From contig NZ_LECT01000042.1 in NCBI RefSeq assembly GCF_001027925.1, positions 1 through 64,000 of the forward strand: a DNA stretch of 64,000 bases, in the 5' to 3' direction. The notes beneath the pieces are model-generated. The model saw only the letters and a list, made by a program, of their open reading frames with translations. It ran no database searches and had not been told where the DNA came from. The translations under genes were made by a program, and so were the position numbers. This document shows positions 1-64,000 of this stretch, in pieces; within the stretch, counting starts at the first letter, position 1, and each line of letters starts with the position of its first letter. Origin of the DNA: Rhodopirellula islandica (GTDB lineage Bacteria > Planctomycetota > Planctomycetia > Pirellulales > Pirellulaceae).

Positions 1-39
1 CCGCCTCCCGCCGTGGCCATCGGCCACGGCGGGAGGCGG
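1..39. repeat. perfect 18-bp-arm palindrome
   Basis: Bases 1-18 are the exact reverse complement of bases 22-39, leaving a 3-base loop. The arms are very GC-rich. No T-tract follows on either visible side, so this is more likely a REP-like intergenic hairpin than a classical intrinsic terminator. The gene to its left lies outside the window. Confidence 0.75.
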
Positions 40-145
40 AGTGCTTGGGGGGTGCGCTCGTTTTCCGGTGGTACGCTGCGTTGCAGCGACCACCGGCTAC
101 CGTCTGAAATCCCTCCCGGGATGAAGACAGATCGAAGCCGGAGAG

Positions 146-322
146 GAGACCTCGGGTTGAAACCCGAGGCTGACAACTGTCACCGCTCCGCGGTTGTTCG
201 ATCACCCCGACACATAAGAGACCCTAGTCGCGACGCGACGACAACTGCTTGCCGGCCGGTCGCCGAACGATCCCCCCGACTCGCGTCCCCGTACGATGGG
301 CTTCCAAGCCCGCCGAAATGAA
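146..322. repeat. dispersed intergenic repeat module, copy 1
   Basis: A 58-bp block at 146-203 recurs base for base at 1545-1602. A second block at about 236-322, with a core around TACGATGGGCTTCCAAGC, recurs with a few changes at about 1699-1790. The module contains a CTCGGGTTGAAACCCGAG palindrome, also seen in variant form near 6830. I see no convincing gene in 40-563; short open frames there are low-complexity products of the repeat. Confidence 0.75.
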
Positions 323-563
323 AACCCGACGCGTCAGCGAGGAGGGCGGGCCGATTGGTGGTTGGTACCATCCGGATTCAATTTGGAAGTTTTGGAGACG
401 ATCGGTTTTCCGCTTGCTGACCTCTGACGTGCATCCGCGTTTCGGTTCCCAAACGCACGCAATCGATGACGTCCGTCGAGTGCTGCTTGCGTTCACACGA
501 ATGTGTTGTTTGCTGGTTATAGTGACGTCTCCCAAGCTGCATTCGCACGACGATGAAGAATTC

Positions 564-1226
564 ATGAATACTCCGAGAGCCAACCGTCAAATGATGCCCT
601 CATACTTGGTCGCCACTCTCCCACTGAGATTCTTCCAGGCTTCCGCTGTTGTTGCCTGCGTGCTCTTTGCGCGAAACATCCAAGCTGACCAACCTGGTGC
701 GGCCAGCCCCCCAGTGCCCCATGAACAAGTTTCCAAAGGAGAATTGGAAAGGAAGCAGAATTCAGATCAACTGATTCCTGGGAAAGAGCCCGTCGCTCCG
801 AGTTTTTCCGGAAAGGTCGAGAAACAAGCGAAACGAAGTGACGGAGGAGGGGAGACCAAGGGCGATGCAACGATCGACCTTGGCATCATTCGTCTGAAAT
901 TCCAGGGTTCCTTCGAGGTGAGCAGGGATGGTGTTGGCGTGGCACGCGGCGAAGGCACCACGACACTCGAATTCGACGGAGAACTTTTGGATCGGTTTGC
1001 TCATGAATCGGGAGAATCGAGCCTTGGAAGGCAAGACTTCCTTGATGGCATCCTTTCACTGCCGTCGACAATCCGCTCGACGAACGAAACCCTTCGAATG
1101 CTGTCGGCCCCCAAAACACAAGAAGCACTTCGGCAAGTTGAAACTTTGCTTCGCCTGTTGCCCCAAGCCTCGACCATGCCGCCGGTGCAAATCGATGCTG
1201 AGTCAAACCAGGAACAGAGTGACTGA
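564..1226 (+). CDS. small exported protein of unknown function
   Basis: The chosen ATG at 564 gives 220 residues. The N-terminus has basic residues and then a hydrophobic stretch (about residues 12-38, ending near QADQPG) that looks like a Sec signal peptide. Residues about 45-95 are rich in Lys, Glu and Ser and are probably disordered. A more ordered part follows (about 95-160, IDLGIIRLKFQGSFEVSRDG), then a helical C-terminus with repeated leucines. I recognise no family. The open frame extends upstream to 249, but that part lies in the repeat module and is unlikely to be coding. The gene is flanked on both sides by copies of the same intergenic repeat. Confidence 0.6.
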   Translation: MNTPRANRQMMPSYLVATLPLRFFQASAVVACVLFARNIQADQPGAASPPVPHEQVSKGELERKQNSDQLIPGKEPVAPSFSGKVEKQAKRSDGGGETKGDATIDLGIIRLKFQGSFEVSRDGVGVARGEGTTTLEFDGELLDRFAHESGESSLGRQDFLDGILSLPSTIRSTNETLRMLSAPKTQEALRQVETLLRLLPQASTMPPVQIDAESNQEQSD

Positions 1227-1544
1227 ATCAATGGCAAACGATGCCATCCACCGTTCAGTTACTCTCAGGTTTTGAAGCGTTTTTGCATCCGGTTTTGTTG
1301 GCCAACGGCCAACATCAACCCACTCGTTTTGAATTGAACGAGGCCGTTGGCCATTCGAGCAAAAAGCGCAACTTCGAAAAGCGTCAGCGAGGCACTCCCC
1401 AACCTCCCCGCGCAAGCAAGGCCACCACAACTTGATCCAGCGAGAGAATCCTGCACCATTCTCTCCGAGCCCGCCCCCATTTCGCATTTTGCACTTCGCC
1501 ACCTGTCGCCGCTCCGCGGCTTGTCGATCAAGAGGGGTGAGCTC

Positions 1545-1790
1545 GAGACCTCGGGTTGAAACCCGAGGCTGACAACTGTCACCGCTCCGCGGTTGTTCGA
1601 TCGCCTGCACACAACCAGTCGCGGAGCGACGGCAGCCGACAGCCTTGGGTTTCAACCCAAGGTCATCCACCGGCGATACCCAAGACTCAAAGTCGCGGAG
1701 CGACGACAGTTGCTTGCTTGCTCGTCGCCGAACGATCCCCCGGTTCAAATTCCGTACGATGGGCTTCCAAGCTCGTCGAAATGAAATCAC
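1545..1790. repeat. dispersed intergenic repeat module, copy 2
   Basis: This is the second copy of the module seen at 146-322, in direct orientation. The first 58 bases (1545-1602) are identical to 146-203. The rest is expanded by an extra unit with the palindrome CTTGGGTTTCAACCCAAG near 1643. The gene-free stretch 1227-1971 holds this repeat, a related half-unit near 1500-1530 (GTCGCCGCTCCGCGGCTTGT) and otherwise nothing I can assign. Confidence 0.75.
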
Positions 1791-1971
1791 GCCGGGCAGC
1801 AAACCACTGCTCGACCGTCGTCCTTTGAGTGGGGCCACGTGACGGATTCCCTGCTCCTCACCAGCGGGCGAACGAGGGATTTCCTGGGTGAAACCAGAAT
1901 TCTACGATTCGTTGCGATTTCAACTAGGCTACGGTTCGCGAATTGCGAAGTTCCCTCCCTAGCTTTCCAGC

Positions 1972-4212
1972 ATGAATCCACTGAAACGGTTGAACCGGTC
2001 CCGAAATTCCCGGGTGCATCCCGATGCCCACATGACGTGGGCCTCACGGAGCATTTCCACGACGGTCACCCGAACCGGCCTGTACCTCCAAAAGCAGCTT
2101 TGGATCTGGCCGATCGTGGCTGTTGTGGTGTTGTCGACGATCGGCTATTTCATGGGCGGTGCGATTGAAACGACGATCAAAGGCAACGTCAGCTCAGGGA
2201 TGCAAACGCTGGTCGATCTGGAAGCCGAAATGCTGACCAAGTGGTTCAGCGTTCAAGAGTCCGCAGCCGAGGCGTTGGCCAACGACGCCACCGTGCGACG
2301 AACGGTGTACCAATTGTTTCAGCCGGATCCGCCTGCTTCGCCCCCCGCATCGCCCGGCGACCCACACAAAGAACTGGCGGCCGAGTTGGGCCCCGCGATG
2401 TCGGCACACGACTTCGACAGCTATCTCTTGGTGGACAAATCCAAACGAATCGTCTCGGCAACCCACGCCGCTTTGGTGGGAGAGCAAGGGATTTCCGAGT
2501 ACGAATCCTTCCTTGACCGGGCACTGGCGGGGGAAGCATTCGTCTCCCCACCGTTCCCCAGCGTGGTGATGATGAAGGACACCGATGGGCAATCTCGAAT
2601 GGGCGTCCCGACCATGTATGTCTGCGCTCCCGTTCGCGACCCTTCCTTTCAAGTCGTGGGAGTGCTTGCGCTTCAGATTCGGCCTGAGCGTGAGTTCATT
2701 CCGATCCTTCAGCTTGGTCGGACAGGTGCATCGGGCGAAACGTATGCCTTCAACGAAGACGGCATCATGATCAGCAACAGTCGCTTCGACGAAGAGCTCA
2801 TCCTGCTGGGGCTGTTGCCGGACCAACCTCATTCGCGTTCCATCCTGCAGATGTCTTTGCGAGACCCCGGCGCTGATATGACGGAAGGTTTTCGCCCCAA
2901 CCGCCGCCGGTCTCAGTTGCCACTGACAACCATGGCAGCCGATGCGATCGCGGGCAATTCGGGGCTGAACGTGGACGGCTATCGGGACTACCGCGGGGTG
3001 AACGTGATCGGCGCTTGGCGGTGGTTGCCAAAGTACAAAGTTGGCGTTGCGATTGAAGTCGATGCTGATCAAGCGTTTCGCCCGATTGTGATTTTACAGC
3101 GCACGTTCTTGACGATCTTCGTTCTGTTGCTGTTGTGCGCGATCGTGATTTTTGTGTTCACCCTGATCGTCGCTCGGCTGCAGCGTCAATCGCGCGAAGC
3201 GGTGATCGAAGCCCAGCAACTCGGCCAATACACACTGGATCACAAGTTGGGCGAGGGCGCGATGGGGGTTGTGTACAAAGGCCACCATTCGATGCTGCGG
3301 CGTCCCACTGCGATCAAGCTGTTGCATGCCGACAAAGTGAATGACACTTCGATCGCTCGTTTTGAACGGGAGGTGCAGATCACCTGCCAATTGAACCACG
3401 CCAATACGATCGCGATCTACGACTACGGCCGCACGCCCGAGGGAGTGTTCTACTATGCCATGGAATACCTCGACGGCATTGACCTTCAGGACCTCGTGGA
3501 CAAGTACGGAACTCAATCCGAGGCCCGAGTGATTCACATTCTGTTGCAAATCTGTGGGTCCCTGTTCGAAGCACATTCGCAGGGCTTGGTGCATCGCGAC
3601 ATCAAACCCGCCAATGTGATGTTGAATCGGCGGGGTTGTGAACCCGATGTGGTGAAGGTCTTGGACTTTGGTTTGGTCAAGGCGGTCGACCGCACCGAAG
3701 GATCGCCTGTGACCGACGGAAGTTCGATGTCAGGAACGCCGTTGTACATGTCGCCTGAATCCATCCAGGCACCAATGACCGTTGACGCTTGCAGCGACAT
3801 CTACGCTGTCGGCGCCGTCGGCTACTTCCTGCTGACGGGCAAACCTGTTTTCGAAGCGGCCAATTTGGTCGACCTGTGTCAAAAGCACATTGAAGAATCC
3901 CCGGTCCCGCCGACCAAACGCAGCAACGTCAAAGTATCCAGCCAACTCGAAGACGCAATCATGGGATGCTTGGAAAAGTCACGTGCGAAGCGTCCGCAAA
4001 CCGCGCGTGATCTCGGAATCCTGATCTCGAAATGTGCTGCAGCGAGCCAATGGACGATCGAGGAGGCCGATCGATGGTGGGGGCGGCACGAACGCGGATC
4101 AGAGAGCAATGTCACCGCCTCTCCGACACCTGAATCATCCCCCACGGAGTCGTCCGCGATGGATGCCACGATGGACCAATCGTTCCAAGAGCCGCCGAAC
4201 GACGCCGTTTAG
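1972..4212 (+). CDS. receptor-like Ser/Thr protein kinase with extracytoplasmic sensor domain
   Basis: A 746-residue transmembrane kinase of the Hanks (PknB-like) type. A first membrane helix lies at about residues 43-62 and a second at about 378-403. The roughly 310 residues between them would be outside the cytoplasm; their layout and the segment LGRTGASGETYAFNEDGIMI resemble a dCache sensor. The kinase domain runs from about 420 to 690: glycine loop GEGAMG near 427, VAIK-type lysine at 449, HRDIKPAN near 541, DFG at 565-567 and a GTPLYMSPE activation segment. All catalytic residues are present, so it should be active. The C-terminal tail is Ser/Thr/Pro-rich. Such proteins sense a ligand outside and phosphorylate cytoplasmic targets; neither ligand nor target can be read here. 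The ATG at 1972 is the first plausible start; M21 is an alternative. Confidence 0.92.
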   Translation: MNPLKRLNRSRNSRVHPDAHMTWASRSISTTVTRTGLYLQKQLWIWPIVAVVVLSTIGYFMGGAIETTIKGNVSSGMQTLVDLEAEMLTKWFSVQESAAEALANDATVRRTVYQLFQPDPPASPPASPGDPHKELAAELGPAMSAHDFDSYLLVDKSKRIVSATHAALVGEQGISEYESFLDRALAGEAFVSPPFPSVVMMKDTDGQSRMGVPTMYVCAPVRDPSFQVVGVLALQIRPEREFIPILQLGRTGASGETYAFNEDGIMISNSRFDEELILLGLLPDQPHSRSILQMSLRDPGADMTEGFRPNRRRSQLPLTTMAADAIAGNSGLNVDGYRDYRGVNVIGAWRWLPKYKVGVAIEVDADQAFRPIVILQRTFLTIFVLLLLCAIVIFVFTLIVARLQRQSREAVIEAQQLGQYTLDHKLGEGAMGVVYKGHHSMLRRPTAIKLLHADKVNDTSIARFEREVQITCQLNHANTIAIYDYGRTPEGVFYYAMEYLDGIDLQDLVDKYGTQSEARVIHILLQICGSLFEAHSQGLVHRDIKPANVMLNRRGCEPDVVKVLDFGLVKAVDRTEGSPVTDGSSMSGTPLYMSPESIQAPMTVDACSDIYAVGAVGYFLLTGKPVFEAANLVDLCQKHIEESPVPPTKRSNVKVSSQLEDAIMGCLEKSRAKRPQTARDLGILISKCAAASQWTIEEADRWWGRHERGSESNVTASPTPESSPTESSAMDATMDQSFQEPPNDAV

Positions 4213-4297
4213 CAACCAGGATCGCACGGGCGCAACGTTGCACGGCCCCCGAATCATCCTCCAATGCCCGAGCAGATCCACCTTCATGCCTGAACCT

Positions 4298-4467
4298 GAT
4301 CGCATCCGTTGAGGACCATGGGCTGACGCCCAATGGCGACAACTTGTCGCCACTTTGTGGCTGAGCCGGGTGCCCTGTCGTCCCCTTGGGATTGACCGAT
4401 CGCATCCGTTGGGGACCATGGGCTGACGCCCAATGGCCACAACCTGTCGCCACTTCGTGGCTGAGCC
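4298..4467. repeat. two tandem copies of a 70-bp palindromic repeat
   Basis: Blocks 4298-4367 and 4398-4467 are near-identical, spaced exactly 100 bp apart, and differ at only a few bases. Each begins GATCGCATCCGTTG, contains the palindrome CCATGGGCTGACGCCCAATGG and ends in GTGGCTGAGCC. The gene-free stretch 4213-4939 otherwise shows no coding or RNA signal; it should contain the promoter of the downstream protease, which I could not place. Confidence 0.75.
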
Positions 4468-4939
4468 AACGGCGGAGCCCTTTGCTTGCCTGCGTGTGGG
4501 ACACTGCGTATTCTTACCGCGACGCCAAGAGACAGCGAGCGACGGAAACGTCGCGCACGTTTCACACGTTTGCTTTTCACGAGCGTGCTTGTGAATCCAT
4601 GAGATCACCCACCTGTGATCACATTGAGTGAAGTTGTCTTTTTCTGCGCACTGGAGGCGCACTGAGCGATGAAAGTCGTGCCTGATCGGCACGATTCACC
4701 TCAGCGACAAAGTTGCCTTGACCGGCAAACCTTTTGTCGCCGCGACAACCGACGGCTTGTTCAACGGGTCGTACGGTTTGGAGCAAACAGGGTGATATTT
4801 CATCGGCATGGTTTTTTGACCGGGCACGTTTTGTGACCTAAGTTTGCTCAGCCCCACGGTTCGGAGTGTCTTCCGCGGGGCTTGGACTCACCCCGGTCCA
4901 GCATTCCCCCTCCAACGACACTCGCGATGGAATCGGCGC

Positions 4940-6712
4940 ATGGACCTGTTAACGACGATCAACCGATGCTTTGCTTTCAACCAGCAAACGCTCCAACTGA
5001 ACGACGGCAAAGCGATTGCCAAGCATGCTCGCCAGCGGCGAGTTGCTGGACGCTTGCGGACGTTCGCGTTGGTCTTCGGTGCCTTCGCCGTCGGTGGTTC
5101 CTCGATGCCGGCCTTCGCCCAAGGCTATGTGCCTTCACGCGGCCCGGCTGTTTCCGCTCCAACCAACGACGCGGAACGCAAGCTCGAAGAACAGGAACGT
5201 GCCCGTGCGTTGGCCGATGGGATTGAACTGGAAGATGCGGGCCAGTGGAGCGATGCGATCGACCACTACGAAGCCGCCACTCGCCGCTTCCCACAAGACC
5301 GCATCTTGTATCAGCGGTTGCTGATCAGCCGCTTGCGGTTTGACGTCAATCGTCGCTACCAAGATCAAACCTATCAACGGTCGCTGAGGGACATGACGAC
5401 CTCTCAGTCGCTGGATCTGTACAGCGAGATCTTGGCCAACCTGCAAACGCACTACGTGGACACGATCGAGTGGTCCCGAGTGTTGCTGCACGGGACCGCC
5501 GCCTTGGAAACGGCACTCGACGACGAAACCTTCGTCCAAACGATGTTGCCCAACACATCGCCGGAGCAGATTGAAAAGTTCCGGATGGAGATCCATCATC
5601 GAATCAGTCAGCGATCAACACAAAGTCGCTTTGACTTGCGGGCCACCGTTTCGCAGGTCGCCTCCATGGCGCAACAAGAACTCGGATTGAGTGGCACCGC
5701 GACGGTGTTGGAATTCGTTTCCGGTGCCGTGTCGACCCTGGACACCTACACACGATTGCTGTCACCCGGACAACTGGACGACATGTTCAGCACCATCGAT
5801 GGCAACTTTGTGGGCTTGGGCGTGGAACTGAAGCCTGGCGAAGATTGTTTGAAGATCCTGTCAGTGATCCCAGGTGGTCCCGCGGATGAAGCGGGCATTG
5901 TGGCGGGCGATCGAATCATGGGCGTCGACGCGACTTCCGCGGCTGATCGCGATCCAGACTACGTGGCGGATTTGCTGCGTGGTCCCGAGGGATCCACGGT
6001 TGCGTTGCAGATCGTTTCTGTCGACCAATCACCACGTTCCATTCATGTGGCTCGTCGCCGAGTCGATGTGCCCTGTGTCGAAAACGTGCACATGGTCGAC
6101 GCCGAGGCGAAAACAGGCTACTTCCGCCTGACCAACTTTCAGAAGTCGACCCCCGCAGAAGTGGAACAAGCCCTGTGGACACTCAGTCGGCAAGGGATGC
6201 GTTCGCTGATCATTGACCTGCGAGACAACCCAGGCGGATTGCTGCCCGCTTCGGTGGAGGTTGCGGACCGATTCATCGAGTCAGGTCGAATCTTGACGAC
6301 CCGCGGACGCAACGCTCGCGAAAACTTCGACTACTCGGCTCACCGGGCCAACACCTGGAATGTGCCGTTGGCGGTATTGATTGACCGGAACAGTGCCAGT
6401 GCCAGCGAAATCTTTTCAGGAGCGATCCGCGATTCCAATCGCGGCACGATCGTCGGCGAAAAAAGCTATGGCAAAGGCAGCGTGCAAGGAATCTTTCGGA
6501 TGCAAGCGGCTCAGTTTGGATTGTGCCTGACGACCGCCAAGTTTTACTCGCCCAGCGGTCGAGCGATCAGCGAGAACGGTGTCGAACCACACTTGTCGGT
6601 GCCACCGACCTACATCGCCGCTCGTCCCGATGAGAATGGCCGCTTGGTCACGGAACTCGAAGACGACGTGCTTCAACACGCGATCGAACACTTGGCACAA
6701 TCAGCCAACTGA
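4940..6712 (+). CDS. S41 family C-terminal processing peptidase (CtpA-like) with PDZ domain
   Basis: Serine protease of the S41 (CTP/tail-specific) family, 590 residues from the ATG at 4940. A basic N-terminal stretch followed by a hydrophobic segment ending SMPAFAQG (about residues 40-62) suggests export across the membrane. Next come a helical region that looks TPR-like (about 75-120), a PDZ domain (about 290-361, NFVGLGVELK) and the S41 core with LIIDLRDNPGGLLPAS. The catalytic pair is predicted as Ser487 in RNSASASEIF and Lys512 in EKSYGKGSVQ; the 25-residue spacing agrees with known CTP enzymes. These proteases trim or degrade exported proteins from the C-terminus. The open frame reaches back to 4844, but residue 33 is the better start given the exported N-terminus. 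It is transcribed alone, convergent with the transaldolase. Confidence 0.9.
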   Translation: MDLLTTINRCFAFNQQTLQLNDGKAIAKHARQRRVAGRLRTFALVFGAFAVGGSSMPAFAQGYVPSRGPAVSAPTNDAERKLEEQERARALADGIELEDAGQWSDAIDHYEAATRRFPQDRILYQRLLISRLRFDVNRRYQDQTYQRSLRDMTTSQSLDLYSEILANLQTHYVDTIEWSRVLLHGTAALETALDDETFVQTMLPNTSPEQIEKFRMEIHHRISQRSTQSRFDLRATVSQVASMAQQELGLSGTATVLEFVSGAVSTLDTYTRLLSPGQLDDMFSTIDGNFVGLGVELKPGEDCLKILSVIPGGPADEAGIVAGDRIMGVDATSAADRDPDYVADLLRGPEGSTVALQIVSVDQSPRSIHVARRRVDVPCVENVHMVDAEAKTGYFRLTNFQKSTPAEVEQALWTLSRQGMRSLIIDLRDNPGGLLPASVEVADRFIESGRILTTRGRNARENFDYSAHRANTWNVPLAVLIDRNSASASEIFSGAIRDSNRGTIVGEKSYGKGSVQGIFRMQAAQFGLCLTTAKFYSPSGRAISENGVEPHLSVPPTYIAARPDENGRLVTELEDDVLQHAIEHLAQSAN

Positions 6713-6729
6713 TTGGGAAGGCAGTCAAG

Positions 6730-6905
6730 ACGTCCCCCGTCCAAGCCGCGGAGCGGCGACAGGGGGGTTCACGCTCGCTGCCAACTGTCGTCGCTCCGCG
6801 ACTTGGACGCGTGCTTGGTCGCGGATCAACCTTGGGTTGAAACCCAAGGCTGGTCAAATGTCGTCGCGCAGCGACTTGCTGGCATGGGATGCGAACACGG
6901 CCAGA
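6730..6905. repeat. intergenic palindromic repeat between convergent genes
   Basis: An imperfect 22-bp inverted repeat pairs 6741-6762 with 6785-6806 (CCAAGCCGCGGAGCGGCGAC against its near complement). A second palindrome near 6829-6850 (CTTGGGTTGAAACCCAAG) belongs to the family seen at 151 and 1550. It fills the 195-bp gap between the S41 protease and the transaldolase and could act as a bidirectional terminator, although there is no T-tract. Confidence 0.6.
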
Positions 6906-6907
6906 CG

Positions 6908-7981
6908 CTAGGCTTGCTTGGTCAACTCGTCGCGTTTGGCAGAGATGATCGCTAGCAGTTCGCGTTGTGGCTTGACGAATTTGTCGACGCCTTCGTCCAT
7001 CAAGAACTTGTGCATCGCCTTGATGTCCAGAGCAGCGTCGATTTCGTCTTGGACCGCTTGCGGTGGCATGTCATCGACTTCTCGAGTGAACAATTTGCCG
7101 CTGGCGTCGACTGCTTCATTGGTCGATGGCGGGTTGGTTTGGATGTCACTGCCCGCCAAAGCTGCGACGTACTTCCATGGAGGATCGTCTTTGCTCTTGG
7201 TTCCCGTGCTGGCGAAGATCAGCTCTTGTTCCAGCTTCAGGTTTTTGTCCGCCCAGAACAGTTGGTTTTCTTTCCAAATGCGTTTTGCGTTCAGGATGCC
7301 AACATTGCCTTGCGCTTCTGGCGACAGGTTCGGCAATTCCTTTTGGGTGTACACATCAATTCGCGAGATGAAGATGCTGTAGACCGATTTGAATTGGTCG
7401 AGTGAACGGGTGCCGGATTCAGCCGCCCGTTGAGCACCTTTCCAAACCGCTTCGCGTGCGGCGTGGTACTGATCGCCAGTGAACATCAACGTCACGTTCA
7501 GGGTGATCCCGGCAGCAGCCAATTCTTCCAGAGCCAACAGTCCCGCTTCGGTGGCGGGAACCTTGATCATGCGGTTGGTGTGGCCCGCCGCCCATTGCTT
7601 GCCCAGCTCGATGTAGCGGGTGGCGATGTCGGAAGGCGAGAGATTTTGGTCGGGATCTTCCAAGATCGGATCGAGCTCGAAGCTGACCCAGCCGGCATTT
7701 CCAGCGGTCGATTGATGGATCGCTGCGAATTTCTTTTCTGCGTCGGTGACCAACTCGTCGGTCAGCGCCCAGGCGATGGCTTCGTCGTCGAGACCTTCAC
7801 TGAGCAGCGCGTCGATTCGATCATCGAATCCGCCGGCCTTCACGATGCCAGAGATGATGGCAGGGTTGCTGGTCGCACCAACCGCCCCCCACTTGAGGTT
7901 CTGGTCAATTTCGGAGGGCTCGACCGAATCCAAATACAGCTTGGTTCCGGAATCAATCAGGGACTGGAGGGATGCAGACAT
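6908..7981 (-). CDS. tal: transaldolase
   Basis: Enzyme of the non-oxidative pentose phosphate pathway that moves a dihydroxyacetone unit between sugar phosphates in the cytoplasm. The 357-residue reading from the ATG at 7981 starts [10 protein letters not shown] and contains [12 protein letters not shown] near residue 31 and NRMIKVPAT with the Schiff-base lysine at Lys140. The length and motifs fit the longer bacterial transaldolase subfamily, in which the barrel is followed by extra C-terminal residues. The frame is open to 8170, but the 63 extra residues lack family similarity and would precede the conserved N-terminus, so 7981 is chosen. It is divergent from the exporter gene at 8589. Confidence 0.93.
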
Positions 7982-8308
7982 CAGTTCACTTCGTGGGTTT
8001 CGGTTAGACAAGTGTGAATCGCGAAGACGCAAACAAACGGCTTTCACGAGCGAAACAGGAGCCAAACGCGATCGAATCGCTGGTGTCGCTGGCAAGCTCC
8101 GCCAGGTTGCGTTCCCCGCAGCTCCCCATTCGACGACAACTTCGCGGGTGGGGAGAGAATGAAAACGCAATTCCGACGGTCTGGTTCGCTGTGTTCCGCC
8201 GATTAGGCTGTTTCAACAATTAGAATGCATCCGGCCCGTTTTGTGGGGGTGGGGCAAAGCGTCGCTGACGCATTTCGAGTGGATCTGCAGGAGACCGCCA
8301 AGCGTTTT

Positions 8309-8362
8309 GGGTTAGAAACTCCCCAGTTTTTCTAACCCTCTCAATTGTCTTGCAACAATTGA
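8309..8362. promoter_or_regulatory. two adjacent inverted repeats upstream of the exporter gene
   Basis: GGGTTAGAAA at 8309-8318 pairs perfectly with 8329-8338, and TCAATTGT at 8341-8348 pairs perfectly with 8355-8362. They lie about 230 bp before the exporter start, inside the 607-bp divergent gap 7982-8588. They could be operators or leader hairpins. The rest of the gap shows no gene; a TTGACG at 8386-8391 could be a -35 box, but no good -10 follows. Confidence 0.35.
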
Positions 8363-8588
8363 AACGTTTGCGTGGGACAATCGCATTGACGTGGACCTTC
8401 TGCCGATCGCTCGATAGCTTATTCAGATGACCGACCTTGGCGGCAGATGCGTCGTTGACAGCGACGGATGCTGGCGGCAAAACGAGATTGAGACGAGTTT
8501 CAATCTCACGAAAAACTCGCTCCTTCAACTTGTCCAATCGAAGCTGTCCCGACGGGACCACTCTTCTTTCTCACTTTCGGAATCCTCG

Positions 8589-11500
8589 ATGACCGCAGAC
8601 TCAACCAAGCCGTCGTTCCTGGAGCGGCCTGGCCCGTGGGGACTGAGTGTGGCTTTGTTGATCCTCATGGGTTTCTTCTTTTTCATGCCATCGGCGTTCC
8701 GCGCTGCTCGCATGGGGCTGAAGAACAAAGAGAACGATGTCAAAGACTGGTTGCCCAGTGACTTTCCCGAGACCGCCGAACTGGATTGGTTCGCGGATCA
8801 CTTTGCTGGCGAAAGTTTTGTTCTCTTGACCTGGGAAGGATGCAACGTCGGCGACCAACGGTTGCGACTGTTCGAAGACAAACTGCTGCACGAGTCAGCG
8901 AACTATCGCGAGCAACTGGCGGCGGAAGAGGCCTGGGGCGAAAACGCGTTGTCACTCGCTGAAGTCCAAGCCCGTGTCCGGGCCCGGGAACTGGGCGAGG
9001 AATTGGAATTGTTGCCGCCTGGCCAAGACCTGACCGACTGGGGCGGTGAAGGCGAGAAGTGGTTGGCTTCCGCCGATGGCACGTGGTACTACATCACGCC
9101 GGAAGGCAAGCTGTTCCGCTGGGAAGAGTCACTGAACGGCCCAGCGGCGTTGATCCGGAAAGTCAAAAAGTCACTCGGCAGTTACGAACTGCAGGGACAA
9201 TTCGTGACCGCGTTTGGCGATCCGTCCACCGCCGAACGAATCAATCCGTTTTACAACGACCCGATGTTGTTGTGCGCTCCGTTGTTTCAAACGGTTCAAA
9301 CGGGAGCCACCATCGCGGAAGAGCTCGCTGCCGAAGGCGGCCCCCTTTGGCCGATCGATCTGACAGATGTGACCAAGAAACCCATCGTGGCCAAACGCCT
9401 TGCGATGGAACGTTTGACCGGAACGTTGTTCGCTCCCGCAGTCCCGCATGAGTTTGGTTGGACGGCGGAATCGTTCGTCGAAGCCTTGCCCGAAGCACAG
9501 CGTGGCAAATTGCCGGCGAACGCCCTCGAGGTCGCTGAACAAACACTGCAAACCTTTGTGGCCGAACGCTTGGATGGCGAGCGAGAGAAGCTTCCCACTT
9601 CACTCACTCAGACCCAAACCGACGCATGGTACGCCGTGTACGATTCGTTGGGCGTCGAACCTCCACCACGCTTGACGTGTTTGCTGGTCACGTTGACGGA
9701 CTTGGCCAAGGACAATCTCGCGTTTGCGGTTGGTCGCGGCACGCTAGGAATGCCTCAGGGTCGATTGCTGCAACTGGCGCATCAATCCGGAATCCAGCCA
9801 CCGCTTCCGCCCAGCAGTGCACCGCCACCGTTCAATCGCGAGCCACCTGAGTCCATTGGCGGAATGCCTCCGTTGCGAATGGGCGGTCCTCCGATCGACA
9901 ACATTGCGATTGACGAAGAGGGCACGATCACGCTGGTTCGCTTGGTCGGTTACTGCATCCTGGTGGGCGTGTTGCTTTCGTACTTCTGCTTTCGCAGTGT
10001 CAAAGTCACGATCATGCTGTTTGTCGTCGGCGGTTCTGCCGCGATGCTCAGCATGTCGATGGTGGGTTGGACTGGCGGTCGCGTCGACGCGATTCTGATG
10101 TCGATGCCATCTCTGGTCTACGTGCTGGGGTTGTCGGGGTCGATTCACGTCATCAACTACTACCGCGACGAAGTCCGTTTCCGCGGGCGACGTGGAGCGG
10201 CCACACGCGCCTTGATGCATGCGGCATTGCCGTGCTCGTTGGCGGCACTGACCACTGCGATCGGTTTGGCGTCGCTCTTCACCAGCAACCTGAAACCAAT
10301 CAGCAACTTCGGGTTGTATTCCGCGATCGGTGTGATTTCGACGCTGGGCATTCTGTTCAGTTACCTTCCCGCGGCACTGGAAACGTTTTCGCCGCAATTT
10401 GGCCAAGACAAATCCGAAGAACGCAAACGCTTGGCCGCTGCAAAACGCAAGGATGGGTCAACCGGCAATGCCTCGGCAGGCGATTCCCAACCATCTCAAG
10501 GTGCGGTTTCCGGTGAGTTGGAATTGGCGGCATGGTGGGCAGGCGTTGGCCGCTGGATCACCAGCCATCATGCGGTCGTCAGTGTCGGTTGCATCGCCGG
10601 TCTGGCGATTGCATCGTTGGGATTGTTCAAGATCACAACCTCGGTGCAGTTGCTGAAGCTGTTCGATCCTCAGGCTCGTATCCTTCGCGATTACGCTTGG
10701 TTGGAGGATCACTTTGGCAACTTGGTGCCGATGGAAATCGTGGTTCGCATGCCTCCCGAAATCCAACGCCCGGAGCGTTTGGCGGCGACGAGCGAAGAGG
10801 AAATCGAGGATCAGGATCGGTTGTCCGACCCGATTTCGCTGAGTTTGTTGGAACGCATTGAGGCGGTCGCACGAATCCGCAAAGTGGTCACCCGCTCGCT
10901 CGGGGAAGAAGGCATCGCCAAGGTTGGCCAAGCGTCCAGCATGGACACCTTCATCGCGCCGCTTCCGGATGTCAGCAATGGATGGAGCAACACGCGATCA
11001 CAATTCAACAGTCGCCTGAACGATTCTCGTGACGAGCTTCTTCGTAGCGATTACGTCAAAGTGGAAAAGAACGGTCCGCTCAAGGACAGCGAACTGTGGC
11101 GTTTGAGTTTACGCGTCAGTGCCCTGTCGGATGTTGATTACGGGTTATTCATCAACGAACTGAAAGACGCGGTTGATCCGGTGGTGCAAGCCTACCGTGT
11201 GCGAGCAAAATTGCTGCGTGAGCTGCAACAACCCGACGGCACGCAGATTCCAAAGGCGAAGGTTCTGGTGCTCGGTGCCCAAAACATCTTGGATTTGGAC
11301 AGTGCGACCCTGGTGACCACCGATGAAGCCAGTGGCGAACGCGTGGTGGATCAGCAAGCTGTGTTCCTGGCCACATTGCGTGAACTGTTGGGCAACGAAC
11401 GCATCCGACAAAGCTGGATTGATCCTGAAGCCGCTGACGCGATTGCAAAACCCTCGGACGAGAACTGGGATCGGAGAATCGCGGCCGCAGACGTGGTCAT

Positions 11501-12497
11501 CGATCTGGCGGGACTGAGGTTCCAATCCTCGACGGCCACCCCAGCCGCGGCCGAGAAACCCACTCCGTCGATCGCCGCCGGAGCGCCCCGATTGATCTCC
11601 GCCATGGAAGTGATTTCGCGGCCGATTCCGAAGCACATTTTGACACTCGAGAAAGTCGCGGACGGGCTACCAGATCGCTTGCCGGTTTTTGAGCTCGACG
11701 AACCTGCCACGCCTCAGGTGATCTACACGGGGGTCGTTCCGGTGGTCTACAAAGCCCAGCGGACTCTGTTGGGCAGCTTGGTTGAATCGATCTTGCTCGC
11801 GTTTGTGCTGATCGGCTTCGTGATGATCGTGTTGCTGAACCCAGGTTCCTTCCCCGCCAATTGGCTGGCTCCTGCCAATCTGCGTGCGGGCTTCGCGGCC
11901 GGTGCCGTGTCGATGATTCCCAACGTGTTCCCTGTGCTACTGGTCTTTGGCATCATGGGACACTTGCGAACGGCAGTCGACATCGGAACGATGATGACCG
12001 CCAGCGTCGCGATGGGTGTCGCGGTGGACGACACGATCCACTTCCTGACTTGGTTCCGACAGTTCCTCGAAGAAGGCAAGTCGCGAAAAGAGGCGGTCAT
12101 TGAAACCTACCGCCGGGTTGGCCCTGCCATGACTCAAACGACCATCGTGGGTGGACTGGGATTGTTCATCTTTGCGATGTCGACCTTCACCCCCACGCAG
12201 CGTTTTGGAACGTTGATGTTGGTGATGTTGGCAGCCGCGTTGATCGGCGACTTGATCTTGTTGCCCGCTTTGTTGGCTGGGCCACTTGGAAAGGTCTTCA
12301 AACCAAGGCACGACCACCTGGGAAAGCCCGCGTTTGACCCTGGTCAATCCGCGCCAGGTGAACCAGTGATGGGAGACGACCAGGTCACAACGCAGAGCCC
12401 ACCCGAGGGGATTGTGGTGACCGAGGACACTCCCGTGTTGAAGGTCCACAAACCGCCGACACGGGCGGAGTCCAAGCATCCCTCCCCCAAGGGCTGA
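8589..12497 (+). CDS. MMPL/RND superfamily exporter, large
   Basis: A 1,302-residue inner-membrane transporter of the MMPL/RND type. An N-terminal membrane helix (about 15-35) is followed by a very long periplasmic insert (about 40-430), a bundle of helices beginning ITLVRLVGYCILVGVLL (about 440-610) and a cytoplasmic linker rich in Lys and Glu. The second half repeats this: helix, periplasmic domain (from LLKLFDPQARILRDYAWLED), then a helix bundle from ESILLAFVLIGFVMIV with the conserved DIGTMMTASVAMGVAVDDTIHF segment. Such proteins export lipids or hydrophobic compounds using the proton gradient; the substrate here is unknown. Start at 8589 is preferred over 8427 because the first helix then sits at the N-terminus. 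It is followed after 242 bp by a second exporter. Confidence 0.88.
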   Translation: MTADSTKPSFLERPGPWGLSVALLILMGFFFFMPSAFRAARMGLKNKENDVKDWLPSDFPETAELDWFADHFAGESFVLLTWEGCNVGDQRLRLFEDKLLHESANYREQLAAEEAWGENALSLAEVQARVRARELGEELELLPPGQDLTDWGGEGEKWLASADGTWYYITPEGKLFRWEESLNGPAALIRKVKKSLGSYELQGQFVTAFGDPSTAERINPFYNDPMLLCAPLFQTVQTGATIAEELAAEGGPLWPIDLTDVTKKPIVAKRLAMERLTGTLFAPAVPHEFGWTAESFVEALPEAQRGKLPANALEVAEQTLQTFVAERLDGEREKLPTSLTQTQTDAWYAVYDSLGVEPPPRLTCLLVTLTDLAKDNLAFAVGRGTLGMPQGRLLQLAHQSGIQPPLPPSSAPPPFNREPPESIGGMPPLRMGGPPIDNIAIDEEGTITLVRLVGYCILVGVLLSYFCFRSVKVTIMLFVVGGSAAMLSMSMVGWTGGRVDAILMSMPSLVYVLGLSGSIHVINYYRDEVRFRGRRGAATRALMHAALPCSLAALTTAIGLASLFTSNLKPISNFGLYSAIGVISTLGILFSYLPAALETFSPQFGQDKSEERKRLAAAKRKDGSTGNASAGDSQPSQGAVSGELELAAWWAGVGRWITSHHAVVSVGCIAGLAIASLGLFKITTSVQLLKLFDPQARILRDYAWLEDHFGNLVPMEIVVRMPPEIQRPERLAATSEEEIEDQDRLSDPISLSLLERIEAVARIRKVVTRSLGEEGIAKVGQASSMDTFIAPLPDVSNGWSNTRSQFNSRLNDSRDELLRSDYVKVEKNGPLKDSELWRLSLRVSALSDVDYGLFINELKDAVDPVVQAYRVRAKLLRELQQPDGTQIPKAKVLVLGAQNILDLDSATLVTTDEASGERVVDQQAVFLATLRELLGNERIRQSWIDPEAADAIAKPSDENWDRRIAAADVVIDLAGLRFQSSTATPAAAEKPTPSIAAGAPRLISAMEVISRPIPKHILTLEKVADGLPDRLPVFELDEPATPQVIYTGVVPVVYKAQRTLLGSLVESILLAFVLIGFVMIVLLNPGSFPANWLAPANLRAGFAAGAVSMIPNVFPVLLVFGIMGHLRTAVDIGTMMTASVAMGVAVDDTIHFLTWFRQFLEEGKSRKEAVIETYRRVGPAMTQTTIVGGLGLFIFAMSTFTPTQRFGTLMLVMLAAALIGDLILLPALLAGPLGKVFKPRHDHLGKPAFDPGQSAPGEPVMGDDQVTTQSPPEGIVVTEDTPVLKVHKPPTRAESKHPSPKG

Positions 12498-12739
12498 TGC
12501 TTCGGTCAGGTTCGTCAGCTCACTGTGTCGGTTGACCTCTCGATTGGCAACGTTCCCCCATGGTGGATGTTGCCAATGGGTGAGGTGGCGAAAGTTTGAC
12601 GAACGATCCGATTGAAATGCTCTTTCGCCTTCGTTCTGTCTCGGGATGCGGCGCTCGCGACCGATTACGAGTCGCCAGCGGAGGTCGATTTCGATAGGCT
12701 CGGTTCTCATTCTGTTTCGAACTGATCGACCATCTCAAC

Positions 12740-15112
12740 ATGCCTTTGAAATCCCTGGGTGACCAAGCGACAACCTATCGCGTGCGATTCTGCATCGGCC
12801 TCTTGGCAGTTTGCATTCTCGGACCGCTAGCGGCGCGCGATTCGACGCGAGCGTTGTCGACGATGTACAACGCACCGGCGCTGTGGTTGCCCGAGGACAT
12901 GCCGGTCCGCAAACAGTACGACGACTTCTCGAAGCTGTTTCAGGGCCAAGACGTCCTGATGATTGGTTGGGACGACGCAAAAATTGGCTCCGAAGAAGTC
13001 GACGCCGCCGCAGAAGCGTTGCTGCCACTGACCCAAGCGACCCCGGATCGCCCCGCCCATCTGGCTGGCGTCAGTTCTGGGCAACGAGTCTACGATGTCC
13101 TGACCAGTCCGCCGACCAGCTTTTCGGATCGCGCCACGCGAGCGAGACTGAAAGGGTCGCTGATTGGCGAAGACGGTGAACAAACCATCGTTTTGGCCAC
13201 CTTCACCGAACACGGGAATCTCAATCGCCAAGACGTCTTGGCCGAAGTTCGGCAAATTGTTTCGGACAGCATCGGTGTCCCCGAAGACGAGATCTACACC
13301 GCGGGTCCACCGACCGATGGTGCGTTGGTGGATGCGGAAGCCCAGGGCTCGATCGATCGTTTCACGTTGCCCTCGGTCATCGTGGGGGCTCTGATTTGTG
13401 TGTTCTGCCTAAGGTCGATCGTGTTGACGGCGATCATCATCGTCGTCGCGGTGATCGGGCAAGGCATGTCGCTGGCGATGGTGCTGTATTCCGGCATCGA
13501 AATGAATGCGATTCTGATCGTGTTGCCGCCACTGGTGTTTGTATTGACCGCCAGTGCAGGGATTCACCTGTGCAATTACTACCGCGACGCGATGTGCAGC
13601 GATCCAAACATCGATCCGACCGCGGCGACCCGCCAAGCCATGCAGGCGGGAATCTTGCCGTGTTGGTTGGCCGCGACCACCACCATCATTGGCCTGGGTT
13701 CATTGGGGTTGGTTCGTTTGGTTCCCGTCAGCGCTTTCGGATTCATCGCAGCGGGATCAGTGTTTGGAACCTTGTTGCTGTTGTTGCTGCTGCTGCCCGG
13801 TGCCATGCAGTGGCACGGCAAGCGACACCGCGCCAAACACCGCGCGGCCTTGGCCAAAGCCAGGAAATCGGAAACCAGCGAAACCGAAGACGATCCGTTG
13901 CCGGTCGAAAAGTGGCGTTCTCAAATTGGGCACGCATGGGAAGCCTTCGCGGCTCAGTTCATGCGATACCCGATCATCGTTGTCACTTTCTTCACCATCA
14001 TCACTGCCATTGCTGCGTCAGGTTTGCCTCAGCTGACCACGTCAGTCAACATCCCGCGAATGTTCCCCGAGAACAGTCGCATCCGGACCGACTACGCTTG
14101 GTTTGAAGAGCACATCGGGCCAACCATCAATGCGGAAGTGGTCGTTCAGTTCCCTCCCGATTCGATGCCGGACTCCATTGACCGGTTTCGTTTGGTCCGA
14201 GACGTCGATGACCATCTTCGATCCACCGATTTGGTCGGTGGTGTGTTTTCGGCGCGATCGTTTTTGCCCAGCCCACCGTCCAAGAAGAGCCGCTCGATTC
14301 GTTCCACGGTTTTGGAAGCGAACATCCGCAAGCAGTTGGAAGATCCCGATTCCCCGTTGCAGGACGCCGGTTACATCGCGATTGACAACCAGGGCAATCA
14401 GCTTTGGCGAATCAGTTTTCGGTTCCCGTTTGACGAAGCGATTGATTACCGCACCGAGTTCCAACGTGTGCAGGCAGAAGTGATTCCGATTTTGGAGGAA
14501 GCTGGCGAAGGCATCTCGCCACAGTTCACCGGTGGCGTGCCGATGACCACCGAATCGCAAGACGTGTTGTTGCAGGATTTGTTCCGCAGTTTCCTGGCGG
14601 CGTTTGGAATCGTTGCGATCATCATGATGCTGTTGCTACGAAGCTTCTTGGGTGGATTGGTCGCCATGTTCCCCAACCTGTTCCCAACGATCACTTTGTT
14701 CGGAACGATGGGGTTGCTCGAAACACCACTCGACATCGGATCGGTGATGACCGCCAGCGTTGCGTTGGGGATCGCGGTGGATGGGACCATCCACTTTTTG
14801 ACCAAGTTCCAAAATCAATCTCGCAAGGGAAAGGGACGAACCGAAGCGTCCCTCGCGGCCCTTCACAAGTGCGGGCCGGCGATGTGGCAAACGACGGCGG
14901 TGTGCGCCATTTCGCCTCTCGTTTATGGGTTGTCGGATTTTCAGCCGACCCAGCGTTTCGCCTTCATGATGTTCGGCTTGCTGCTGGCCGCTTTGATCGG
15001 CGATGTGTTGCTGTTGCCCGCCCTGTTGGCATCACCCCTGGGACGTTTTTTGACTCCGAAAACGGCCCAGTCAAAAGCCAATGCGGACAACATTTCAAGC
15101 GTAACACGCTGA
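12740..15112 (+). CDS. MMPL/RND superfamily exporter
   Basis: A 790-residue paralogue-like partner of the preceding exporter, with the usual length and two-half layout: helix at about 13-30, periplasmic domain, helix bundle (from TLPSVIVGALICVFCL), a cytoplasmic linker, helix, second periplasmic domain starting NIPRMFPENSRIRTDYAWFE, and a last helix bundle with DIGSVMTASVALGIAVDGTIHF. The last motif has AVDG where the first exporter has AVDD. The N-terminal bundle has LTASAGIHLCNYYRD in the equivalent place, without an acidic residue. The ATG at 12740 follows a 242-bp spacer. It may work together with the upstream exporter; the sulfatase and BioF-type genes lie downstream in the same direction. 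Confidence 0.88.
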   Translation: MPLKSLGDQATTYRVRFCIGLLAVCILGPLAARDSTRALSTMYNAPALWLPEDMPVRKQYDDFSKLFQGQDVLMIGWDDAKIGSEEVDAAAEALLPLTQATPDRPAHLAGVSSGQRVYDVLTSPPTSFSDRATRARLKGSLIGEDGEQTIVLATFTEHGNLNRQDVLAEVRQIVSDSIGVPEDEIYTAGPPTDGALVDAEAQGSIDRFTLPSVIVGALICVFCLRSIVLTAIIIVVAVIGQGMSLAMVLYSGIEMNAILIVLPPLVFVLTASAGIHLCNYYRDAMCSDPNIDPTAATRQAMQAGILPCWLAATTTIIGLGSLGLVRLVPVSAFGFIAAGSVFGTLLLLLLLLPGAMQWHGKRHRAKHRAALAKARKSETSETEDDPLPVEKWRSQIGHAWEAFAAQFMRYPIIVVTFFTIITAIAASGLPQLTTSVNIPRMFPENSRIRTDYAWFEEHIGPTINAEVVVQFPPDSMPDSIDRFRLVRDVDDHLRSTDLVGGVFSARSFLPSPPSKKSRSIRSTVLEANIRKQLEDPDSPLQDAGYIAIDNQGNQLWRISFRFPFDEAIDYRTEFQRVQAEVIPILEEAGEGISPQFTGGVPMTTESQDVLLQDLFRSFLAAFGIVAIIMMLLLRSFLGGLVAMFPNLFPTITLFGTMGLLETPLDIGSVMTASVALGIAVDGTIHFLTKFQNQSRKGKGRTEASLAALHKCGPAMWQTTAVCAISPLVYGLSDFQPTQRFAFMMFGLLLAALIGDVLLLPALLASPLGRFLTPKTAQSKANADNISSVTR

Positions 15113-15185
15113 TTCGCGTTCGGTTAGGATGTGAGGCCACGGGTTGTTCCCCCACAATCTCCCGCCTCCTTCAAAGATCCCCCTC

Positions 15186-17108
15186 ATGCTGAAATCTTGG
15201 ATTGCCGCCGCTTGGGTTGGCTGTTGGTTCCTCTCTCCTGCGTTGCTCGCAGGCGTTTCCGCCGCCGATTCGGACTCCTTGCCACCGCCGAACATTCTGT
15301 GGCTGACCAGTGAAGACAATGGGCCGCAACTGGGGTGCTACGGCGACGAATATGCCGACACACCGAACCTGGACAAGCTCGCAACTCACTCACTTCGCTA
15401 CACCAAATGTTGGTCCAACGCCCCTGTGTGTGCTCCAGCACGCACCACTTTGATCTCGGGCATGTACGCGACCAGCCTGGGCGGCGAACACATGCGCAGC
15501 GGCGTCCAAATGCCCAGCGACTTCCAGTACTACCCCACCGCTCTGCGGAAAGCCGGGTACTACTGCACCAACAACTCCAAGACCGATTACAACTTCGCCG
15601 GTCAGGCGGCAGTCAAAAGCTGGAATGAATCCAGTGGCAAAGCCCACTTCCGCAACCGCGAGAAAAAGGACCAACCCTTTTTCGCGGTCTTCAATTTCAC
15701 AATCAGCCACGAAAGCAAGATCCGCAACGCGCACAAATTGGTTCATGATCCCGACCAAGCCCCTGTGCCCACGTATCAACCGAACGTTCCCAAAGTCCGT
15801 CGCGACTGGGCTCAGTACTACGATCGTTTGACCGAGATGGACGCACAGTGCGGCAAAATTCTCACGCAACTCGAGGAAGATGGATTGTCCGATTCGACGA
15901 TCGTCTTCTATTACGGCGACCACGGCAGCGGCATGCCACGCAGCAAACGCTGGCCATACAACTCCGGTTTGCATGTGCCGTTCCTGTTGCATGTCCCCGA
16001 GAAATACAAACAGCTCGCGCCCGCCGACTACCAGTCCGGTGGAATCACCGACCGGTTGGTGAGTTTCGTTGACATGGGTCCCACCGCAATCAGTTTGGCC
16101 GGTGCGGATCTGCCGACCACGATGCAAGGCGTTCCCTTCGCTGGTCCGCTCAATGGTGACTCAAAGGAATACCTGTTTGGCTATCGCGGACGCATGGACG
16201 AACGAGTCGACATGGTGCGAAGTTGCACCGATGGCCGGTACGTCTACATCCGCCACTTTCATCCGGAACGAATTTACTTTGCCTACATCGATTACATGTT
16301 CCAAACGCCGACCACGATGGTTTGGAAGAAGATGTTTGACGCCGGGGAACTGAACGCAATCCAATCCAAGGTTTGGCAGGTCAAACCACTGGAAGAGCTG
16401 TTCGATCTGCAAGCGGATCCCGACGAGGTCAACAACTTGGTCTCCGATCCAGCACACGCCGACAAACTCAACACGATGCGATCCGAACTTCGCAACTGGA
16501 TGGAGTCGACAACCGATCTGGGTGTCATTCCGGAAGCAGAAATGCATCGACTGGCTGGGAAGCAACCTCCTTTTCAATGGGCTCAATCCAGCGGTTTGGA
16601 TTGGAACCACCTGGTCGACATGGCCTGGGACGCCACCACATCCTGGAATGAACTGGACCGTGACAAGCTGCAGGACCTGCAAACGCTTTGCGCCAGCGAA
16701 TCCAGCTTGGATCGCTACTGGGGTGCCCGCGGATTGACGCTTGCGATCCTCTCGCCGAACCAGAAACTCGACGCAGACAAGCTGGCCGTCGCGTTGAAGC
16801 TGCTCGAGCCGCTCGCATTGAAAGACGAATCCCCCATCGTTCGAGCAGCGGCCAGCGAAGGGTTGTTGGTTGCCGGGAGCAATTCGCAACGAACGCAGGC
16901 GAAGCAGATCTTGGTTGAGCTTGCCAACGTCAACCAGGAAGGGCACTTTGTGGCGATGACGGCACTCAACCTGATCGACAACCACCGCCAAGTCCTCGAC
17001 TGGAACGTTCAGCCGCTGCTAAAAAATCTGCCAACAAATGGCAACGATCCGCCAGTGCGAGCTGAAAAGTACGTCAGCAATCTGCTCCAATATCTGTTGG
17101 CGCAATAG
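15186..17108 (+). CDS. secreted sulfatase (formylglycine-dependent)
   Basis: A 640-residue type I sulfatase. A signal peptide (about residues 1-27, ending GVSAADS) is followed by the metal-site strand PNILWLTSEDNGP, then the activation motif CAPAR at residues 82-86, where Cys82 would be converted to formylglycine. Further hallmarks are YYGDHGSGMPRSKRWPYN and FLLHVPEKY. The catalytic domain ends near residue 440. The last 180 residues are helical, with HEAT-like spacing (LQTLCASESSLDRYWGARGL), which is an unusual addition. Planctomycete sulfatases act on sulfated polysaccharides in the periplasm or outside the cell; the substrate cannot be read here. Start at 15186 is chosen because it places the signal peptide at the N-terminus. 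The next gene begins 27 bp after the stop, suggesting co-transcription. Confidence 0.92.
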   Translation: MLKSWIAAAWVGCWFLSPALLAGVSAADSDSLPPPNILWLTSEDNGPQLGCYGDEYADTPNLDKLATHSLRYTKCWSNAPVCAPARTTLISGMYATSLGGEHMRSGVQMPSDFQYYPTALRKAGYYCTNNSKTDYNFAGQAAVKSWNESSGKAHFRNREKKDQPFFAVFNFTISHESKIRNAHKLVHDPDQAPVPTYQPNVPKVRRDWAQYYDRLTEMDAQCGKILTQLEEDGLSDSTIVFYYGDHGSGMPRSKRWPYNSGLHVPFLLHVPEKYKQLAPADYQSGGITDRLVSFVDMGPTAISLAGADLPTTMQGVPFAGPLNGDSKEYLFGYRGRMDERVDMVRSCTDGRYVYIRHFHPERIYFAYIDYMFQTPTTMVWKKMFDAGELNAIQSKVWQVKPLEELFDLQADPDEVNNLVSDPAHADKLNTMRSELRNWMESTTDLGVIPEAEMHRLAGKQPPFQWAQSSGLDWNHLVDMAWDATTSWNELDRDKLQDLQTLCASESSLDRYWGARGLTLAILSPNQKLDADKLAVALKLLEPLALKDESPIVRAAASEGLLVAGSNSQRTQAKQILVELANVNQEGHFVAMTALNLIDNHRQVLDWNVQPLLKNLPTNGNDPPVRAEKYVSNLLQYLLAQ

Positions 17109-17135
17109 GACGTATCTTCCGACAGGAATCCACCG

Positions 17136-18329
17136 ATGTCACTCCAACCGCTTCACGATCGTTTGAAATCGTTCGCCCAAGAGGGTCGCACGCGAAAGCT
17201 GCACAGCCGAAAGGTCGAAGGCGTTCATGTGGTCGAAGCGGATGGGCGTCGGCTGATGAACTTCGGCGGCAACGATTACCTCGGTGTGATTGCCGACGAA
17301 ACACGCGGCTGCGATTTGCAAGCCGCCTATGCAACCCATGGTGCTTCCGCCAGTGCGCTCGTTTGTGGCTGGACGCCGCGGCACGAAGCGCTCGCTCGCA
17401 GCCTCGCTGAACTGGAACAAACCGAAGCCGCGGTGGTCTTCCCCTCTGGCTACGCGGCCTGCTCGGGAACGTTGGCAACCTTGCCAAGTGAAGGCGACTT
17501 GATTCTCAGCGATGAGCTCAATCACGCCTCCTTGATCGATGGCTGTCGCCTGTCCAAGGCCGAACGGGTGATCTATCCCCACCGTGATCTCGACTTCGTC
17601 GAACACGTGTTGAGCGACCGCGCCGGCAAAGGCGGTTTGATTTGGATCGTCACCGACGGTGTCTTCAGCATGGATGGCGACGTGGCACCGTTGCCTCAAT
17701 TGGTGGATTTGGCTGAGCGTTTTGGTGCTCACATGATCGTGGACGAGGCCCATGGCACCGGCGTGCTGGGATCACGTGGCGGCGGTCTCTGCGACGCGTT
17801 TGGTGTTTCCGACCGTGTGACCGTTCGAATTGGAACGCTCAGCAAAGCGGTCGGCCACCAAGGTGGCTTCGTCGCGGGCCCTCAAGTCGTGATTGACACG
17901 TTGGTCAACGCCTGTCGATCGTTGATCTTCAGCACCTCGCTGTCGCCGGTCGTTGCTGAGGGCGCTCATCGCGTGATTCAGCGGTTGTCGCTGTGGCAAG
18001 ATCGTCGTGACCGGCTCGCCCACATGTCGCGACTGTTTCGCCGCCGCATGAATCGAGAAACCAGTGGCGTGGAAGCAGGGATCCCAATTGTCCCCTTGGT
18101 CATCGGCGACGAAGCCGAAACCATCCGGTGCAGCGAAGCGATGCGTGAGAACGGGTTCTTTGTCCCCGCGATCCGGCCCCCCACGGTCCCGGCGGGAAAA
18201 TCACGGTTGCGAGTTTCGATCACTTCCGCCCACCGAGACCACGACATCGAATTGCTCGCCGACGTGCTGCATCGGGTCTGTCCCCAACTGCAATCTGCCG
18301 AACTGGCTTCGGTGAGTGAGCAAGCCTGA
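17136..18329 (+). CDS. bioF: BioF-type alpha-oxoamine synthase (8-amino-7-oxononanoate synthase or relative)
   Basis: A PLP-dependent enzyme of 397 residues that condenses an acyl-CoA (or acyl-ACP) with an amino acid. Visible features are NFGGNDYLGV near residue 46, THGASASALVCG, FPSGYAACSGTLATL, VDEAHGTGVLG and GTLSKAVGHQGG with the PLP lysine at Lys237. The length is that of BioF, which makes the first intermediate of biotin ring synthesis from pimeloyl thioester and alanine. Glycine C-acetyltransferase (Kbl) and other family members share these motifs, so the substrate is inferred. It lies 27 bp after the sulfatase; no other biotin genes are present in the window. Confidence 0.8.
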   Translation: MSLQPLHDRLKSFAQEGRTRKLHSRKVEGVHVVEADGRRLMNFGGNDYLGVIADETRGCDLQAAYATHGASASALVCGWTPRHEALARSLAELEQTEAAVVFPSGYAACSGTLATLPSEGDLILSDELNHASLIDGCRLSKAERVIYPHRDLDFVEHVLSDRAGKGGLIWIVTDGVFSMDGDVAPLPQLVDLAERFGAHMIVDEAHGTGVLGSRGGGLCDAFGVSDRVTVRIGTLSKAVGHQGGFVAGPQVVIDTLVNACRSLIFSTSLSPVVAEGAHRVIQRLSLWQDRRDRLAHMSRLFRRRMNRETSGVEAGIPIVPLVIGDEAETIRCSEAMRENGFFVPAIRPPTVPAGKSRLRVSITSAHRDHDIELLADVLHRVCPQLQSAELASVSEQA

Positions 18330-18429
18330 ACGGACGGTTTCGGATCTGAAAGCCCAATCGGGACAGGAAATGGGGCTCGCTGGCCGCGGGAAACACCGCG
18401 ACTTCGTGCCCCGACTCGGAACTTCATCA

Positions 18430-18459
18430 CTGTCACAAACCCGGGTGGGCAGCTATCAT
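18430..18459 (+). promoter_or_regulatory. candidate native promoter of the split tRNA
   Basis: CTGTCA (18430-18435), an 18-bp spacer and TATCAT (18454-18459) form a sigma-70-like promoter whose -10 box ends 24 bp before the tRNA 5' sequence at 18484. It now stands before only the 5' half of the tRNA, because the integrated element lies next. Confidence 0.4.
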
Positions 18460-18483
18460 TTGCCCCTGCGAATCTCGCATTTC

Positions 18484-18524
18484 GGGGCTGTAGCTCAGTT
18501 GGTTAGAGCTGGGAACTCATAATT
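18484..18524 (+). repeat. left attachment repeat: orphan 5' half of the tRNA
   Basis: These 41 bases are identical to the first 41 bases of the intact tRNA at 28874-28914, from the acceptor 5' strand through the D arm and 5' anticodon stem to just past the CAT anticodon. After base 18524 the sequence diverges and the 3' half is missing. This is the attL side of a site-specific integration. The crossover lies somewhere in the shared block, probably at the anticodon loop. Confidence 0.9.
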
Positions 18525-18619
18525 GCTCCTCGCTATCCCTTCCCGCTAGTGTTTTCCCGTGTTTTGCGGTCTCAAACGAGTTTCACGAAGTCGATAGAAA
18601 CGCAAAAAACGACCCAACG

Positions 18620-18637
18620 GGTGTACCGGGGTGTACC
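18620..18637. other. candidate integrase arm-binding sites, left end
   Basis: GGTGTACC occurs twice in direct orientation, at 18620-18627 and 18630-18637, about 100 bp inside the left attachment repeat. The same 8-mer is paired in the same orientation near the right attachment repeat. Paired short direct repeats near both att sites are the usual layout of tyrosine-recombinase arm sites. Confidence 0.45.
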
Positions 18638-18660
18638 GCAAGAAATCGTGTCAGCGCACG

Positions 18661-18690
18661 AAAAAAGGCTGGTGGACAACGCCACCAGCC
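18661..18690 (-). terminator. intrinsic terminator at the left end of the element
   Basis: GGCTGGTGG (18667-18675) pairs perfectly with CCACCAGCC (18682-18690) around a 6-base loop. On the minus strand the hairpin is followed by six T residues (18666-18661). It lies 25 bp beyond the last minus-strand gene of the element and should end that operon. Confidence 0.85.
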
Positions 18691-18714
18691 CCAAGTTTTC
18701 ATAGTAGGCAACTG

Positions 18715-19098
18715 CTACCGATCGCCTTCTATCAAGTGCCGGACCACCGATAACGTCCGGTAGCGACGATGCCCCGCATCCGTGTGTCGCACCTCGAGCT
18801 TTCCAGTGTCAGCCATGCGTTTGAGAGTTGACTCCGAGATTTCCGAATAGCGGGCCACCTCTTTGGCTCCGCGGTGTCTCTCCGACAGGAACTCAATGTC
18901 ATCGGGCTCCAGCTTGTCGCGATGGTCATCGATAAACTGCTCGGTGCTCGACTTGGACGGCGTGTCGGATGCCAGCATGCCCAACTCGCTCTCTTTATCG
19001 ATGATCGCCAAACGAGCGCGGCAATCAATCAACGCCTTTTCGGCCTCGGCTATTTGCTCGATGGCTTCCCGGTAGAGGTCAAGAGTTCCACGGGTCAT
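18715..19098 (-). CDS. MerR/excisionase-like HTH protein
   Basis: 127 residues from the ATG at 19098, which overlaps the stop of the upstream gene by 4 bp. The N-terminal half is a charged helix (about 1-40). The C-terminal half (about 75-127) reads RGAKEVARYSEISESTLKRMADTGKLEVRHTDAGHRRY in two pieces; the order helix, turn, helix, then a GHRRY wing is that of MerR/excisionase DNA-binding domains. Its place as the last gene before the left attachment site suits an excisionase or regulator. The family is inferred from the motif, not from a search. Confidence 0.65.
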   Translation of the reverse strand: MTRGTLDLYREAIEQIAEAEKALIDCRARLAIIDKESELGMLASDTPSKSSTEQFIDDHRDKLEPDDIEFLSERHRGAKEVARYSEISESTLKRMADTGKLEVRHTDAGHRRYRTLSVVRHLIEGDR

Positions 19099-19325
19099 CG
19101 CGACCCCTCGCTTCCCGTCGTGGCGTTGTCCCTGAAATGCTGAACCAAGTCTTTCTCGTGGTACCAACGCCCAGACGGCTTCGTCGTTCCTGGGACCTTC
19201 AATCGGTGATCACGCTCCCAGGTGCTCCAAGCGTATCCCCATGTTTTGCAGACAACGTTCTCGTGGACGAAACCCATTGCCACCATCTGGGGATCGGTTT
19301 TCGGGGTCGGGTGTTGCTTTGCCAT
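19095..19325 (-). CDS. small unknown protein of the element
   Basis: 76 residues from ATG 19325, starting MAKQHPTPKTDPQ. It contains MGFVHENVVCKTWGYAWSTWERDHRLKVPG, a Trp-rich stretch that may be a small HTH or DNA-contacting fold (given in part only). The stop overlaps the next gene start by 4 bp, so the two are translationally coupled. The frame is open up to 19400, but that region holds an inverted repeat. I do not recognise a family. Confidence 0.5.
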   Translation of the reverse strand: MAKQHPTPKTDPQMVAMGFVHENVVCKTWGYAWSTWERDHRLKVPGTTKPSGRWYHEKDLVQHFRDNATTGSEGSR

Positions 19326-19357
19326 TGGAAAGCCTTTCGCAAACTCAGCGTTTGCTA

Positions 19358-19479
19358 AATGACCAAGGGCAGCATCCCGGTTAGAAAGCACGGGTATCAC
19401 GCCGCGCCGAACTTCTCGTCACTCCCTGCCTGCGCAGATCAACGCTTCGATGGTTCCCGAAATACTGCCCTTGGTCATT
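19358..19479. repeat. 122-bp unit bounded by 15-bp perfect inverted repeats
   Basis: AATGACCAAGGGCAG at 19358-19372 is the exact reverse complement of 19465-19479, with 92 bp between. It lies in the 318-bp gene-free gap 19326-19643 of the element, just upstream of the 76-residue gene. It may be a MITE-like insertion, a structured leader or a pair of regulator sites. Nothing else is seen in the gap. Confidence 0.5.
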
Positions 19480-19643
19480 CTCTTGGATTAAGACGTGATA
19501 CTTGCTTTTCGTCGCCACGGATCTGAGAAACACCGCGGCCAAAGTCGATCTTGCTTCTACCCTCAATCGACAAGCACAATTTCCTGGTTCTGGATCGTCG
19601 TGTCAAGCTCGCTTTTTGTTCTGGCAAATTTACCGGAACAGAT

Positions 19644-19958
19644 TCACTCCAGCGACGACGGTTCGAACTCGAACGGAACCGGGGCTCCGCGGCGGGATAG
19701 ATCATCAACCACTACCGGCCCCTCGTGCTTCGTCAGGCGGGTTTCCAGCTTGGCCAACGCACCGCGGCGGACTTGTTCAAAGTCGCAAGCATCGAGCAAC
19801 TTCACATTGCAATCCATCCGACGAATGCGTTCATCGTCAGACCACCCCGCCCGAATCATCGCGGTCTGTTCCGCGATGATTCGGGCGTCGGAAGGTAGAT
19901 GGGAACGCTTACAGTCTCGACCTCGATCATTTCGCCAGGACCCTCCGCCTGTTGGCAA
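19644..19958 (-). CDS. small phage-type protein of unknown function
   Basis: 104 residues if it starts at ATG 19958, inside the last codons of the tape-measure gene (overlap 19927-19958). An internal ATG at 19859 is possible. The central stretch SDARIIAEQTAMIRAGWSDD followed by ERIRRMD looks like an ordered helical segment, and the C-terminus is acidic. The position right after the tape-measure gene would suit a tail accessory protein, but no family is recognised. Low to moderate confidence that it is real. Confidence 0.45.
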   Translation of the reverse strand: MPTGGGSWRNDRGRDCKRSHLPSDARIIAEQTAMIRAGWSDDERIRRMDCNVKLLDACDFEQVRRGALAKLETRLTKHEGPVVVDDLSRRGAPVPFEFEPSSLE

Positions 19959-22554
19959 TCTTGGCGAGGTGCCCGGTCATCTCTTGCTGTAACTCGACTT
20001 GTTTTTCATTGAACTTAACGAGCTCTTGATCAGCGTTGAACGCTGGACCGAACGCACCAATCTGCGACGCGAACGACGCACTGGTCGATGCCACTGATCG
20101 CGACAAGTCGATGTCGGGACGATCGCCGACAGCTTCCTCGATCAGATTGCCGCGAAACTTGGCCAGCTCGCCTTTGCTGAGCAAACCCTTTGATACCAGC
20201 TTGCTTGCTTCTAACATCTTTTCCGCGATCTGAGCCCCGTCTGTCTTCAATGAGTCTTTGATTCGCGTTGCGTTTTGGATGTCGGGATCATTGCGGCGGA
20301 AATCGCTGAACGCTTGGGACCTTGCCCGCTTGCCAACCGAGTCACGAAGCTCCGGTGCGATGTCTTGCAAGACGTTGTTGATTTCACTCAACCGATCTTG
20401 CAGTTGCTCGGCAGGGCTTCGGATTTGCATCCGAAGTTGTTCGGCGGGGCTGCTTGCCCGGAAACGATCGGCCGCGGCGTCCATCGCTCGGCTGAGCAGT
20501 TCCGGCGAATTGGCGAACACTTCCTTGGCTTCTGCAATCGCCGCTTGGTACTGCTCGAGCGGTGTTTGCAGCTGGGCTGCCAGTTGCGTTGCCCGGTCGT
20601 TTGCTTTGAATTGAGCAATCGCGGATTCACGCGCCCGGCGGAACATCTCGGGACTGCCTTTGAACAATCGTGCAGCGTCAGAAAGCGCTTTCTGCAAAAG
20701 CTCGGTGGGGTTCATCAACGATTTCGCAAGTGCCTTTTGAGCTTGCACGAACGGGCTCGAGTCACGCACGGCTTGCGTCTCTTTGGCTGCAAACTTGCCA
20801 AATTGATCTTGGGTGATGTCACCCTTTGCCAACAACTCACGAGCAAGATCGATGCGTTCACGATAGCGTTCCAGTGAAGATTGGATCCCCTCAATCTCGG
20901 CCTTGAGCTTCAACCCTCGGGACGCTTCCTCTGCGGCGCGGGCTTGCTTCTCAAACGCTTCCGCATCACGTCGCATTGCTGCCTTCTTCTTGGCAACTGC
21001 ATCGGCCGCATCGATGTCCAGGGTCTTGCCAAGGTCGGACGGAACATCTTGCCCGGCGGCTCGGAAGGATTCACCGACGATTTCTTGCCGCTGCCTTTCG
21101 AGCTTGTCCGCTTTGTCCTGCCCCTTCCTCAGATCGGAGTCGGCTTTGAACTTGGCCAGCAGAAGCGGAATCCCAACAACCGCGGCGGTGATCAATGCAA
21201 TCGGTGAAAGCAGCAATGCGGCCAAACGTGTGATCCCTGAGACCATCACTCCCATCAGTGATTTGAACGCAGTCGCTGAGACCGCTACGAACGTCTTGAA
21301 ACCATTGGTCAGCGACGCGAACGCGGTCTTGATTGCAGCACCCCGGAAGACGCCTGCGAGAGATGCCCCAAGCTCGACAACCGACTTGGCAATTCCTTTG
21401 AGCATTCCACGGAATCCGCCACCGGCTGTCACTGCCCTCTTGCTGTTCGCGGCAAACAATCCAGCGGCTCCGGCTGCCTCCGTAACTGCAACCCGCGCCG
21501 TCACTGCATTGCCAGCAAGAACGGCGAAGCCTCGCCCACCTGCGAGCGGTGTGAGTGAAAGCAGACTCAACGTCGCCAGTGATCCCGCAAGGGTCGCGAC
21601 GCCTGAGCCCACGACGGTTGCCGCGGCTCCCACTCCCGTCAACGCAATTGCCAATCCGGCGGCAAACTGCGAGAGCTTCGGGAAACGTTCAATCAACTTG
21701 TTCACCCCTCCAACGATGTCGGCAAACTTGCTGACCAAAGCGGCGGCGGCTTCGCGAAGTGGCTCACCGATGGAGATTTTGAGCTGGGCCAATTCGGCCC
21801 TGAGTCGCTTCATCGAGTTGGCGAACCCATCACTGGTCCGGAGGGCATCGCCTTGGGCATCACGGGTGCCCTCGAGTGTGATCTCGAGAATGGCGAGCGC
21901 CTTCTCGTAACTGGTGAGGTTGTTCGGGTCGAATCCAAGCGTCAACGCCTTGGCCTTCACCGCGGCGGCGGTTGCTTGCACCCCAAAGGCTTTGAGGTTC
22001 TCGGTGTTGCCCACCAATCCGCCAATCAAGCGGCGGAACGCGTCGTCGTCGTCCATGACACCGAACGAAGCCAAGTCAATCGCCAGCTTGGTGACCGTCT
22101 TGGAAAGCTCCGCTGCCTCTTGCCGATCGAAACCCAGCGGAACAAACGTGTTTTGCGACTGAGCGAGTAAGTCGAGCATTTGCGACTGAGCGCGGCCAAC
22201 AGCTTTGCCGTAGTCTTTGCTCCATGTTCGCACTGCTGCCGACTGGTCTTTGAACACGGCTTCAAACATGCTGACCGTCTCGGCAAAATTGCCCGCGGCA
22301 ACCACGGCTTTTCCGAAACCGAATGCGGAGGCACCGCCGAATGCGGTCACGCCGACGCCCACCCTGGCAATCGATTTGCCAACCCCTGCGATGCTGTCAG
22401 AAACTTGCCGCATCTCGGCTTGAATCTGCGTGTTGACCGTTTTGACCGAATCAACCACGCCATTGAGAACCGATTTGATGTCGGTTGTGAGGCTGTCTTT
22501 CAGCGTCAGCGAAAACTCTGCTCCGCCTGCGTCAATTTGTGCTCGTGTGCTCAT
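19927..22554 (-). CDS. phage tail tape-measure protein-like
   Basis: 875 residues, starting MSTRAQIDAGGAEFSLTLKD. The early part has the usual tape-measure pattern: a helix region, a Gly/Ala-rich hydrophobic stretch (VGVGVTAFGGASAFGFGK near residue 65), then AAVRTWSKDYGKAVGRAQSQ and IDLASFGVMDDDDAFRRLIG. Hydrophobic segments follow at about 295-350 and about 445-470. The C-terminal half is strongly helical, with three imperfect repeats of an AxxxFKxSPELxxRA-type unit (near PTELLQKALSDAARLFKGSP, TPLEQYQAAIAEAKEVFANS and SPAEQLQDRLSEINNVLQ). In phages this protein sets tail length and forms a channel during DNA injection. Here it stands without recognisable tail tube, sheath or baseplate genes. 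The start overlaps the upstream gene by 4 bp. Confidence 0.85.
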   Translation of the reverse strand: MSTRAQIDAGGAEFSLTLKDSLTTDIKSVLNGVVDSVKTVNTQIQAEMRQVSDSIAGVGKSIARVGVGVTAFGGASAFGFGKAVVAAGNFAETVSMFEAVFKDQSAAVRTWSKDYGKAVGRAQSQMLDLLAQSQNTFVPLGFDRQEAAELSKTVTKLAIDLASFGVMDDDDAFRRLIGGLVGNTENLKAFGVQATAAAVKAKALTLGFDPNNLTSYEKALAILEITLEGTRDAQGDALRTSDGFANSMKRLRAELAQLKISIGEPLREAAAALVSKFADIVGGVNKLIERFPKLSQFAAGLAIALTGVGAAATVVGSGVATLAGSLATLSLLSLTPLAGGRGFAVLAGNAVTARVAVTEAAGAAGLFAANSKRAVTAGGGFRGMLKGIAKSVVELGASLAGVFRGAAIKTAFASLTNGFKTFVAVSATAFKSLMGVMVSGITRLAALLLSPIALITAAVVGIPLLLAKFKADSDLRKGQDKADKLERQRQEIVGESFRAAGQDVPSDLGKTLDIDAADAVAKKKAAMRRDAEAFEKQARAAEEASRGLKLKAEIEGIQSSLERYRERIDLARELLAKGDITQDQFGKFAAKETQAVRDSSPFVQAQKALAKSLMNPTELLQKALSDAARLFKGSPEMFRRARESAIAQFKANDRATQLAAQLQTPLEQYQAAIAEAKEVFANSPELLSRAMDAAADRFRASSPAEQLRMQIRSPAEQLQDRLSEINNVLQDIAPELRDSVGKRARSQAFSDFRRNDPDIQNATRIKDSLKTDGAQIAEKMLEASKLVSKGLLSKGELAKFRGNLIEEAVGDRPDIDLSRSVASTSASFASQIGAFGPAFNADQELVKFNEKQVELQQEMTGHLAKIANRRRVLAK

Positions 22555-22823
22555 TTGGGATCTCTTCGTAATCGTCGGTGGGCTGGGAAATCATGTTTGC
22601 GGCGGAGTGGCTCGGGGGTGGACTCACCGAGTTTTCGAAGCTCTTGTTTGACTGTTGCCACCCAATGTGAAAGCGCGAACTCGGCTTTGAGGTAGGTGTT
22701 TCGGATCTCGCCAGGGTCGTCCGCCTTGCTCGCGATCGACCGGCTGGTTTCTTCCATGTGCAGCAACAGTGACACCAGGTTGTCGGTCAGCTTCTCGGCG
22801 GCTTGCTGTGCTTCGTTTTTCAT
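22551..22823 (-). CDS. small helical protein upstream of the tape-measure gene
   Basis: 90 residues, MKNEAQQAAEKLTDNLVSLL at the N-terminus, helical and charged with a basic C-terminus (RRKHDFPAHRRLRRDPK). It is coupled by 4-bp overlaps to both neighbours. The slot just before a tape-measure gene is usually held by tail assembly chaperones, but I see no sequence signature for that, nor a frameshift slippery site. Confidence 0.6.
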   Translation of the reverse strand: MKNEAQQAAEKLTDNLVSLLLHMEETSRSIASKADDPGEIRNTYLKAEFALSHWVATVKQELRKLGESTPEPLRRKHDFPAHRRLRRDPK

Positions 22824-23077
22824 TTGGATTCCAACGATCGAGAGATTGATTTTTCAATGAGTGCTTCGCGGTATCGCTCGGACTTCCAAGGACCGACGCT
22901 GAGAAGCCATCGGGTGATGTGGTGATAGAAGTAGGCCCCATCGGTGCCTGGCATGCCCTTCTGAATCCACGTGTGGACTGTGCTGCGTTCCACCTCAAAT
23001 GCCCTCGCAACATCGGCCTGAGTGCCGAGTCGAAAGTCCTCATCGGTCTGGACGTCCTGTTGTTGTTTTCTGGCCAT
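22820..23077 (-). CDS. terminase small subunit-like HTH protein
   Basis: 85 residues with a winged-HTH/excisionase-type region LGTQADVARAFEVERSTVHT then WIQKGMPGTDGAYFYHHITRWL. The phrase order (helix, VxRxTVxxWxxxGMPG, then I-x-R-W-L) is typical of phage DNA-packaging Nu1/terminase small subunits, which recognise the pac or cos site. A plain regulator cannot be excluded. It is the first gene after the hairpin at 23167-23206 and overlaps the following gene by 4 bp. Confidence 0.6.
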   Translation of the reverse strand: MARKQQQDVQTDEDFRLGTQADVARAFEVERSTVHTWIQKGMPGTDGAYFYHHITRWLLSVGPWKSERYREALIEKSISRSLESK

Positions 23078-23166
23078 TTCAACCCTTGTGCATGCGAGAA
23101 CGACGAACTGACGAGGCGATTACCTCCACGTTTCGAACCAGGAAGGACCCGTGAAGGGGCCCCGGT

Positions 23167-23206
23167 GAGCCCCGTCGCCAAACTCCACAGAAAAGCGACG
23201 GGGCTC
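23167..23206. terminator. strong hairpin between two element operons
   Basis: GAGCCCCGTCGC (23167-23178) pairs perfectly with 23195-23206, a 12-bp GC-rich stem and a 16-base loop. It lies in the 182-bp gap between the coiled-coil gene and the packaging-like gene. No T-tract follows on either strand, so it may be an attenuator or RNA-stabilising hairpin rather than a full terminator. Confidence 0.5.
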
Positions 23207-23259
23207 GTTGTGGGCCGGATGCTGGCGACAGTTTCAACGCCAGCCTCCCACTCGGTGCA

Positions 23260-23964
23260 TCACTCAGCAATCATTTTTGCTCGCAGTTCGTCAACCAGCT
23301 GTTCGCATTGTGCGACGGCGTTTTTGGCCTCCGACATCTCGAATTCCCAACGAGCAATGCGATCCCGGTAAACCTGCTTGTTGCCGTAGTCATTGGTTCG
23401 CTCGGCGGTGCTTAAGAATCCCTGATTCTTCTCAACCGACGCCTTCGCTGATTTCAGACGTGCGTGTGCCCACTGGAGATCCTGTTTCGCGGCAAATGAT
23501 TGCAACTGCAACTTAGAACTGGCAAGTCTCACCAGGTTCTCGCGGTCAGCCGGGCGCGAAGTTGACTGTTCTTCCGACTCGAAAACTTGCATCCTCACCT
23601 TCTTTCGAGATCGCTTGTTGCTGGCAATCACATCCTCGAGGCTTCCGTTCACTTCTTGCAATTGCCGCAGCAGAACACCCCGACGGTCTGCGTCAGCCCC
23701 AGACAACTGCTTGCCTGCCAATAGCTGTTCGATGTGCTTTTCATCGAGCGACGTCAATTCTGCCTGAATCGGTGCAGTTGCTGCTTGGTGCTCTTCGGTC
23801 GCTCGTTCGTCGTCGGCGTCCAAGGTAGCGATGATCCCTCGCAACTCCTTGGCGCGGGCCGATGCAACATCCGCCTCGGCAATCCGGCGTTTCAGTGCAT
23901 GCCGCTGCGACAGGCGGGAACGCTCGGCTTCTGCCTTGTCTTCCTGGTCGATCGCTTCACTCAT
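23260..23964 (-). CDS. coiled-coil protein of unknown function
   Basis: 234 residues, almost entirely charged helix with heptad-like spacing: MSEAIDQEDKAEAERSRLSQ at the start, QAELTSLDEKHIEQLLAGKQ in the middle and AKNAVAQCEQLVDELRAKMI at the end. No catalytic motif or membrane segment is seen. In phage genomes such proteins may be scaffold-like or head-tail proteins, but that is a guess. It overlaps the upstream peptidase-like gene by 4 bp and is the last gene of its operon before the hairpin. Confidence 0.6.
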   Translation of the reverse strand: MSEAIDQEDKAEAERSRLSQRHALKRRIAEADVASARAKELRGIIATLDADDERATEEHQAATAPIQAELTSLDEKHIEQLLAGKQLSGADADRRGVLLRQLQEVNGSLEDVIASNKRSRKKVRMQVFESEEQSTSRPADRENLVRLASSKLQLQSFAAKQDLQWAHARLKSAKASVEKNQGFLSTAERTNDYGNKQVYRDRIARWEFEMSEAKNAVAQCEQLVDELRAKMIAE

Positions 23965-24500
23965 CTTTCGATTGCCTCCCTTGTTTGGAAAATTGCTTCC
24001 AGTACTTCCGCTTGGTCCAACTGGCCAGCGAGATACAAACGGCTCGCAAGCGTTAAAATTTCGTCGCGATGGTCTTCAATAATTTTGTGGGCAATGTGTC
24101 GTGCGAAATACACACGGCTGGCCCAACGCTCTGGTTCTTTCTCACAGCCTTCTATTGCCCATCTCGCGACCTTGACATCATCAGGCGGCGAGAACCAAGA
24201 CGGCTCTTTGGCGGGCGTTTCAGGCGACGTATGGGGCTCTGGCAAGTGACCGAGATCGACCGAGCCCTGCCCCATCTCACCCATCGGTCGTGGAGGCGGC
24301 TCGTGGAGACCGGCGAGGAACTCCGCGGCCGGTCCGGCAGAGACCGCGAACGCGCGGTCGTCAGGCGAAAGTTCATCCAGTAGCACGTGCCCTGAATCCA
24401 ACGTCAGTTCGGCATGGGTGCACTTGCCACCCAGGACGATGGCGGCAACAGCATGCCCCGCCTCGTGAATTGCGGTTTCCCATCGGTGGTCAGTTGTCAT
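23961..24500 (-). CDS. orphan M41 (FtsH-type) peptidase domain protein
   Basis: 179 residues from ATG 24500. HEAGHAVAAIVLGG places the zinc-binding HExxH at residues 12-16. Further parts match the FtsH protease domain pattern: AVSAGPAAEFLAG, then PDDVKVARWAIEG, where an Asp could be the third zinc ligand, and a closing helix IIEDHRDEILTLASRLYLAG. FtsH itself has membrane helices and an AAA+ ATPase before this domain; both are absent. The protein could be a free soluble protease acting on a host or phage protein. The frame is open to 24575, but the conserved part begins at 24500, so that ATG is used; it overlaps the upstream gene by 11 bp. Confidence 0.72.
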   Translation of the reverse strand: MTTDHRWETAIHEAGHAVAAIVLGGKCTHAELTLDSGHVLLDELSPDDRAFAVSAGPAAEFLAGLHEPPPRPMGEMGQGSVDLGHLPEPHTSPETPAKEPSWFSPPDDVKVARWAIEGCEKEPERWASRVYFARHIAHKIIEDHRDEILTLASRLYLAGQLDQAEVLEAIFQTREAIER

Positions 24501-24774
24501 CTTGGTCGCCCCCTTCATCTTCCTCGACCAAGACAAAGCCGTGCACGCCGTGTTGCCCATAGTCTGCATTGACACCTTGAAGCATGCTGACCGACTTCAA
24601 CCATTGCTGGCCATTTGCATCAACTCGCCACGGTTGCACCAAACCACTATCCATGGCATTGATCAGGCCACGGGTCGGATGGCTTGGCTTTGGAAAAAAC
24701 TTTGGTTGCACCTGGATGTCCTTAGGGCTTGGCGTTTGTTCGGCTCCAAGCAGTCGCCGGAGGAAGTTCATCAT
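24490..24774 (-). CDS. small unknown protein of the element
   Basis: 94 residues, MMNFLRRLLGAEQTPSPKDI at the start, a middle part HPTRGLINAMDSGLVQPWRV and an acidic tail ending EEDEGGDQDDN. It is coupled to its neighbours: 4-bp overlap with the zinc-ribbon gene upstream and 11 bp with the peptidase gene downstream. No family recognised. Confidence 0.55.
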   Translation of the reverse strand: MMNFLRRLLGAEQTPSPKDIQVQPKFFPKPSHPTRGLINAMDSGLVQPWRVDANGQQWLKSVSMLQGVNADYGQHGVHGFVLVEEDEGGDQDDN

Positions 24775-25013
24775 TGGTCGGTCTCCATGTCGTGAATCTT
24801 ACGGGTCAGATCTTCGAATTTTCCAGTCACTGGAATCGGGGGTTCAAAAACTACAAGAAAAATTCCCGAGCACGATCGACACACGCACCTCCGCGACTTG
24901 CTTCCGTCACCCGGCCTGTCTGTCTTCACGATGATCGGGTCCACGTCCTGGCATCGTGGACATGCTGGGATGTCAACGAACACCATCGGTGCGGCTTTCC
25001 AATTACGGCTCAT
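24771..25013 (-). CDS. small zinc-ribbon protein
   Basis: 80 residues from ATG 25013. Two cysteine pairs, ACPRCQ (near residue 17) and CVCRSCSG (near residue 43), form a probable four-cysteine zinc ribbon like those of transcription factors and small phage DNA-binding proteins. The frame is open to 25064, but those codons lie close to the repeat array and lack the fold. It is the first gene after the iteron array in the direction of transcription. Confidence 0.6.
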   Translation of the reverse strand: MSRNWKAAPMVFVDIPACPRCQDVDPIIVKTDRPGDGSKSRRCVCRSCSGIFLVVFEPPIPVTGKFEDLTRKIHDMETDQ

Positions 25014-25072
25014 GAGTCTTCGCTCCTCTGGTTGGAAAACCTTTTCCCAAGAGAGCAAGCCCACTCTAAGAA

Positions 25073-25322
25073 GGTTTTTATGAGAGGGGTTCTATGAGGG
25101 AGGTTTCTATAAGAAGGGTTTCTATAGTAGTGGACACGCCTATGGACATGCCTATGGACACGGGTATGGACATACCTATGGACATTGCTTGGACATTCGA
25201 TGGACAGGAAACGCACCGACAAGCCTGATTTCACCCCTCTACTTGCAGGGGCAGGCCCCCTTTGGATGGACATTGCTTGGACAATGCTTGGACATTCCTT
25301 GGACAACGCTTGGACATTCACC
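25073..25322. repeat. composite iteron-like array, possible replication origin
   Basis: Three sets of short direct repeats stand side by side. Four units of 14-15 bp headed GGTTTCTAT or GGGTTCTAT start at 25073, 25087, 25102 and 25117. Four 12-bp units headed GGACA and ending TAT start at 25132, 25144, 25156 and 25168, followed by 11-bp units at 25180 and 25191. After a gap, five 11-bp units of the form GGACAWTGCTT start at 25268, 25279, 25290, 25301 and 25312. The 11-12-bp period is about one helical turn. The array ends inside the last codons of the possible replication gene. Iterons beside an initiator gene are typical of replication origins; a centromere-like or regulator array is the alternative. 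Confidence 0.7.
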
Positions 25323-26106
25323 GGGAAGCACCTCCCAGTCGTTGCTCGATTGCACGCTGCATCGCGAGCGTAATCTCCCTCTGGCCTTTGCGTGCCTCGG
25401 TCTGCTGAACCTTTTCTTCGACAAGTGACTCCATCAGTTCCGGCTGGCTCATCCGATTCGAATACCACATTCGGCGACCATCGAGACTGGCCCGAACATA
25501 GAGCTTCCGGCTGTCGAGTGATTCAATCGTTGAACGAACTTGCCGGCGGGTCAGCAATAGGTCGCTGTGCACTCCCCTGGCCAGTTCACCGGCGTTCGAA
25601 CAGCCATTCGCCATGGTGTTGATGAAATCGAACGAAAGCCGATGACGGTCGCGATCGCCGACGCCTGCATAGATCGCACACAAGATCGCAAAGTCACGCC
25701 AGCACCATCGTTTGCTGTCCCTGGCATCCCATAACAGGTCAGCACGAACTCGCACCATGCGGCGACCACCTGGCACGTTGTCGATTTTTTGCTGGATGGC
25801 TCGCATCGCCGGGCGATTGATCGGCGATTGAATAGCCACACCGAGAACTTCCGCTGCCCAGAAGATCCGCTGAACCTCCCGCGACTTGGGTTTCTCTGTT
25901 CCTGGATGCTCTTCGTGGTAGGCCTCCGCAACATCCTCCACCTCATCGGGGTCTCGGTCGTGTGCGTTGTCCGCCGTCACCTGCAAGCAGTAGTCCACGA
26001 TCTGCGCAATGGTGAATTGGCGTAAATCGTCGTCAACATCGTTCAGGTTCTTGTTGAGGCGAATCGCGGCAAGCGGGAATTGGAAATACTTATCGCTTAC
26101 GCTCAC
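25318..26106 (-). CDS. possible replication initiator or DNA-binding protein
   Basis: 262 residues, MSVSDKYFQFPLAAIRLNKN at the N-terminus. The C-terminal half shows FAILCAIYAGVGDRDRHRLS, then LLLTRRQVRSTIESLDSRKL followed by YVRASLDGRRMWYS, which reads as a winged helix (recognition helix then a two-strand wing), and a charged last helix. I recognise no named family. The reason to suspect a replication role is position: its 3' end runs into the iteron-like array. A wHTH protein of similar size is coupled upstream by a 4-bp overlap. Confidence 0.6.
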   Translation of the reverse strand: MSVSDKYFQFPLAAIRLNKNLNDVDDDLRQFTIAQIVDYCLQVTADNAHDRDPDEVEDVAEAYHEEHPGTEKPKSREVQRIFWAAEVLGVAIQSPINRPAMRAIQQKIDNVPGGRRMVRVRADLLWDARDSKRWCWRDFAILCAIYAGVGDRDRHRLSFDFINTMANGCSNAGELARGVHSDLLLTRRQVRSTIESLDSRKLYVRASLDGRRMWYSNRMSQPELMESLVEEKVQQTEARKGQREITLAMQRAIEQRLGGASR

Positions 26107-26444
26107 TGGTCATCGCTCCCAGCAAACTCAGCGGCGACGATCACCGCGGCCGATGAACCCGATGAAGTCTTTCGACGTCCCCCGTTCTCGACTGCGAGGC
26201 CGTCGCGGAGTAATTCCAATGCAATGGAACAGATCGACTGAACTTTAAGATTCAAGACCTCCGCCCATTGCTCGCGGGTTAATCCGCGGCGTCCTGCCTT
26301 ACGCAACAGGATCAAAGCAAGCTGTTTTCGTGCTTGCTGCTTCGGCTTGACCACGATGAACGCTTGGGCTTTCGTCGCCCTTGCGTGTTGGCCGTGGTCG
26401 AAAAGTGGCGTCATCTCACTGGACGTGGTCGGAGAGTCCGACAT
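26103..26444 (-). CDS. winged-HTH-like small protein
   Basis: 113 residues. The stretch KQLALILLRKAGRRGLTREQ followed by WAEVLNLKVQSICSIALELL and then LRDGLAVENGG has the helix-turn-helix-wing order of DNA-replication or transcription wHTH domains. N- and C-terminal tails are low complexity. Its stop overlaps the start of the possible replication gene by 4 bp, so both are made together. Nothing clear is seen in the 115-bp gap before it except a short dyad near 26523-26555. Confidence 0.6.
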   Translation of the reverse strand: MSDSPTTSSEMTPLFDHGQHARATKAQAFIVVKPKQQARKQLALILLRKAGRRGLTREQWAEVLNLKVQSICSIALELLRDGLAVENGGRRKTSSGSSAAVIVAAEFAGSDDQ

Positions 26445-26559
26445 AATGTGTTCATCCTTGGTTGATGTTGGTTGTGCCGCGCGTCCTGGTCAGACTTAAC
26501 AGCGGCATGAATCGAATCAGAAACGGCTCGAGCTTCGGCTTGGGCCGTTTCGCATTGGC

Positions 26560-26799
26560 TCAAACCCATTGCTTCCGGGGCATCGGAACATCTGTGCGAC
26601 GATGCTTTGCTCGGGCTGGTTGACTGGCTCGCCTCGCCTTAAAGGCGTCCAAGTCTTCACGACTGACGCTCCATCTGGCTCGTTGCTTACCGAGCCCGAT
26701 GTTGACAGCTGGCAACTCTCCAGCCGCGATCAGGTTTCTCACTTGGTCGAATCCACAACCAAGCTCTGCTGCCACCTTTGGAACACTCAATCCCATCAT
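26560..26799 (-). CDS. excisionase-family HTH protein
   Basis: 79 residues. LSVPKVAAELGCGFDQVRNL then IAAGELPAVNIGLGKQRARW and VSREDLDAF form the typical MerR/excisionase-type (HTH_17) fold, with a basic tail. Such proteins bend DNA at att sites or regulate early genes. It begins just after the terminator that closes the integrase operon, so it probably has its own promoter. Start 26799 (MMGLS) or the next codon. Confidence 0.7.
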   Translation of the reverse strand: MMGLSVPKVAAELGCGFDQVRNLIAAGELPAVNIGLGKQRARWSVSREDLDAFKARRASQPARAKHRRTDVPMPRKQWV

Positions 26800-26816
26800 T
26801 CAACCTCGCTTGCGAA

Positions 26817-26852
26817 ACAAAAAAAAACCGTGCCACCAAATTGGCGACACGG
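26817..26852 (-). terminator. intrinsic terminator of the integrase operon
   Basis: A hairpin at 26828-26852 (CCGTG...CACGG with further imperfect pairing around AATT) is followed on the minus strand by a run of T (26827-26819). It lies about 80 bp after the stop of the 202-residue gene and ends the integrase transcript. Confidence 0.8.
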
Positions 26853-26933
26853 CAATGTTTAACGGGGTCTAAGCGACAGAGAAGACTTAAGCCCCGCTGT
26901 CTTTAAGCGTTTTAAGTTTCTTAGGTTTTGGCT

Positions 26934-27542
26934 TTAAATCTGATCGTTCTCCCAGCATTTCTTCTTCACGCGAGAGTGAAATTCATCACGGTGAACGAAG
27001 TATCGGTATTGCGTACTGCCTGGCTTCTGGAACCTCCAAATGCCGGCATGAGCGGGGTCAGTGCTGTCTGCTTCTTTGTTTCGCGTTGGTGCAGACCCGC
27101 TAAGATCCCCCGAACGCACCTCGATCCAGCTGTTGCTTCTGAGGACCTCTGACAATTTTGGCTTACCGCTTCCAGTTGGCACCGATGGTGGTTCAACCGT
27201 TGGAAGGGAGGCCGCCCACCGGGCGAGATTGTCCGCCTCGGCTCTTGCAAATTTGTGCCGTTGAATGGCCCCAGGGTCCATTAGGCACAAGTCCCCAATT
27301 TCTTCCATGCTTTGCAGTATCAACGCAGCGATTGCTGGGTACACCTCGGGACAGTCCAGCACGGGCTGTTCCATGAATGCGGTCGCATTGCGGATCATGA
27401 TCGGGATCGACCGCTTTGCTGCTTCACGCTTGTAGATTTCAGGGGACTCCAAATCAGGCGTGCTCATCGACAGTGTCGTCAGCATAGACCTCAACTCTTT
27501 GGTGAAGCCTTCGAAGCGTTTCAGGTTGCAATTATCATTCAT
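26934..27542 (-). CDS. unknown protein coupled to the integrase
   Basis: 202 residues from ATG 27542, which overlaps the integrase stop by 4 bp. The N-terminal half is helical (LKRFEGFTKELRSMLTTLSM, then PEVYPAIAALILQSMEEIGD). The C-terminal part, SNSWIEVRSGDLSGSAPTRN and IWRFQKPGSTQYRYFVHRDE, looks like a small beta-rich domain that could bind nucleic acid. No family recognised. The coupling suggests a role tied to integration, such as a recombination directionality or accessory factor. Confidence 0.6.
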   Translation of the reverse strand: MNDNCNLKRFEGFTKELRSMLTTLSMSTPDLESPEIYKREAAKRSIPIMIRNATAFMEQPVLDCPEVYPAIAALILQSMEEIGDLCLMDPGAIQRHKFARAEADNLARWAASLPTVEPPSVPTGSGKPKLSEVLRSNSWIEVRSGDLSGSAPTRNKEADSTDPAHAGIWRFQKPGSTQYRYFVHRDEFHSRVKKKCWENDQI

Positions 27543-28720
27543 TTCACACAGCCTTTTTCTGGTTTGCCATCCAAGAACCACTGGCGAACGTGTTCACACA
27601 CAGCCTTCACTCGCTCTTGTTCGATCCCTTCCCGGTAGCCGCCCCTCATGCTGCTGTCTTTGTGCCCCATGACATAATCGACCGCCTCGGGATCCCTAGC
27701 ACCGCTGGCGACCGTCGCGAAAGTGTGCCTCAGGCTGTAGTGGCCCACGTGAGCCTTGTTGATCCCAATGGCAGTTTTGAGCTTGCCAAACGCCTGGGTG
27801 AGCGGCCGCGTTGTGCTTCCATCGACTGACCACGGTTGTCGACGCTTCGTCAGGAACGCCAACGGCTTCAATCGTTCCGATGTCGTGAATGGCTTTTGCT
27901 CAATCGCGAGACGCAGCTCGGCAACGGTTTCTGGCCACAACCAGCAACCTCGAGCTACCCCGGTTTTGCCCCTCGGCTCGCCCAACCAATTATTGGCGAA
28001 GTCAATGTGGTCGATTCGCAGCCTGCCGATGTCGGCGGTGCCGTAGGCCGCATTGATTCCAAGCAGGATGAAGGATCGCATTGGTTGTGACGCTGCGTTG
28101 AACAGCGTCCATACCTCCTCAACCGTGAACTCCTTTGCGTGCTGCTTGGCTTCGTGCTTCAGCAACGCTGACTTGGCGACTGCCTTCAATCCGACCTTGT
28201 AACGAATGTCCCGCTTGGTCGCCTCGATGTCGTTGGCGTAATTGAACAGCACACGCACCAAACGCAGGTTGTTGTTGATGGTGATCGGGCTCCACGTGCT
28301 CGGCAGTGATCGCCGGTATCGCTCGAAATCACCAGGGCGAAGCGAATCGAGTCGGCGACCCTTCCCAAAGAACGCGGCCACGTCCTTGACCATGCCGTGA
28401 TACTCATTGAGCGTCACCTTCGTCAATTCGTCGCGCTCGTGCATCAACTCTTTCGAATCCATGAACGCATTGCAAAGCCAGCCAACCGATACACCCGCGA
28501 GTGCAACGTCAGGGTCGCGGCCTTCCAGCAGCGCTAGCTTGGTCCGCTCCCATTCATTTTCAGCGGCAACAGGATCGGCCCACACGCCGAAGTAGTGGAG
28601 TTTGCCGCGGACCTTCTTGGCCCACTGACCGGAAGAATGCGCGAAGAGGGGAAAATCCTTTCGCGGCTTGGCGGGTTTGCTGGCTCTTTTTCCCGCTTCT
28701 GTTACATTGCGTCTTGTCAT
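27539..28720 (-). CDS. int: tyrosine recombinase (integrase)
   Basis: 393 residues. An N-terminal arm-binding-like region (1-75), a core-binding SAM-like domain (about 78-170) and the catalytic domain (about 195-375). Catalytic residues seen: Lys252 in RGKTG, His327 and Arg331 in HYSLRHTF, His353 in VMGHKD and the nucleophile Tyr362 in GGYREGI. The first catalytic Arg, expected near residue 227 in a GxRxSE-type motif, is Gly in AAYGTADIGRL. The gene reads away from the right attachment repeat, 154 bp from it, as expected for an integrase of this element. Confidence 0.93.
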   Translation of the reverse strand: MTRRNVTEAGKRASKPAKPRKDFPLFAHSSGQWAKKVRGKLHYFGVWADPVAAENEWERTKLALLEGRDPDVALAGVSVGWLCNAFMDSKELMHERDELTKVTLNEYHGMVKDVAAFFGKGRRLDSLRPGDFERYRRSLPSTWSPITINNNLRLVRVLFNYANDIEATKRDIRYKVGLKAVAKSALLKHEAKQHAKEFTVEEVWTLFNAASQPMRSFILLGINAAYGTADIGRLRIDHIDFANNWLGEPRGKTGVARGCWLWPETVAELRLAIEQKPFTTSERLKPLAFLTKRRQPWSVDGSTTRPLTQAFGKLKTAIGINKAHVGHYSLRHTFATVASGARDPEAVDYVMGHKDSSMRGGYREGIEQERVKAVCEHVRQWFLDGKPEKGCVK

Positions 28721-28833
28721 GATTGCTCCTCACAAGCAGTCTTGATTGCCTCGTCAGTGTTGACGCACTGGCGGGGCGTTTTGCTATCACCAGACTCGTT
28801 CTGGTGCGTGCATCATACGAATTTTCGCTTCCA

Positions 28834-28853
28834 GGTGTACCGCCTGGTGTACC
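28834..28853. other. candidate integrase arm-binding sites, right end
   Basis: GGTGTACC occurs at 28834-28841 and again at 28846-28853, 20 bp inside the right attachment repeat, matching the pair at 18620-18637. Nearby dyads lie at 28755-28770 (CAGTG/CACTG) and 28788-28806 (CACCAG/CTGGTG). A TTGACG at 28760-28765 may be part of a promoter now serving the tRNA. Confidence 0.45.
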
Positions 28854-28873
28854 AACGCGAAAAAGTTTCACTA

Positions 28874-28914
28874 GGGGCTGTAGCTCAGTTGGTTAGAGCT
28901 GGGAACTCATAATT
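28874..28914 (+). repeat. right attachment repeat (attR side)
   Basis: Identical over 41 bp to 18484-18524. It forms the 5' part of the intact tRNA, so the element supplied or preserved this half when it integrated. Confidence 0.9.
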
Positions 28915-28947
28915 CCTAGGTCGCGGGTTCAAGTCCTGCCAGCCCTA
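28874..28947 (+). tRNA. tRNA with CAT anticodon (Met or Ile2)
   Basis: A full cloverleaf can be drawn. The acceptor stem pairs GGGGCTG with CAGCCCT, with one G-U at the end. The D stem pairs GCTC with GAGC, the anticodon stem GGGAA with TTCCT around loop CTCATAA, and the T stem GCGGG with CCTGC around TTCAAGT. The discriminator is A and the CCA end is not encoded. CAT can be elongator Met or the Ile2 tRNA modified by TilS; this cannot be decided by eye. The tRNA is the integration site of the element on its left. Confidence 0.93.
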
Positions 28948-28970
28948 CCTTTTCTTTTGCTCGCCCTTTC

Positions 28971-30161
28971 ATGCCACGCCAACCCTCGTCCTCCAAATCA
29001 AAACGTCCCTCGTCTTCGTCCAAAGACCAGTCGACGTCCTCGGCAAAACGAATCAACCAATTGCTCGCATCCGCTGGCTTTGGCAGCCGGAGGCAATGCG
29101 AAGAATTGATTCGTGAAGGACGCGTGGATGTGGACGACGAAACGATCACGGAATTGGGAACCACCGTCGACCCGAACGTCCAAAAAGTTCGCGTCGATGG
29201 GAATTACCTGCGTCCCCAAAAGCTGGTTTATTACGTCGTCAACAAACCCGTTGGCATCGTGACGACCAACCGAGACCCCCGCGGTCGCCCTCGCGTGATC
29301 GACTTGGTTCCTCCGACCGAACGTGTCTTTCCCGTCGGCCGCTTGGATTTGTCCAGTGAAGGTCTGATCTTGCTGACCAACGACGGTGACCTGGCTCAAA
29401 AATTGGCTCACCCCAAATTCGGCATTCAGAAGATCTACCGGGTCATCGTTGCGGGCGAAGTCCGCGGTGAAACGATGAAGAAGATGCGGGAAGGCATGTA
29501 CATCGCTGAAGGCTTTGTCCAAGTCGACGGTGCGAAGATCATCAAGGCACGCTCCAAAGCCACCGAGATGGAAATTCGGCTGAAGGAAGGCAAGAACCGC
29601 GAAATTCGTCGGATCCTAGCTCGGCTTGGCCACAAAGTTCAACAACTCCGACGTGTCGCGATCGGACCATTGAAATTGGGCGACGTGCCGCGGGGCGCCT
29701 ATCGCAAACTCACGCGAGACGAAGTCGATAAGTTGCGCCGCAGCATTGACGCGGCTGAGAAAGCGGAACAAGCGGCCGCACCAGCCCGCCCGAATTCGAA
29801 ACAGTCCATCAAACGACGCCCCGGTGGCGCCAACCGCAATGTTGCGTCCAAAGGAACCGGCGCTCGCCCGGCAACCAAGGGCGTTCGGAAGGCCGTCAAG
29901 AAGAGTCGTTCAACCGACACGCGTGTCAAAGCGACCTCGCCAAAGACATCCAAGGCTGTCAAAAAGCGAACGGTCTCGAGTGCCGGTTCGACCGGAACCA
30001 TCATCGGTGCCGATCCCCCCAAAGCGTCCCGCAGCAAAGCCGAACGCGGGTCCAACCCGGACATCATCCGCAAACGTACCGCTGGCAAGAAACCAAGCAC
30101 CAGGCCTGGCGGTGTGAAGAAAGGCCGCGGCAAAGCATCTCGCCGCGACGGTCGTTCGTGA
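28971..30161 (+). CDS. RsuA/RluB family pseudouridine synthase
   Basis: Ribosomal RNA pseudouridine synthase, 396 residues. A Ser/Lys-rich leader (1-24) is followed by an S4 RNA-binding domain (about 26-85, KRINQLLASAGFGSRRQCEE) and the catalytic domain (about 85-255). The catalytic Asp is Asp126 in VGRLDLSSEGLILLTNDGDL. GKNREIRRILARLGHKVQQL is the usual family end motif. A very basic, low-complexity tail of about 140 residues (Lys, Arg, Ser, Thr, Pro) follows and is probably disordered and RNA-contacting; it is longer than in E. coli relatives. Large- versus small-subunit specificity cannot be told. The gene starts 23 bp after the tRNA. Confidence 0.92.
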   Translation: MPRQPSSSKSKRPSSSSKDQSTSSAKRINQLLASAGFGSRRQCEELIREGRVDVDDETITELGTTVDPNVQKVRVDGNYLRPQKLVYYVVNKPVGIVTTNRDPRGRPRVIDLVPPTERVFPVGRLDLSSEGLILLTNDGDLAQKLAHPKFGIQKIYRVIVAGEVRGETMKKMREGMYIAEGFVQVDGAKIIKARSKATEMEIRLKEGKNREIRRILARLGHKVQQLRRVAIGPLKLGDVPRGAYRKLTRDEVDKLRRSIDAAEKAEQAAAPARPNSKQSIKRRPGGANRNVASKGTGARPATKGVRKAVKKSRSTDTRVKATSPKTSKAVKKRTVSSAGSTGTIIGADPPKASRSKAERGSNPDIIRKRTAGKKPSTRPGGVKKGRGKASRRDGRS

Positions 30162-30369
30162 CCACGGTGAATGCTTGGGTTGGGTGACCGCAGGGCGGAC
30201 TTCCCAGTCCGTTCTCCCCACGAGGCCATGCTGCGACTGGATGCCGTTGGTTCGCGGGTTTCCACCTGGTGCAGCTCTCCCAAGACGAAGTTTGAGGGGA
30301 CGTCCAGCAACGCCATTCAGGTGAGGGCTGGGCATGGGGAAGCGGCGTGGATTGCCCTCCCCCGGTAAT

Positions 30370-30617
30370 CTCGCTCAACGCTCGCTTTCCGACCCCTCCC
30401 GCTGCACGGGCGGGGTTCTTAAGGCATTGCAAGCACAGCGTTTAAAAACTGCACGACCGCGTCTCGCGGGCGGGATTCAAAGGGCATTGGGAGCACGACA
30501 CTTGTTCCCAGGCTCTGCCTGGGAACACACTGTCTTGGAGGCTCCGCCTCCCGATTCTGTCTCAGCAGGCGGAGCCTGCCGTGCATTGCGTCCCCACGCA
30601 GAGCCTGGGAACGAGCA
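30370..30617. repeat. cluster of dispersed intergenic repeats
   Basis: The gene-free stretch 30162-30658 is filled with repeats. A 36-bp block at 30370-30405 recurs with three changes at 36874-36909. A hairpin at 30504-30526 (GTTCCCAGGC/GCCTGGGAAC) is followed by GAGGCTCCGCCTC and a reversed partial copy ending GAGCCTGGGAACGAGC at about 30616. Such CCCAGGCTCTGCCTGGG units are widespread intergenic palindromes. No gene is seen here. Confidence 0.7.
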
Positions 30618-30658
30618 AAAGCCTCACGACCTCTTCCCGTCGGAGGAAACACACGATC

Positions 30659-30991
30659 TCAAAGGTCGTCGTCTTCGCCCAGCATTCCAATCGAGGAGAG
30701 CAGCTCGCTCATTTCGGCGGCGGCGTGAGAATCGTTCTGCGACCGCGCCTGTTCGATCCCGTCGCGCAGAATCGCGCGAGCCTCGTCCACCCGCCCCAGG
30801 TCCACCAACTGCTGCGCGGCCATGAAGAAGGCGGGAACGTACGGCGGGTTGTCGGTGAACAGACCCCGAAGTTTCGCCAAACTGGTTTCGTGATCGCCTT
30901 CCGATCGAAATTCCATCGCCAAGGAGTATCGCAGGAATGTGTCGCTGGGATCGTCCGCCAACATGGCTTCAATTTTTTCGCGTCGAGACAT
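30659..30991 (-). CDS. small TPR-like protein
   Basis: 110 residues, starting MSRREKIEAMLADDPSDTFL. Two to three helix-turn-helix units with TPR spacing (RYSLAMEFRSEGDHETSLAK, then YVPAFFMAAQQLVDLGRVDE and ARAILRDGIEQA) suggest a protein-binding adaptor. No signal peptide, so cytoplasmic. It is convergent with the pseudouridine synthase and divergent from the large DUF11 gene. The partner is unknown. Confidence 0.8.
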   Translation of the reverse strand: MSRREKIEAMLADDPSDTFLRYSLAMEFRSEGDHETSLAKLRGLFTDNPPYVPAFFMAAQQLVDLGRVDEARAILRDGIEQARSQNDSHAAAEMSELLSSIGMLGEDDDL

Positions 30992-31202
30992 GAAACTCCA
31001 TCGCTCGAAAGGGTGGCAAAGCTGAAAACACCGCCCGTGACCGGTGCTTCTTTGGGGGGACCAAACCGCCCGTCGTCATAAATGACACAGGCCGAATTTT
31101 TGTCCAAACCGTCATCGTCGTTCAAATTCATTCAGCACGGAATACCCAAACAGCCGATACCACGATCGAATCACCCTTTCGTGTCACGAGACGAGTACAA
31201 AA

Positions 31203-34200
31203 ATGTCGCGCGGTCTTTGTCAACTCATCACGCAATTGGCGTCACCACGCCGTCGCCTGCCGGTCATCATGGCCGCAGCGATGTTCGCGACGTCCTTCAA
31301 CGTCGGCCCCACGCCATGGACCTCCTCGGAGGCAAATCGCGTTGCTGCCCAAGAAACCACCGAGAACTCTGAAATCCAACAGGTTGTCGGGAAACAGCTC
31401 AGCGGCCGCGGGACGTCCCGCGGCGGTCTGTTCAGTGCCTTTGGCTCTGGGTCCCAGACGACCACCCGTTCGTCCAGCAACGGATTGCTTGGCAATTTGT
31501 TCGGCGGCAGCGACTCGTCCTCTTCCAGTGCCAGCAACAGCGGTCGCACCGCCACCGCCGTCAACAGTGACCGCACCGTGGATTGGAGCGGCGTTCCGAC
31601 CCACCGCAGTCAGGCCAGCAGCACCGCTCAAAACAACAGCAGCGGACCGGCTCCTTTGCGTGATCCCAACGCGAGTTCACGTGTGGCCCAGCGACCGACT
31701 TCCCAGTCAACCTCGCGAGTGCCGCAACCACCCAAAATGGAAACGTCGATTGCGCGAACCGCTCCCTCGACACCGATCCGCGTTGAAAGCAAATCGACTC
31801 CCGTTCCAGTCGTCCGCAGCACGCCCATCGCGATTTCACCTGTCAGGACCGAACCGGTTGAAATCATTCCGAAGGTTTCACGCCGAATTCTGAAAGTCGA
31901 AACCGAGCCAACGATTGAAGAATTGTCTTCGACCGAATCCTCACGACGTCAAAAGCCGACGGTTGTTGCAAAGACCGAACCCAAACCCGTTCCGGCCAAG
32001 ACCCCTTCGGTCGATGTCGCCAAGGCGGAACCCAAGCCACAGCCAAAAGCAGCCGTGAAACCACCGGCACCGGTTGAGAAAGCAGCACCCAAGGTGGCCT
32101 CGAAACCGGCCCCTGCTCCTGCCCCAACTGCCGTCGCCCAAACAGCACCGGTTGCCAAGCCAACCCCTGCCGCACCGGCAATGCCCGTGCAAGCGCCGGC
32201 ACCGGCCAAAGCACCTGCAACCGTCGCTCAAAGCCAACCTGTGGCCAAGCCCGCACCGGCTCCACAACGGATCAGCCAACTGGTACCACCTAAGAGTGTT
32301 GCCATGGCACCGATCCAGGCTCCCGCCCCGGCCGTGCCGGCACCGCTGGCGACACCTGCCAAGACAGCGTCGTCCTCGATCACGCTGGGCGAAGCTCGCC
32401 AGGCACCTTCGACAACGCAACCCAACGATTCCTTCGTGGCTGCCAACTCTCGTCCAGCGACTCCACGCCAGCCCGTGGCAGTGCCCAACGAAGCACCTAC
32501 TAAGATGCAAACGTTTGGTGGAGGCCGCGCTGACAGTCGCCCATCAGGCTCGCTTTCGGCCAGCGGAGCAACCGACATTGCCTTGCGTCCCATCAGCGAT
32601 CGATTGCCAGTTGGTGCCGCAGATCAAACTGCTGAATCCGCCTTGGGTCAACCACAGTCGGCATGGCACAACTCCAACGGTGTTTCCCACGATCAGTTCC
32701 AAACGCGTGATCCCTTCCAGGCTCAATCGTCGGTGCCAGCTCGATCGATTTCCGGCCCAGCCGCCAACGCTGGTCCGAACCAATCGGATTATCCCAACAC
32801 AATGCGGGGAACAACGCCAGCTCCTGCTGTCGAAACGGTCAAGGCCATGCCTTCCTCGTCGACATCCAGTGAACTGCCCGGGATCCGAGTCATCACGGCT
32901 GGCCCGAAGAAGGTCATGATCCGCCAAACGCACCCCTACGAAATTCGAGTCGAGAATCGTGGGAACGTCGACGCGGAAGGCTTGGTCATTCGCGCCTACA
33001 TCCCTGATTGGGCCGATGTGGTTGGCCAACAAGCCAGTCGCGGCGACGTGGCAGGTTCGACCGAAAACAGTGTCCGTCAACTCAACTGGCGAATCGAACA
33101 CCTGAAGGCCGGCCAAACCGAACGCATGCTTGTTCGCCTGAAAGCCGCTCGCAGCGGAACCCATGACTTGAACGTCGACTGGACCATCGCTCCCCAACAG
33201 GAACGGATGCAAGTCGAAGTTCAAGAACCAGAACTCGCTCTCACGATCGATGGTCCCGATGAAGTCATCTATGGCCAATCGAAGACGTATACCATCCGCG
33301 TGTTGAATCCGGGCGACGGAGTGGCACCCAACGTGGTGTTCACGTTGTCACCTGAATCCAGCACGCCACAAAGCCAACGCATCGGTGACATCCCATCGGG
33401 CAAGGAAGCTCAATTCGAAGTTGAGTTGACCGCACAAGATCTGGGTGACTTGAAGATTCACGGCTTGGCCAGCGGAGACTTGGAGTTGAAGGCTGAAGCG
33501 GACAAAAACGTTCGCGTTTTGGCTGCGGATCTGGAAGCCGTTTTGACAGGCCCGGAACTCAAGTATCAAAACACGGATGCGATGTACCAATTGGAACTGA
33601 CCAACCATGGCACCACCGCCAGTGACGATGTCTTGGCAACCTTGACCTTGCCGATGGGCGTCACCTACATCGGTGGCATGGAAGGCGCTTCGTTGATCGA
33701 CAATCAACTGCGTTGGAAAATCGCTTCGTTGACCCCAGGTGCCCGGCGCAACTATCAATTCCAGTGCCGTCTCGACTCCACCGGGCAACATGAATTCACG
33801 TTCAAGTGCAAAGGCAGTGCTGCTGGGCAAACCGGCGTCGCCTTGACCACCAACGTGGAAGCGATCGCTGACTTGGTTCTTTCGATTGAAGACCCCTCGG
33901 CACCTGCTCCGGTTGGGCAAGACGTGACCTATCAAATTGTCATCCGCAACCGCGGCAGCAAACCAGCCACGGACGTTCGAGCGATCGCTCAGTTCAGCAA
34001 CGGCATCGAACCTCAGCAATTGCTGGGCAACGATGGCAAGGTCATCACCGGTCAGGTTCTGATCAATCCCATTGCTCGGATCGACGCCGGAGAAGAAGTC
34101 CGCATGAAAATCGTTGCCAAGGCAGCCGAGGGTGGGCATCATCGCTTCCGCACCGAAGTTCGCAGCGGCGACACGATTTTGGTGGCCGAAGAAGCAACGC

Positions 34201-34280
34201 ACTACATGAACGCACGCAACGAACGGATCAGCCGTCGCAGCGGGCCGGGTGGCAACGAGTTCTCCTTGCCACTGCGTTGA
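31203..34280 (+). CDS. exported DUF11/CARDB-repeat protein with Pro/Ala-rich region
   Basis: 1,025 residues. A basic N-terminus and a hydrophobic stretch (about 18-35) suggest export. Residues about 60-550 are low complexity: Ser/Asn-rich first, then Pro/Ala/Lys-rich (about 250-400, repeated KPAPAPAP-like segments), probably an extended spacer through the cell envelope. Four beta-sandwich repeats of the DUF11/CARDB kind begin near 559, 676, 775 and 890, with hallmarks such as YEIRVENRGNVDAEGLVIRA and VTYQIVIRNRGSKPATDVRA. Such repeats usually occur in surface or periplasmic structural proteins. A strong terminator follows at 34400-34439, so it is probably monocistronic. Confidence 0.85.
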   Translation: MSRGLCQLITQLASPRRRLPVIMAAAMFATSFNVGPTPWTSSEANRVAAQETTENSEIQQVVGKQLSGRGTSRGGLFSAFGSGSQTTTRSSSNGLLGNLFGGSDSSSSSASNSGRTATAVNSDRTVDWSGVPTHRSQASSTAQNNSSGPAPLRDPNASSRVAQRPTSQSTSRVPQPPKMETSIARTAPSTPIRVESKSTPVPVVRSTPIAISPVRTEPVEIIPKVSRRILKVETEPTIEELSSTESSRRQKPTVVAKTEPKPVPAKTPSVDVAKAEPKPQPKAAVKPPAPVEKAAPKVASKPAPAPAPTAVAQTAPVAKPTPAAPAMPVQAPAPAKAPATVAQSQPVAKPAPAPQRISQLVPPKSVAMAPIQAPAPAVPAPLATPAKTASSSITLGEARQAPSTTQPNDSFVAANSRPATPRQPVAVPNEAPTKMQTFGGGRADSRPSGSLSASGATDIALRPISDRLPVGAADQTAESALGQPQSAWHNSNGVSHDQFQTRDPFQAQSSVPARSISGPAANAGPNQSDYPNTMRGTTPAPAVETVKAMPSSSTSSELPGIRVITAGPKKVMIRQTHPYEIRVENRGNVDAEGLVIRAYIPDWADVVGQQASRGDVAGSTENSVRQLNWRIEHLKAGQTERMLVRLKAARSGTHDLNVDWTIAPQQERMQVEVQEPELALTIDGPDEVIYGQSKTYTIRVLNPGDGVAPNVVFTLSPESSTPQSQRIGDIPSGKEAQFEVELTAQDLGDLKIHGLASGDLELKAEADKNVRVLAADLEAVLTGPELKYQNTDAMYQLELTNHGTTASDDVLATLTLPMGVTYIGGMEGASLIDNQLRWKIASLTPGARRNYQFQCRLDSTGQHEFTFKCKGSAAGQTGVALTTNVEAIADLVLSIEDPSAPAPVGQDVTYQIVIRNRGSKPATDVRAIAQFSNGIEPQQLLGNDGKVITGQVLINPIARIDAGEEVRMKIVAKAAEGGHHRFRTEVRSGDTILVAEEATHYMNARNERISRRSGPGGNEFSLPLR

Positions 34281-34399
34281 TGGGAACCTGACTGCACGAT
34301 TTGCGACTTGCCCTCCGGTCACTCCAGGGTGATTCCGAGACTGAAGGAGCGGGACGTAGGAAGCAGTCCAATCGGCGGGAACGTCTGATAATCAATCCA

Positions 34400-34439
34400 A
34401 AGGCGGCGTGATGGGAAACCAACACGCCGCCTTTTTTTT
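34400..34439 (+). terminator. intrinsic terminator after the DUF11-repeat gene
   Basis: AAGGCGGCGTG (34400-34410) pairs perfectly with CACGCCGCCTT (34423-34433) and runs into eight T residues (34432-34439). Textbook form, 120 bp after the stop at 34280. Confidence 0.92.
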
Positions 34440-34486
34440 GATAATTCATCCTTTTCCCAGCGAGGGGTTTCAGTGAAAATGGCGGC

Positions 34487-35530
34487 ATGCCCTGCCCTGC
34501 CCCAATCCCCGCCCGTCGCCTCCACGCGAGAAAATTGCGTCTGCGAACAGAGCGTGAACGCAGTGTGAGCGGCGATCGGCCCGTTCGGGAGGCATTCACC
34601 TTGGTGGAATTGCTGGTCGTGATCGCGATCATTGCGATTCTGGTCGGGCTGCTTTTACCCGCCGTGCAGGCCGCCCGTGAAGCGGCACGCAAGGTTCAGT
34701 GCAGCAACAACCTCAAAAACATTGGGCTGGCGCTTCACAATTACGAATCGGTTTATCGGACATTGCCATGGGGTGCCAAAGGCGGTTGGGGCCCAAGTTG
34801 GACCACTGACATCCTCGCCTTTCTCGAACAAACTCAGCTGGCCGAGATTGTTCCCTACGGCGAACCCGGGGGTCCCACAGGTGGATTGCCCGAAAGTGTC
34901 CGGTTCAGGCAACTCGCCACGGCGCCCGTGATGGTGTTTCGTTGCCCGTCTCAACTCGGACCGACAGCCCTGAGTCAACCGACGGACAAGATCGATGGTC
35001 GAGTTCGCAACACTTACCTTGGCAACGGGGGCAGCGATGTGAACTGGAACGATCATTCGATCTTCGGAACCACCGGTTTTGATCGTGGCAACGGTGTGTT
35101 CCGAGCCACTGACTTCTGCCACATCACGTCGGCAGGAGATGTATGCGACAACCGCCCGGATCAGAAACCGATCAATTTTGCCGGCATCCTGGATGGACTC
35201 AGCAACACCCTGATGATTGGCGAAACGAGATACATCGACGATCACGAATGCGGTGTCTGTGACCACTTCATGCTCTACCACGAAGACTTCGACACACAGA
35301 ACGGTCAGGATTTCTCAGAGGCACTGTGCTCACTCCGCCAAGGGTTCAACTTGCGAGATGTCTCCAAAGATGACTTGCAGATGTCACTTGGAAGTTACCA
35401 TCCAGGCGGGTTGCATTTGTTGATGTGCGACGGATCGGTTCGATTCACATCCGATTCGCTGAACGAAGAAGTCCGACACGCCATCGGCAGCCGCAACAAC
35501 AAAGAAGTCTTCGACGCCGGCGAGTTTTGA
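34487..35530 (+). CDS. DUF1559 pseudopilin-like protein
   Basis: 347 residues. A prepilin-type leader ends at [20 protein letters not shown], cleaved before Phe with Glu five residues on, followed by the planctomycete DUF1559 signature [20 protein letters not shown] and [13 protein letters not shown]. The C-terminal part ends with [16 protein letters not shown], the usual H-x-G-G motif of this family. These proteins are very numerous in planctomycetes and are thought to be exported and assembled by a type II secretion or pilus-like machine; the role of single members is unknown. The start may be downstream of 34487, since the first 35 residues are unusually basic. Confidence 0.92.
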
Positions 35531-35574
35531 GTTCGCAGTCTCAGCTGGATTCACTAGCCCCGTTGTAAGCAGGT

Positions 35575-35685
35575 ACGCAGACGTCGTCGGATATGTGAGC
35601 CGTTTGGCGTTAGCCACGGTTCCCGCGCACAACCGGGGCTGACGCCCAAACGGCTCACGGGATTCAACCCAATCATTCCTGCTTA
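35575..35685. repeat. 111-bp inverted-repeat element with TAAGCAGG ends
   Basis: TAAGCAGG at 35575-35582 is matched by CCTGCTTA at 35678-35685. Inside, GTGAGCCGTTTGGCGTTAGCC (35595 onward, one base longer than quoted motifs elsewhere) pairs with the segment ending GGCTCAC at 35658. The same unit begins at 63914. It is a MITE-like or REP-like dispersed repeat between the DUF1559 gene and the next gene. Confidence 0.75.
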
Positions 35686-35709
35686 GCTGTCCAACGTCGC
35701 GCCGTCGAA

Positions 35710-36687
35710 CTAACGAAACCAGTGCGCCATCGCGGTCGCGTGCATTTGCTCGTACGCGTTGACCGTGGTGGATTCGTTGACATCGGGACGCAAGAATTCC
35801 GCGATCATCTGATCGGTCTGCTCCACTTTGCTTTCGATTCGGTGCATCCACAACGACTTCAAAACGCCGACGCTGTCGAATAGATCGGCGCGCATCATCA
35901 TCATCACGCTGTCCGCGACTGCCTGATTCGCCGCCGGGAGCGACGGTTGCTCAGCCACATGCTTTTGAAAACCTTCCTTCATCGCCGCTCGGGTCAACCA
36001 AGCGACCGTTTCATGGGTCGGTGCCGTGCTGCATTCGCGAGCCGCGTTGGCGTGTGACTGGGTCCGTGTGAGATCCATTCCGTAGCGGGTCAATTCCGAA
36101 TCATGGGCCGCGATGCTGCCCACCAAGACATCGATCCAACGTTCCGTGACTCGCCTCAGACGATTCAGCCGCACCGCATCGGTGACACTGCAGCCACGAC
36201 GATCCAGGATCGCCCACTGAACTCGGTTGCGAGCTTCCAAGTGCGACAGATGAATGGCTTGGGTGATCGGCGAACACTCATCGGTGCCGTTTCGACGATC
36301 GATCCCGTCCCCGATCGCTGCCACCACGCGTGTCAATGCTTCGCTCGCCAAGATCTCTTCCAACACGCCCATGTGCTCGGTCCACCAACATCGCATGCGG
36401 TAGAAGTCGCCGGTCGCTTTCACACGATTGAATCTCGCCATGACTTGATGCCACAGATCCAAACGGTTTCGCGAAGCAGTCCAGTATCCCGCGATTGCCT
36501 CAGGGGAAATGGGACTGCGTTGCAGCAGCATCGCTGGCCCATGGTAGGACAGGACGGAAGCAAGTTCGGTGAGCTGAACAACGTGCATGCAGAAACACTG
36601 GGAAACAAGTCGAAAGACATCCGTGGTCGAACCGGACACGGAATGCAGGGTTCGGGCCACGAATGGCACGCCCATCCGATATTGCAC
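35710..36687 (-). CDS. conserved-looking protein of unknown function
   Basis: 325 residues, mostly helical, no signal peptide if translation begins near residue 54 (MLLQRSPISPEAIAGYWTAS), which would be ATG 36528; the longest frame starts at 36687. Methionine, Arg and Asp/Glu are frequent (ADSVMMMMRADLFDSVGVLK near the C-terminus). No catalytic motif is recognised. It could be an FCD/GntR-like ligand-binding helical bundle, but I do not see a DNA-binding region, so that remains a guess. Codon use looks like that of the neighbours. Confidence 0.6.
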   Translation of the reverse strand: MQYRMGVPFVARTLHSVSGSTTDVFRLVSQCFCMHVVQLTELASVLSYHGPAMLLQRSPISPEAIAGYWTASRNRLDLWHQVMARFNRVKATGDFYRMRCWWTEHMGVLEEILASEALTRVVAAIGDGIDRRNGTDECSPITQAIHLSHLEARNRVQWAILDRRGCSVTDAVRLNRLRRVTERWIDVLVGSIAAHDSELTRYGMDLTRTQSHANAARECSTAPTHETVAWLTRAAMKEGFQKHVAEQPSLPAANQAVADSVMMMMRADLFDSVGVLKSLWMHRIESKVEQTDQMIAEFLRPDVNESTTVNAYEQMHATAMAHWFR

Positions 36688-36873
36688 CGCAAGTCACCTT
36701 CTGCAGGGCACTTACAAAAACGAAGAGACCGGAGCGTGAACGTCGCCAAGGTGAAGATGTTGTAAAAACTCCACCTCCAGTGGAAAGCTTGCAACATCCT
36801 TTGTTGTCGATCCGAGGACGCCGGGGGGTGCAGAACCTGCTGTCGCCATCCGCGACCGCCCTGCCCCGGACAG

Positions 36874-37086
36874 CTCGCTGAACGCTCGTTTTCCGACCGC
36901 TCCCGCTGCGGCGAGTCGATTGAGTTGTCAACGAGGTTTGAACGCGTGTGGAATGGGCACTCTTGCCCGTCCAAGTTGCGGATGTCGGCCAAGAGTGGCC
37001 AACCGACAGCGAAATCGACAATCCCATCGCCAACGGGCGGGGTGGGCAAGACGTTACGAGCACGGCACTTCAAAACCGCACAACCT
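36874..37086. repeat. dispersed intergenic repeat
   Basis: The 399-bp gap 36688-37086 contains a 36-bp block (36874-36909) shared with 30370-30405 and a tail (around 37055-37085, GCACGGCACTTCAAAACCGC) resembling 30433-30462. Minus-strand open frames here are repeat-derived. No gene is called. Confidence 0.6.
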
Positions 37087-38346
37087 CTACTCGGCAGCAG
37101 CCTGCCCAAAGGGATCGCTCCATTTCTCCTCCGTCAAAATCGTACGGTCAGTCAGCGTTTTCAAGAACGCGACCAGCGCGACCTTGGGAACTTCCGGCAA
37201 CGCCATCCCGTTGGCGGCGAAGTCATCCAGACGTCCGTCGAGGTTGGGGTGCGGCTTGATGCTCCAGTTGTAGTGCTCGACGACCTCATCCAGAGTTCGG
37301 AATCGCCCGTCATGCATGAACGGCCCGGTCAGCTCAACGTTCCTTAGCGACGGCGACTTGAAACGTCCTCGATCAATTTCCGCCTTGCTGATCGTCCCCA
37401 CGCCCAAGTCCACGTCGTCCGTGTCCGCGTCCACTCCATTGACGGCGGGGGTGGTCATCGTGAAGAACGCCATTTGTCGAGCCGGTCGTTGGGAAGAGTC
37501 GTACGGTTCGTCTGGACGGTGCGGATTGAACGGCAACGCGTTGCTCATGTGACACGACGCGCAGTTCCCTCGGAACAAGAACACCTGCTTGCCCAAGTTC
37601 TCCTGCTCGGTGAAGTTTGGAAACGGCCGGCGGTAGGATCCGGCTTGCGAAACCCCGAGGTCATAGCGAGATTGAAACGAGACGATTGAACGCACGAACT
37701 GGGCCAATGCCTTGGCGACCCGATCCACGGTGACCTCTGTTGATCCAAACGCTTTGGCGAACAGCGGTGGGTAGATCGGATCCGCTGCCAATTGCGGGAT
37801 CAAGACGTCGAGGTCATGCCCCATCTCGATTGGGTTTTCGATCGGCATCAAGACCTGTTGTTCCAATGTGCGAGCTCGTTCGTCCCAGAAAAATCGCCCG
37901 CGTTGGTAGAAGCGAGCATTGACCAGGCTCATTGAATTGCGAGTCACCTTCTCGCCGTCGAACCCAACGCTCAGCGGTTCATCATCGGTAAAAGACAACT
38001 CTTGTTTGTGGCACGAGGCGCACGAGACCGTGCCATTGGCCGACAGCGTCTTGTCGTAGAACAGGACTCGCCCCAGCGTCGCCCCGTCGTCCGTCATCGG
38101 ATTGTCGGGCGGGGTGTTGTCGAACCGTTCCACCGCAGACCGAAAATGTTCCGGCCAATCGATGTCGCTGTAGTTGAAAGGGGTCTCCGGCAGATTCAAC
38201 GCTCGCATCTCTGCCGCGCTGCCCTGCCCTGCCAACTTTGTCTTGCTCGAGACGGGCTCCGCTGCCACGCCGATCTTGCAGCCGGAACCTAACGAACCCA
38301 GCCAACAAACGGCGACAAAAAAGCACACCGCCCTGCCCCGATCCAT
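37087..38346 (-). CDS. di-haem cytochrome c peroxidase family protein
   Basis: 419 residues from ATG 38346. A hydrophobic leader MDRGRAVCFFVAVCWLGSLG followed by SGC suggests export, perhaps as a lipoprotein. Two CxxCH haem-binding motifs, both CASCH, lie in TVSCASCHKQELSF (near residue 110) and GNCASCHMSNALPF (near 265). Other family marks are RNSMSLVNARFYQRGRFFWD, MPIENPIEMG and FKSPSLRNVELTGPFMHDGR. This is the CcpA/MauG-like peroxidase family: it reduces hydrogen peroxide with electrons from small cytochromes, or oxidises another substrate, in the periplasm. A start at 38391 is equally open but gives a long unlikely n-region. Confidence 0.92.
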   Translation of the reverse strand: MDRGRAVCFFVAVCWLGSLGSGCKIGVAAEPVSSKTKLAGQGSAAEMRALNLPETPFNYSDIDWPEHFRSAVERFDNTPPDNPMTDDGATLGRVLFYDKTLSANGTVSCASCHKQELSFTDDEPLSVGFDGEKVTRNSMSLVNARFYQRGRFFWDERARTLEQQVLMPIENPIEMGHDLDVLIPQLAADPIYPPLFAKAFGSTEVTVDRVAKALAQFVRSIVSFQSRYDLGVSQAGSYRRPFPNFTEQENLGKQVFLFRGNCASCHMSNALPFNPHRPDEPYDSSQRPARQMAFFTMTTPAVNGVDADTDDVDLGVGTISKAEIDRGRFKSPSLRNVELTGPFMHDGRFRTLDEVVEHYNWSIKPHPNLDGRLDDFAANGMALPEVPKVALVAFLKTLTDRTILTEEKWSDPFGQAAAE

Positions 38347-38686
38347 TCGCGAAACAGTCCCTACGAATTGCGGATTCGTCATGGTTGGCATCGTGGCGTT
38401 TTCTTTGGGAAGGAAAAATTCGATCCCGCGAGTCTAGCATTTTCACCGAACACTTTCTCGGGTCTTCCCAACTGGAGTGACCACCGCACCGCCCTGCCCC
38501 GCCGCGGATTCCGATGGCAGGCCGGCGAGTGGCAGGGACCAACTCCTGCGCAAAAGCGTGAAAATCGGTGGCCAAAACGTCGGCAAAACGGGGAGAAACT
38601 TGCAATCGAAAAACGCGAGTTTCTCTCTCGTGGCTGAACGGGTACAAACATGAGCTGACGCGCCCCCTCGAAAAGGATTTTGCTGA

Positions 38687-41600
38687 ATGTCGGATACGAT
38701 CATCGCCCCGGAAATGAAAATTGAAGCGGCGACGGAAATGCCGGACGCCAAACCGTTTGTTCACCTGCATTGCCACAGCCACTACAGCTTGCTCGATGGG
38801 GCTGGCGACATCGGCAAATTGGTCAACCGCGCCGTTGAACACGGGATGAATGCGATGGCGTTGACCGACCACGGCAACTTGCACGGGGCGCTTGAGTTCT
38901 ATCGCAAGGCGAAGGACGCGGGCATCAATCCGATCATCGGTTACGAAGCCTACATCGCACCGGGGAGTCGGTTTGACAAAGGCGGTGCCCGCAGCAGCAA
39001 AGCGGCCAGCTATCACTTGACTCTGTTGGCACAAAACCGAACCGGTTTCAAAAACCTGATCAAGCTCGCCTCGGCCGCCTCGCTGGAAGGCTTCTACTTC
39101 AAGCCTCGAATCGACAAAGAAATCCTCGAGAAGCACAGCGAAGGCATCGTTTGCTTGTCCGGTTGCGTCAGCAGCGAATTCAGCCGCGCGATTCTGAAGG
39201 GAATCGAAACCAAAGAACACGAAGAAGAAGCCAAGAAAATCGCGGGGTGGTTTCACAAAGTCTTCGGCGATCGTTACTTCATCGAGATCATGAACAATGA
39301 TGTCGACATCCAGCGCACCCAACTCGAAGGTGCGGTGGACATCGCCAACAAGATGGGTCTGCCTTTGGTCGCGACCAGTGATTGCCACTACGTCAATCAA
39401 GAAGACGCGGAAGCCCAGGACATCATGTTGTGCATCAACACCGGGCGATTCCGCACGGACAACACGCGAATGAAGATGGAGAACGACCAGTTCTTTCTTC
39501 GCAGTCCACAACAGATGTACGAGAAGTTTCCGGGATTGGAAGATGCGGTCGGTCGCAGCCAGCAAATCGCTGACACGGTTGACATTGAACTCGAATTCAA
39601 CAAGTACTTTTTCCCCAGCTTCCCCTGCCCTGATGAACTGACGCCGCTGGATTACCTGCGAAGGTTGTGCGAACAGGGATTGATGGAACGCTACGAGGGC
39701 GATGACGAGCGCATCGTCGACGGCAAACTTTCCGACGAGGTCATGGCCCGCCTCGATCGCGAATTGGGCGTGATCGAAAAGCTCAACTACCCAACGTACT
39801 TCTTGATCGTGTGGGACTTCGTCAACCACGCTCGCGACGTCGGCATCAGCGCGACCGCTCGGGGTTCCGGGGTGGGTGCGATCGTGTGCTACGCGCTGTA
39901 CATGTCTCACGTTTGTCCGCTGCGTTATGACTTGTTGTTCGAAAGATTCCTCGATGAATCTCGAACCGAGCCACCCGATATCGACATCGACTTCGAAAAG
40001 GAACGTCGACTCGAAGTCATTGACTATGTGAAAGAGCGTTACGGCAGCGAAATGGTCTGCCAGATTGGAACGTTCGGTACGCTGGCGGCCAAAGCAGCCA
40101 TCAAGGACACCGGTCGAGCGCTTGGAATCCCGCTGTCTCGCGTCAACCAAATCACCGAGTTGGTCCCGGACGAGCTGAAGATCACCATCGCGAAGTCGCT
40201 CGACAAGAGCGCTGACCTGAAGATGATCTACGACGGCGACCCGGAGATCCGCGAGTTGCTCGACCTGGCGATGAAGATCGAGGGACTGGCTCGCAACGTC
40301 GGCACGCACGCCGCGGCGGTGGTCATCGCCGACCAACCGCTGACGGAGTATGTCCCACTGGGGCGGGTGCCTGGAAAGCAGGATGTGATCACCCAATGGG
40401 CGATGGTGGATGTTGAAGCATCCGGGTTGCTCAAGATGGATTTCCTCGGACTTCGCAACCTGACCATCATGTCGCGAACGGTGAAGTTGGTCGAGCAAAC
40501 GACCGGCAAAACCATCGACCCTTTGAAATTCCCCTTGGACGACAAACCGTCTTATGCGCTGCTGCAACGCGGGGAAACCAAGGGTGTCTTCCAACTCGAA
40601 TCAGGCGGCATTCGCGATCTGCTTCAGCGAATGAAGCCCGACACGTTCAACGACATCATCGCGACCGCCGCGCTGTACCGTCCTGGTCCGCTGGAAGGCG
40701 GGATGGTCGACGATTACGTCAACATCAAACACGGTCGGCAACAACCGGAGTACAAACACCCGGTCTTGAAAGAGATCTTGGAAGAGACCAACTCGATCAT
40801 GGTCTACCAAGAACAGGTGATGCGGATTCTCAACCGCCTCGGGGACGTGCCGCTGGCCAAAGCGTACACGTGCATCAAGGCGATCAGTAAAAAGAAGCAG
40901 TCTTTGATCGATGCCAACCACGATGTCTTCATCGCGGGTTCGATCCGCAATGGGCTGGCTGAAAAAGACGCGGAAGACATTTGGAATCTGATCGTCAAGT
41001 TCGCCGGCTACGGGTTCAATAAGTCGCACTCCACTGCGTACGCGTTGATTGCCTACCAAACCGCGTATTTGAAAGCCCACTACCCCGTCGAGTTCATGGC
41101 GGCGTTGTTGTCCAGCGACATCTCGGGCCGAAACTTCAAACGCAAAGACGCTCTGATCGAGCACATGGAGGACTGCGATCGGATGGGCATCGAGGTGTTG
41201 CCACCCAATGTCAATCTGTCGGACGCGGACTTTGGAGTGTTTGAGGGCAAGATCCCGTTCGCTCTGTCTGCGATCAAGGCCTGTGGTGGCTCCACCGCAA
41301 TCAGTATCGAAGCCGAACGCAAAAAGAATGGTCCCTTCAAAGACATCTTTGATTTTTGTGAACGAGTCGACCCGCACGACTGCAATCGCAGCGCGATCGA
41401 AACGTTGATCAAAGCCGGTGCCTTTGATTGCTTCGGTGCGAAACGCAGTCAATTGGCCTCCGTCCTCGAGCGGGCCATGCAGGCCGGCGCGAAAGTTCAA
41501 GCTGACAAGAAAACCGGGCAAGCCAGCTTCTTCGACGCCTTCGATGAAGAAGAAGAGGAGGGCTCCGACGGCGACTCGAGTGCGGCAACACCGTTGCCGG

Positions 41601-42286
41601 ACATCGAAGAATGGCCTGATCGCGAAAAACTGTTGGCTGAAAAAGAAGTTCTGGGCTACTACTTGGACAGCCACCCGTTGGCCGAGTTTGAAAACAAGCT
41701 GGCCACGTTCCGCACCCACACCACCGAATCCATGGCGGATTGCAAGGATCGCGACGAAGTCATTGTCGGTGGGATGATCAGCAGCATCAAAATTGCTCAC
41801 ACGAAGAACCCCAAACCGGGGGCGCCCAGCAAGTACGCGAACTTTGATTTGGAAGACATGGCCGGCAGTGTGCGCTGCATTTGCTGGCCCAAGGGTTTCG
41901 CCGTTTGCGGCGAACGAATCCAACCCGACGCCGTCGTGTTGGCCAAAGCCAAGGTCGACCGCCGCGGCGGTGGCGATGAAATCAACCTGATCATCGACGA
42001 ATTGACACCACTGGACGAACTGGATTCCCGCTACACGCACGGCATCCGCATTCGCCTGGACGAGGCCGAACACGATGAAAAAACGGTTTCCAACGTTCGC
42101 GAAATCGTCCGCGGCTACCCAGGCAACAAGGATCTGTTGTTGGCCATGCATTTGTGCGAAGGCGAGACGGTGCACTTCAAGGCCGACAAGTTTCGCGTCG
42201 ACATCACCCCGCAACTCCGTGAACGACTGGATGACTTGCTCGGGACCGGCCACTACAAGTTGCTGATGAGCAAACCGCAACGCTGA
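38687..42286 (+). CDS. dnaE: DNA polymerase III alpha subunit
   Basis: The replicative polymerase subunit, 1,199 residues, close to the usual 1,160. The PHP domain opens with FVHLHCHSHYSLLDGAGDIG (from about residue 24) and ALTDHGNLHGALEFYRKAKD. The polymerase core has PDIDIDFEKERRLEVIDYVK near residue 430, giving the catalytic acidic residues, and FEYGFNKSHS-type sequence as GYGFNKSHSTAYALIAYQTA near 775. A C-terminal OB fold (about 1025-1110, VIVGGMISSIKIAHTKNPKP) contacts single-stranded DNA. It acts in the cytoplasm in the replication fork. An acidic linker EEEEEGSDGDSS near residue 955 is lineage-specific. Start 38687 leaves a short extension before the PHP domain. It ends 20 bp before a terminator shared with the convergent gene. 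Confidence 0.97.
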   Translation: MSDTIIAPEMKIEAATEMPDAKPFVHLHCHSHYSLLDGAGDIGKLVNRAVEHGMNAMALTDHGNLHGALEFYRKAKDAGINPIIGYEAYIAPGSRFDKGGARSSKAASYHLTLLAQNRTGFKNLIKLASAASLEGFYFKPRIDKEILEKHSEGIVCLSGCVSSEFSRAILKGIETKEHEEEAKKIAGWFHKVFGDRYFIEIMNNDVDIQRTQLEGAVDIANKMGLPLVATSDCHYVNQEDAEAQDIMLCINTGRFRTDNTRMKMENDQFFLRSPQQMYEKFPGLEDAVGRSQQIADTVDIELEFNKYFFPSFPCPDELTPLDYLRRLCEQGLMERYEGDDERIVDGKLSDEVMARLDRELGVIEKLNYPTYFLIVWDFVNHARDVGISATARGSGVGAIVCYALYMSHVCPLRYDLLFERFLDESRTEPPDIDIDFEKERRLEVIDYVKERYGSEMVCQIGTFGTLAAKAAIKDTGRALGIPLSRVNQITELVPDELKITIAKSLDKSADLKMIYDGDPEIRELLDLAMKIEGLARNVGTHAAAVVIADQPLTEYVPLGRVPGKQDVITQWAMVDVEASGLLKMDFLGLRNLTIMSRTVKLVEQTTGKTIDPLKFPLDDKPSYALLQRGETKGVFQLESGGIRDLLQRMKPDTFNDIIATAALYRPGPLEGGMVDDYVNIKHGRQQPEYKHPVLKEILEETNSIMVYQEQVMRILNRLGDVPLAKAYTCIKAISKKKQSLIDANHDVFIAGSIRNGLAEKDAEDIWNLIVKFAGYGFNKSHSTAYALIAYQTAYLKAHYPVEFMAALLSSDISGRNFKRKDALIEHMEDCDRMGIEVLPPNVNLSDADFGVFEGKIPFALSAIKACGGSTAISIEAERKKNGPFKDIFDFCERVDPHDCNRSAIETLIKAGAFDCFGAKRSQLASVLERAMQAGAKVQADKKTGQASFFDAFDEEEEEGSDGDSSAATPLPDIEEWPDREKLLAEKEVLGYYLDSHPLAEFENKLATFRTHTTESMADCKDRDEVIVGGMISSIKIAHTKNPKPGAPSKYANFDLEDMAGSVRCICWPKGFAVCGERIQPDAVVLAKAKVDRRGGGDEINLIIDELTPLDELDSRYTHGIRIRLDEAEHDEKTVSNVREIVRGYPGNKDLLLAMHLCEGETVHFKADKFRVDITPQLRERLDDLLGTGHYKLLMSKPQR

Positions 42287-42305
42287 GTACAAAGGTCCTG
42301 AGGCT

Positions 42306-42342
42306 AAAAAAACGCGGGAACCGATGGTTCGGTTCCCGCGTT
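42306..42342. terminator. shared terminator between convergent genes
   Basis: AACGCGGGAACC (42311-42322) pairs perfectly with 42331-42342 around an 8-base loop. On the minus strand it is followed by a T run (42312-42306), so it best serves the minus-strand gene; in the plus direction it may also end dnaE. Confidence 0.88.
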
Positions 42343-42373
42343 CGGAAATCATGGCTGGGCGAATCACCCCTGC

Positions 42374-42907
42374 TCAAGCGTCGTCTTTCTGTTTCCCTTT
42401 TCCCTTCCCCTTTCCTTTGCCCTTGCGGCCTTTTTTGGCAGAGGTCATTTGCTTGCGGGCTTGTTCGGGCAAAGCGGCCAACTGCTCGGGGGTTAGCATC
42501 CCCGCCACTGCAACTCGCAGTGCTTTCGCCGCTTTCTGCTGCTTGGCGATCAGAGCCTGTTCTTCTTCGCTGAAGCCTTCCTTCAACTTGGCGGCCATTT
42601 CTTTCCCCTTCAGGCCAGCCTCACGCGCCGCTTTTTGGGCCTCGGTGCGCTTCTTCATCAACTCGGGGGTCAGTCCCTCGTCCTTCAGTTCCTTCATTTG
42701 GGCGACGAAGCTCGTTTTGGCCTCGTTCCACTTCGCTTTTTGCTCGTCAGTCAACTCGACTGTTTCGAGCGTCTTGCTGAGGTTCTGGGCCATCCAAGCG
42801 CCAGCCGCTCGGTTTCCAGCTCGCTTTTTCTTTGCTTCGGGTTTGTCATCCGCCGTCGCCGAAGCAGCCAAACAAGCAATCAAGGCCAACGCAATCAGGT
42901 GTTTCAT
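42374..42907 (-). CDS. small exported helical protein with Lys-Gly tail
   Basis: 177 residues. Signal peptide MKHLIALALIACLAASATAD (about 1-19). The rest is helical and rich in Lys, Glu and Ala. Segments TLETVELTDEQKAKWNEAKT and VAVAGMLTPEQLAALPEQAR have the LTxEQ pattern seen in Spy/CpxP-type periplasmic proteins, but spacing and length differ, so this is only a resemblance. It ends in a KGKGKGKGKGKQ run of alternating Lys and Gly, perhaps for binding acidic polymers. It is convergent with dnaE. Confidence 0.78.
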   Translation of the reverse strand: MKHLIALALIACLAASATADDKPEAKKKRAGNRAAGAWMAQNLSKTLETVELTDEQKAKWNEAKTSFVAQMKELKDEGLTPELMKKRTEAQKAAREAGLKGKEMAAKLKEGFSEEEQALIAKQQKAAKALRVAVAGMLTPEQLAALPEQARKQMTSAKKGRKGKGKGKGKGKQKDDA

Positions 42908-43363
42908 CCGAGTGTCTCCGAGTGGGGAAGGGTTGTTGGGGAGGATTTTACCCTCACCGGGCCTCAGAGGGGCCCACTATTCCTCAAAACCGTTTTAAGC
43001 GGATGCGAATTTCTGCTTGGAGTGCGCTCGGAGACGCCTGAAAAGCATTCGGGAACTTTTCTGTCTCATTTTGCATCCAACGCCAGGTGAAAGTCACTGA
43101 AACCGGATGACCGTCACGACCGTCACGCAGCGACATAAACCCTGCCATAACAGCGTTTTTCGTTGCTTTGCGAGGCACCCCAAGTAAACTCGACCCCCGC
43201 GGTAAAGCCCTCCTTACGCAGCCGCTTCACCTTATCCAAACTGCCAAAAACCAGAAATTCCTCTGACTTTGGCATCCATTTTTGCAACTTCCCCCGCATC
43301 CTGCTCCGCCGCCGACCAGCCCCAAATTGGTCTGCCACGAGCGGCACGACGAGGCCAACACTG
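42908..43363. other. gene-free upstream region of the giant gene
   Basis: About 455 bp. Open frames on both strands are present but lack signal peptides or family motifs. A short direct repeat GACCGTCAC/GACCGTCAC lies at about 43107-43125. The promoter of the giant gene should be here; I could not place it. The giant frame is open from 43163, but the extra residues are not of its composition. Confidence 0.5.
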
Positions 43364-46300
43364 ATGACGATCGGTACCCCGGGCAACTCTTCCAACATGC
43401 ACAACGCCAACGAATCGGCCGCTAAGCGGCGTGATGATCGTCGCCGCCGCAGCGGATCCTCCTTGTTTGGAGGGCAAACGCGACGCGGCAAGACCCAACG
43501 AGCCAAGTTGGAGCGACGCCTGCAGTCACAATCGCTCGAGGCCCGTCAATTGCTGGCTGGCCCAGAATTGGTCGCGATTCAGCCCAACGCGTCTGAGCTG
43601 ATTGACAACAGCAGCACGATTCGCAACGTCAATGGTGTGGAGCTGCTCAACGTTTCGCCCAACGAGTTGACCTTCCGATTCGATGACGACTCATCGATCG
43701 ATCCCTCCACACTCGGAACGGCCAACAATCCGCTGGCGATCAGCGTGACCCGTGCCGGCGACGATGGTGGGTTCGAAGCGGCGACGGCCGTGACGGACTT
43801 CAGCACCAGCGGCAGTGTTCTGCTGGAATTCCGCTCCGCAGCGGCAGGTGTCAGCGGCAACGGAACAACGATCAATGTGACAGGATCCGTCCGTTCGTTG
43901 GTCACCGCTCCCGTGATCATCACACAAGATCCCGAGAACAAAACCCTGAACATCGACCTGAATGCGAACCCCAGCCGTCAAGCAACGGTTCGCGATCTGA
44001 CGTTGGCTCTGGAAAACTACAACGCTACCCAGCGCAACCTGAACCGTGACACGGTCGCCGATGCGTTCCAAATCAGCGGACCTTCGTCGACTCCGATCGG
44101 GCAATCGGTCGCCAACAACCCAGTCTCGCTCACGCTGTCGGGCGCCAACGCCGCACAAACGGTCACCGACCTGGGTCTTGGAAATGCTTTCAGCACCAAG
44201 CTCGTCGCCAATCAATCTGGCGTCGGTGGCCAAGGCATCTCGGTCGTGATTCAGTCGCGTGACTTTGGAGGCCCCACTGATCCGTTGGTTTCCGTCAGTG
44301 GCAAAACCATCACGGTTCAAATCAACCGCAATGCGAGCAGCCCCACGACTGTGGGCGAGTTCATTGACGCGATCAATGAGACACCCACCGCTTCGGAATT
44401 GATCACTGCAACGCAGGAACGTGGCAGCACGACCCAATCGATCGGCAACTTCGCTGCCACCTTGCCACTCGCTGGTGCCACCGACACTCCCGTCAACGCG
44501 GGCTACATCGGCATTGGCAGCAACCCCAATGAAGTCGTCTTCCGCTTCGCTGAACCGCTTCCCGATGACGCCTATCAAATCGAAATCTTCGGTGCTGGCG
44601 ATCGGGCTTTGCGAAACCTCGCAGGCGAAGCGTTCAACGACGGAGTCGACTTCGCTGTTCCATTCACGTTGAACAAACCACCGCAAGTTTTGGCCGTGGT
44701 CCCCGAACCAATCGACATCGACAACCAAGGCCAACGCACGCCACGGTTGAACATGATCGATGTTTACTTCACCGATGATGTCAGCGTCGCGAATTTGGCG
44801 TCCCAGCCTGAATTGTTCCAGTTGATTTTCACCCGTGACACTGCCACGGGCGAAGACGACGTGGTCTTCATGCCCAACGACATCTCGGCCATCGCAGGCA
44901 AACCCAACGCGGTTCGTTTGACGTTCGATGACTTCTTGAATGACGGCAACAGTAACTTCAGCTTCTCAGAAGTCCCGGATCTGTCGCAGCAAACCAACCC
45001 ACCGATGCCGGTTGACCAATTGCCCAAGATCTCGGGTGCGATTCGCCTGAAGGTCGGCAACGACAGTGCTTTGCCAATGACGCCCGGCAACGTCTCGGTC
45101 GCGTCCGATGCAGGCGACAGTTTCGACACCGCGTCGATCATCAACAACTTGACGGGAATCGGCCAAGGCCAAACCGCGAGTGTGCGTTTGACCGGCGGTG
45201 AAGTCGACAATCCCAATCCAAACGATCCGCTTTACACGCTCGACTTCCCCGGTGGCACGGATTACCAAGGCGTTCGCGACATTCGAGAGGATGACCCGAG
45301 CCGTCTGGAACGCACCGTCCCGTTGGATGTCTGGCGTCAAGGCGCGGACACTTATGACGGCATCACGACCGCTTACTACAACTTCCCATCCAGTTGGTTG
45401 GGTGACGATCCCAGCAACAGTGGATTGGATCTCGACAAGACTTACGTCAACCTGATCACCGAAGAACAAAAGCAACGTGTTCGCGAAGTGATGTCGCTGT
45501 TCAGCGAATACCTTGGCGTTCAATTCGTTGAAATCGGTGACACCGCGTCCGGCGCCGTCACAAGCATCCCTTCCGGCAGCCCGCTGCTGAGCATCACGTT
45601 GGGCGAACTGTACGGCAGCGTGGATGACGACTTGATCGTCAACAGTGCCGTCGGTGGTGTGACCTTGGACACCCGCCCGCTCGATATCAACGGGCAAACT
45701 TACTTGGGCGTTGACCCCAACGCGGATTCCATCGGCGACCGCCAGTTGTTGGTGATGGACGCGCAAGACTTTGACGCCAGCGTGGACGATCAAACCGGAG
45801 GTGAATTCTTCCGGGGTGCGTTCTTGGGTGTCGGTCAATTGCTCGGCTACGGGTATTCCGATTACCTGCCGCAACCGGTGACCCAGTCCACGGGATCGGT
45901 TCTGGACAGCGATACCCCCGACGTCATCACGACTTCCTCGCAATTGAACGACGACAACGAATCGTTGTTCCCGAGTCCCTCGGACATTGTCAACGGACAG
46001 TACTTGTTCCGTCCGGAAGCCAACGACATCGATCTGTACCGATTCGAATTGACCGAACCGGGAACGTTGTCCATCTCGACCGTGGCGGAACGACTGAGCC
46101 TGTCCAGCACGTTGGACACGGCCCTGCGTTTGTACAAGCAAATCGGCCCTGACGAATACATCGAGATCGCTGCCAACGATGACTACTTCAGCAACGACTC
46201 TCTGATTGAAATCGACATTCTCGAAGCGGGCGACTATGTCGTCGGCGTCAGTGCGTCTGGAAACACCTCTTACAACCCGGTCATCACCGGCACCGGCATC

Positions 46301-49300
46301 GGTGGTGTGACCGAGGGCACGTACGAATTGGTGATGTCGTTTGAAACCGCCGCTGCTAGCAGTTTGCTGGACACTCCCGTCGGCAACACCGCCGCTCAAC
46401 CGCTCGATGGCGATGCGGATGGTCAGCCTGGTGGAGAATTCAATTTCTGGTTCAACCCAACCGATCCCGATGCCGTCATTTACGTTGACAGCGTCACGGG
46501 CACCAACCTGCCCGACCGCAACTTCACCACCAACGACGTCAATCAATTTGACTTGTTCGTCACGATGGGCACACCGACCAAACCGGTTGCTGAAATCGAC
46601 GACGCCATTCGATTGGCTGAATTCCGCCTGAACAACGGCGGCACCCCGGTTACCAAAATTCGCGTGATCGGTGGCGGCAGCTACGAAATTGGTCGTTCGG
46701 ACCTTGGAAACGCACTCAAAGACGGCACCAGCCTGGATGTCCCACAAGACATCGCGTTGGTGATCGATGGCGGTTCCGAATTTAAAATGTCTCGCAGTCG
46801 CATCGGTGTTGGCAGCACGACCGAATCGGTCGATCGCAGCAACTCATCGATCCAGATCTTGGGCACCCCATATGACGCGGTCTCGTTCGCAGGGCTGAAC
46901 GGACAAGTCGGTTCCTGGGGCGGTATCGATCTGCGTGGGGACATCGACTACGCCGACGACAGCAAGATCAACATGGAAGACAACGCCGTCTTCCTCAACC
47001 ACATCCAATACGCCGACATTCAACACGGTGGTGGTCAAGTTTCGGTCGATGGACAGACCGTGACGATCTCGCCCATTGAGCTGGCCGATGTTCGTGCAAC
47101 GATCCTGAACAACCAGATCAGAAATTCGGCTCAAGCTGCCATCGCAGCGACGCCAAACACATTCGAAGAGACTCGTTTCGACGAATCGCAGTACCAAAAT
47201 CAAGTGGCCCCTGGTGCCTCGACTCCTTCGTACTTCACCAGCGATGTCACCCGCGTCGGGCCTCACATCCGCGGCAACGTGCTGACGAACAACTCCATCA
47301 ACGGGTTGCAAATTCGTTTGCTGACGCCAACCGGTGGCGACTTGCAATCGTTGGATGTCAACGCACGCTTTGACGACACGGACATCGTTCACGTCCTGAC
47401 CGAAAACCTGCTCATCGAAGGCAACCCGGGCGGTGTCAACGCGGCCAACGAAGCCCCCAGCATCCTGCTGGTTCGGACCGCCACGACCACCACACCCGCG
47501 ACCGCCGATGGTTTGGCCGCAGGCGACTATGTCTATCGCATGACATTTGTGGACCAAAACGGATTCGAATCCACCCCGAGCGAAGCGACATCGTCCCTCA
47601 CCGTCGGTGCCAACGGTTCGGTCCAATTGTCGGGTCTGCCAACTGTGACCGCCGACAGCGAATTCGCTGGCCGTCGTTTGTACCGGGCCACCGTTGACGC
47701 CAACGGCAACCCAGGTGAATTCCGCTTGGTCGCTCGCCTGAACACCGACGACACGTCCTACCGCGATTCCGTCGCGGAAGGCAGCGACATCATGAACCCC
47801 AGCATCATCGCTGGAACCTTGCTGTCGGGTGCCAGTGCCTCCATCCAAACCAATTCCGTTCCGAACCCCGTTGGCGGTGGAACGGGAATGGTTGAACCTG
47901 GCCAATACGTTTACCGCTTCACCTATGCAACGGCCGATGGAACAGAAGTCGGACCAAGCAGTGAATCCCAGGTCATTGAAACCATCGACGAAGGTTCGAT
48001 CAGTGTCTCCGGGATCCCAGCCGCACCAGAAGGCAGCGGTTTTGCTTCCCGAATCGTTTATCGAGCGACCGTTGCCAGCGATGGAACGGTTGGCGAATAC
48101 CGCCAAGTCGCGGTTCTGAATGCGTCTCAAACATCCTTCACCGATGCTGCTTCCGTCGGCACCGACCGTTTGGATTTGTTGACCATCACGGCACCGTTGC
48201 AAGCCCGAGCTGGTCGACTCGATCCAAGCTTGGTGATTGATCCGGGCATGATCGTCAAAATGGATGGTGCCCGCATCGACGTGACCTTCGGTGCTCATCT
48301 GTACGCGGAAGGCACTGCGAAAGAGCCGATCATCCTGACCAGTCTGAATGACAACCGGTACGGAACCGGCGGTGCATTCAACACCAACAACATTGCCGAA
48401 GGCACCAACGACGGTCAAAACGATCTGACAGCCGGCGATTGGTCGGGCATCTACTTGGCGTTCGGTGCGGACGCATCGTTCGACCACGCGGTCCTGGCCG
48501 GTGGCGGTGGGACGTCACGGATTGAAGGTGGTTTTGCCAGCTTCAACGTGCTGGAAGTTCACCAAAGTGACTTGCGTGTCGCCAACACCCGTTTCGAAAC
48601 CAACGCGGATGGCCGCGGTTTCTTGAACGACAGCGACAGCAGCCAGAGTGACCCACGCGAAGAACGTGTGGGACGCGTCAACAACGCCAGCGGAACGATC
48701 TTCGTCCGCGGGGCGCAACCTGTTTTGGTCGACAACGAATTCATCGACGGCAGTGGCCCGGCGATGACCTTCGACGTCAACAGTTTCTCATGGCAAGAAG
48801 TCACTGACCCAGGTCGTTCGACGGCCAGTCGTGACTTTGGCAACGGAACCGTGGTCGAAGACAGCCTCGATCAATACGAAATCTCGGGCAACAGCGGTCC
48901 TTTGATCGCTGGCAACTTGATCGACGCAGCCACGGTGTCCGACGAAGACGTCGCCGCCGGCATCGTCACCGCTGGGCTGAACGGTTTGGAAGTTCGCGGC
49001 GGAACCGTCGCCACGGAAGTGGTTTGGGACGACACGGACATCGTCCACATCGTCCGCGACATGATCGAGATCCCCAACCAGCACATCTATGGTGGATTGC
49101 GACTGGAAAGCGACGCTCGCGGATCGCTGGTCGTTAAATTCCAAAACCAAGACCTCGACGTCGAGGACGTCTTGCTGCGTCGCCAAGCCGGCATCGTTGC
49201 TGGTGGCACGCTGCTGACCGCAGAAGACGAAATGCTGGACATCGCTGACCGCATCGGCGGCAGCCTGCAGATCGTTGGTCAACCTGACTTCCCAGTTGTC

Positions 49301-52300
49301 TTGACCAGCCTGCTGGACGACACCATCGGCGCCGGATTCACCCCCGACGGCATGGCCAACGTCGACACGGACAACAATGGCGTTCGCGTGGATGCCGACG
49401 GCAATCCAATCACGACCCTGACCAGCGATTCCAGCGGTGGCGAGTCCACCCCGGCGTTGTTGCCACTGGGCCAAGAGTACGATCGGGCGGACAACGCGGA
49501 AGTCGACAATGGCACCACCATTGACAACGACATCGATCCAAACTCGGCCGGTTACCTCAGCACCACGGTCTTGGGCGGCGGTGAACTGCAAAACGTCGTC
49601 GTGACTGGCATCGACCAGAACAACGGCGGCGCACTGCTGGCACAGCAGAACTACGCGTTCCTGTACACGACCTACATCGAAGTCACCAACGACGTCGGAA
49701 CACGCACGCGAATCCCGTTGATCAACGCGTTCAGCCCAACGGACAATCCCAACCCGATCTTGGTCGGTCCCGACCGTGTTCGCAGCAGCGGCGTGTTCAC
49801 CGCGTTCGGACGTGAAATTCGCTTCACCGCGGAAACGTTCATCGTCGACAACCGCGCGGTTGCCTACACCACGCTTGATTTCGAAACCGTTGACGGAGCG
49901 GACTTCTCTGCCGGCAACATCGGCGACATCCGCGTGATCAGCTACTTGGATCAAGGCGTCACCGCCGACGACGCGGACGTGTTGTATCAGATCGGCACCC
50001 CCGGCCAGAGCGATTTCCGCTTGATGACCTTGAACGAAACCGCACGTGTCGGCTTCACTCACGGCGGTGTTTACGAAAACGACTCGATCAACCAGTTCAA
50101 CGCCTCGTACAGCGGTTGGGTCACCGACGACGCTGGCGATCTGCTCAACCGATTGAACACCGTTCAGAACGGACTCACGTTCGACATCGCCGCCAGCATC
50201 AATGGCGACATCCCTGCCGCCTTCGGTCCTGTCGCTGGCTCAGCGAACTTCGACGGTGTGACGAGCGGAACCACGGCGATCAGCCAAAACAGCCTCCCCG
50301 CTGACATCGAAACCGCTCACGTTTGGGAACTCACTGGCGGAAGTGACGCTGCTCGCGTGACCACGTTCGTCGAATGGATCCCGTTTGATCCTGCCAACCC
50401 TGCCAGCATCTCGCTGCCACAAAGCGTTGACGGTGCGGGATCCTGGGACGGCATCACGATTCGCGAAGCCGCTTCGGATTCGAACGTTTCTATCACTGGT
50501 GAAAACGAACCGGGCAATGTCGGCAACAGCGACACCAACGCCACGCCAGCCACGTCGCAGTACTTGGGCGAATTGGCTCCTTCGATCGAAGCCGGTGACG
50601 AATCCCGTCGCATTGGTTTGATCGTCGAAGGCGAAATCAGCAGCCGTGGCGATGAAGACGTGTACGCCTTCGTCGCAGAAGCTGGCACTCAAATCTGGCT
50701 CGACATCGACCGCACAAATTCCAATCTGGACACGGTCATTGAATTGATCGATGCCAACGGAAACACGCTGATCTTGTCGGACGACTCCATCGAAGAAGCC
50801 CGACAGATCGAAGAATTGTTGTCCGTTGACCCGACCGATCCAAACGCCGCGGCACGTCGTGCTGCTCTGACGGAAGAAATCGCACGTCGCAGTGGTGGCG
50901 GACTGAATGGTTACAACATCGATCAGGTGCTCGGTTTGGGAACCACGTTGGTGGATGCCACCGCCGACGACTCGATGTTCCAAGACAACTACTCGACCAA
51001 CGCTCGCGATGCCGGCATGCGGATCACGCTGCCGGGAACCGTGGGACAAACGTTGCTGTACCACGTTCGTGTTCGCAGCGGTCTGAGCGATGTCGCTGAG
51101 GACGTGACCCTCGCCAACGGTGGCGGGTTCTTGACCAGTGCCGAGTCGCTGGGCAAAGGCCGCACGACCGGCAGTTACCAGTTGCAAATTCGTCTCGGCG
51201 AAGATGACGTGTTCGCGGGAACCCAGGTTCGCTACAGCGACGTGCGTTACGCCACCAACGGCGTTCAAGTCATCGGCGGCCCGATGCACAGCCCACTGAC
51301 CGGCACGGACTATGAAACCGAATCGGCCAATGAAACACTCGCGGACGCTCAACGCCTCGGTCTGTACGACAACCAGTACACCTCCGATGGAACGATCACG
51401 ACGTTGGCCGACGGCAGTATCGTCATCAACCGTGACTCCGGCGGCATCGACCGTGTCGACATCGATTTGGACAACCCTGCCGGTCCGTTGTCCAGCGACA
51501 ATCTGGCCACCAACATCTCGGGCATGCTGACCGACGTCGATGACGTCGATTGGTTCGAGTTTGACATTGAATATCAACAACTCACTCGCGACGACGCAGC
51601 CCTGTACCTGGCAACCGTGTTCGACCTCGATTACTCCGACGGTTTGGCACGTGCGGACACCGCTCTGTACGTCTTCAACTCGCTGGGTGAATTGGTTCTC
51701 ATCGGCGGTGACAGCAACATCGCCGACGACCAAACTTCGCCTGGCACCGGTTACGATCCATCCGATCTTTCGCGTGGTTCGTTTGGCAACGCCGACCCCT
51801 ACATCGGTTCCGCTGAACTTCCCGAAGGCACGTACTACGTCGCGATTTCGAACCAATCGCGTCAGCCAGCCGTGCTGGACCAATTCACCAACCGCGACAC
51901 CGCTAATCCATTGTTGCGTTTGGAACCTGTCGATTCGATTCAACGCATCGCGGAAGAAAACTTCGAAGTCTTTGACTTCTATCCTGGAACCGCGTCCGCG
52001 CCCGTCCAACCGGTGTTGTTTGACGACAACTCGATCCTGGACTACTCGCTCGACGACGTCGTCTTGTACGTCAACACGGGCTCGACGCTGTTTGTCGTCA
52101 ACCCATTCACGGGTGAAACTTACGGCACGATCGGAAGCTTCGGCGATGAAGTTCGCGACATTGCCTTCACGGCCAATGGTGAGTTGTTCGCTTACACCGG
52201 CTACGACGATCGCCCTGCGGGTGACACGACGTGGACTTACAACCGCATCGACACAGCAACGGGGCAACTGAGTGCGCCGCTCAGCGTTGGTGCTGGAATC

Positions 52301-55300
52301 GAAACGTTCCACAACTTGGACGCGGAAACCCCACCTGCCCAGCAGATTCTCGATGAAGCCAGCGACGATGGCCTCGAGGTCGAAGCCATCACGATTCGAG
52401 CACGATTTGGTTCGGAAACAGGCTTCTTCATCGGCAACCGTCCCACCGCCCAAGACGGTTTGGACTACATCGACAACATCTTGTATTCCTTCAACGAGGA
52501 AACGGGTGAAGCGACCGGTCCCGTCTTCGACCTCGCTCTGTTCAATGCGGGTGCCGGTACTGACCGCCGCGAAGTGGGTGCGATCGACACTGCCATCCCA
52601 ACTGGCAACCAAGACACTCAACTGGGTATCTCCGATGCCACCACGAACGACGCCAACGGGTTGCCTGTGGCGAGGTTGTTCGACGGTGACACGTTCAGCC
52701 TGACCAACGGCACCGAGACCGAAACGTTCGAACTGAACCAAGGTTTCACGATCCTGGCTGCATCGCCTGCGGATTCGTTGACCGGAGCGACGCTTGCCAA
52801 CGCCGCGATTCCAATCGCGACAGACACCACACTCGATCCTGCCAGCATTCTCAATGGCACATTGTTGACAGTTGAAACGCCTGGCAACGCTCCCGTGACT
52901 TTCCAAATCACGGACTCCACCGCCGCGATTCCTCCGGGCAACATCCGTGTGCCTTTGGATCGCAGCTCCGACGCCGTGGTCTTCATTGACACTCTGGCAT
53001 CGGTCATTCGCGACCAAGGCATTCCAGTTTCCGCCAAGGGAACCCAATTGGCTCTGCCGACCGCGACCAACGTGCAGTTGACCGGTCCCGGTGCAGTGGC
53101 TGCTGACGGCATTGCCTTGGTGGGCGACAACAACGTCACCGCGGGCAACATCGCTGTGACCCTGCTGCCAACCGACACTGCCGAAACAATTGCGTTCCGC
53201 ATTTCGCAAGCCGTCCAAGCTGCGAACACCGGCGGTTCCTTGCCAACTGTCACCGCGACGCCTCAGGGCAACTCGCTGTCCATCACCGGTGCGATCGCCA
53301 ACGTCAGCAGCGTGACCGGAGCCGTCCGGGCTGGTGGTTCACCCAACGGCGGAACGATCACGGGCATCGAGATGGTCGGCAACGATCTGTACGGTGTCAG
53401 CGACAACGGTGGTCTGTACTTCGTGCCGAGTACACAGCTCAACGGAACGGGTGCCCGCTTCGTTGGCAACTACGTCTCCACCGCCACCGACTTGATCGGG
53501 TTGAACTTCACCGGTCTGCGTGCCGGCCCGAACAGTGTCGAAGACGGTGCCTACAGTGACATCCTGTTCGGAACGACCAGCAACGGTCGCATCTATGCCT
53601 TCAACACCCTCGGCGAACTGCAGCCCATCTTTGCGGGTGGTCGCAGCTTCATCGACACGGGCATCTTCGGTGCATTGGGGCTGGACTTCAGCACGCTGGA
53701 TTACAACCTCTGGCACGTTGCCGGGGCTCGAGCAGACGATGCTGGACACGGTTACACCGAGACCTTCAGCGATACCCGCCCCGAAGTTTCGGGTGGCAAC
53801 TCGCTGCAGTTCAATTACACCGCCGGAGCGTTCAACAGCAACTACGGCTTTGGCGAAGCTCCTGTCCAGAACTTTGGCACGGCCAACGAAAACGTCCGTC
53901 AAGATGGACAAGACGTCCAAAGCACTTACAACCTTCCCGGTGGTGCCAAAGGGATCGTCCAGTCCAATTCGTTCAGCCTGGAAGGCTACTCGTCGGCTGA
54001 CCTGCCAACGATGTACTTCAACTACTTCCTGGAAACGGATGGTGTTGACGACGACTCAGCAACCGACAACGACGATGACTTGTTCGCCGAAGATCGCGAC
54101 ACGCTGCGGATCTATGTGATCGATGCTTTCGGCGTGGAACACTTGGTCGCCACCAACAACGAAACGCGTGGCACCGGCGACTTCGACGACGAGTTCGACG
54201 ACCCAGCAGAAGTCGGAATTTACGACGACGACATCGACGTGGACGTCCAACAATTGTTCGACAACACCGGAACATGGCGTCAAGCTCGTGTGCCGCTCAA
54301 CGAATTCGCTGGTCAAGACGGCCTGTCCCTGAGAATTGAATTCTCGACCGCCGGCACGACCGCCACCAACACCGCTGAAATCCGCACCGTCGCGGCCAGC
54401 GGCCTGACCGATGGTGAAACCTTCACCATCGGCGGACAACTGTTCTCGGTGGATCTCTCACCAACGATTGCCTTCCCATCGGGAGCACAACTGGCTGACT
54501 TGTTCAGCAGTGGTGCGACCGCGGAAGCCACTTTCACCGTGGACGGCCAAGAGTACATCTTGACCGATGGAACACGCACCGTCACGGCCGATCAAATCGA
54601 GATCGATGTGACCAACGGTCAACCGACCGCCTTGGCCACGTTGACCGCTGCCGATATCGCCTCCGCGGTTACCAGCACGTTTGACACCAGCGTCAGCGTC
54701 GAACGTTTGGTTCCTTCGGGAGCTGAACTGGCGGTCTTCTATCAGAACAACCCAGACGAATTCCGCACGGTGTTCCTCAACGGAAACGAATACTTGTTGG
54801 ACGACGGCTTCCGTGACACCGCCGATGCAACGGCTCAGATCACAGGCACTGCCCTGATCCCAGTGGACGTCCTCGCGGTTTACCAAAGCCTGGAAGACGC
54901 CGATCCTGATGTCGAACAAGTGGTCGACCTGACCCAAGAAGACATTGCACTGGTTCTGTCCACTGTGATTGGCGAAGCCGATGGTGCGGTTGACTACGAC
55001 CAATTGGTTCCGACCGGCAACCAACTGTCGACCTTGTACTCGGACGTCTCCGAATCGTTCGTCATTGAAATCGACGGCGTCGAATATGTCCTCAACGATG
55101 GAACCCGTTCGATTCAAACCGGCCAAGTCACGGTCGCGATCGCGGACTTCGCACGATCGGACATCGGAGCGGAACTGCAAGCCGTTGTGGAACAGAACAC
55201 GGGTGTTCAATCAGCCCAATTCACCACCGTCGACAACTTCGACTTCAGTGACGCGTCCGACCCCGTCGATCCATTCGGCAACCCCAACCCAGTGGGTGCA

Positions 55301-58300
55301 GTTGGTCGCAATGACCTGTTGTTCCAAGCAACGCCGCTTCCTTACACCGATGGCAATGCCCAAGTTACCGGTCGCGGAACACTCGGCACGGTCACCGGCG
55401 GTGGCGTCACGAACCTTGGCGACGTGGACCTGTCCAGCGTCGAAGTGGCTGCTGGCACCACGATCACCGTCAGCACGCTAGCGGACAACCCTGGGATTGA
55501 ACTGAACGTTCGCTTCTTTGATTCCACCGGAGTCGAACTTCGCAGCCCCACGGGAGGTTTGCTGGCGATCGAAAACACCGCCAACGGAACCGTTTCTGTC
55601 ACGGCTTCATCTGACGGTGTGATCTACATCGGAATCAGCGGCCCTGAAAACGGCGACTACGATCCTCGCGTCTCGGGAACCACCAACGCGGCTCAAGTCG
55701 GCGGATACGAAGCGACTGTGTCCATCAACCCAGAATTGGACGTGCAAGCCAACTCGTCCGTGGTTGAATTCAACGGTGTCGGATCCGTCTCCGTCTCAAC
55801 CGGCAGTGGATTGCGAGTCGGTTCACAAAATGCCTTGCCTGGCATCCCGGTCCAAATCAGCCACTCCGACACGGCTCAAGAAGTCGCTGAAGCAGTTCGC
55901 CAAGCTCTGGCCAACCGATTCACGGACGGCAACGAGACCTTGATTCCTCAAGTTGGCTCCGCAGTCCGTCTGCCTAACTTGACGATCAATGATTCCGGTC
56001 CATTCGCATCGACGGCACAACGTTACGGTGACCAGTTTGGTGCCAACGGCCAACCCGCTGCCTCCGACAACGAGAACAACGGTGCGTTCATCGATGACAT
56101 CATCATCGGATTCGCGGAACGTGGTGAAATGGTCTCCTCGGCCAATCCAATTGGCACCGACGAAGCCTTCATCGTCAACGATTCGGTCAACTTGACCACC
56201 CCAGCCCAACCGACTCAGCCGACCGTCTCGGGTTCCTATCAATTGGAAATCCGCGATGCATCGGAATACGTCAGCAGTGGCCTGGATGGCGATTCTCGCT
56301 TCCGCACGTTCGACACCAACGAACGACTCACCAGCGGCATCACCTTGACCGCGTTGCCGGCTTCGGAAATCGAAGACGGTGCGACGTTCACCTTGGCCGA
56401 TGCGAACACGCGTCTGACATTCGAATTCGACATCCTGAACGACTTCGGTGCCAGCGACGGATTTGTCAGCGATGACAACCGAGTGGTGATTCGTCTGCCA
56501 CGAACGGCGACGGCCGAGGAAGTCGCCAATGAGATCATCCGCTTGATCAACTCCAATCAAGTTCAAGCGGTGATTGATGGCAGTGCGGCTCGTTCCAACG
56601 GAACCGTGCCACCAGCCAGTGCCAGTTCGCCAAAAGCCTTGGTCAACGCGGACACTCGGATCAACCTGTACGGGGACCTCAGCCTTCGTCCTGACACAGC
56701 CGGACGCCCCTCGTTCGAGAACATCGAGATCTCTGAACTGCGTGGTGACTCCAACCGTGCCACCGCCGAGCAAGGCGTGATCATGATCGAGAACAACCGG
56801 TTCTTGTTCAGTTCCAACGCTGGTGTCGACATCAATCGCGACGCGTCCGCTGGGGTTGTTTCGGACGACCTGCGTGATGCAACGCCATCGATCCTGACCT
56901 ATGCTCGCAACTTGATCGAACTGAACACCGAGAACTTGATTCCTGGTGTGGTGGTTCAGAACAACGTCATCGCGTTCAACTCGGACGCCGGCATTCGCAT
57001 CACCGGCTTGGATGGTGACGGCGGAGCATCGGAAGACCCAGTCGGCTTCGACCGAATTGTCAACAACACTCTGGTCGGTGGCCCCATCGCCAGCGGTGCT
57101 GAACTCGGACCTCAGGTGTTCGAATCCATCCTGTTCGACCAAGGCGGCATCTCGTTCGCCGACGCGGTTGTGCAAGACACCTTGGATCTCGGCCCCGACG
57201 TCAGCTCGGAATTCACTGACACAGAAGCCGCGTTGGGATCACCTGATTGCCACGGCATCGGGCCTGAACCAACCACCGGTCAGTTCACCTTCTCGCTGGG
57301 GTCTGGCGGACAAGCCACCTTCCTGTTCCAAGACAACCTGTTGGTCGGTGACGGAACCTCCGCCGCTGACTTGGTGATCTTCGAATCGGGGACTCCGGAA
57401 CGCGTCGCGGTCGAAATCAGCCGCGATGGTGTGACGTTCTTCTCCGTCGGTCAAATCTTTGGCACGGACAACACGATCGATCTGGACTCCTTCGGCTTCG
57501 GACCGAATGATCAATTCGGATTTGTCCGGCTGACCGATTTGTCCACCTCTGGCACGTTCGACTTCGGTGCTGCGGGTGCGGACATCGACGGCATCGGTGC
57601 GATCTCCACGATTGCTCGTGAGATCTACACACCGGGCAGTCAAGGCATCGTGGTTCAACAGAACTCGGCCCCAACGATCCTGAACAACATCGTCGCGAAC
57701 TTCCAGAATGGAATCGTGGTCGCATCGCCGCAAAGCAATGTGGCCGGTGACGTGGACGTCTCGGGTGACTTGACTGTCATCGGCGGCAACACGTTCTATC
57801 GCAACGCAAACGACGCGACCTCGGGTGACACGGGACTGTTCTCTCAGTTCATCAGCCCGTTCCAACAGATCTTCGTCAATCCAGTCAACTTGGTGTTCAC
57901 ACCGCAAGCTGGCACATCCACGATCGACAGCGGCATCAGCTCGCTGGAAGATCGCTCGTCGCTTGAAACCGTTCGCGGTGCGATCGGATTGCCACCGAGC
58001 CCGATCATCGCTCCGATTTACGATCTCAACGGACAACTTCGCAGCGACGATCCAAACGTTGCCTCGCCAAACGGCCTTGGTTTCAACGTCTTCGTTGACC
58101 GCGGAGCCGAGGAACGCGGCGACAGCGACGGACCACGATTTGTTGTCACCTCCCCTCGCGGAGACGACCTGTTCAACTTGGCTGGTCAAGCCTTCAGTTC
58201 GGGAACGATCCACGATGCGTTTGAAATTCAACTCATCGATGGAATCGCTCCCGCCGACGCGGCTCCTGGAGTTGGCATCGATGACTCGACCGTTCTGTCC

Positions 58301-61102
58301 GAGCTGGTTCGGATCACACGATTCTTCTACGACAGCAACGAAGTCGAACTGCTGTCCGAAGGTGTCGACTATCGATTCAGCTATGAGCCTGGCGACAACA
58401 CGATCCGCCTGACTCCAATCGGAGGCGTGTGGCCCGACAACGCGACTTACACCGTCGAATTGCTCGGCAGCACTCTGTCCGGCGACAACGTCGGTGTCTT
58501 GAAAGCCGAAGAAGGACGCGTCTACGCCGATGGTGCGACCACCCAAGTCGGCGACAAGATCTTCGAAGCCGACACCGGCATCGGGCTGTCGATCCTGCCG
58601 AGCGAGTTGACCACCGTCAATCCACTCACCAACCTCGTCGAATCCAACATCGACGGGCAACTGGTGACGATTTACGACGGAGTCAACGAAGTCACGTTCG
58701 AATTCGACACCGAGTCCATCGCCAACGTCGCCGATGGAAACATCGCCGTTCGTTTGCCTGAAGCGGCCACTGCCGAACAAATCAGTGACATCTTCGCTCG
58801 TGCGATCAATGGTTCGGAGTTGCAACTCGTTGCCATTCACATGCAGGTCGACGACGACGCCACGATTGAAACCGGCCGTCTGCAACTGCTCGGAGCCACC
58901 GAAGCGAGCGAGAACAGTTACGTCTCGTTCGAATCCGATAGCTTCCTGCGTCAGACCAACCACGTGCTCGATGTCACGATGTTGATCACCACCACGGATG
59001 GCATCAACGACTTCGACGGCCAGCAAGTCACGATCTTCGACGGGCAACAAGAACTCACCTTCGAATTCGATTCCAACGGTGCGGCCGCGGCCAACGCCGA
59101 TGTGGTCGTCGCGATCCGAACCGATTCGACTGCCCGTCAAATCACGGCAGAATTGCTTTCCGCAATCAGCACCGCGGGACTGAATGTCGAAACCTCTGGA
59201 GCAACGGGCAACTTCCGTATCTCCGGAACCAACGGACCGATCTCCGTCACCTCGTTGACCGATTCGGTCATCGTGGAAGGCAACAGCGAAATCGGCGTGT
59301 CCTTCGGCTTCGGACTGATTGTCCCAACCGAAGAAGGCAGCGTTTCGCCAAACCTGAGCGACGGTCAAACCTTCACGATCTCTCGTGGCACCACAGAATC
59401 GGTCACCTTCGAACTGGACTTCGACGGATTCCTCAACGATTCGTCCGCGGTTGCGGTATCGATCGCCGGTGGTGGATTCGGTGGTTCGACACCGGACCAA
59501 GTCGCCGACGCTTTGGTCGCTGCGATCTCGGCCAATGTCACTGGTTTGACCCCGGTCAACATCGGCGGCGGACGTGTGACCTTGGGCGGTGACGACCAAT
59601 ACAGTTTGAACTTGGCCAACACAGCGCTCTCACAATCCGGATTCGCCGGCCAACCCGCTTCGATCCCAGTCATCGTGCCACTGGACGATGTTCGCAGTGC
59701 AGTTGTCACCGGACTGGAACAATCCAGTGCAACCAAGCTGAACGCGATTCAGCCGATCATCGACATCCTGTCGCTGTCGCAAACTGGCATCAAACGCATC
59801 GCTCACCTGTACGGCGAAGCCATCTCGGATGCCTTTGCAACTGAGATTGCGGCCGGTGACCTCATCGTCCAACAACCTGATTCACGAATCTTGATCGAAG
59901 GAGCCTCCTTGGTTCGCGGTCAGTCCGTGATCAGCGATCGGATCACCGATGATGTCGGCAACCAATTGCTGACGGGCGAAGCGGTCATCTTCGTTGGCGA
60001 ATTGCTCGACTTCGGTGACGCGGCTGACCCACGCATCCCTGTGGACGTCAGTGACAACGGTCCTCGCCACGTCATCAACGAAGGCTTCCAGCTCGGCGAT
60101 CAAATCACCGCCGACTCAGGTGGCGTCGACAACGGTTCCGGAACCGCCGACTCCAACGCAGACGGTGACGATGGCGTCGCAATCTTGGGTGCCATGCGTC
60201 CTGGGTTCTCGACTCAGTTCGTCATCGATGTTCAATCGCCAACGGTTGGCGGCGTCACACCAGCGTTCTACTTGGACGCCTGGTTTGATTGGAACGGTGA
60301 CGGAACCTTCGACGAAACCGAAGTGGAACGCTTCGGCAGCATCGGCTCGGGCGTGGCCCGCGTCATCGGAACGGGCGGCACAACCGTCAACATCAATGTT
60401 CCGTCCAACGCAGTCGTGGGTGAAATCCAAACTCGCTTCCGCCTCTCCAACGAAGCCGGTTTGGGTTCGGACGGATTGGCTCAATCGGGCGAGGTCGAGG
60501 ACTACACGTTCACGATCAACAACAATCCCTACCAAAACCCCTCGTTGATCCAAGACGTCAACGCCAGTGGAGCGGTCACGCCACTCGACGCTCTGTTGAT
60601 CATCAATGCGATCAACGCTGCCGACGGCGACATCAACCTGGCAAACATTCCTGCGGGAATCACCTTGCCTCAGTACCCCGATGTCAACGGCAACGGTGTT
60701 GTCTCGGCGTTGGACGCTCTGATGGTCATCAACCGACTGAACGAGTTGACCAGTCCTGGCCAAGACCCCACTGGTGCCGGAGAACCTCTCCTCGCATCGA
60801 CGTCTTCGACCACGGTCGCCTACTCCCGTGTTTCGGACGGTGTCCTGGCGTCCACCGCCACGATCGCCTTCGACCCAACGTCCCGCAGCGATGACGATTC
60901 CCGATCGTCCGAAGCCGCCGGCGAACCCATCGTCGAAGCAGCCTCCAAATTGGTGGCGGATTCCGCCAGTGTGTTCGATTCCGCAGCCGTGATCAGCTTG
61001 GACGACGTGGTGGAAACCCTGGCAAATGATCGCGATCAGGCCGACCAATCCGAGGAATCGGAAATTTCGGCATTGGACTCAATCTTCGCGTCGATGAACT
61101 AA
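43364..61102 (+). CDS. giant secreted protein with degenerate matrixin-like domain, PPC, GEVED and dockerin domains
   Basis: 5,912 residues from ATG 43364 (43397 also possible). The Lys/Arg-rich N-terminus ends in SLEARQLLAGPE (about 55-66), the LExRxLL motif common at the start of very large planctomycete secreted proteins. In order: Ig-like regions; a matrixin-like domain (about 610-845) whose expected HExxHxxGxxH reads LGVGQLLGYGY, so it should be inactive; PPC-like domain (about 876-976); beta-helix stretches with DDTDIVH repeats; two copies of a Fn3-like unit (about 1370-1610); further PPC-like domains near 2,410 and 2,700; a WD/propeller-like segment (about 2,890-3,000); at least six modules of the form DGxxxxIxxGxxxxTFEFD; a GEVED domain (about 5,550-5,720); and two dockerin-like repeats (LDALLIINAINA, LDALMVINRLNE). 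Composition is acidic with almost no Cys. Probably surface or matrix-bound and calcium-binding. Confidence 0.9.
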   Translation: MTIGTPGNSSNMHNANESAAKRRDDRRRRSGSSLFGGQTRRGKTQRAKLERRLQSQSLEARQLLAGPELVAIQPNASELIDNSSTIRNVNGVELLNVSPNELTFRFDDDSSIDPSTLGTANNPLAISVTRAGDDGGFEAATAVTDFSTSGSVLLEFRSAAAGVSGNGTTINVTGSVRSLVTAPVIITQDPENKTLNIDLNANPSRQATVRDLTLALENYNATQRNLNRDTVADAFQISGPSSTPIGQSVANNPVSLTLSGANAAQTVTDLGLGNAFSTKLVANQSGVGGQGISVVIQSRDFGGPTDPLVSVSGKTITVQINRNASSPTTVGEFIDAINETPTASELITATQERGSTTQSIGNFAATLPLAGATDTPVNAGYIGIGSNPNEVVFRFAEPLPDDAYQIEIFGAGDRALRNLAGEAFNDGVDFAVPFTLNKPPQVLAVVPEPIDIDNQGQRTPRLNMIDVYFTDDVSVANLASQPELFQLIFTRDTATGEDDVVFMPNDISAIAGKPNAVRLTFDDFLNDGNSNFSFSEVPDLSQQTNPPMPVDQLPKISGAIRLKVGNDSALPMTPGNVSVASDAGDSFDTASIINNLTGIGQGQTASVRLTGGEVDNPNPNDPLYTLDFPGGTDYQGVRDIREDDPSRLERTVPLDVWRQGADTYDGITTAYYNFPSSWLGDDPSNSGLDLDKTYVNLITEEQKQRVREVMSLFSEYLGVQFVEIGDTASGAVTSIPSGSPLLSITLGELYGSVDDDLIVNSAVGGVTLDTRPLDINGQTYLGVDPNADSIGDRQLLVMDAQDFDASVDDQTGGEFFRGAFLGVGQLLGYGYSDYLPQPVTQSTGSVLDSDTPDVITTSSQLNDDNESLFPSPSDIVNGQYLFRPEANDIDLYRFELTEPGTLSISTVAERLSLSSTLDTALRLYKQIGPDEYIEIAANDDYFSNDSLIEIDILEAGDYVVGVSASGNTSYNPVITGTGIGGVTEGTYELVMSFETAAASSLLDTPVGNTAAQPLDGDADGQPGGEFNFWFNPTDPDAVIYVDSVTGTNLPDRNFTTNDVNQFDLFVTMGTPTKPVAEIDDAIRLAEFRLNNGGTPVTKIRVIGGGSYEIGRSDLGNALKDGTSLDVPQDIALVIDGGSEFKMSRSRIGVGSTTESVDRSNSSIQILGTPYDAVSFAGLNGQVGSWGGIDLRGDIDYADDSKINMEDNAVFLNHIQYADIQHGGGQVSVDGQTVTISPIELADVRATILNNQIRNSAQAAIAATPNTFEETRFDESQYQNQVAPGASTPSYFTSDVTRVGPHIRGNVLTNNSINGLQIRLLTPTGGDLQSLDVNARFDDTDIVHVLTENLLIEGNPGGVNAANEAPSILLVRTATTTTPATADGLAAGDYVYRMTFVDQNGFESTPSEATSSLTVGANGSVQLSGLPTVTADSEFAGRRLYRATVDANGNPGEFRLVARLNTDDTSYRDSVAEGSDIMNPSIIAGTLLSGASASIQTNSVPNPVGGGTGMVEPGQYVYRFTYATADGTEVGPSSESQVIETIDEGSISVSGIPAAPEGSGFASRIVYRATVASDGTVGEYRQVAVLNASQTSFTDAASVGTDRLDLLTITAPLQARAGRLDPSLVIDPGMIVKMDGARIDVTFGAHLYAEGTAKEPIILTSLNDNRYGTGGAFNTNNIAEGTNDGQNDLTAGDWSGIYLAFGADASFDHAVLAGGGGTSRIEGGFASFNVLEVHQSDLRVANTRFETNADGRGFLNDSDSSQSDPREERVGRVNNASGTIFVRGAQPVLVDNEFIDGSGPAMTFDVNSFSWQEVTDPGRSTASRDFGNGTVVEDSLDQYEISGNSGPLIAGNLIDAATVSDEDVAAGIVTAGLNGLEVRGGTVATEVVWDDTDIVHIVRDMIEIPNQHIYGGLRLESDARGSLVVKFQNQDLDVEDVLLRRQAGIVAGGTLLTAEDEMLDIADRIGGSLQIVGQPDFPVVLTSLLDDTIGAGFTPDGMANVDTDNNGVRVDADGNPITTLTSDSSGGESTPALLPLGQEYDRADNAEVDNGTTIDNDIDPNSAGYLSTTVLGGGELQNVVVTGIDQNNGGALLAQQNYAFLYTTYIEVTNDVGTRTRIPLINAFSPTDNPNPILVGPDRVRSSGVFTAFGREIRFTAETFIVDNRAVAYTTLDFETVDGADFSAGNIGDIRVISYLDQGVTADDADVLYQIGTPGQSDFRLMTLNETARVGFTHGGVYENDSINQFNASYSGWVTDDAGDLLNRLNTVQNGLTFDIAASINGDIPAAFGPVAGSANFDGVTSGTTAISQNSLPADIETAHVWELTGGSDAARVTTFVEWIPFDPANPASISLPQSVDGAGSWDGITIREAASDSNVSITGENEPGNVGNSDTNATPATSQYLGELAPSIEAGDESRRIGLIVEGEISSRGDEDVYAFVAEAGTQIWLDIDRTNSNLDTVIELIDANGNTLILSDDSIEEARQIEELLSVDPTDPNAAARRAALTEEIARRSGGGLNGYNIDQVLGLGTTLVDATADDSMFQDNYSTNARDAGMRITLPGTVGQTLLYHVRVRSGLSDVAEDVTLANGGGFLTSAESLGKGRTTGSYQLQIRLGEDDVFAGTQVRYSDVRYATNGVQVIGGPMHSPLTGTDYETESANETLADAQRLGLYDNQYTSDGTITTLADGSIVINRDSGGIDRVDIDLDNPAGPLSSDNLATNISGMLTDVDDVDWFEFDIEYQQLTRDDAALYLATVFDLDYSDGLARADTALYVFNSLGELVLIGGDSNIADDQTSPGTGYDPSDLSRGSFGNADPYIGSAELPEGTYYVAISNQSRQPAVLDQFTNRDTANPLLRLEPVDSIQRIAEENFEVFDFYPGTASAPVQPVLFDDNSILDYSLDDVVLYVNTGSTLFVVNPFTGETYGTIGSFGDEVRDIAFTANGELFAYTGYDDRPAGDTTWTYNRIDTATGQLSAPLSVGAGIETFHNLDAETPPAQQILDEASDDGLEVEAITIRARFGSETGFFIGNRPTAQDGLDYIDNILYSFNEETGEATGPVFDLALFNAGAGTDRREVGAIDTAIPTGNQDTQLGISDATTNDANGLPVARLFDGDTFSLTNGTETETFELNQGFTILAASPADSLTGATLANAAIPIATDTTLDPASILNGTLLTVETPGNAPVTFQITDSTAAIPPGNIRVPLDRSSDAVVFIDTLASVIRDQGIPVSAKGTQLALPTATNVQLTGPGAVAADGIALVGDNNVTAGNIAVTLLPTDTAETIAFRISQAVQAANTGGSLPTVTATPQGNSLSITGAIANVSSVTGAVRAGGSPNGGTITGIEMVGNDLYGVSDNGGLYFVPSTQLNGTGARFVGNYVSTATDLIGLNFTGLRAGPNSVEDGAYSDILFGTTSNGRIYAFNTLGELQPIFAGGRSFIDTGIFGALGLDFSTLDYNLWHVAGARADDAGHGYTETFSDTRPEVSGGNSLQFNYTAGAFNSNYGFGEAPVQNFGTANENVRQDGQDVQSTYNLPGGAKGIVQSNSFSLEGYSSADLPTMYFNYFLETDGVDDDSATDNDDDLFAEDRDTLRIYVIDAFGVEHLVATNNETRGTGDFDDEFDDPAEVGIYDDDIDVDVQQLFDNTGTWRQARVPLNEFAGQDGLSLRIEFSTAGTTATNTAEIRTVAASGLTDGETFTIGGQLFSVDLSPTIAFPSGAQLADLFSSGATAEATFTVDGQEYILTDGTRTVTADQIEIDVTNGQPTALATLTAADIASAVTSTFDTSVSVERLVPSGAELAVFYQNNPDEFRTVFLNGNEYLLDDGFRDTADATAQITGTALIPVDVLAVYQSLEDADPDVEQVVDLTQEDIALVLSTVIGEADGAVDYDQLVPTGNQLSTLYSDVSESFVIEIDGVEYVLNDGTRSIQTGQVTVAIADFARSDIGAELQAVVEQNTGVQSAQFTTVDNFDFSDASDPVDPFGNPNPVGAVGRNDLLFQATPLPYTDGNAQVTGRGTLGTVTGGGVTNLGDVDLSSVEVAAGTTITVSTLADNPGIELNVRFFDSTGVELRSPTGGLLAIENTANGTVSVTASSDGVIYIGISGPENGDYDPRVSGTTNAAQVGGYEATVSINPELDVQANSSVVEFNGVGSVSVSTGSGLRVGSQNALPGIPVQISHSDTAQEVAEAVRQALANRFTDGNETLIPQVGSAVRLPNLTINDSGPFASTAQRYGDQFGANGQPAASDNENNGAFIDDIIIGFAERGEMVSSANPIGTDEAFIVNDSVNLTTPAQPTQPTVSGSYQLEIRDASEYVSSGLDGDSRFRTFDTNERLTSGITLTALPASEIEDGATFTLADANTRLTFEFDILNDFGASDGFVSDDNRVVIRLPRTATAEEVANEIIRLINSNQVQAVIDGSAARSNGTVPPASASSPKALVNADTRINLYGDLSLRPDTAGRPSFENIEISELRGDSNRATAEQGVIMIENNRFLFSSNAGVDINRDASAGVVSDDLRDATPSILTYARNLIELNTENLIPGVVVQNNVIAFNSDAGIRITGLDGDGGASEDPVGFDRIVNNTLVGGPIASGAELGPQVFESILFDQGGISFADAVVQDTLDLGPDVSSEFTDTEAALGSPDCHGIGPEPTTGQFTFSLGSGGQATFLFQDNLLVGDGTSAADLVIFESGTPERVAVEISRDGVTFFSVGQIFGTDNTIDLDSFGFGPNDQFGFVRLTDLSTSGTFDFGAAGADIDGIGAISTIAREIYTPGSQGIVVQQNSAPTILNNIVANFQNGIVVASPQSNVAGDVDVSGDLTVIGGNTFYRNANDATSGDTGLFSQFISPFQQIFVNPVNLVFTPQAGTSTIDSGISSLEDRSSLETVRGAIGLPPSPIIAPIYDLNGQLRSDDPNVASPNGLGFNVFVDRGAEERGDSDGPRFVVTSPRGDDLFNLAGQAFSSGTIHDAFEIQLIDGIAPADAAPGVGIDDSTVLSELVRITRFFYDSNEVELLSEGVDYRFSYEPGDNTIRLTPIGGVWPDNATYTVELLGSTLSGDNVGVLKAEEGRVYADGATTQVGDKIFEADTGIGLSILPSELTTVNPLTNLVESNIDGQLVTIYDGVNEVTFEFDTESIANVADGNIAVRLPEAATAEQISDIFARAINGSELQLVAIHMQVDDDATIETGRLQLLGATEASENSYVSFESDSFLRQTNHVLDVTMLITTTDGINDFDGQQVTIFDGQQELTFEFDSNGAAAANADVVVAIRTDSTARQITAELLSAISTAGLNVETSGATGNFRISGTNGPISVTSLTDSVIVEGNSEIGVSFGFGLIVPTEEGSVSPNLSDGQTFTISRGTTESVTFELDFDGFLNDSSAVAVSIAGGGFGGSTPDQVADALVAAISANVTGLTPVNIGGGRVTLGGDDQYSLNLANTALSQSGFAGQPASIPVIVPLDDVRSAVVTGLEQSSATKLNAIQPIIDILSLSQTGIKRIAHLYGEAISDAFATEIAAGDLIVQQPDSRILIEGASLVRGQSVISDRITDDVGNQLLTGEAVIFVGELLDFGDAADPRIPVDVSDNGPRHVINEGFQLGDQITADSGGVDNGSGTADSNADGDDGVAILGAMRPGFSTQFVIDVQSPTVGGVTPAFYLDAWFDWNGDGTFDETEVERFGSIGSGVARVIGTGGTTVNINVPSNAVVGEIQTRFRLSNEAGLGSDGLAQSGEVEDYTFTINNNPYQNPSLIQDVNASGAVTPLDALLIINAINAADGDINLANIPAGITLPQYPDVNGNGVVSALDALMVINRLNELTSPGQDPTGAGEPLLASTSSTTVAYSRVSDGVLASTATIAFDPTSRSDDDSRSSEAAGEPIVEAASKLVADSASVFDSAAVISLDDVVETLANDRDQADQSEESEISALDSIFASMN

Positions 61103-61142
61103 TCGTCGCGAAGAAAACCTTCGGTCAGAAATCCATTTTCGT

Positions 61143-61212
61143 GAGCGTGACGTAGAGTTCGAATGGACGGTTCCCCCGTTTCATTCGAACCATACGTCAC
61201 GCTCGCTTTTTT
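61143..61212 (+). terminator. terminator after the giant gene
   Basis: A long hairpin: GAGCGTGACGTA (61143-61154) pairs with 61193-61204, and inside it GTTCGAATG (61157-61165) pairs with 61182-61190. Six T residues follow at 61207-61212. It lies 40 bp after the stop, in the gap before the metalloprotease, which therefore probably has its own promoter. Confidence 0.88.
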
Positions 61213-61396
61213 GGGTGCTGGGGTGTGATCCAGCTCACCGGAACCGGTAATTCCAGCCCCTCGAATCGGCCCCAAACCGGTGAATTCGTTGAGTTTTAGA
61301 ATGAAGTTGGGAACCAAACGGACGTTCGCCAACTCCAAGGACTGAGGAAACGGCGGCCAAACACCCTTTTCAACGCTTTCCCTGCGATCGGCCGAC

Positions 61397-63916
61397 ATGC
61401 GAAAACGGGCTTCCAGCAACAAATCCAATCAACGAATTGCCGCCTTCCGTCGCCTCGCGACCAGGCGACCGCTGACGCTCCAGACATTGGAAACACGGCG
61501 AGTGATGACGGCGGGCATTCCAGTCGGTGCCACCACCAGCGACACCGCCGAGTTCTTTCTCGGTCGCGTTGCGGTCACGCCCATCTTTCTGGACTCCACC
61601 GGCCAAACCGACACCAAAACCCAAAATTGGACCGCTGGCGAGATTGACGAGGTCATGTCCAAGATCACCACCGGACTGAACTGGTGGACCGAAGCCCTGG
61701 ATCGACTCGACACCGTCCATTCGCTGGAATTCGTGATCGACGACACCTACGCTGAAAATCCATTGCAAATCCCGATCGAACCGATCGATCGCACCAGCAA
61801 CAGCTACAGCACCTACGTCGGACAATTCCTGGATGACACCGGGATCGATGCGTCCCTGTCTTTGGACGAAGGCATGTTTGCATTCAACGCATCGCAACGC
61901 GAAGCGTTTGATACCGACTGGGCGTTCTCCCTGTTCATCAGTGACGCCTCCGACGACGCCGATGGCTACTACGCCTCAGGCGGATCGTTCTCGGGCGCCT
62001 TCGCATTCCCGGGTGGATTGTACGTCGTTGCCCCCTCCACCCGGCCCGCTCAAACCTTCGCCCATGAGATCTCCCACATCTTCTGGGGGTTGGACGAATA
62101 CAGCGGCGGTGGGTCGTACGACCAAAGCCGTGGCTACTACAACACTCCCAACGACAACGCCGAAGACAACCCGGCCCCCGGATTCACTCAGCAACCCAGC
62201 ATCATGGCGGGCGGCAACAACCTGGTGAACGGGTACCAAAACTTCGTCTCGCCTGAGACCACCTTCGCGATGATCGGATGGCAAGACTCCGACGGAGACG
62301 GCATCTTCGATGTGCTCGACGTCCCGCTGAACTTCGACGGCAGCGGTCACTACGATTCCCAAACCAACGAATTCCATTTCCGCGGGGAAGCGTCCTCCGC
62401 GACACTGATCAACCAAAACTCATCGGGACCACAAAGCGACATCACGCTCAATGTCGTGTCGGAATTGCAAGTCTCGATTGATGGTGGTGAATGGACGACG
62501 CTGCAGTCCCCCGACAGTCCCACTGCAACATTCGACTTTTCGATCGATGTCCCACCGACCATGACCTCGGTCTCCCTGCGAGTCATCGACGCCGCAACAG
62601 GAGTCACCAGCCAAACGTTGACGGGTTCAAGAACCACCCCCTTGGTTTCTGAGTCCCCCGTCGCGGGCTTCGTCTACTTTGATGAAAACGGTGACTCCAA
62701 CCGCAGCGAATTCGAATCCCTGCTGGCGGGGATCCAGTTGGATGTGCTCGCCGCCAACGGGACCGAACTGTCCAGCGGCAGTTTTGACGTCGCCGATGTC
62801 AGCCTGGACACCGACCTGTTGCCCACCGGCGGAATGACTTTCGCTGCCATCGGTGACAATGTTCGCACGGAACTCCAAGTCCAACAGGACACCCGGTTCG
62901 TCGACGAACCATTGATCCACGTGATGGACCAAAACTTCAGCCGCTGGTGGCCCGGCCTGGATTCCCGTCTGGGAATGGAAGTCACCTTTGATCAACCGGT
63001 TGGCCACGTCGAAGTCGATCTTGTCGGACTGCAAGACGACAGTTACGGACGAGTCGAGGCCTATGACGCGGCTGGTAATTTGATCATGCGAGTCACCACG
63101 GACATCCGCAACACGGCCAACGGGAGTCTCAGCGAAGGTCAAAACCAAACGTTGACGCTGGTCGATCCCGAATCCCGGATCGCACGCATTGAAATTGCCG
63201 GGCATGCCTCCACCCAAATCGGAGTCACCGGGGTCCGGCATGGCGTCGAACCTCAAATTGTGACGGACGCGTCCGGTGCCTTCACCCAAACCAACTTGGC
63301 CGACGGACAATATCAACTGCATTGGCAGCCCACGCAGGTCATTCACGCGATTGCCGATGCGACGATCACCGTCGTGGGCGGACAAATCACTTCGGGCGTC
63401 ACCACAGCGGGAGACCTGGTCTCCGTTGCTGCGACCCGAGTCGACAGCCCTCGCTACAACACCGACCTCGGCGAAGACGTCAACGGCGACGGGGTCGTCA
63501 CCGCCTTGGATGCACTGCAAGTCATCAACGACTTGAATGCCAACGGCGACCGCACCCTGACCTTCGCTGAAACCACCGGCTCCAAGATCGACGTCACCAA
63601 CGACGGCAACGTCTCTGCCTTGGATGCGTTGCGAGTCATCAACAAACTCAACGAACTCGACGGTGGATCAGAACCTTCCGGCGAATACATCGCGGATGCT
63701 CAATCAAGCGGCACCGGCGGAGACAACTCATCGGACTCGAATTCTTCCGATTCAAGTGGTTTCGCGGCCTTCTCCCATGCGACGAACGATTCCCTCGCGT
63801 CGCATGACGTGCCCCAGCCAACATTCGATCAACAGGGTTCCAACGACGCCATCTTCCGCGATGACGAAACCCTGGGCGAAATCCTCGGTCTGGAAGCCAA
63901 ATTCATCGCTTCCTAA
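61397..63916 (+). CDS. secreted metalloprotease with dockerin repeats
   Basis: 839 residues. A basic N-terminus leads into LTLQTLETRRVMTAGIPVG (about 26-44), the same LExRxx-type motif as the giant protein. A zincin domain occupies about 50-310: TFAHEISHIFWGLDEYSGGG puts the zinc motif at His223, Glu224 and His227, and GLDEY resembles the GLPDEY of M6/InhA-like proteases. A thrombospondin-type-3-like DSDGDGIFDVLD follows near 296. Next are a beta region, an SdrD-B-like segment (GFVYFDENGDSNRSEFESLL near 425), a carbohydrate-binding-like beta region, and two dockerin-like repeats (EDVNGDGVVTALDALQVIND and VTNDGNVSALDALRVINKLN, about 693-755). The tail is Ser/Asp-rich. All key residues of HExxH are present, so it should be active outside the cell. 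Confidence 0.9.
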   Translation: MRKRASSNKSNQRIAAFRRLATRRPLTLQTLETRRVMTAGIPVGATTSDTAEFFLGRVAVTPIFLDSTGQTDTKTQNWTAGEIDEVMSKITTGLNWWTEALDRLDTVHSLEFVIDDTYAENPLQIPIEPIDRTSNSYSTYVGQFLDDTGIDASLSLDEGMFAFNASQREAFDTDWAFSLFISDASDDADGYYASGGSFSGAFAFPGGLYVVAPSTRPAQTFAHEISHIFWGLDEYSGGGSYDQSRGYYNTPNDNAEDNPAPGFTQQPSIMAGGNNLVNGYQNFVSPETTFAMIGWQDSDGDGIFDVLDVPLNFDGSGHYDSQTNEFHFRGEASSATLINQNSSGPQSDITLNVVSELQVSIDGGEWTTLQSPDSPTATFDFSIDVPPTMTSVSLRVIDAATGVTSQTLTGSRTTPLVSESPVAGFVYFDENGDSNRSEFESLLAGIQLDVLAANGTELSSGSFDVADVSLDTDLLPTGGMTFAAIGDNVRTELQVQQDTRFVDEPLIHVMDQNFSRWWPGLDSRLGMEVTFDQPVGHVEVDLVGLQDDSYGRVEAYDAAGNLIMRVTTDIRNTANGSLSEGQNQTLTLVDPESRIARIEIAGHASTQIGVTGVRHGVEPQIVTDASGAFTQTNLADGQYQLHWQPTQVIHAIADATITVVGGQITSGVTTAGDLVSVAATRVDSPRYNTDLGEDVNGDGVVTALDALQVINDLNANGDRTLTFAETTGSKIDVTNDGNVSALDALRVINKLNELDGGSEPSGEYIADAQSSGTGGDNSSDSNSSDSSGFAAFSHATNDSLASHDVPQPTFDQQGSNDAIFRDDETLGEILGLEAKFIAS

Positions 63917-64000
63917 GCAGGTCGGCAGGAATGACCCGGCTTAACCATGTGAACCGTTTGGGCGTTCGCCCCGGTGCACGTGGGAAGAAGAACGCTTGCC
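63914..64000. repeat. start of a TAAGCAGG repeat element, truncated by the window edge
   Basis: TAAGCAGG at 63914-63921 and TGTGAACCGTTTGGGCGTT further on match the reversed arm of the element at 35575-35685. Its first three bases are the TAA stop codon of the metalloprotease gene. The other end lies outside the window. Confidence 0.7.

What the first reader, a model, noticed from the sequence alone, without database searches (positions are those of the whole stretch)
18484..28914. Compact tRNA-integrated element with tape-measure and packaging-like genes but no capsid
Seen: a 41-bp direct repeat from a tRNA at both ends, an integrase beside one end and a one-strand coding layout with ATGA overlaps. 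Gene content is integrase, excisionase-like HTHs, a possible replication protein with iterons, an M41-like peptidase, a terminase-small-like HTH, a coiled-coil protein and a tape-measure protein. No capsid, portal, large terminase, tube, baseplate or lysis gene is recognisable. Established: satellites such as PICIs and P4 borrow helper structural genes and are about this size. Inference: a planctomycete phage satellite that may alter helper tail length or packaging, or a decayed prophage.
Basis: partly seen in the sequence, partly recalled or inferred. Interest (0 to 1): 0.78.

Follow-up and report, generated by a model that had tools for sequence, protein, structure and literature searches.

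The report
Planctomycete satellite with own tape-measure gene
A 10-kb parasite of phages sits in a planctomycete tRNA gene and carries one major phage structural gene, the ruler of the phage tail; related elements in nine other genomes keep such a gene too, which suggests that swapping tail rulers is a common way for these parasites to hijack phage tails.

Summary
Window 18484-28917 is an integrative element between repeats (41 bp exact) made of the 5' half of a tRNA-Met; the empty site is contiguous in 4 of 12 same-genus genomes. It carries an integrase, an excisionase-like HTH, a Rep-like protein with 11-bp iterons, an HTH related to the N-terminus of a phage small terminase, and an 875-aa full-length tape-measure protein (TMP). 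No capsid, portal, large-terminase or tube gene was found. It is not a lone decayed prophage: in its family 11 loci in 10 of 241 genomes carry a TMP in a satellite-like element, 8 of them between tRNA-derived repeats; 5 also carry one recognised head gene. One satellite TMP clade is rejected (AU p=1e-5), and one satellite pair is under purifying selection (dN/dS 0.08-0.11). Best reading: a phage satellite that builds its own TMP into a helper siphophage's tail, as shown for Vibrio PLEs in 2026 (PMC12987554, which also maps TMPs in some cf-PICIs). The planctomycete group differs in gene content and, in my searches, is unreported. Tail-length change is not supported for the window. Particles, helper and packaging are unproven.

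The parts
18484..18527 (+). attL-like repeat: 5' part of tRNA-Met (41 bp exact, 43/44 overall)
28874..28949 (+). intact tRNA-Met (CAT); first 44 nt are the attR-like repeat
27539..28720 (-). tyrosine integrase, 393 aa; relatives in satellites L104/L114 (46%), L110/L117 (43%), L082 (37%), L111 (29%) and in L106 (32%)
26934..27581 (-). 215 aa, unknown
   Evidence: no significant family
26560..26799 (-). 79-aa HTH, excisionase/regulator type
   Evidence: PF12728 2e-8, phrog_66 5e-7; relatives in L110, L117, L114/L104
26103..26444 (-). 113 aa, phrog_1123 (unknown function); relatives in satellites L069, L068 and in elements L108, L113
25318..26106 (-). Rep-like protein, 262 aa; relatives in 5 other genomes of the family
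25178..25327 (.). 11-bp iterons (TGTCCAAGNNN on - strand) just downstream of rep; same unit next to rep in L029
24771..25064 (-). 97-aa Cys-rich (zinc-ribbon-like) protein; relatives in satellites L080 (59%) and L104 (39%)
24490..24774 (-). 94 aa, unknown
23961..24575 (-). 204 aa with HEAGH motif, weak M50/M41 peptidase similarity
   Evidence: PF13398 1e-4, PF01434 3e-3, both below cut-off
23260..23964 (-). 234-aa coiled-coil protein; weak relatives in satellites L104 and L111
22820..23077 (-). 85-aa HTH related to the N-terminal part of the phage G624 small terminase; 56% identical relative of 93 aa in satellite L104
22551..22823 (-). 90 aa, predicted helical hairpin (mean pLDDT 73), no relative found
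19927..22554 (-). tape-measure protein, 875 aa, full-length relative of siphophage TMPs
19848..19887 (.). perfect 17-bp hairpin about 40 nt downstream of the TMP stop codon (no T-run)
19644..19958 (-). possible 104-aa ORF after TMP; spans the hairpin, doubtful
18715..19167 (-). 150-aa MerR/BldC-like HTH (matches below cut-offs); relative in L108 (33%)

Best explanation
The element is a phage satellite (integrative, helper-dependent). It excises with its own integrase and HTH factor and replicates from Rep and iterons. It is packaged in particles made largely by a siphophage related to IMG/VR phages G624/G625. Its own tape-measure protein replaces the helper's TMP during tail assembly, giving chimeric tails. 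Its TerS-like DNA-binding protein helps direct its DNA into helper procapsids or hinders helper packaging. Shown here: the element, its precise insertion, the full-length TMP, the recurrent TMP-satellite organisation, and selection on one satellite TMP pair. Inferred: excision, replication, packaging and chimeric tails. Satellite nature about 0.85; TMP built into helper tails about 0.6.
For: Precise insertion with empty sites in relatives. TMP 55% identical over 875 aa to that of siphophage contig G624; residues 76-225 and 768-875 are 81-87% identical although third codon positions there are only 39-56% identical, i.e. kept by constraint. Hydrophobic segments lie at similar places as in the phages. 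Eleven TMP loci in satellite-like elements in 10 of 241 genomes, 8 with tRNA-derived end repeats. Genes shared between the window and one or more of these: integrase, HTH, zinc ribbon, TerS-like HTH, coiled coil (weak), p113. Satellite TMPs of G594: dN 0.018, dS 0.219 by NG86; 0.019, 0.168 by YN00. One satellite clade rejected, AU p=1e-5. Mechanism demonstrated elsewhere: Vibrio PLE11 puts its own TMP into virions and tmp deletion cuts transduction by about 99.9% (PMC12987554, section 8 read).
Against: No particle, circle or helper has been seen. The host genome has no match to the lambda-type portal PF05136 or the GpA terminase PF05876; other phage types were not searched for. No homologue of the phages' putative tail-assembly chaperone (named by position) turned up in the satellites, although PLEs carry one. 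The 90-aa and 106-aa genes before TMP gave no fold match. The sat144 gene that follows TMP in 8 of the 11 loci was not found in the window's genome. No cos/pac site was sought. Selection on the window's own TMP is only indirect (near-saturated dS against G624).
Confidence: 0.62

Rival explanations
1. The TMP is a weapon, not a part: a decoy or dominant-negative tape measure that poisons tail assembly of invading phages. The element is then an anti-phage island that spreads by other means.
For: Tail assembly is a known target of defence carried by satellites and prophages (PMC11364771 passages; Rta in PMC12987554 passages). No lambda-type portal or GpA terminase in the host genome. One TMP-like gene (L083) lies beside genes that read as restriction-modification genes.
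Against: Replication modules, TerS-like HTH, and in other members a capsid or head-protease gene point to virion making. Both ends of the TMP are conserved; a decoy need not keep all of it. PLE tmp mutants lose transduction.
Confidence: 0.2
2. A decayed prophage: deletion left integrase, early genes and the TMP.
For: TMP is a full-length relative of TMPs in siphophage contigs. L079 keeps, besides a head protease and TMP, a 167-aa gene before TMP that matches a gene of phage L078 (5e-10), as a partial prophage might.
Against: Similar organisation in 10 genomes with different replication modules and TMPs; purifying selection on a satellite TMP pair. In G624 the TerS and TMP genes are about 10 kb apart, whereas here only one 90-aa gene separates them.
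Confidence: 0.07
3. A satellite whose TMP sets a different tail length to block the helper or fit the satellite.
For: In PLE11 the shorter TMP gives tails about 10 nm shorter. In L079, L080 and L082 the TMP (1124, 1017, 1085 aa) is longer than that of the best-matching phage held (678-699 aa), though similarity is to part of the protein only.
Against: Window TMP 875 aa against 852-937 aa in the four nearest phages; the G594/G598 satellites (817-821 aa) are slightly shorter than theirs, so the direction is mixed. Odds raised from 0.06 to 0.08 on recheck because of L079, L080 and L082.
Confidence: 0.08

Closest known systems
PLE (PICI-like elements) of Vibrio cholerae, PLE11/PLE1/PLE4
   Same: Satellites that encode their own TMP; chimeric tails shown experimentally (PMC12987554, section 8 read).
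   Different: Other phylum; the PLE helper ICP1 has a contractile tail, while the nearest phage relatives here read as siphophages. PLEs have TMP and TAC (PLE11 also a baseplate hub). Here TMP lies near a coiled-coil gene and often sat144, and no TAC homologue was found. Sequence comparison with PLE genes was not done.
cf-PICIs (capsid-forming PICIs) with tmp genes
   Same: Some encode a putative TMP (Extended Data Fig. 10 legend of PMC12987554).
   Different: cf-PICIs make their own capsid with a set of head genes (recalled). None was found in the window element; other members showed at most one recognised head gene, capsid or protease.
PICIs including SaPIs
   Same: Integrase, excision/regulator HTH, replication gene, TerS-like gene (PICI content recalled). 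SaPIbov5 uses a homologue of the helper capsid protein (PMC8569155 passages), as L082 and L111 might.
   Different: [quoted passage not shown] The TerS-like protein here lacks the C-terminal part.
P4-like satellites
   Same: L082, L104 and L111 carry large primase-type proteins; P4 has a primase-helicase (recalled).
   Different: No P4 hallmark genes (psu, delta, sid: recalled) showed up among the window's matches; the window has an iteron Rep instead.

Membership tests
phage satellite (general; 7-20 kb, att repeats, integrase, regulation, replication, no structural genes: start of abstract of PMC13376191 in the listing) | att repeats and integrase | tested here: met
phage satellite (general) | size 7-20 kb | tested here: met
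   10.39 kb; 8 repeat-bounded TMP members 10.4-17.7 kb
phage satellite (general) | regulation and replication genes | tested here: met
   HTH genes; Rep-like protein with conserved iterons, by conservation only
phage satellite (general) | no complete virion gene set | tested here: met
   for the window; for relatives, of which only the first 25 of 49 and 25 of 37 families are shown. One structural gene (TMP) is present, so the strict 'no structural gene' form is not met
phage satellite (general) | mobilised by a helper phage | not testable with these tools
   no helper known; no PF05136 or PF05876 match in the host genome
PLE | own TMP | tested here: met
PLE | TAC gene beside TMP | tested here: inconclusive
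   no homologue of the phages' putative TAC; folds of two genes before TMP gave no match
PLE | Vibrio host | tested here: not met
   host family is planctomycete (MAG title of a relative)
PLE | PLE core genes | not tested
   no PLE sequence was compared
cf-PICI | own capsid gene set (recalled) | tested here: not met
   no head gene among 17 ORFs
PICI | own complete TerS (recalled; not in all PICIs) | tested here: not met
   only the N-terminal HTH part, 85 aa
PICI | divergent regulator genes beside integrase (recalled) | tested here: not met
   recognised genes all on one strand
P4-like | P4 primase-helicase and psu/delta/sid (recalled) | tested here: not met
   no such family among the matches

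The most novel reading that the evidence does not exclude
Planctomycetes host a large, previously unreported group of phage satellites whose core hijacking tool is the tail tape measure, not the capsid. A common frame (integrase, HTH, coiled coil, TMP slot, often the sat144 gene, end HTH) takes up TMPs from different phage lineages again and again, sometimes with a single capsid or protease gene, so that satellites can retarget to new helpers by exchanging one tail gene.
Probability: 0.5. Interest if true: 0.85.

Novelty: new variant of a known kind. Interest (0 to 1): 0.72.

Why it matters
In March 2026 PLEs were described as the first family of satellites known to build their own TMP into tails, and their authors left open how general and how useful this is (PMC12987554, section 8 read, passages of section 9). 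A phylogenetically remote group that holds TMPs of more than one origin, with one satellite pair under clear purifying selection, makes tail manipulation look like a general satellite strategy. It also gives natural replicates to find which TMP parts must match the helper and which give the satellite its advantage. My searches of the paper library found no report of satellites in planctomycetes: 'planctomycete' with 'phage satellite' 0 papers; 'satellite', 'tape measure', 'planctomycet' 0; 'phage-inducible chromosomal island' with 'planctomycet' 2, on other subjects by title and start of abstract. A looser search (3 of 4 terms, 329 papers, 15 listed) showed none in its titles. The library lacks most subscription journals, and no bioRxiv preprints are held.

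Tried and rejected
Decayed prophage: rejected as the leading reading because of recurrence and selection. Tail-length change: lengths overlap and the direction is mixed. Recent recombination as the cause of the conserved TMP C-terminus: third positions there are 48-56% identical, against 31-51% in the other windows; 768-842 is the highest of the 12, but still far from recent. Homology of the window's p104, coiled coil and p90 to the sat144, coiled-coil and 106-aa families of the L069 group: hhalign gave nothing; only with L104 and L111 did a weak coiled-coil link appear, and coiled coils can match by composition. Fold searches of p90 and the 106-aa protein: no match at E<=0.001, from models of mean pLDDT 73 and 69. 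Pattern scans for the M50-like protein and for Rep in viral contigs and genome contigs found no relative. The phylum-wide sample for Rep found only the window's genome (1 of 392), so Rep relatives (6 of 241 with the own genome) are known only from this family. A padloc scan was not run. Loci L105, L107 and L112 have a 739-1024-aa protein in the TMP slot with no PHROGs match and no hydrophobic segment; they are not counted as TMPs. L106, L108 and L113 showed no TMP. L083, L075 and L084 were left unresolved.
Full report
OBSERVATION. The element runs from 18484 to 28917. Its ends are the first 44 nt of a tRNA-Met (41 bp exact, 43 of 44 overall); the intact tRNA is at 28874-28949. Joining the two window flanks gives a sequence that aligns without a break (about 2,170 bp) in 4 of the 12 same-genus genomes compared: G546 (94%), G538, G536 and G537. 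G539 aligns with one gap; in the other seven the left flank or the tRNA does not align in place. Two of these, G543 and G544, hold other elements at the same tRNA, with no match to the TMPs held (no profile scan). Insertion was therefore precise. The genes I recognise are on the - strand with five 4-bp overlaps.

WHAT THE GENES ARE. The integrase and an excisionase-type HTH pass Pfam cut-offs; a MerR/BldC-like HTH matches below cut-off. The 262-aa protein has no significant family but has relatives in 5 other genomes of the family (6 of 241 with the own genome). In the window, in L029 and in L033 the gene is followed by directly repeated units of about 11 bp, and the unit TGTCCAAGNNN is shared by the window and L029 although the proteins are only 45% identical. 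This is what an iteron-binding replication initiator would show. The 85-aa HTH matches the N-terminus of the small terminase of phage G624 (47% over 47 aa; that protein: phrog_57 1.7e-10; the large-terminase ORF that follows and overlaps it: phrog_15 1e-57). A 56% identical protein of 93 aa occurs in satellite L104 (itself phrog_57 3e-4), again without the C-terminal part, so the short form is a kept form and not fresh decay. The M50/M41-like call is weak.

THE TAPE MEASURE. The 875-aa protein matches TMP families (phrog_1533 1e-7), but its best relatives are full-length TMPs in two IMG/VR contigs, 55% and 42%. Those contigs, G624 and G625, read as siphophages (TerS and TerL confirmed by profile for G624; portal, capsid and tail roles read from position and recalled; contig completeness is not given). 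Between window and G624, residues 76-225 and 768-875 are 81-87% identical, 1-75 49%, 226-617 31-44%, 618-767 49-59%. Third codon positions are 39-56% identical in the conserved parts and 31-51% elsewhere, so this is constraint, not recent exchange. Hydrophobic segments near 300-330 and 430-470 have counterparts in the phages.

IT IS ONE OF MANY. A TMP profile found 16 loci in 14 of 241 family genomes (18 rows, two of them second pieces). I fetched the surroundings of the other 15. Seven of the 16 are satellite-like (window; G594 twice, L068 and L069; G598 contig C810, L072; G555, L080; G532, L082; G396, L079). Six lie among genes that match phage structural genes (G598 contig C95, G590, G399, G539, G393, G530). 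Three are unresolved (G493, G536, G499; two of them on short contigs). A profile of the gene that follows TMP in several of them (sat144) hit 19 places in 13 of 241 genomes, not in the window's genome. Four places were already held; I fetched 10 more; 5 were not fetched. Four of the 10 carry a TMP (L104 and L111, phrog_1533 1e-76 and 2.5e-90; L109, phrog_9959 6e-33; L110 by its match to L109), three a large unrecognised protein in the same slot (L105, L107, L112), three none (L106, L108, L113; the first and last near contig ends). In all: 11 TMP loci in satellite-like elements of 10 genomes; sat144 was found in 8 of the 11 (not in the window, L079, L082).

BOUNDS. Eight of the 11 have direct repeats overlapping a tRNA: window 10.39 kb (Met), L069 15.35 (Val), L079 16.87 (Arg, 92% repeat), L080 17.72 (Val), L082 16.08 (Arg), L104 16.80 (Arg), L110 16.33 (Lys), L111 11.72 (Ser). 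L068 and L109 have serine recombinases and no such repeat was found; L072 is a contig fragment. The five with window-type integrases (window, L082, L104, L110, L111) duplicate tRNA positions 1 to 38-44; the other three and the Rep or slot elements L033 and L105 duplicate the 3' part.

STRUCTURAL CONTENT. Window: TMP and the TerS-like HTH only (17 ORFs scanned). L082 and L111 add a capsid protein (C-terminal, head part of phrog_4523, 1e-50 and 5e-56). L079, L109 and L110 add a head protease (phrog_53 3e-51 for L079, phrog_94 1e-54 for L110; L109 by 2e-122 similarity to L110). L079 also has a 167-aa gene just before TMP that matches a gene of phage L078 lying between its capsid and TMP genes (5e-10); its role is unknown. 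No element showed capsid and protease as separate genes. PHROGs scans of 108 ORFs from L068, L069, L072, L079, L080, L082 and of 65 ORFs from L104 (with L114), L109, L110 (with L117), L111 (65 of 76; TMP, integrase/recombinase, capsid and protease ORFs left out) showed no portal, large-terminase or tube family. Only the first 25 of 49 and 25 of 37 families are printed, so weaker single matches could be hidden.

LINK OF THE WINDOW TO THE GROUP. By tblastn or phmmer the window shares its integrase with L114 (the int of L104, 46%), L117 (L110, 43%), L082, L106 and L111; the 79-aa HTH with L110, L117, L114/L104; p113 with L108, L069, L113, L068; the zinc ribbon with L080 (59%) and L104; the TerS-like HTH with L104 (60% over 68 aa); the coiled coil weakly with L104 and L111 (3e-7, 5e-7); the MerR-like gene with L108. 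Its 104-, 90- and 94-aa ORFs and the 215- and 204-aa genes have no relative among the loci held. The group is thus a mosaic, not one conserved genome.

HISTORY AND SELECTION. On a 14-row TMP tree the window TMP is sister to phage G624 (100/99), while G594a, G594b and G598-C810 form another clade (100/100). In a 9-row tree the same two groups appear, with G590 now beside the second; holding the four satellites together costs 144 log units, AU p=1e-5. The satellite group was named from gene content before the trees. So more than one transfer between phages and satellites is supported; its direction was not tested. The other TMPs look like further lineages by best match (L080/L082; L079; L104/L111; L109/L110) but were not put on a tree. 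Between the two G594 satellites TMP has dN 0.018, dS 0.219 (NG86) or 0.019, 0.168 (YN00), with no amino-acid change in the first 225 residues; the neighbouring satellite genes are about as similar in DNA (95-97% over three blocks), so the two copies share descent within satellites. For window against G624 the values are 0.38/1.58 (NG86) and 0.41/1.10 (YN00), near saturation.

MECHANISM. In Vibrio PLE11, published in March 2026, the satellite's own TMP is found in its virions in place of the helper's and its deletion cuts transduction by about 99.9% (PMC12987554, section 8 read in full; other passages). [quoted passage not shown] the stem Planctomyc does not occur in its main text. By analogy the planctomycete satellites most likely make chimeric tails. 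The advantage may be escape from tail-directed defence or from helper control, or compatibility with another entry route (inference; the role of TMP in entry is recalled). Against a simple resident-helper model, the window's genome has no PF05136 portal and no PF05876 terminase. Of the 10 satellite genomes 8 have such a portal and 5 such a terminase, at places outside the satellites. A helper of the window's element would then come from outside or belong to another phage type.

HOST. The window's genome is in the same family.

LIMITS. No experiment; helper, particles, circle and packaging site unknown. Two genes before TMP have no fold match. Counts are for this family only (241 genomes searched). 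In a phylum sample of 392 genomes the single TMP sequence matched 7 with the own genome; the surroundings of the other six were fetched but not classified by profile. TMP lengths: 624-1124 aa in the 11 satellites, 638-937 aa in the 11 rows that I labelled phage, one of them (L084) unresolved.

Noticed in passing
L029:11044-19073: Another element with the Rep relative and the same iterons: ParB-like gene, Rep, one HK97-type major head protein (phrog_10 3e-33) and a serine recombinase; end repeats not found.
   Followed up: partly
L033:6417-14271: 7.8-kb Rep element between 45-bp repeats in tRNA-Ala with 11-bp iterons, a weak head/protease-like 185-aa gene (phrog_4523 2e-4) and a coiled coil; no TMP seen.
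   Followed up: partly
window, L082, L104, L110, L111 versus L069, L079, L080, L105, L033: Window-type integrases duplicate the 5' half of the tRNA, the other integrases the 3' part: 5 of 5 against 5 of 5.
   Followed up: partly
L083:9232-11646: TMP-like 804-aa gene without hydrophobic segments, near genes that read as restriction-modification (no profile) and a recombinase fragment.
   Followed up: no
L105:8720-11794, L107:11793-14012, L112:154-2391: A separate family of 739-1024-aa proteins in the TMP slot, before sat144, with no PHROGs match and no hydrophobic segment.
   Followed up: partly
L079:10363-10866: 167-aa gene directly before the satellite TMP matches a gene of phage L078 between capsid and TMP (5e-10): a second tail or head-tail gene in a satellite?
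   Followed up: no
L131, L132: Other same-genus genomes (G543, G544) hold different elements in the same tRNA-Met; in G543 two seem to lie in tandem.
   Followed up: partly
window 25010-25468: A 152-aa reading frame over the iterons on the - strand has 30% similarity to the same place in L029; probably a by-product of the shared iterons.
   Followed up: no
phage record HQ632857 (H1): A virus recorded from the alga Tetraselmis has a TMP related to the window's N-terminal part, 35% over 203 aa; the host label may not be the real one.
   Followed up: no
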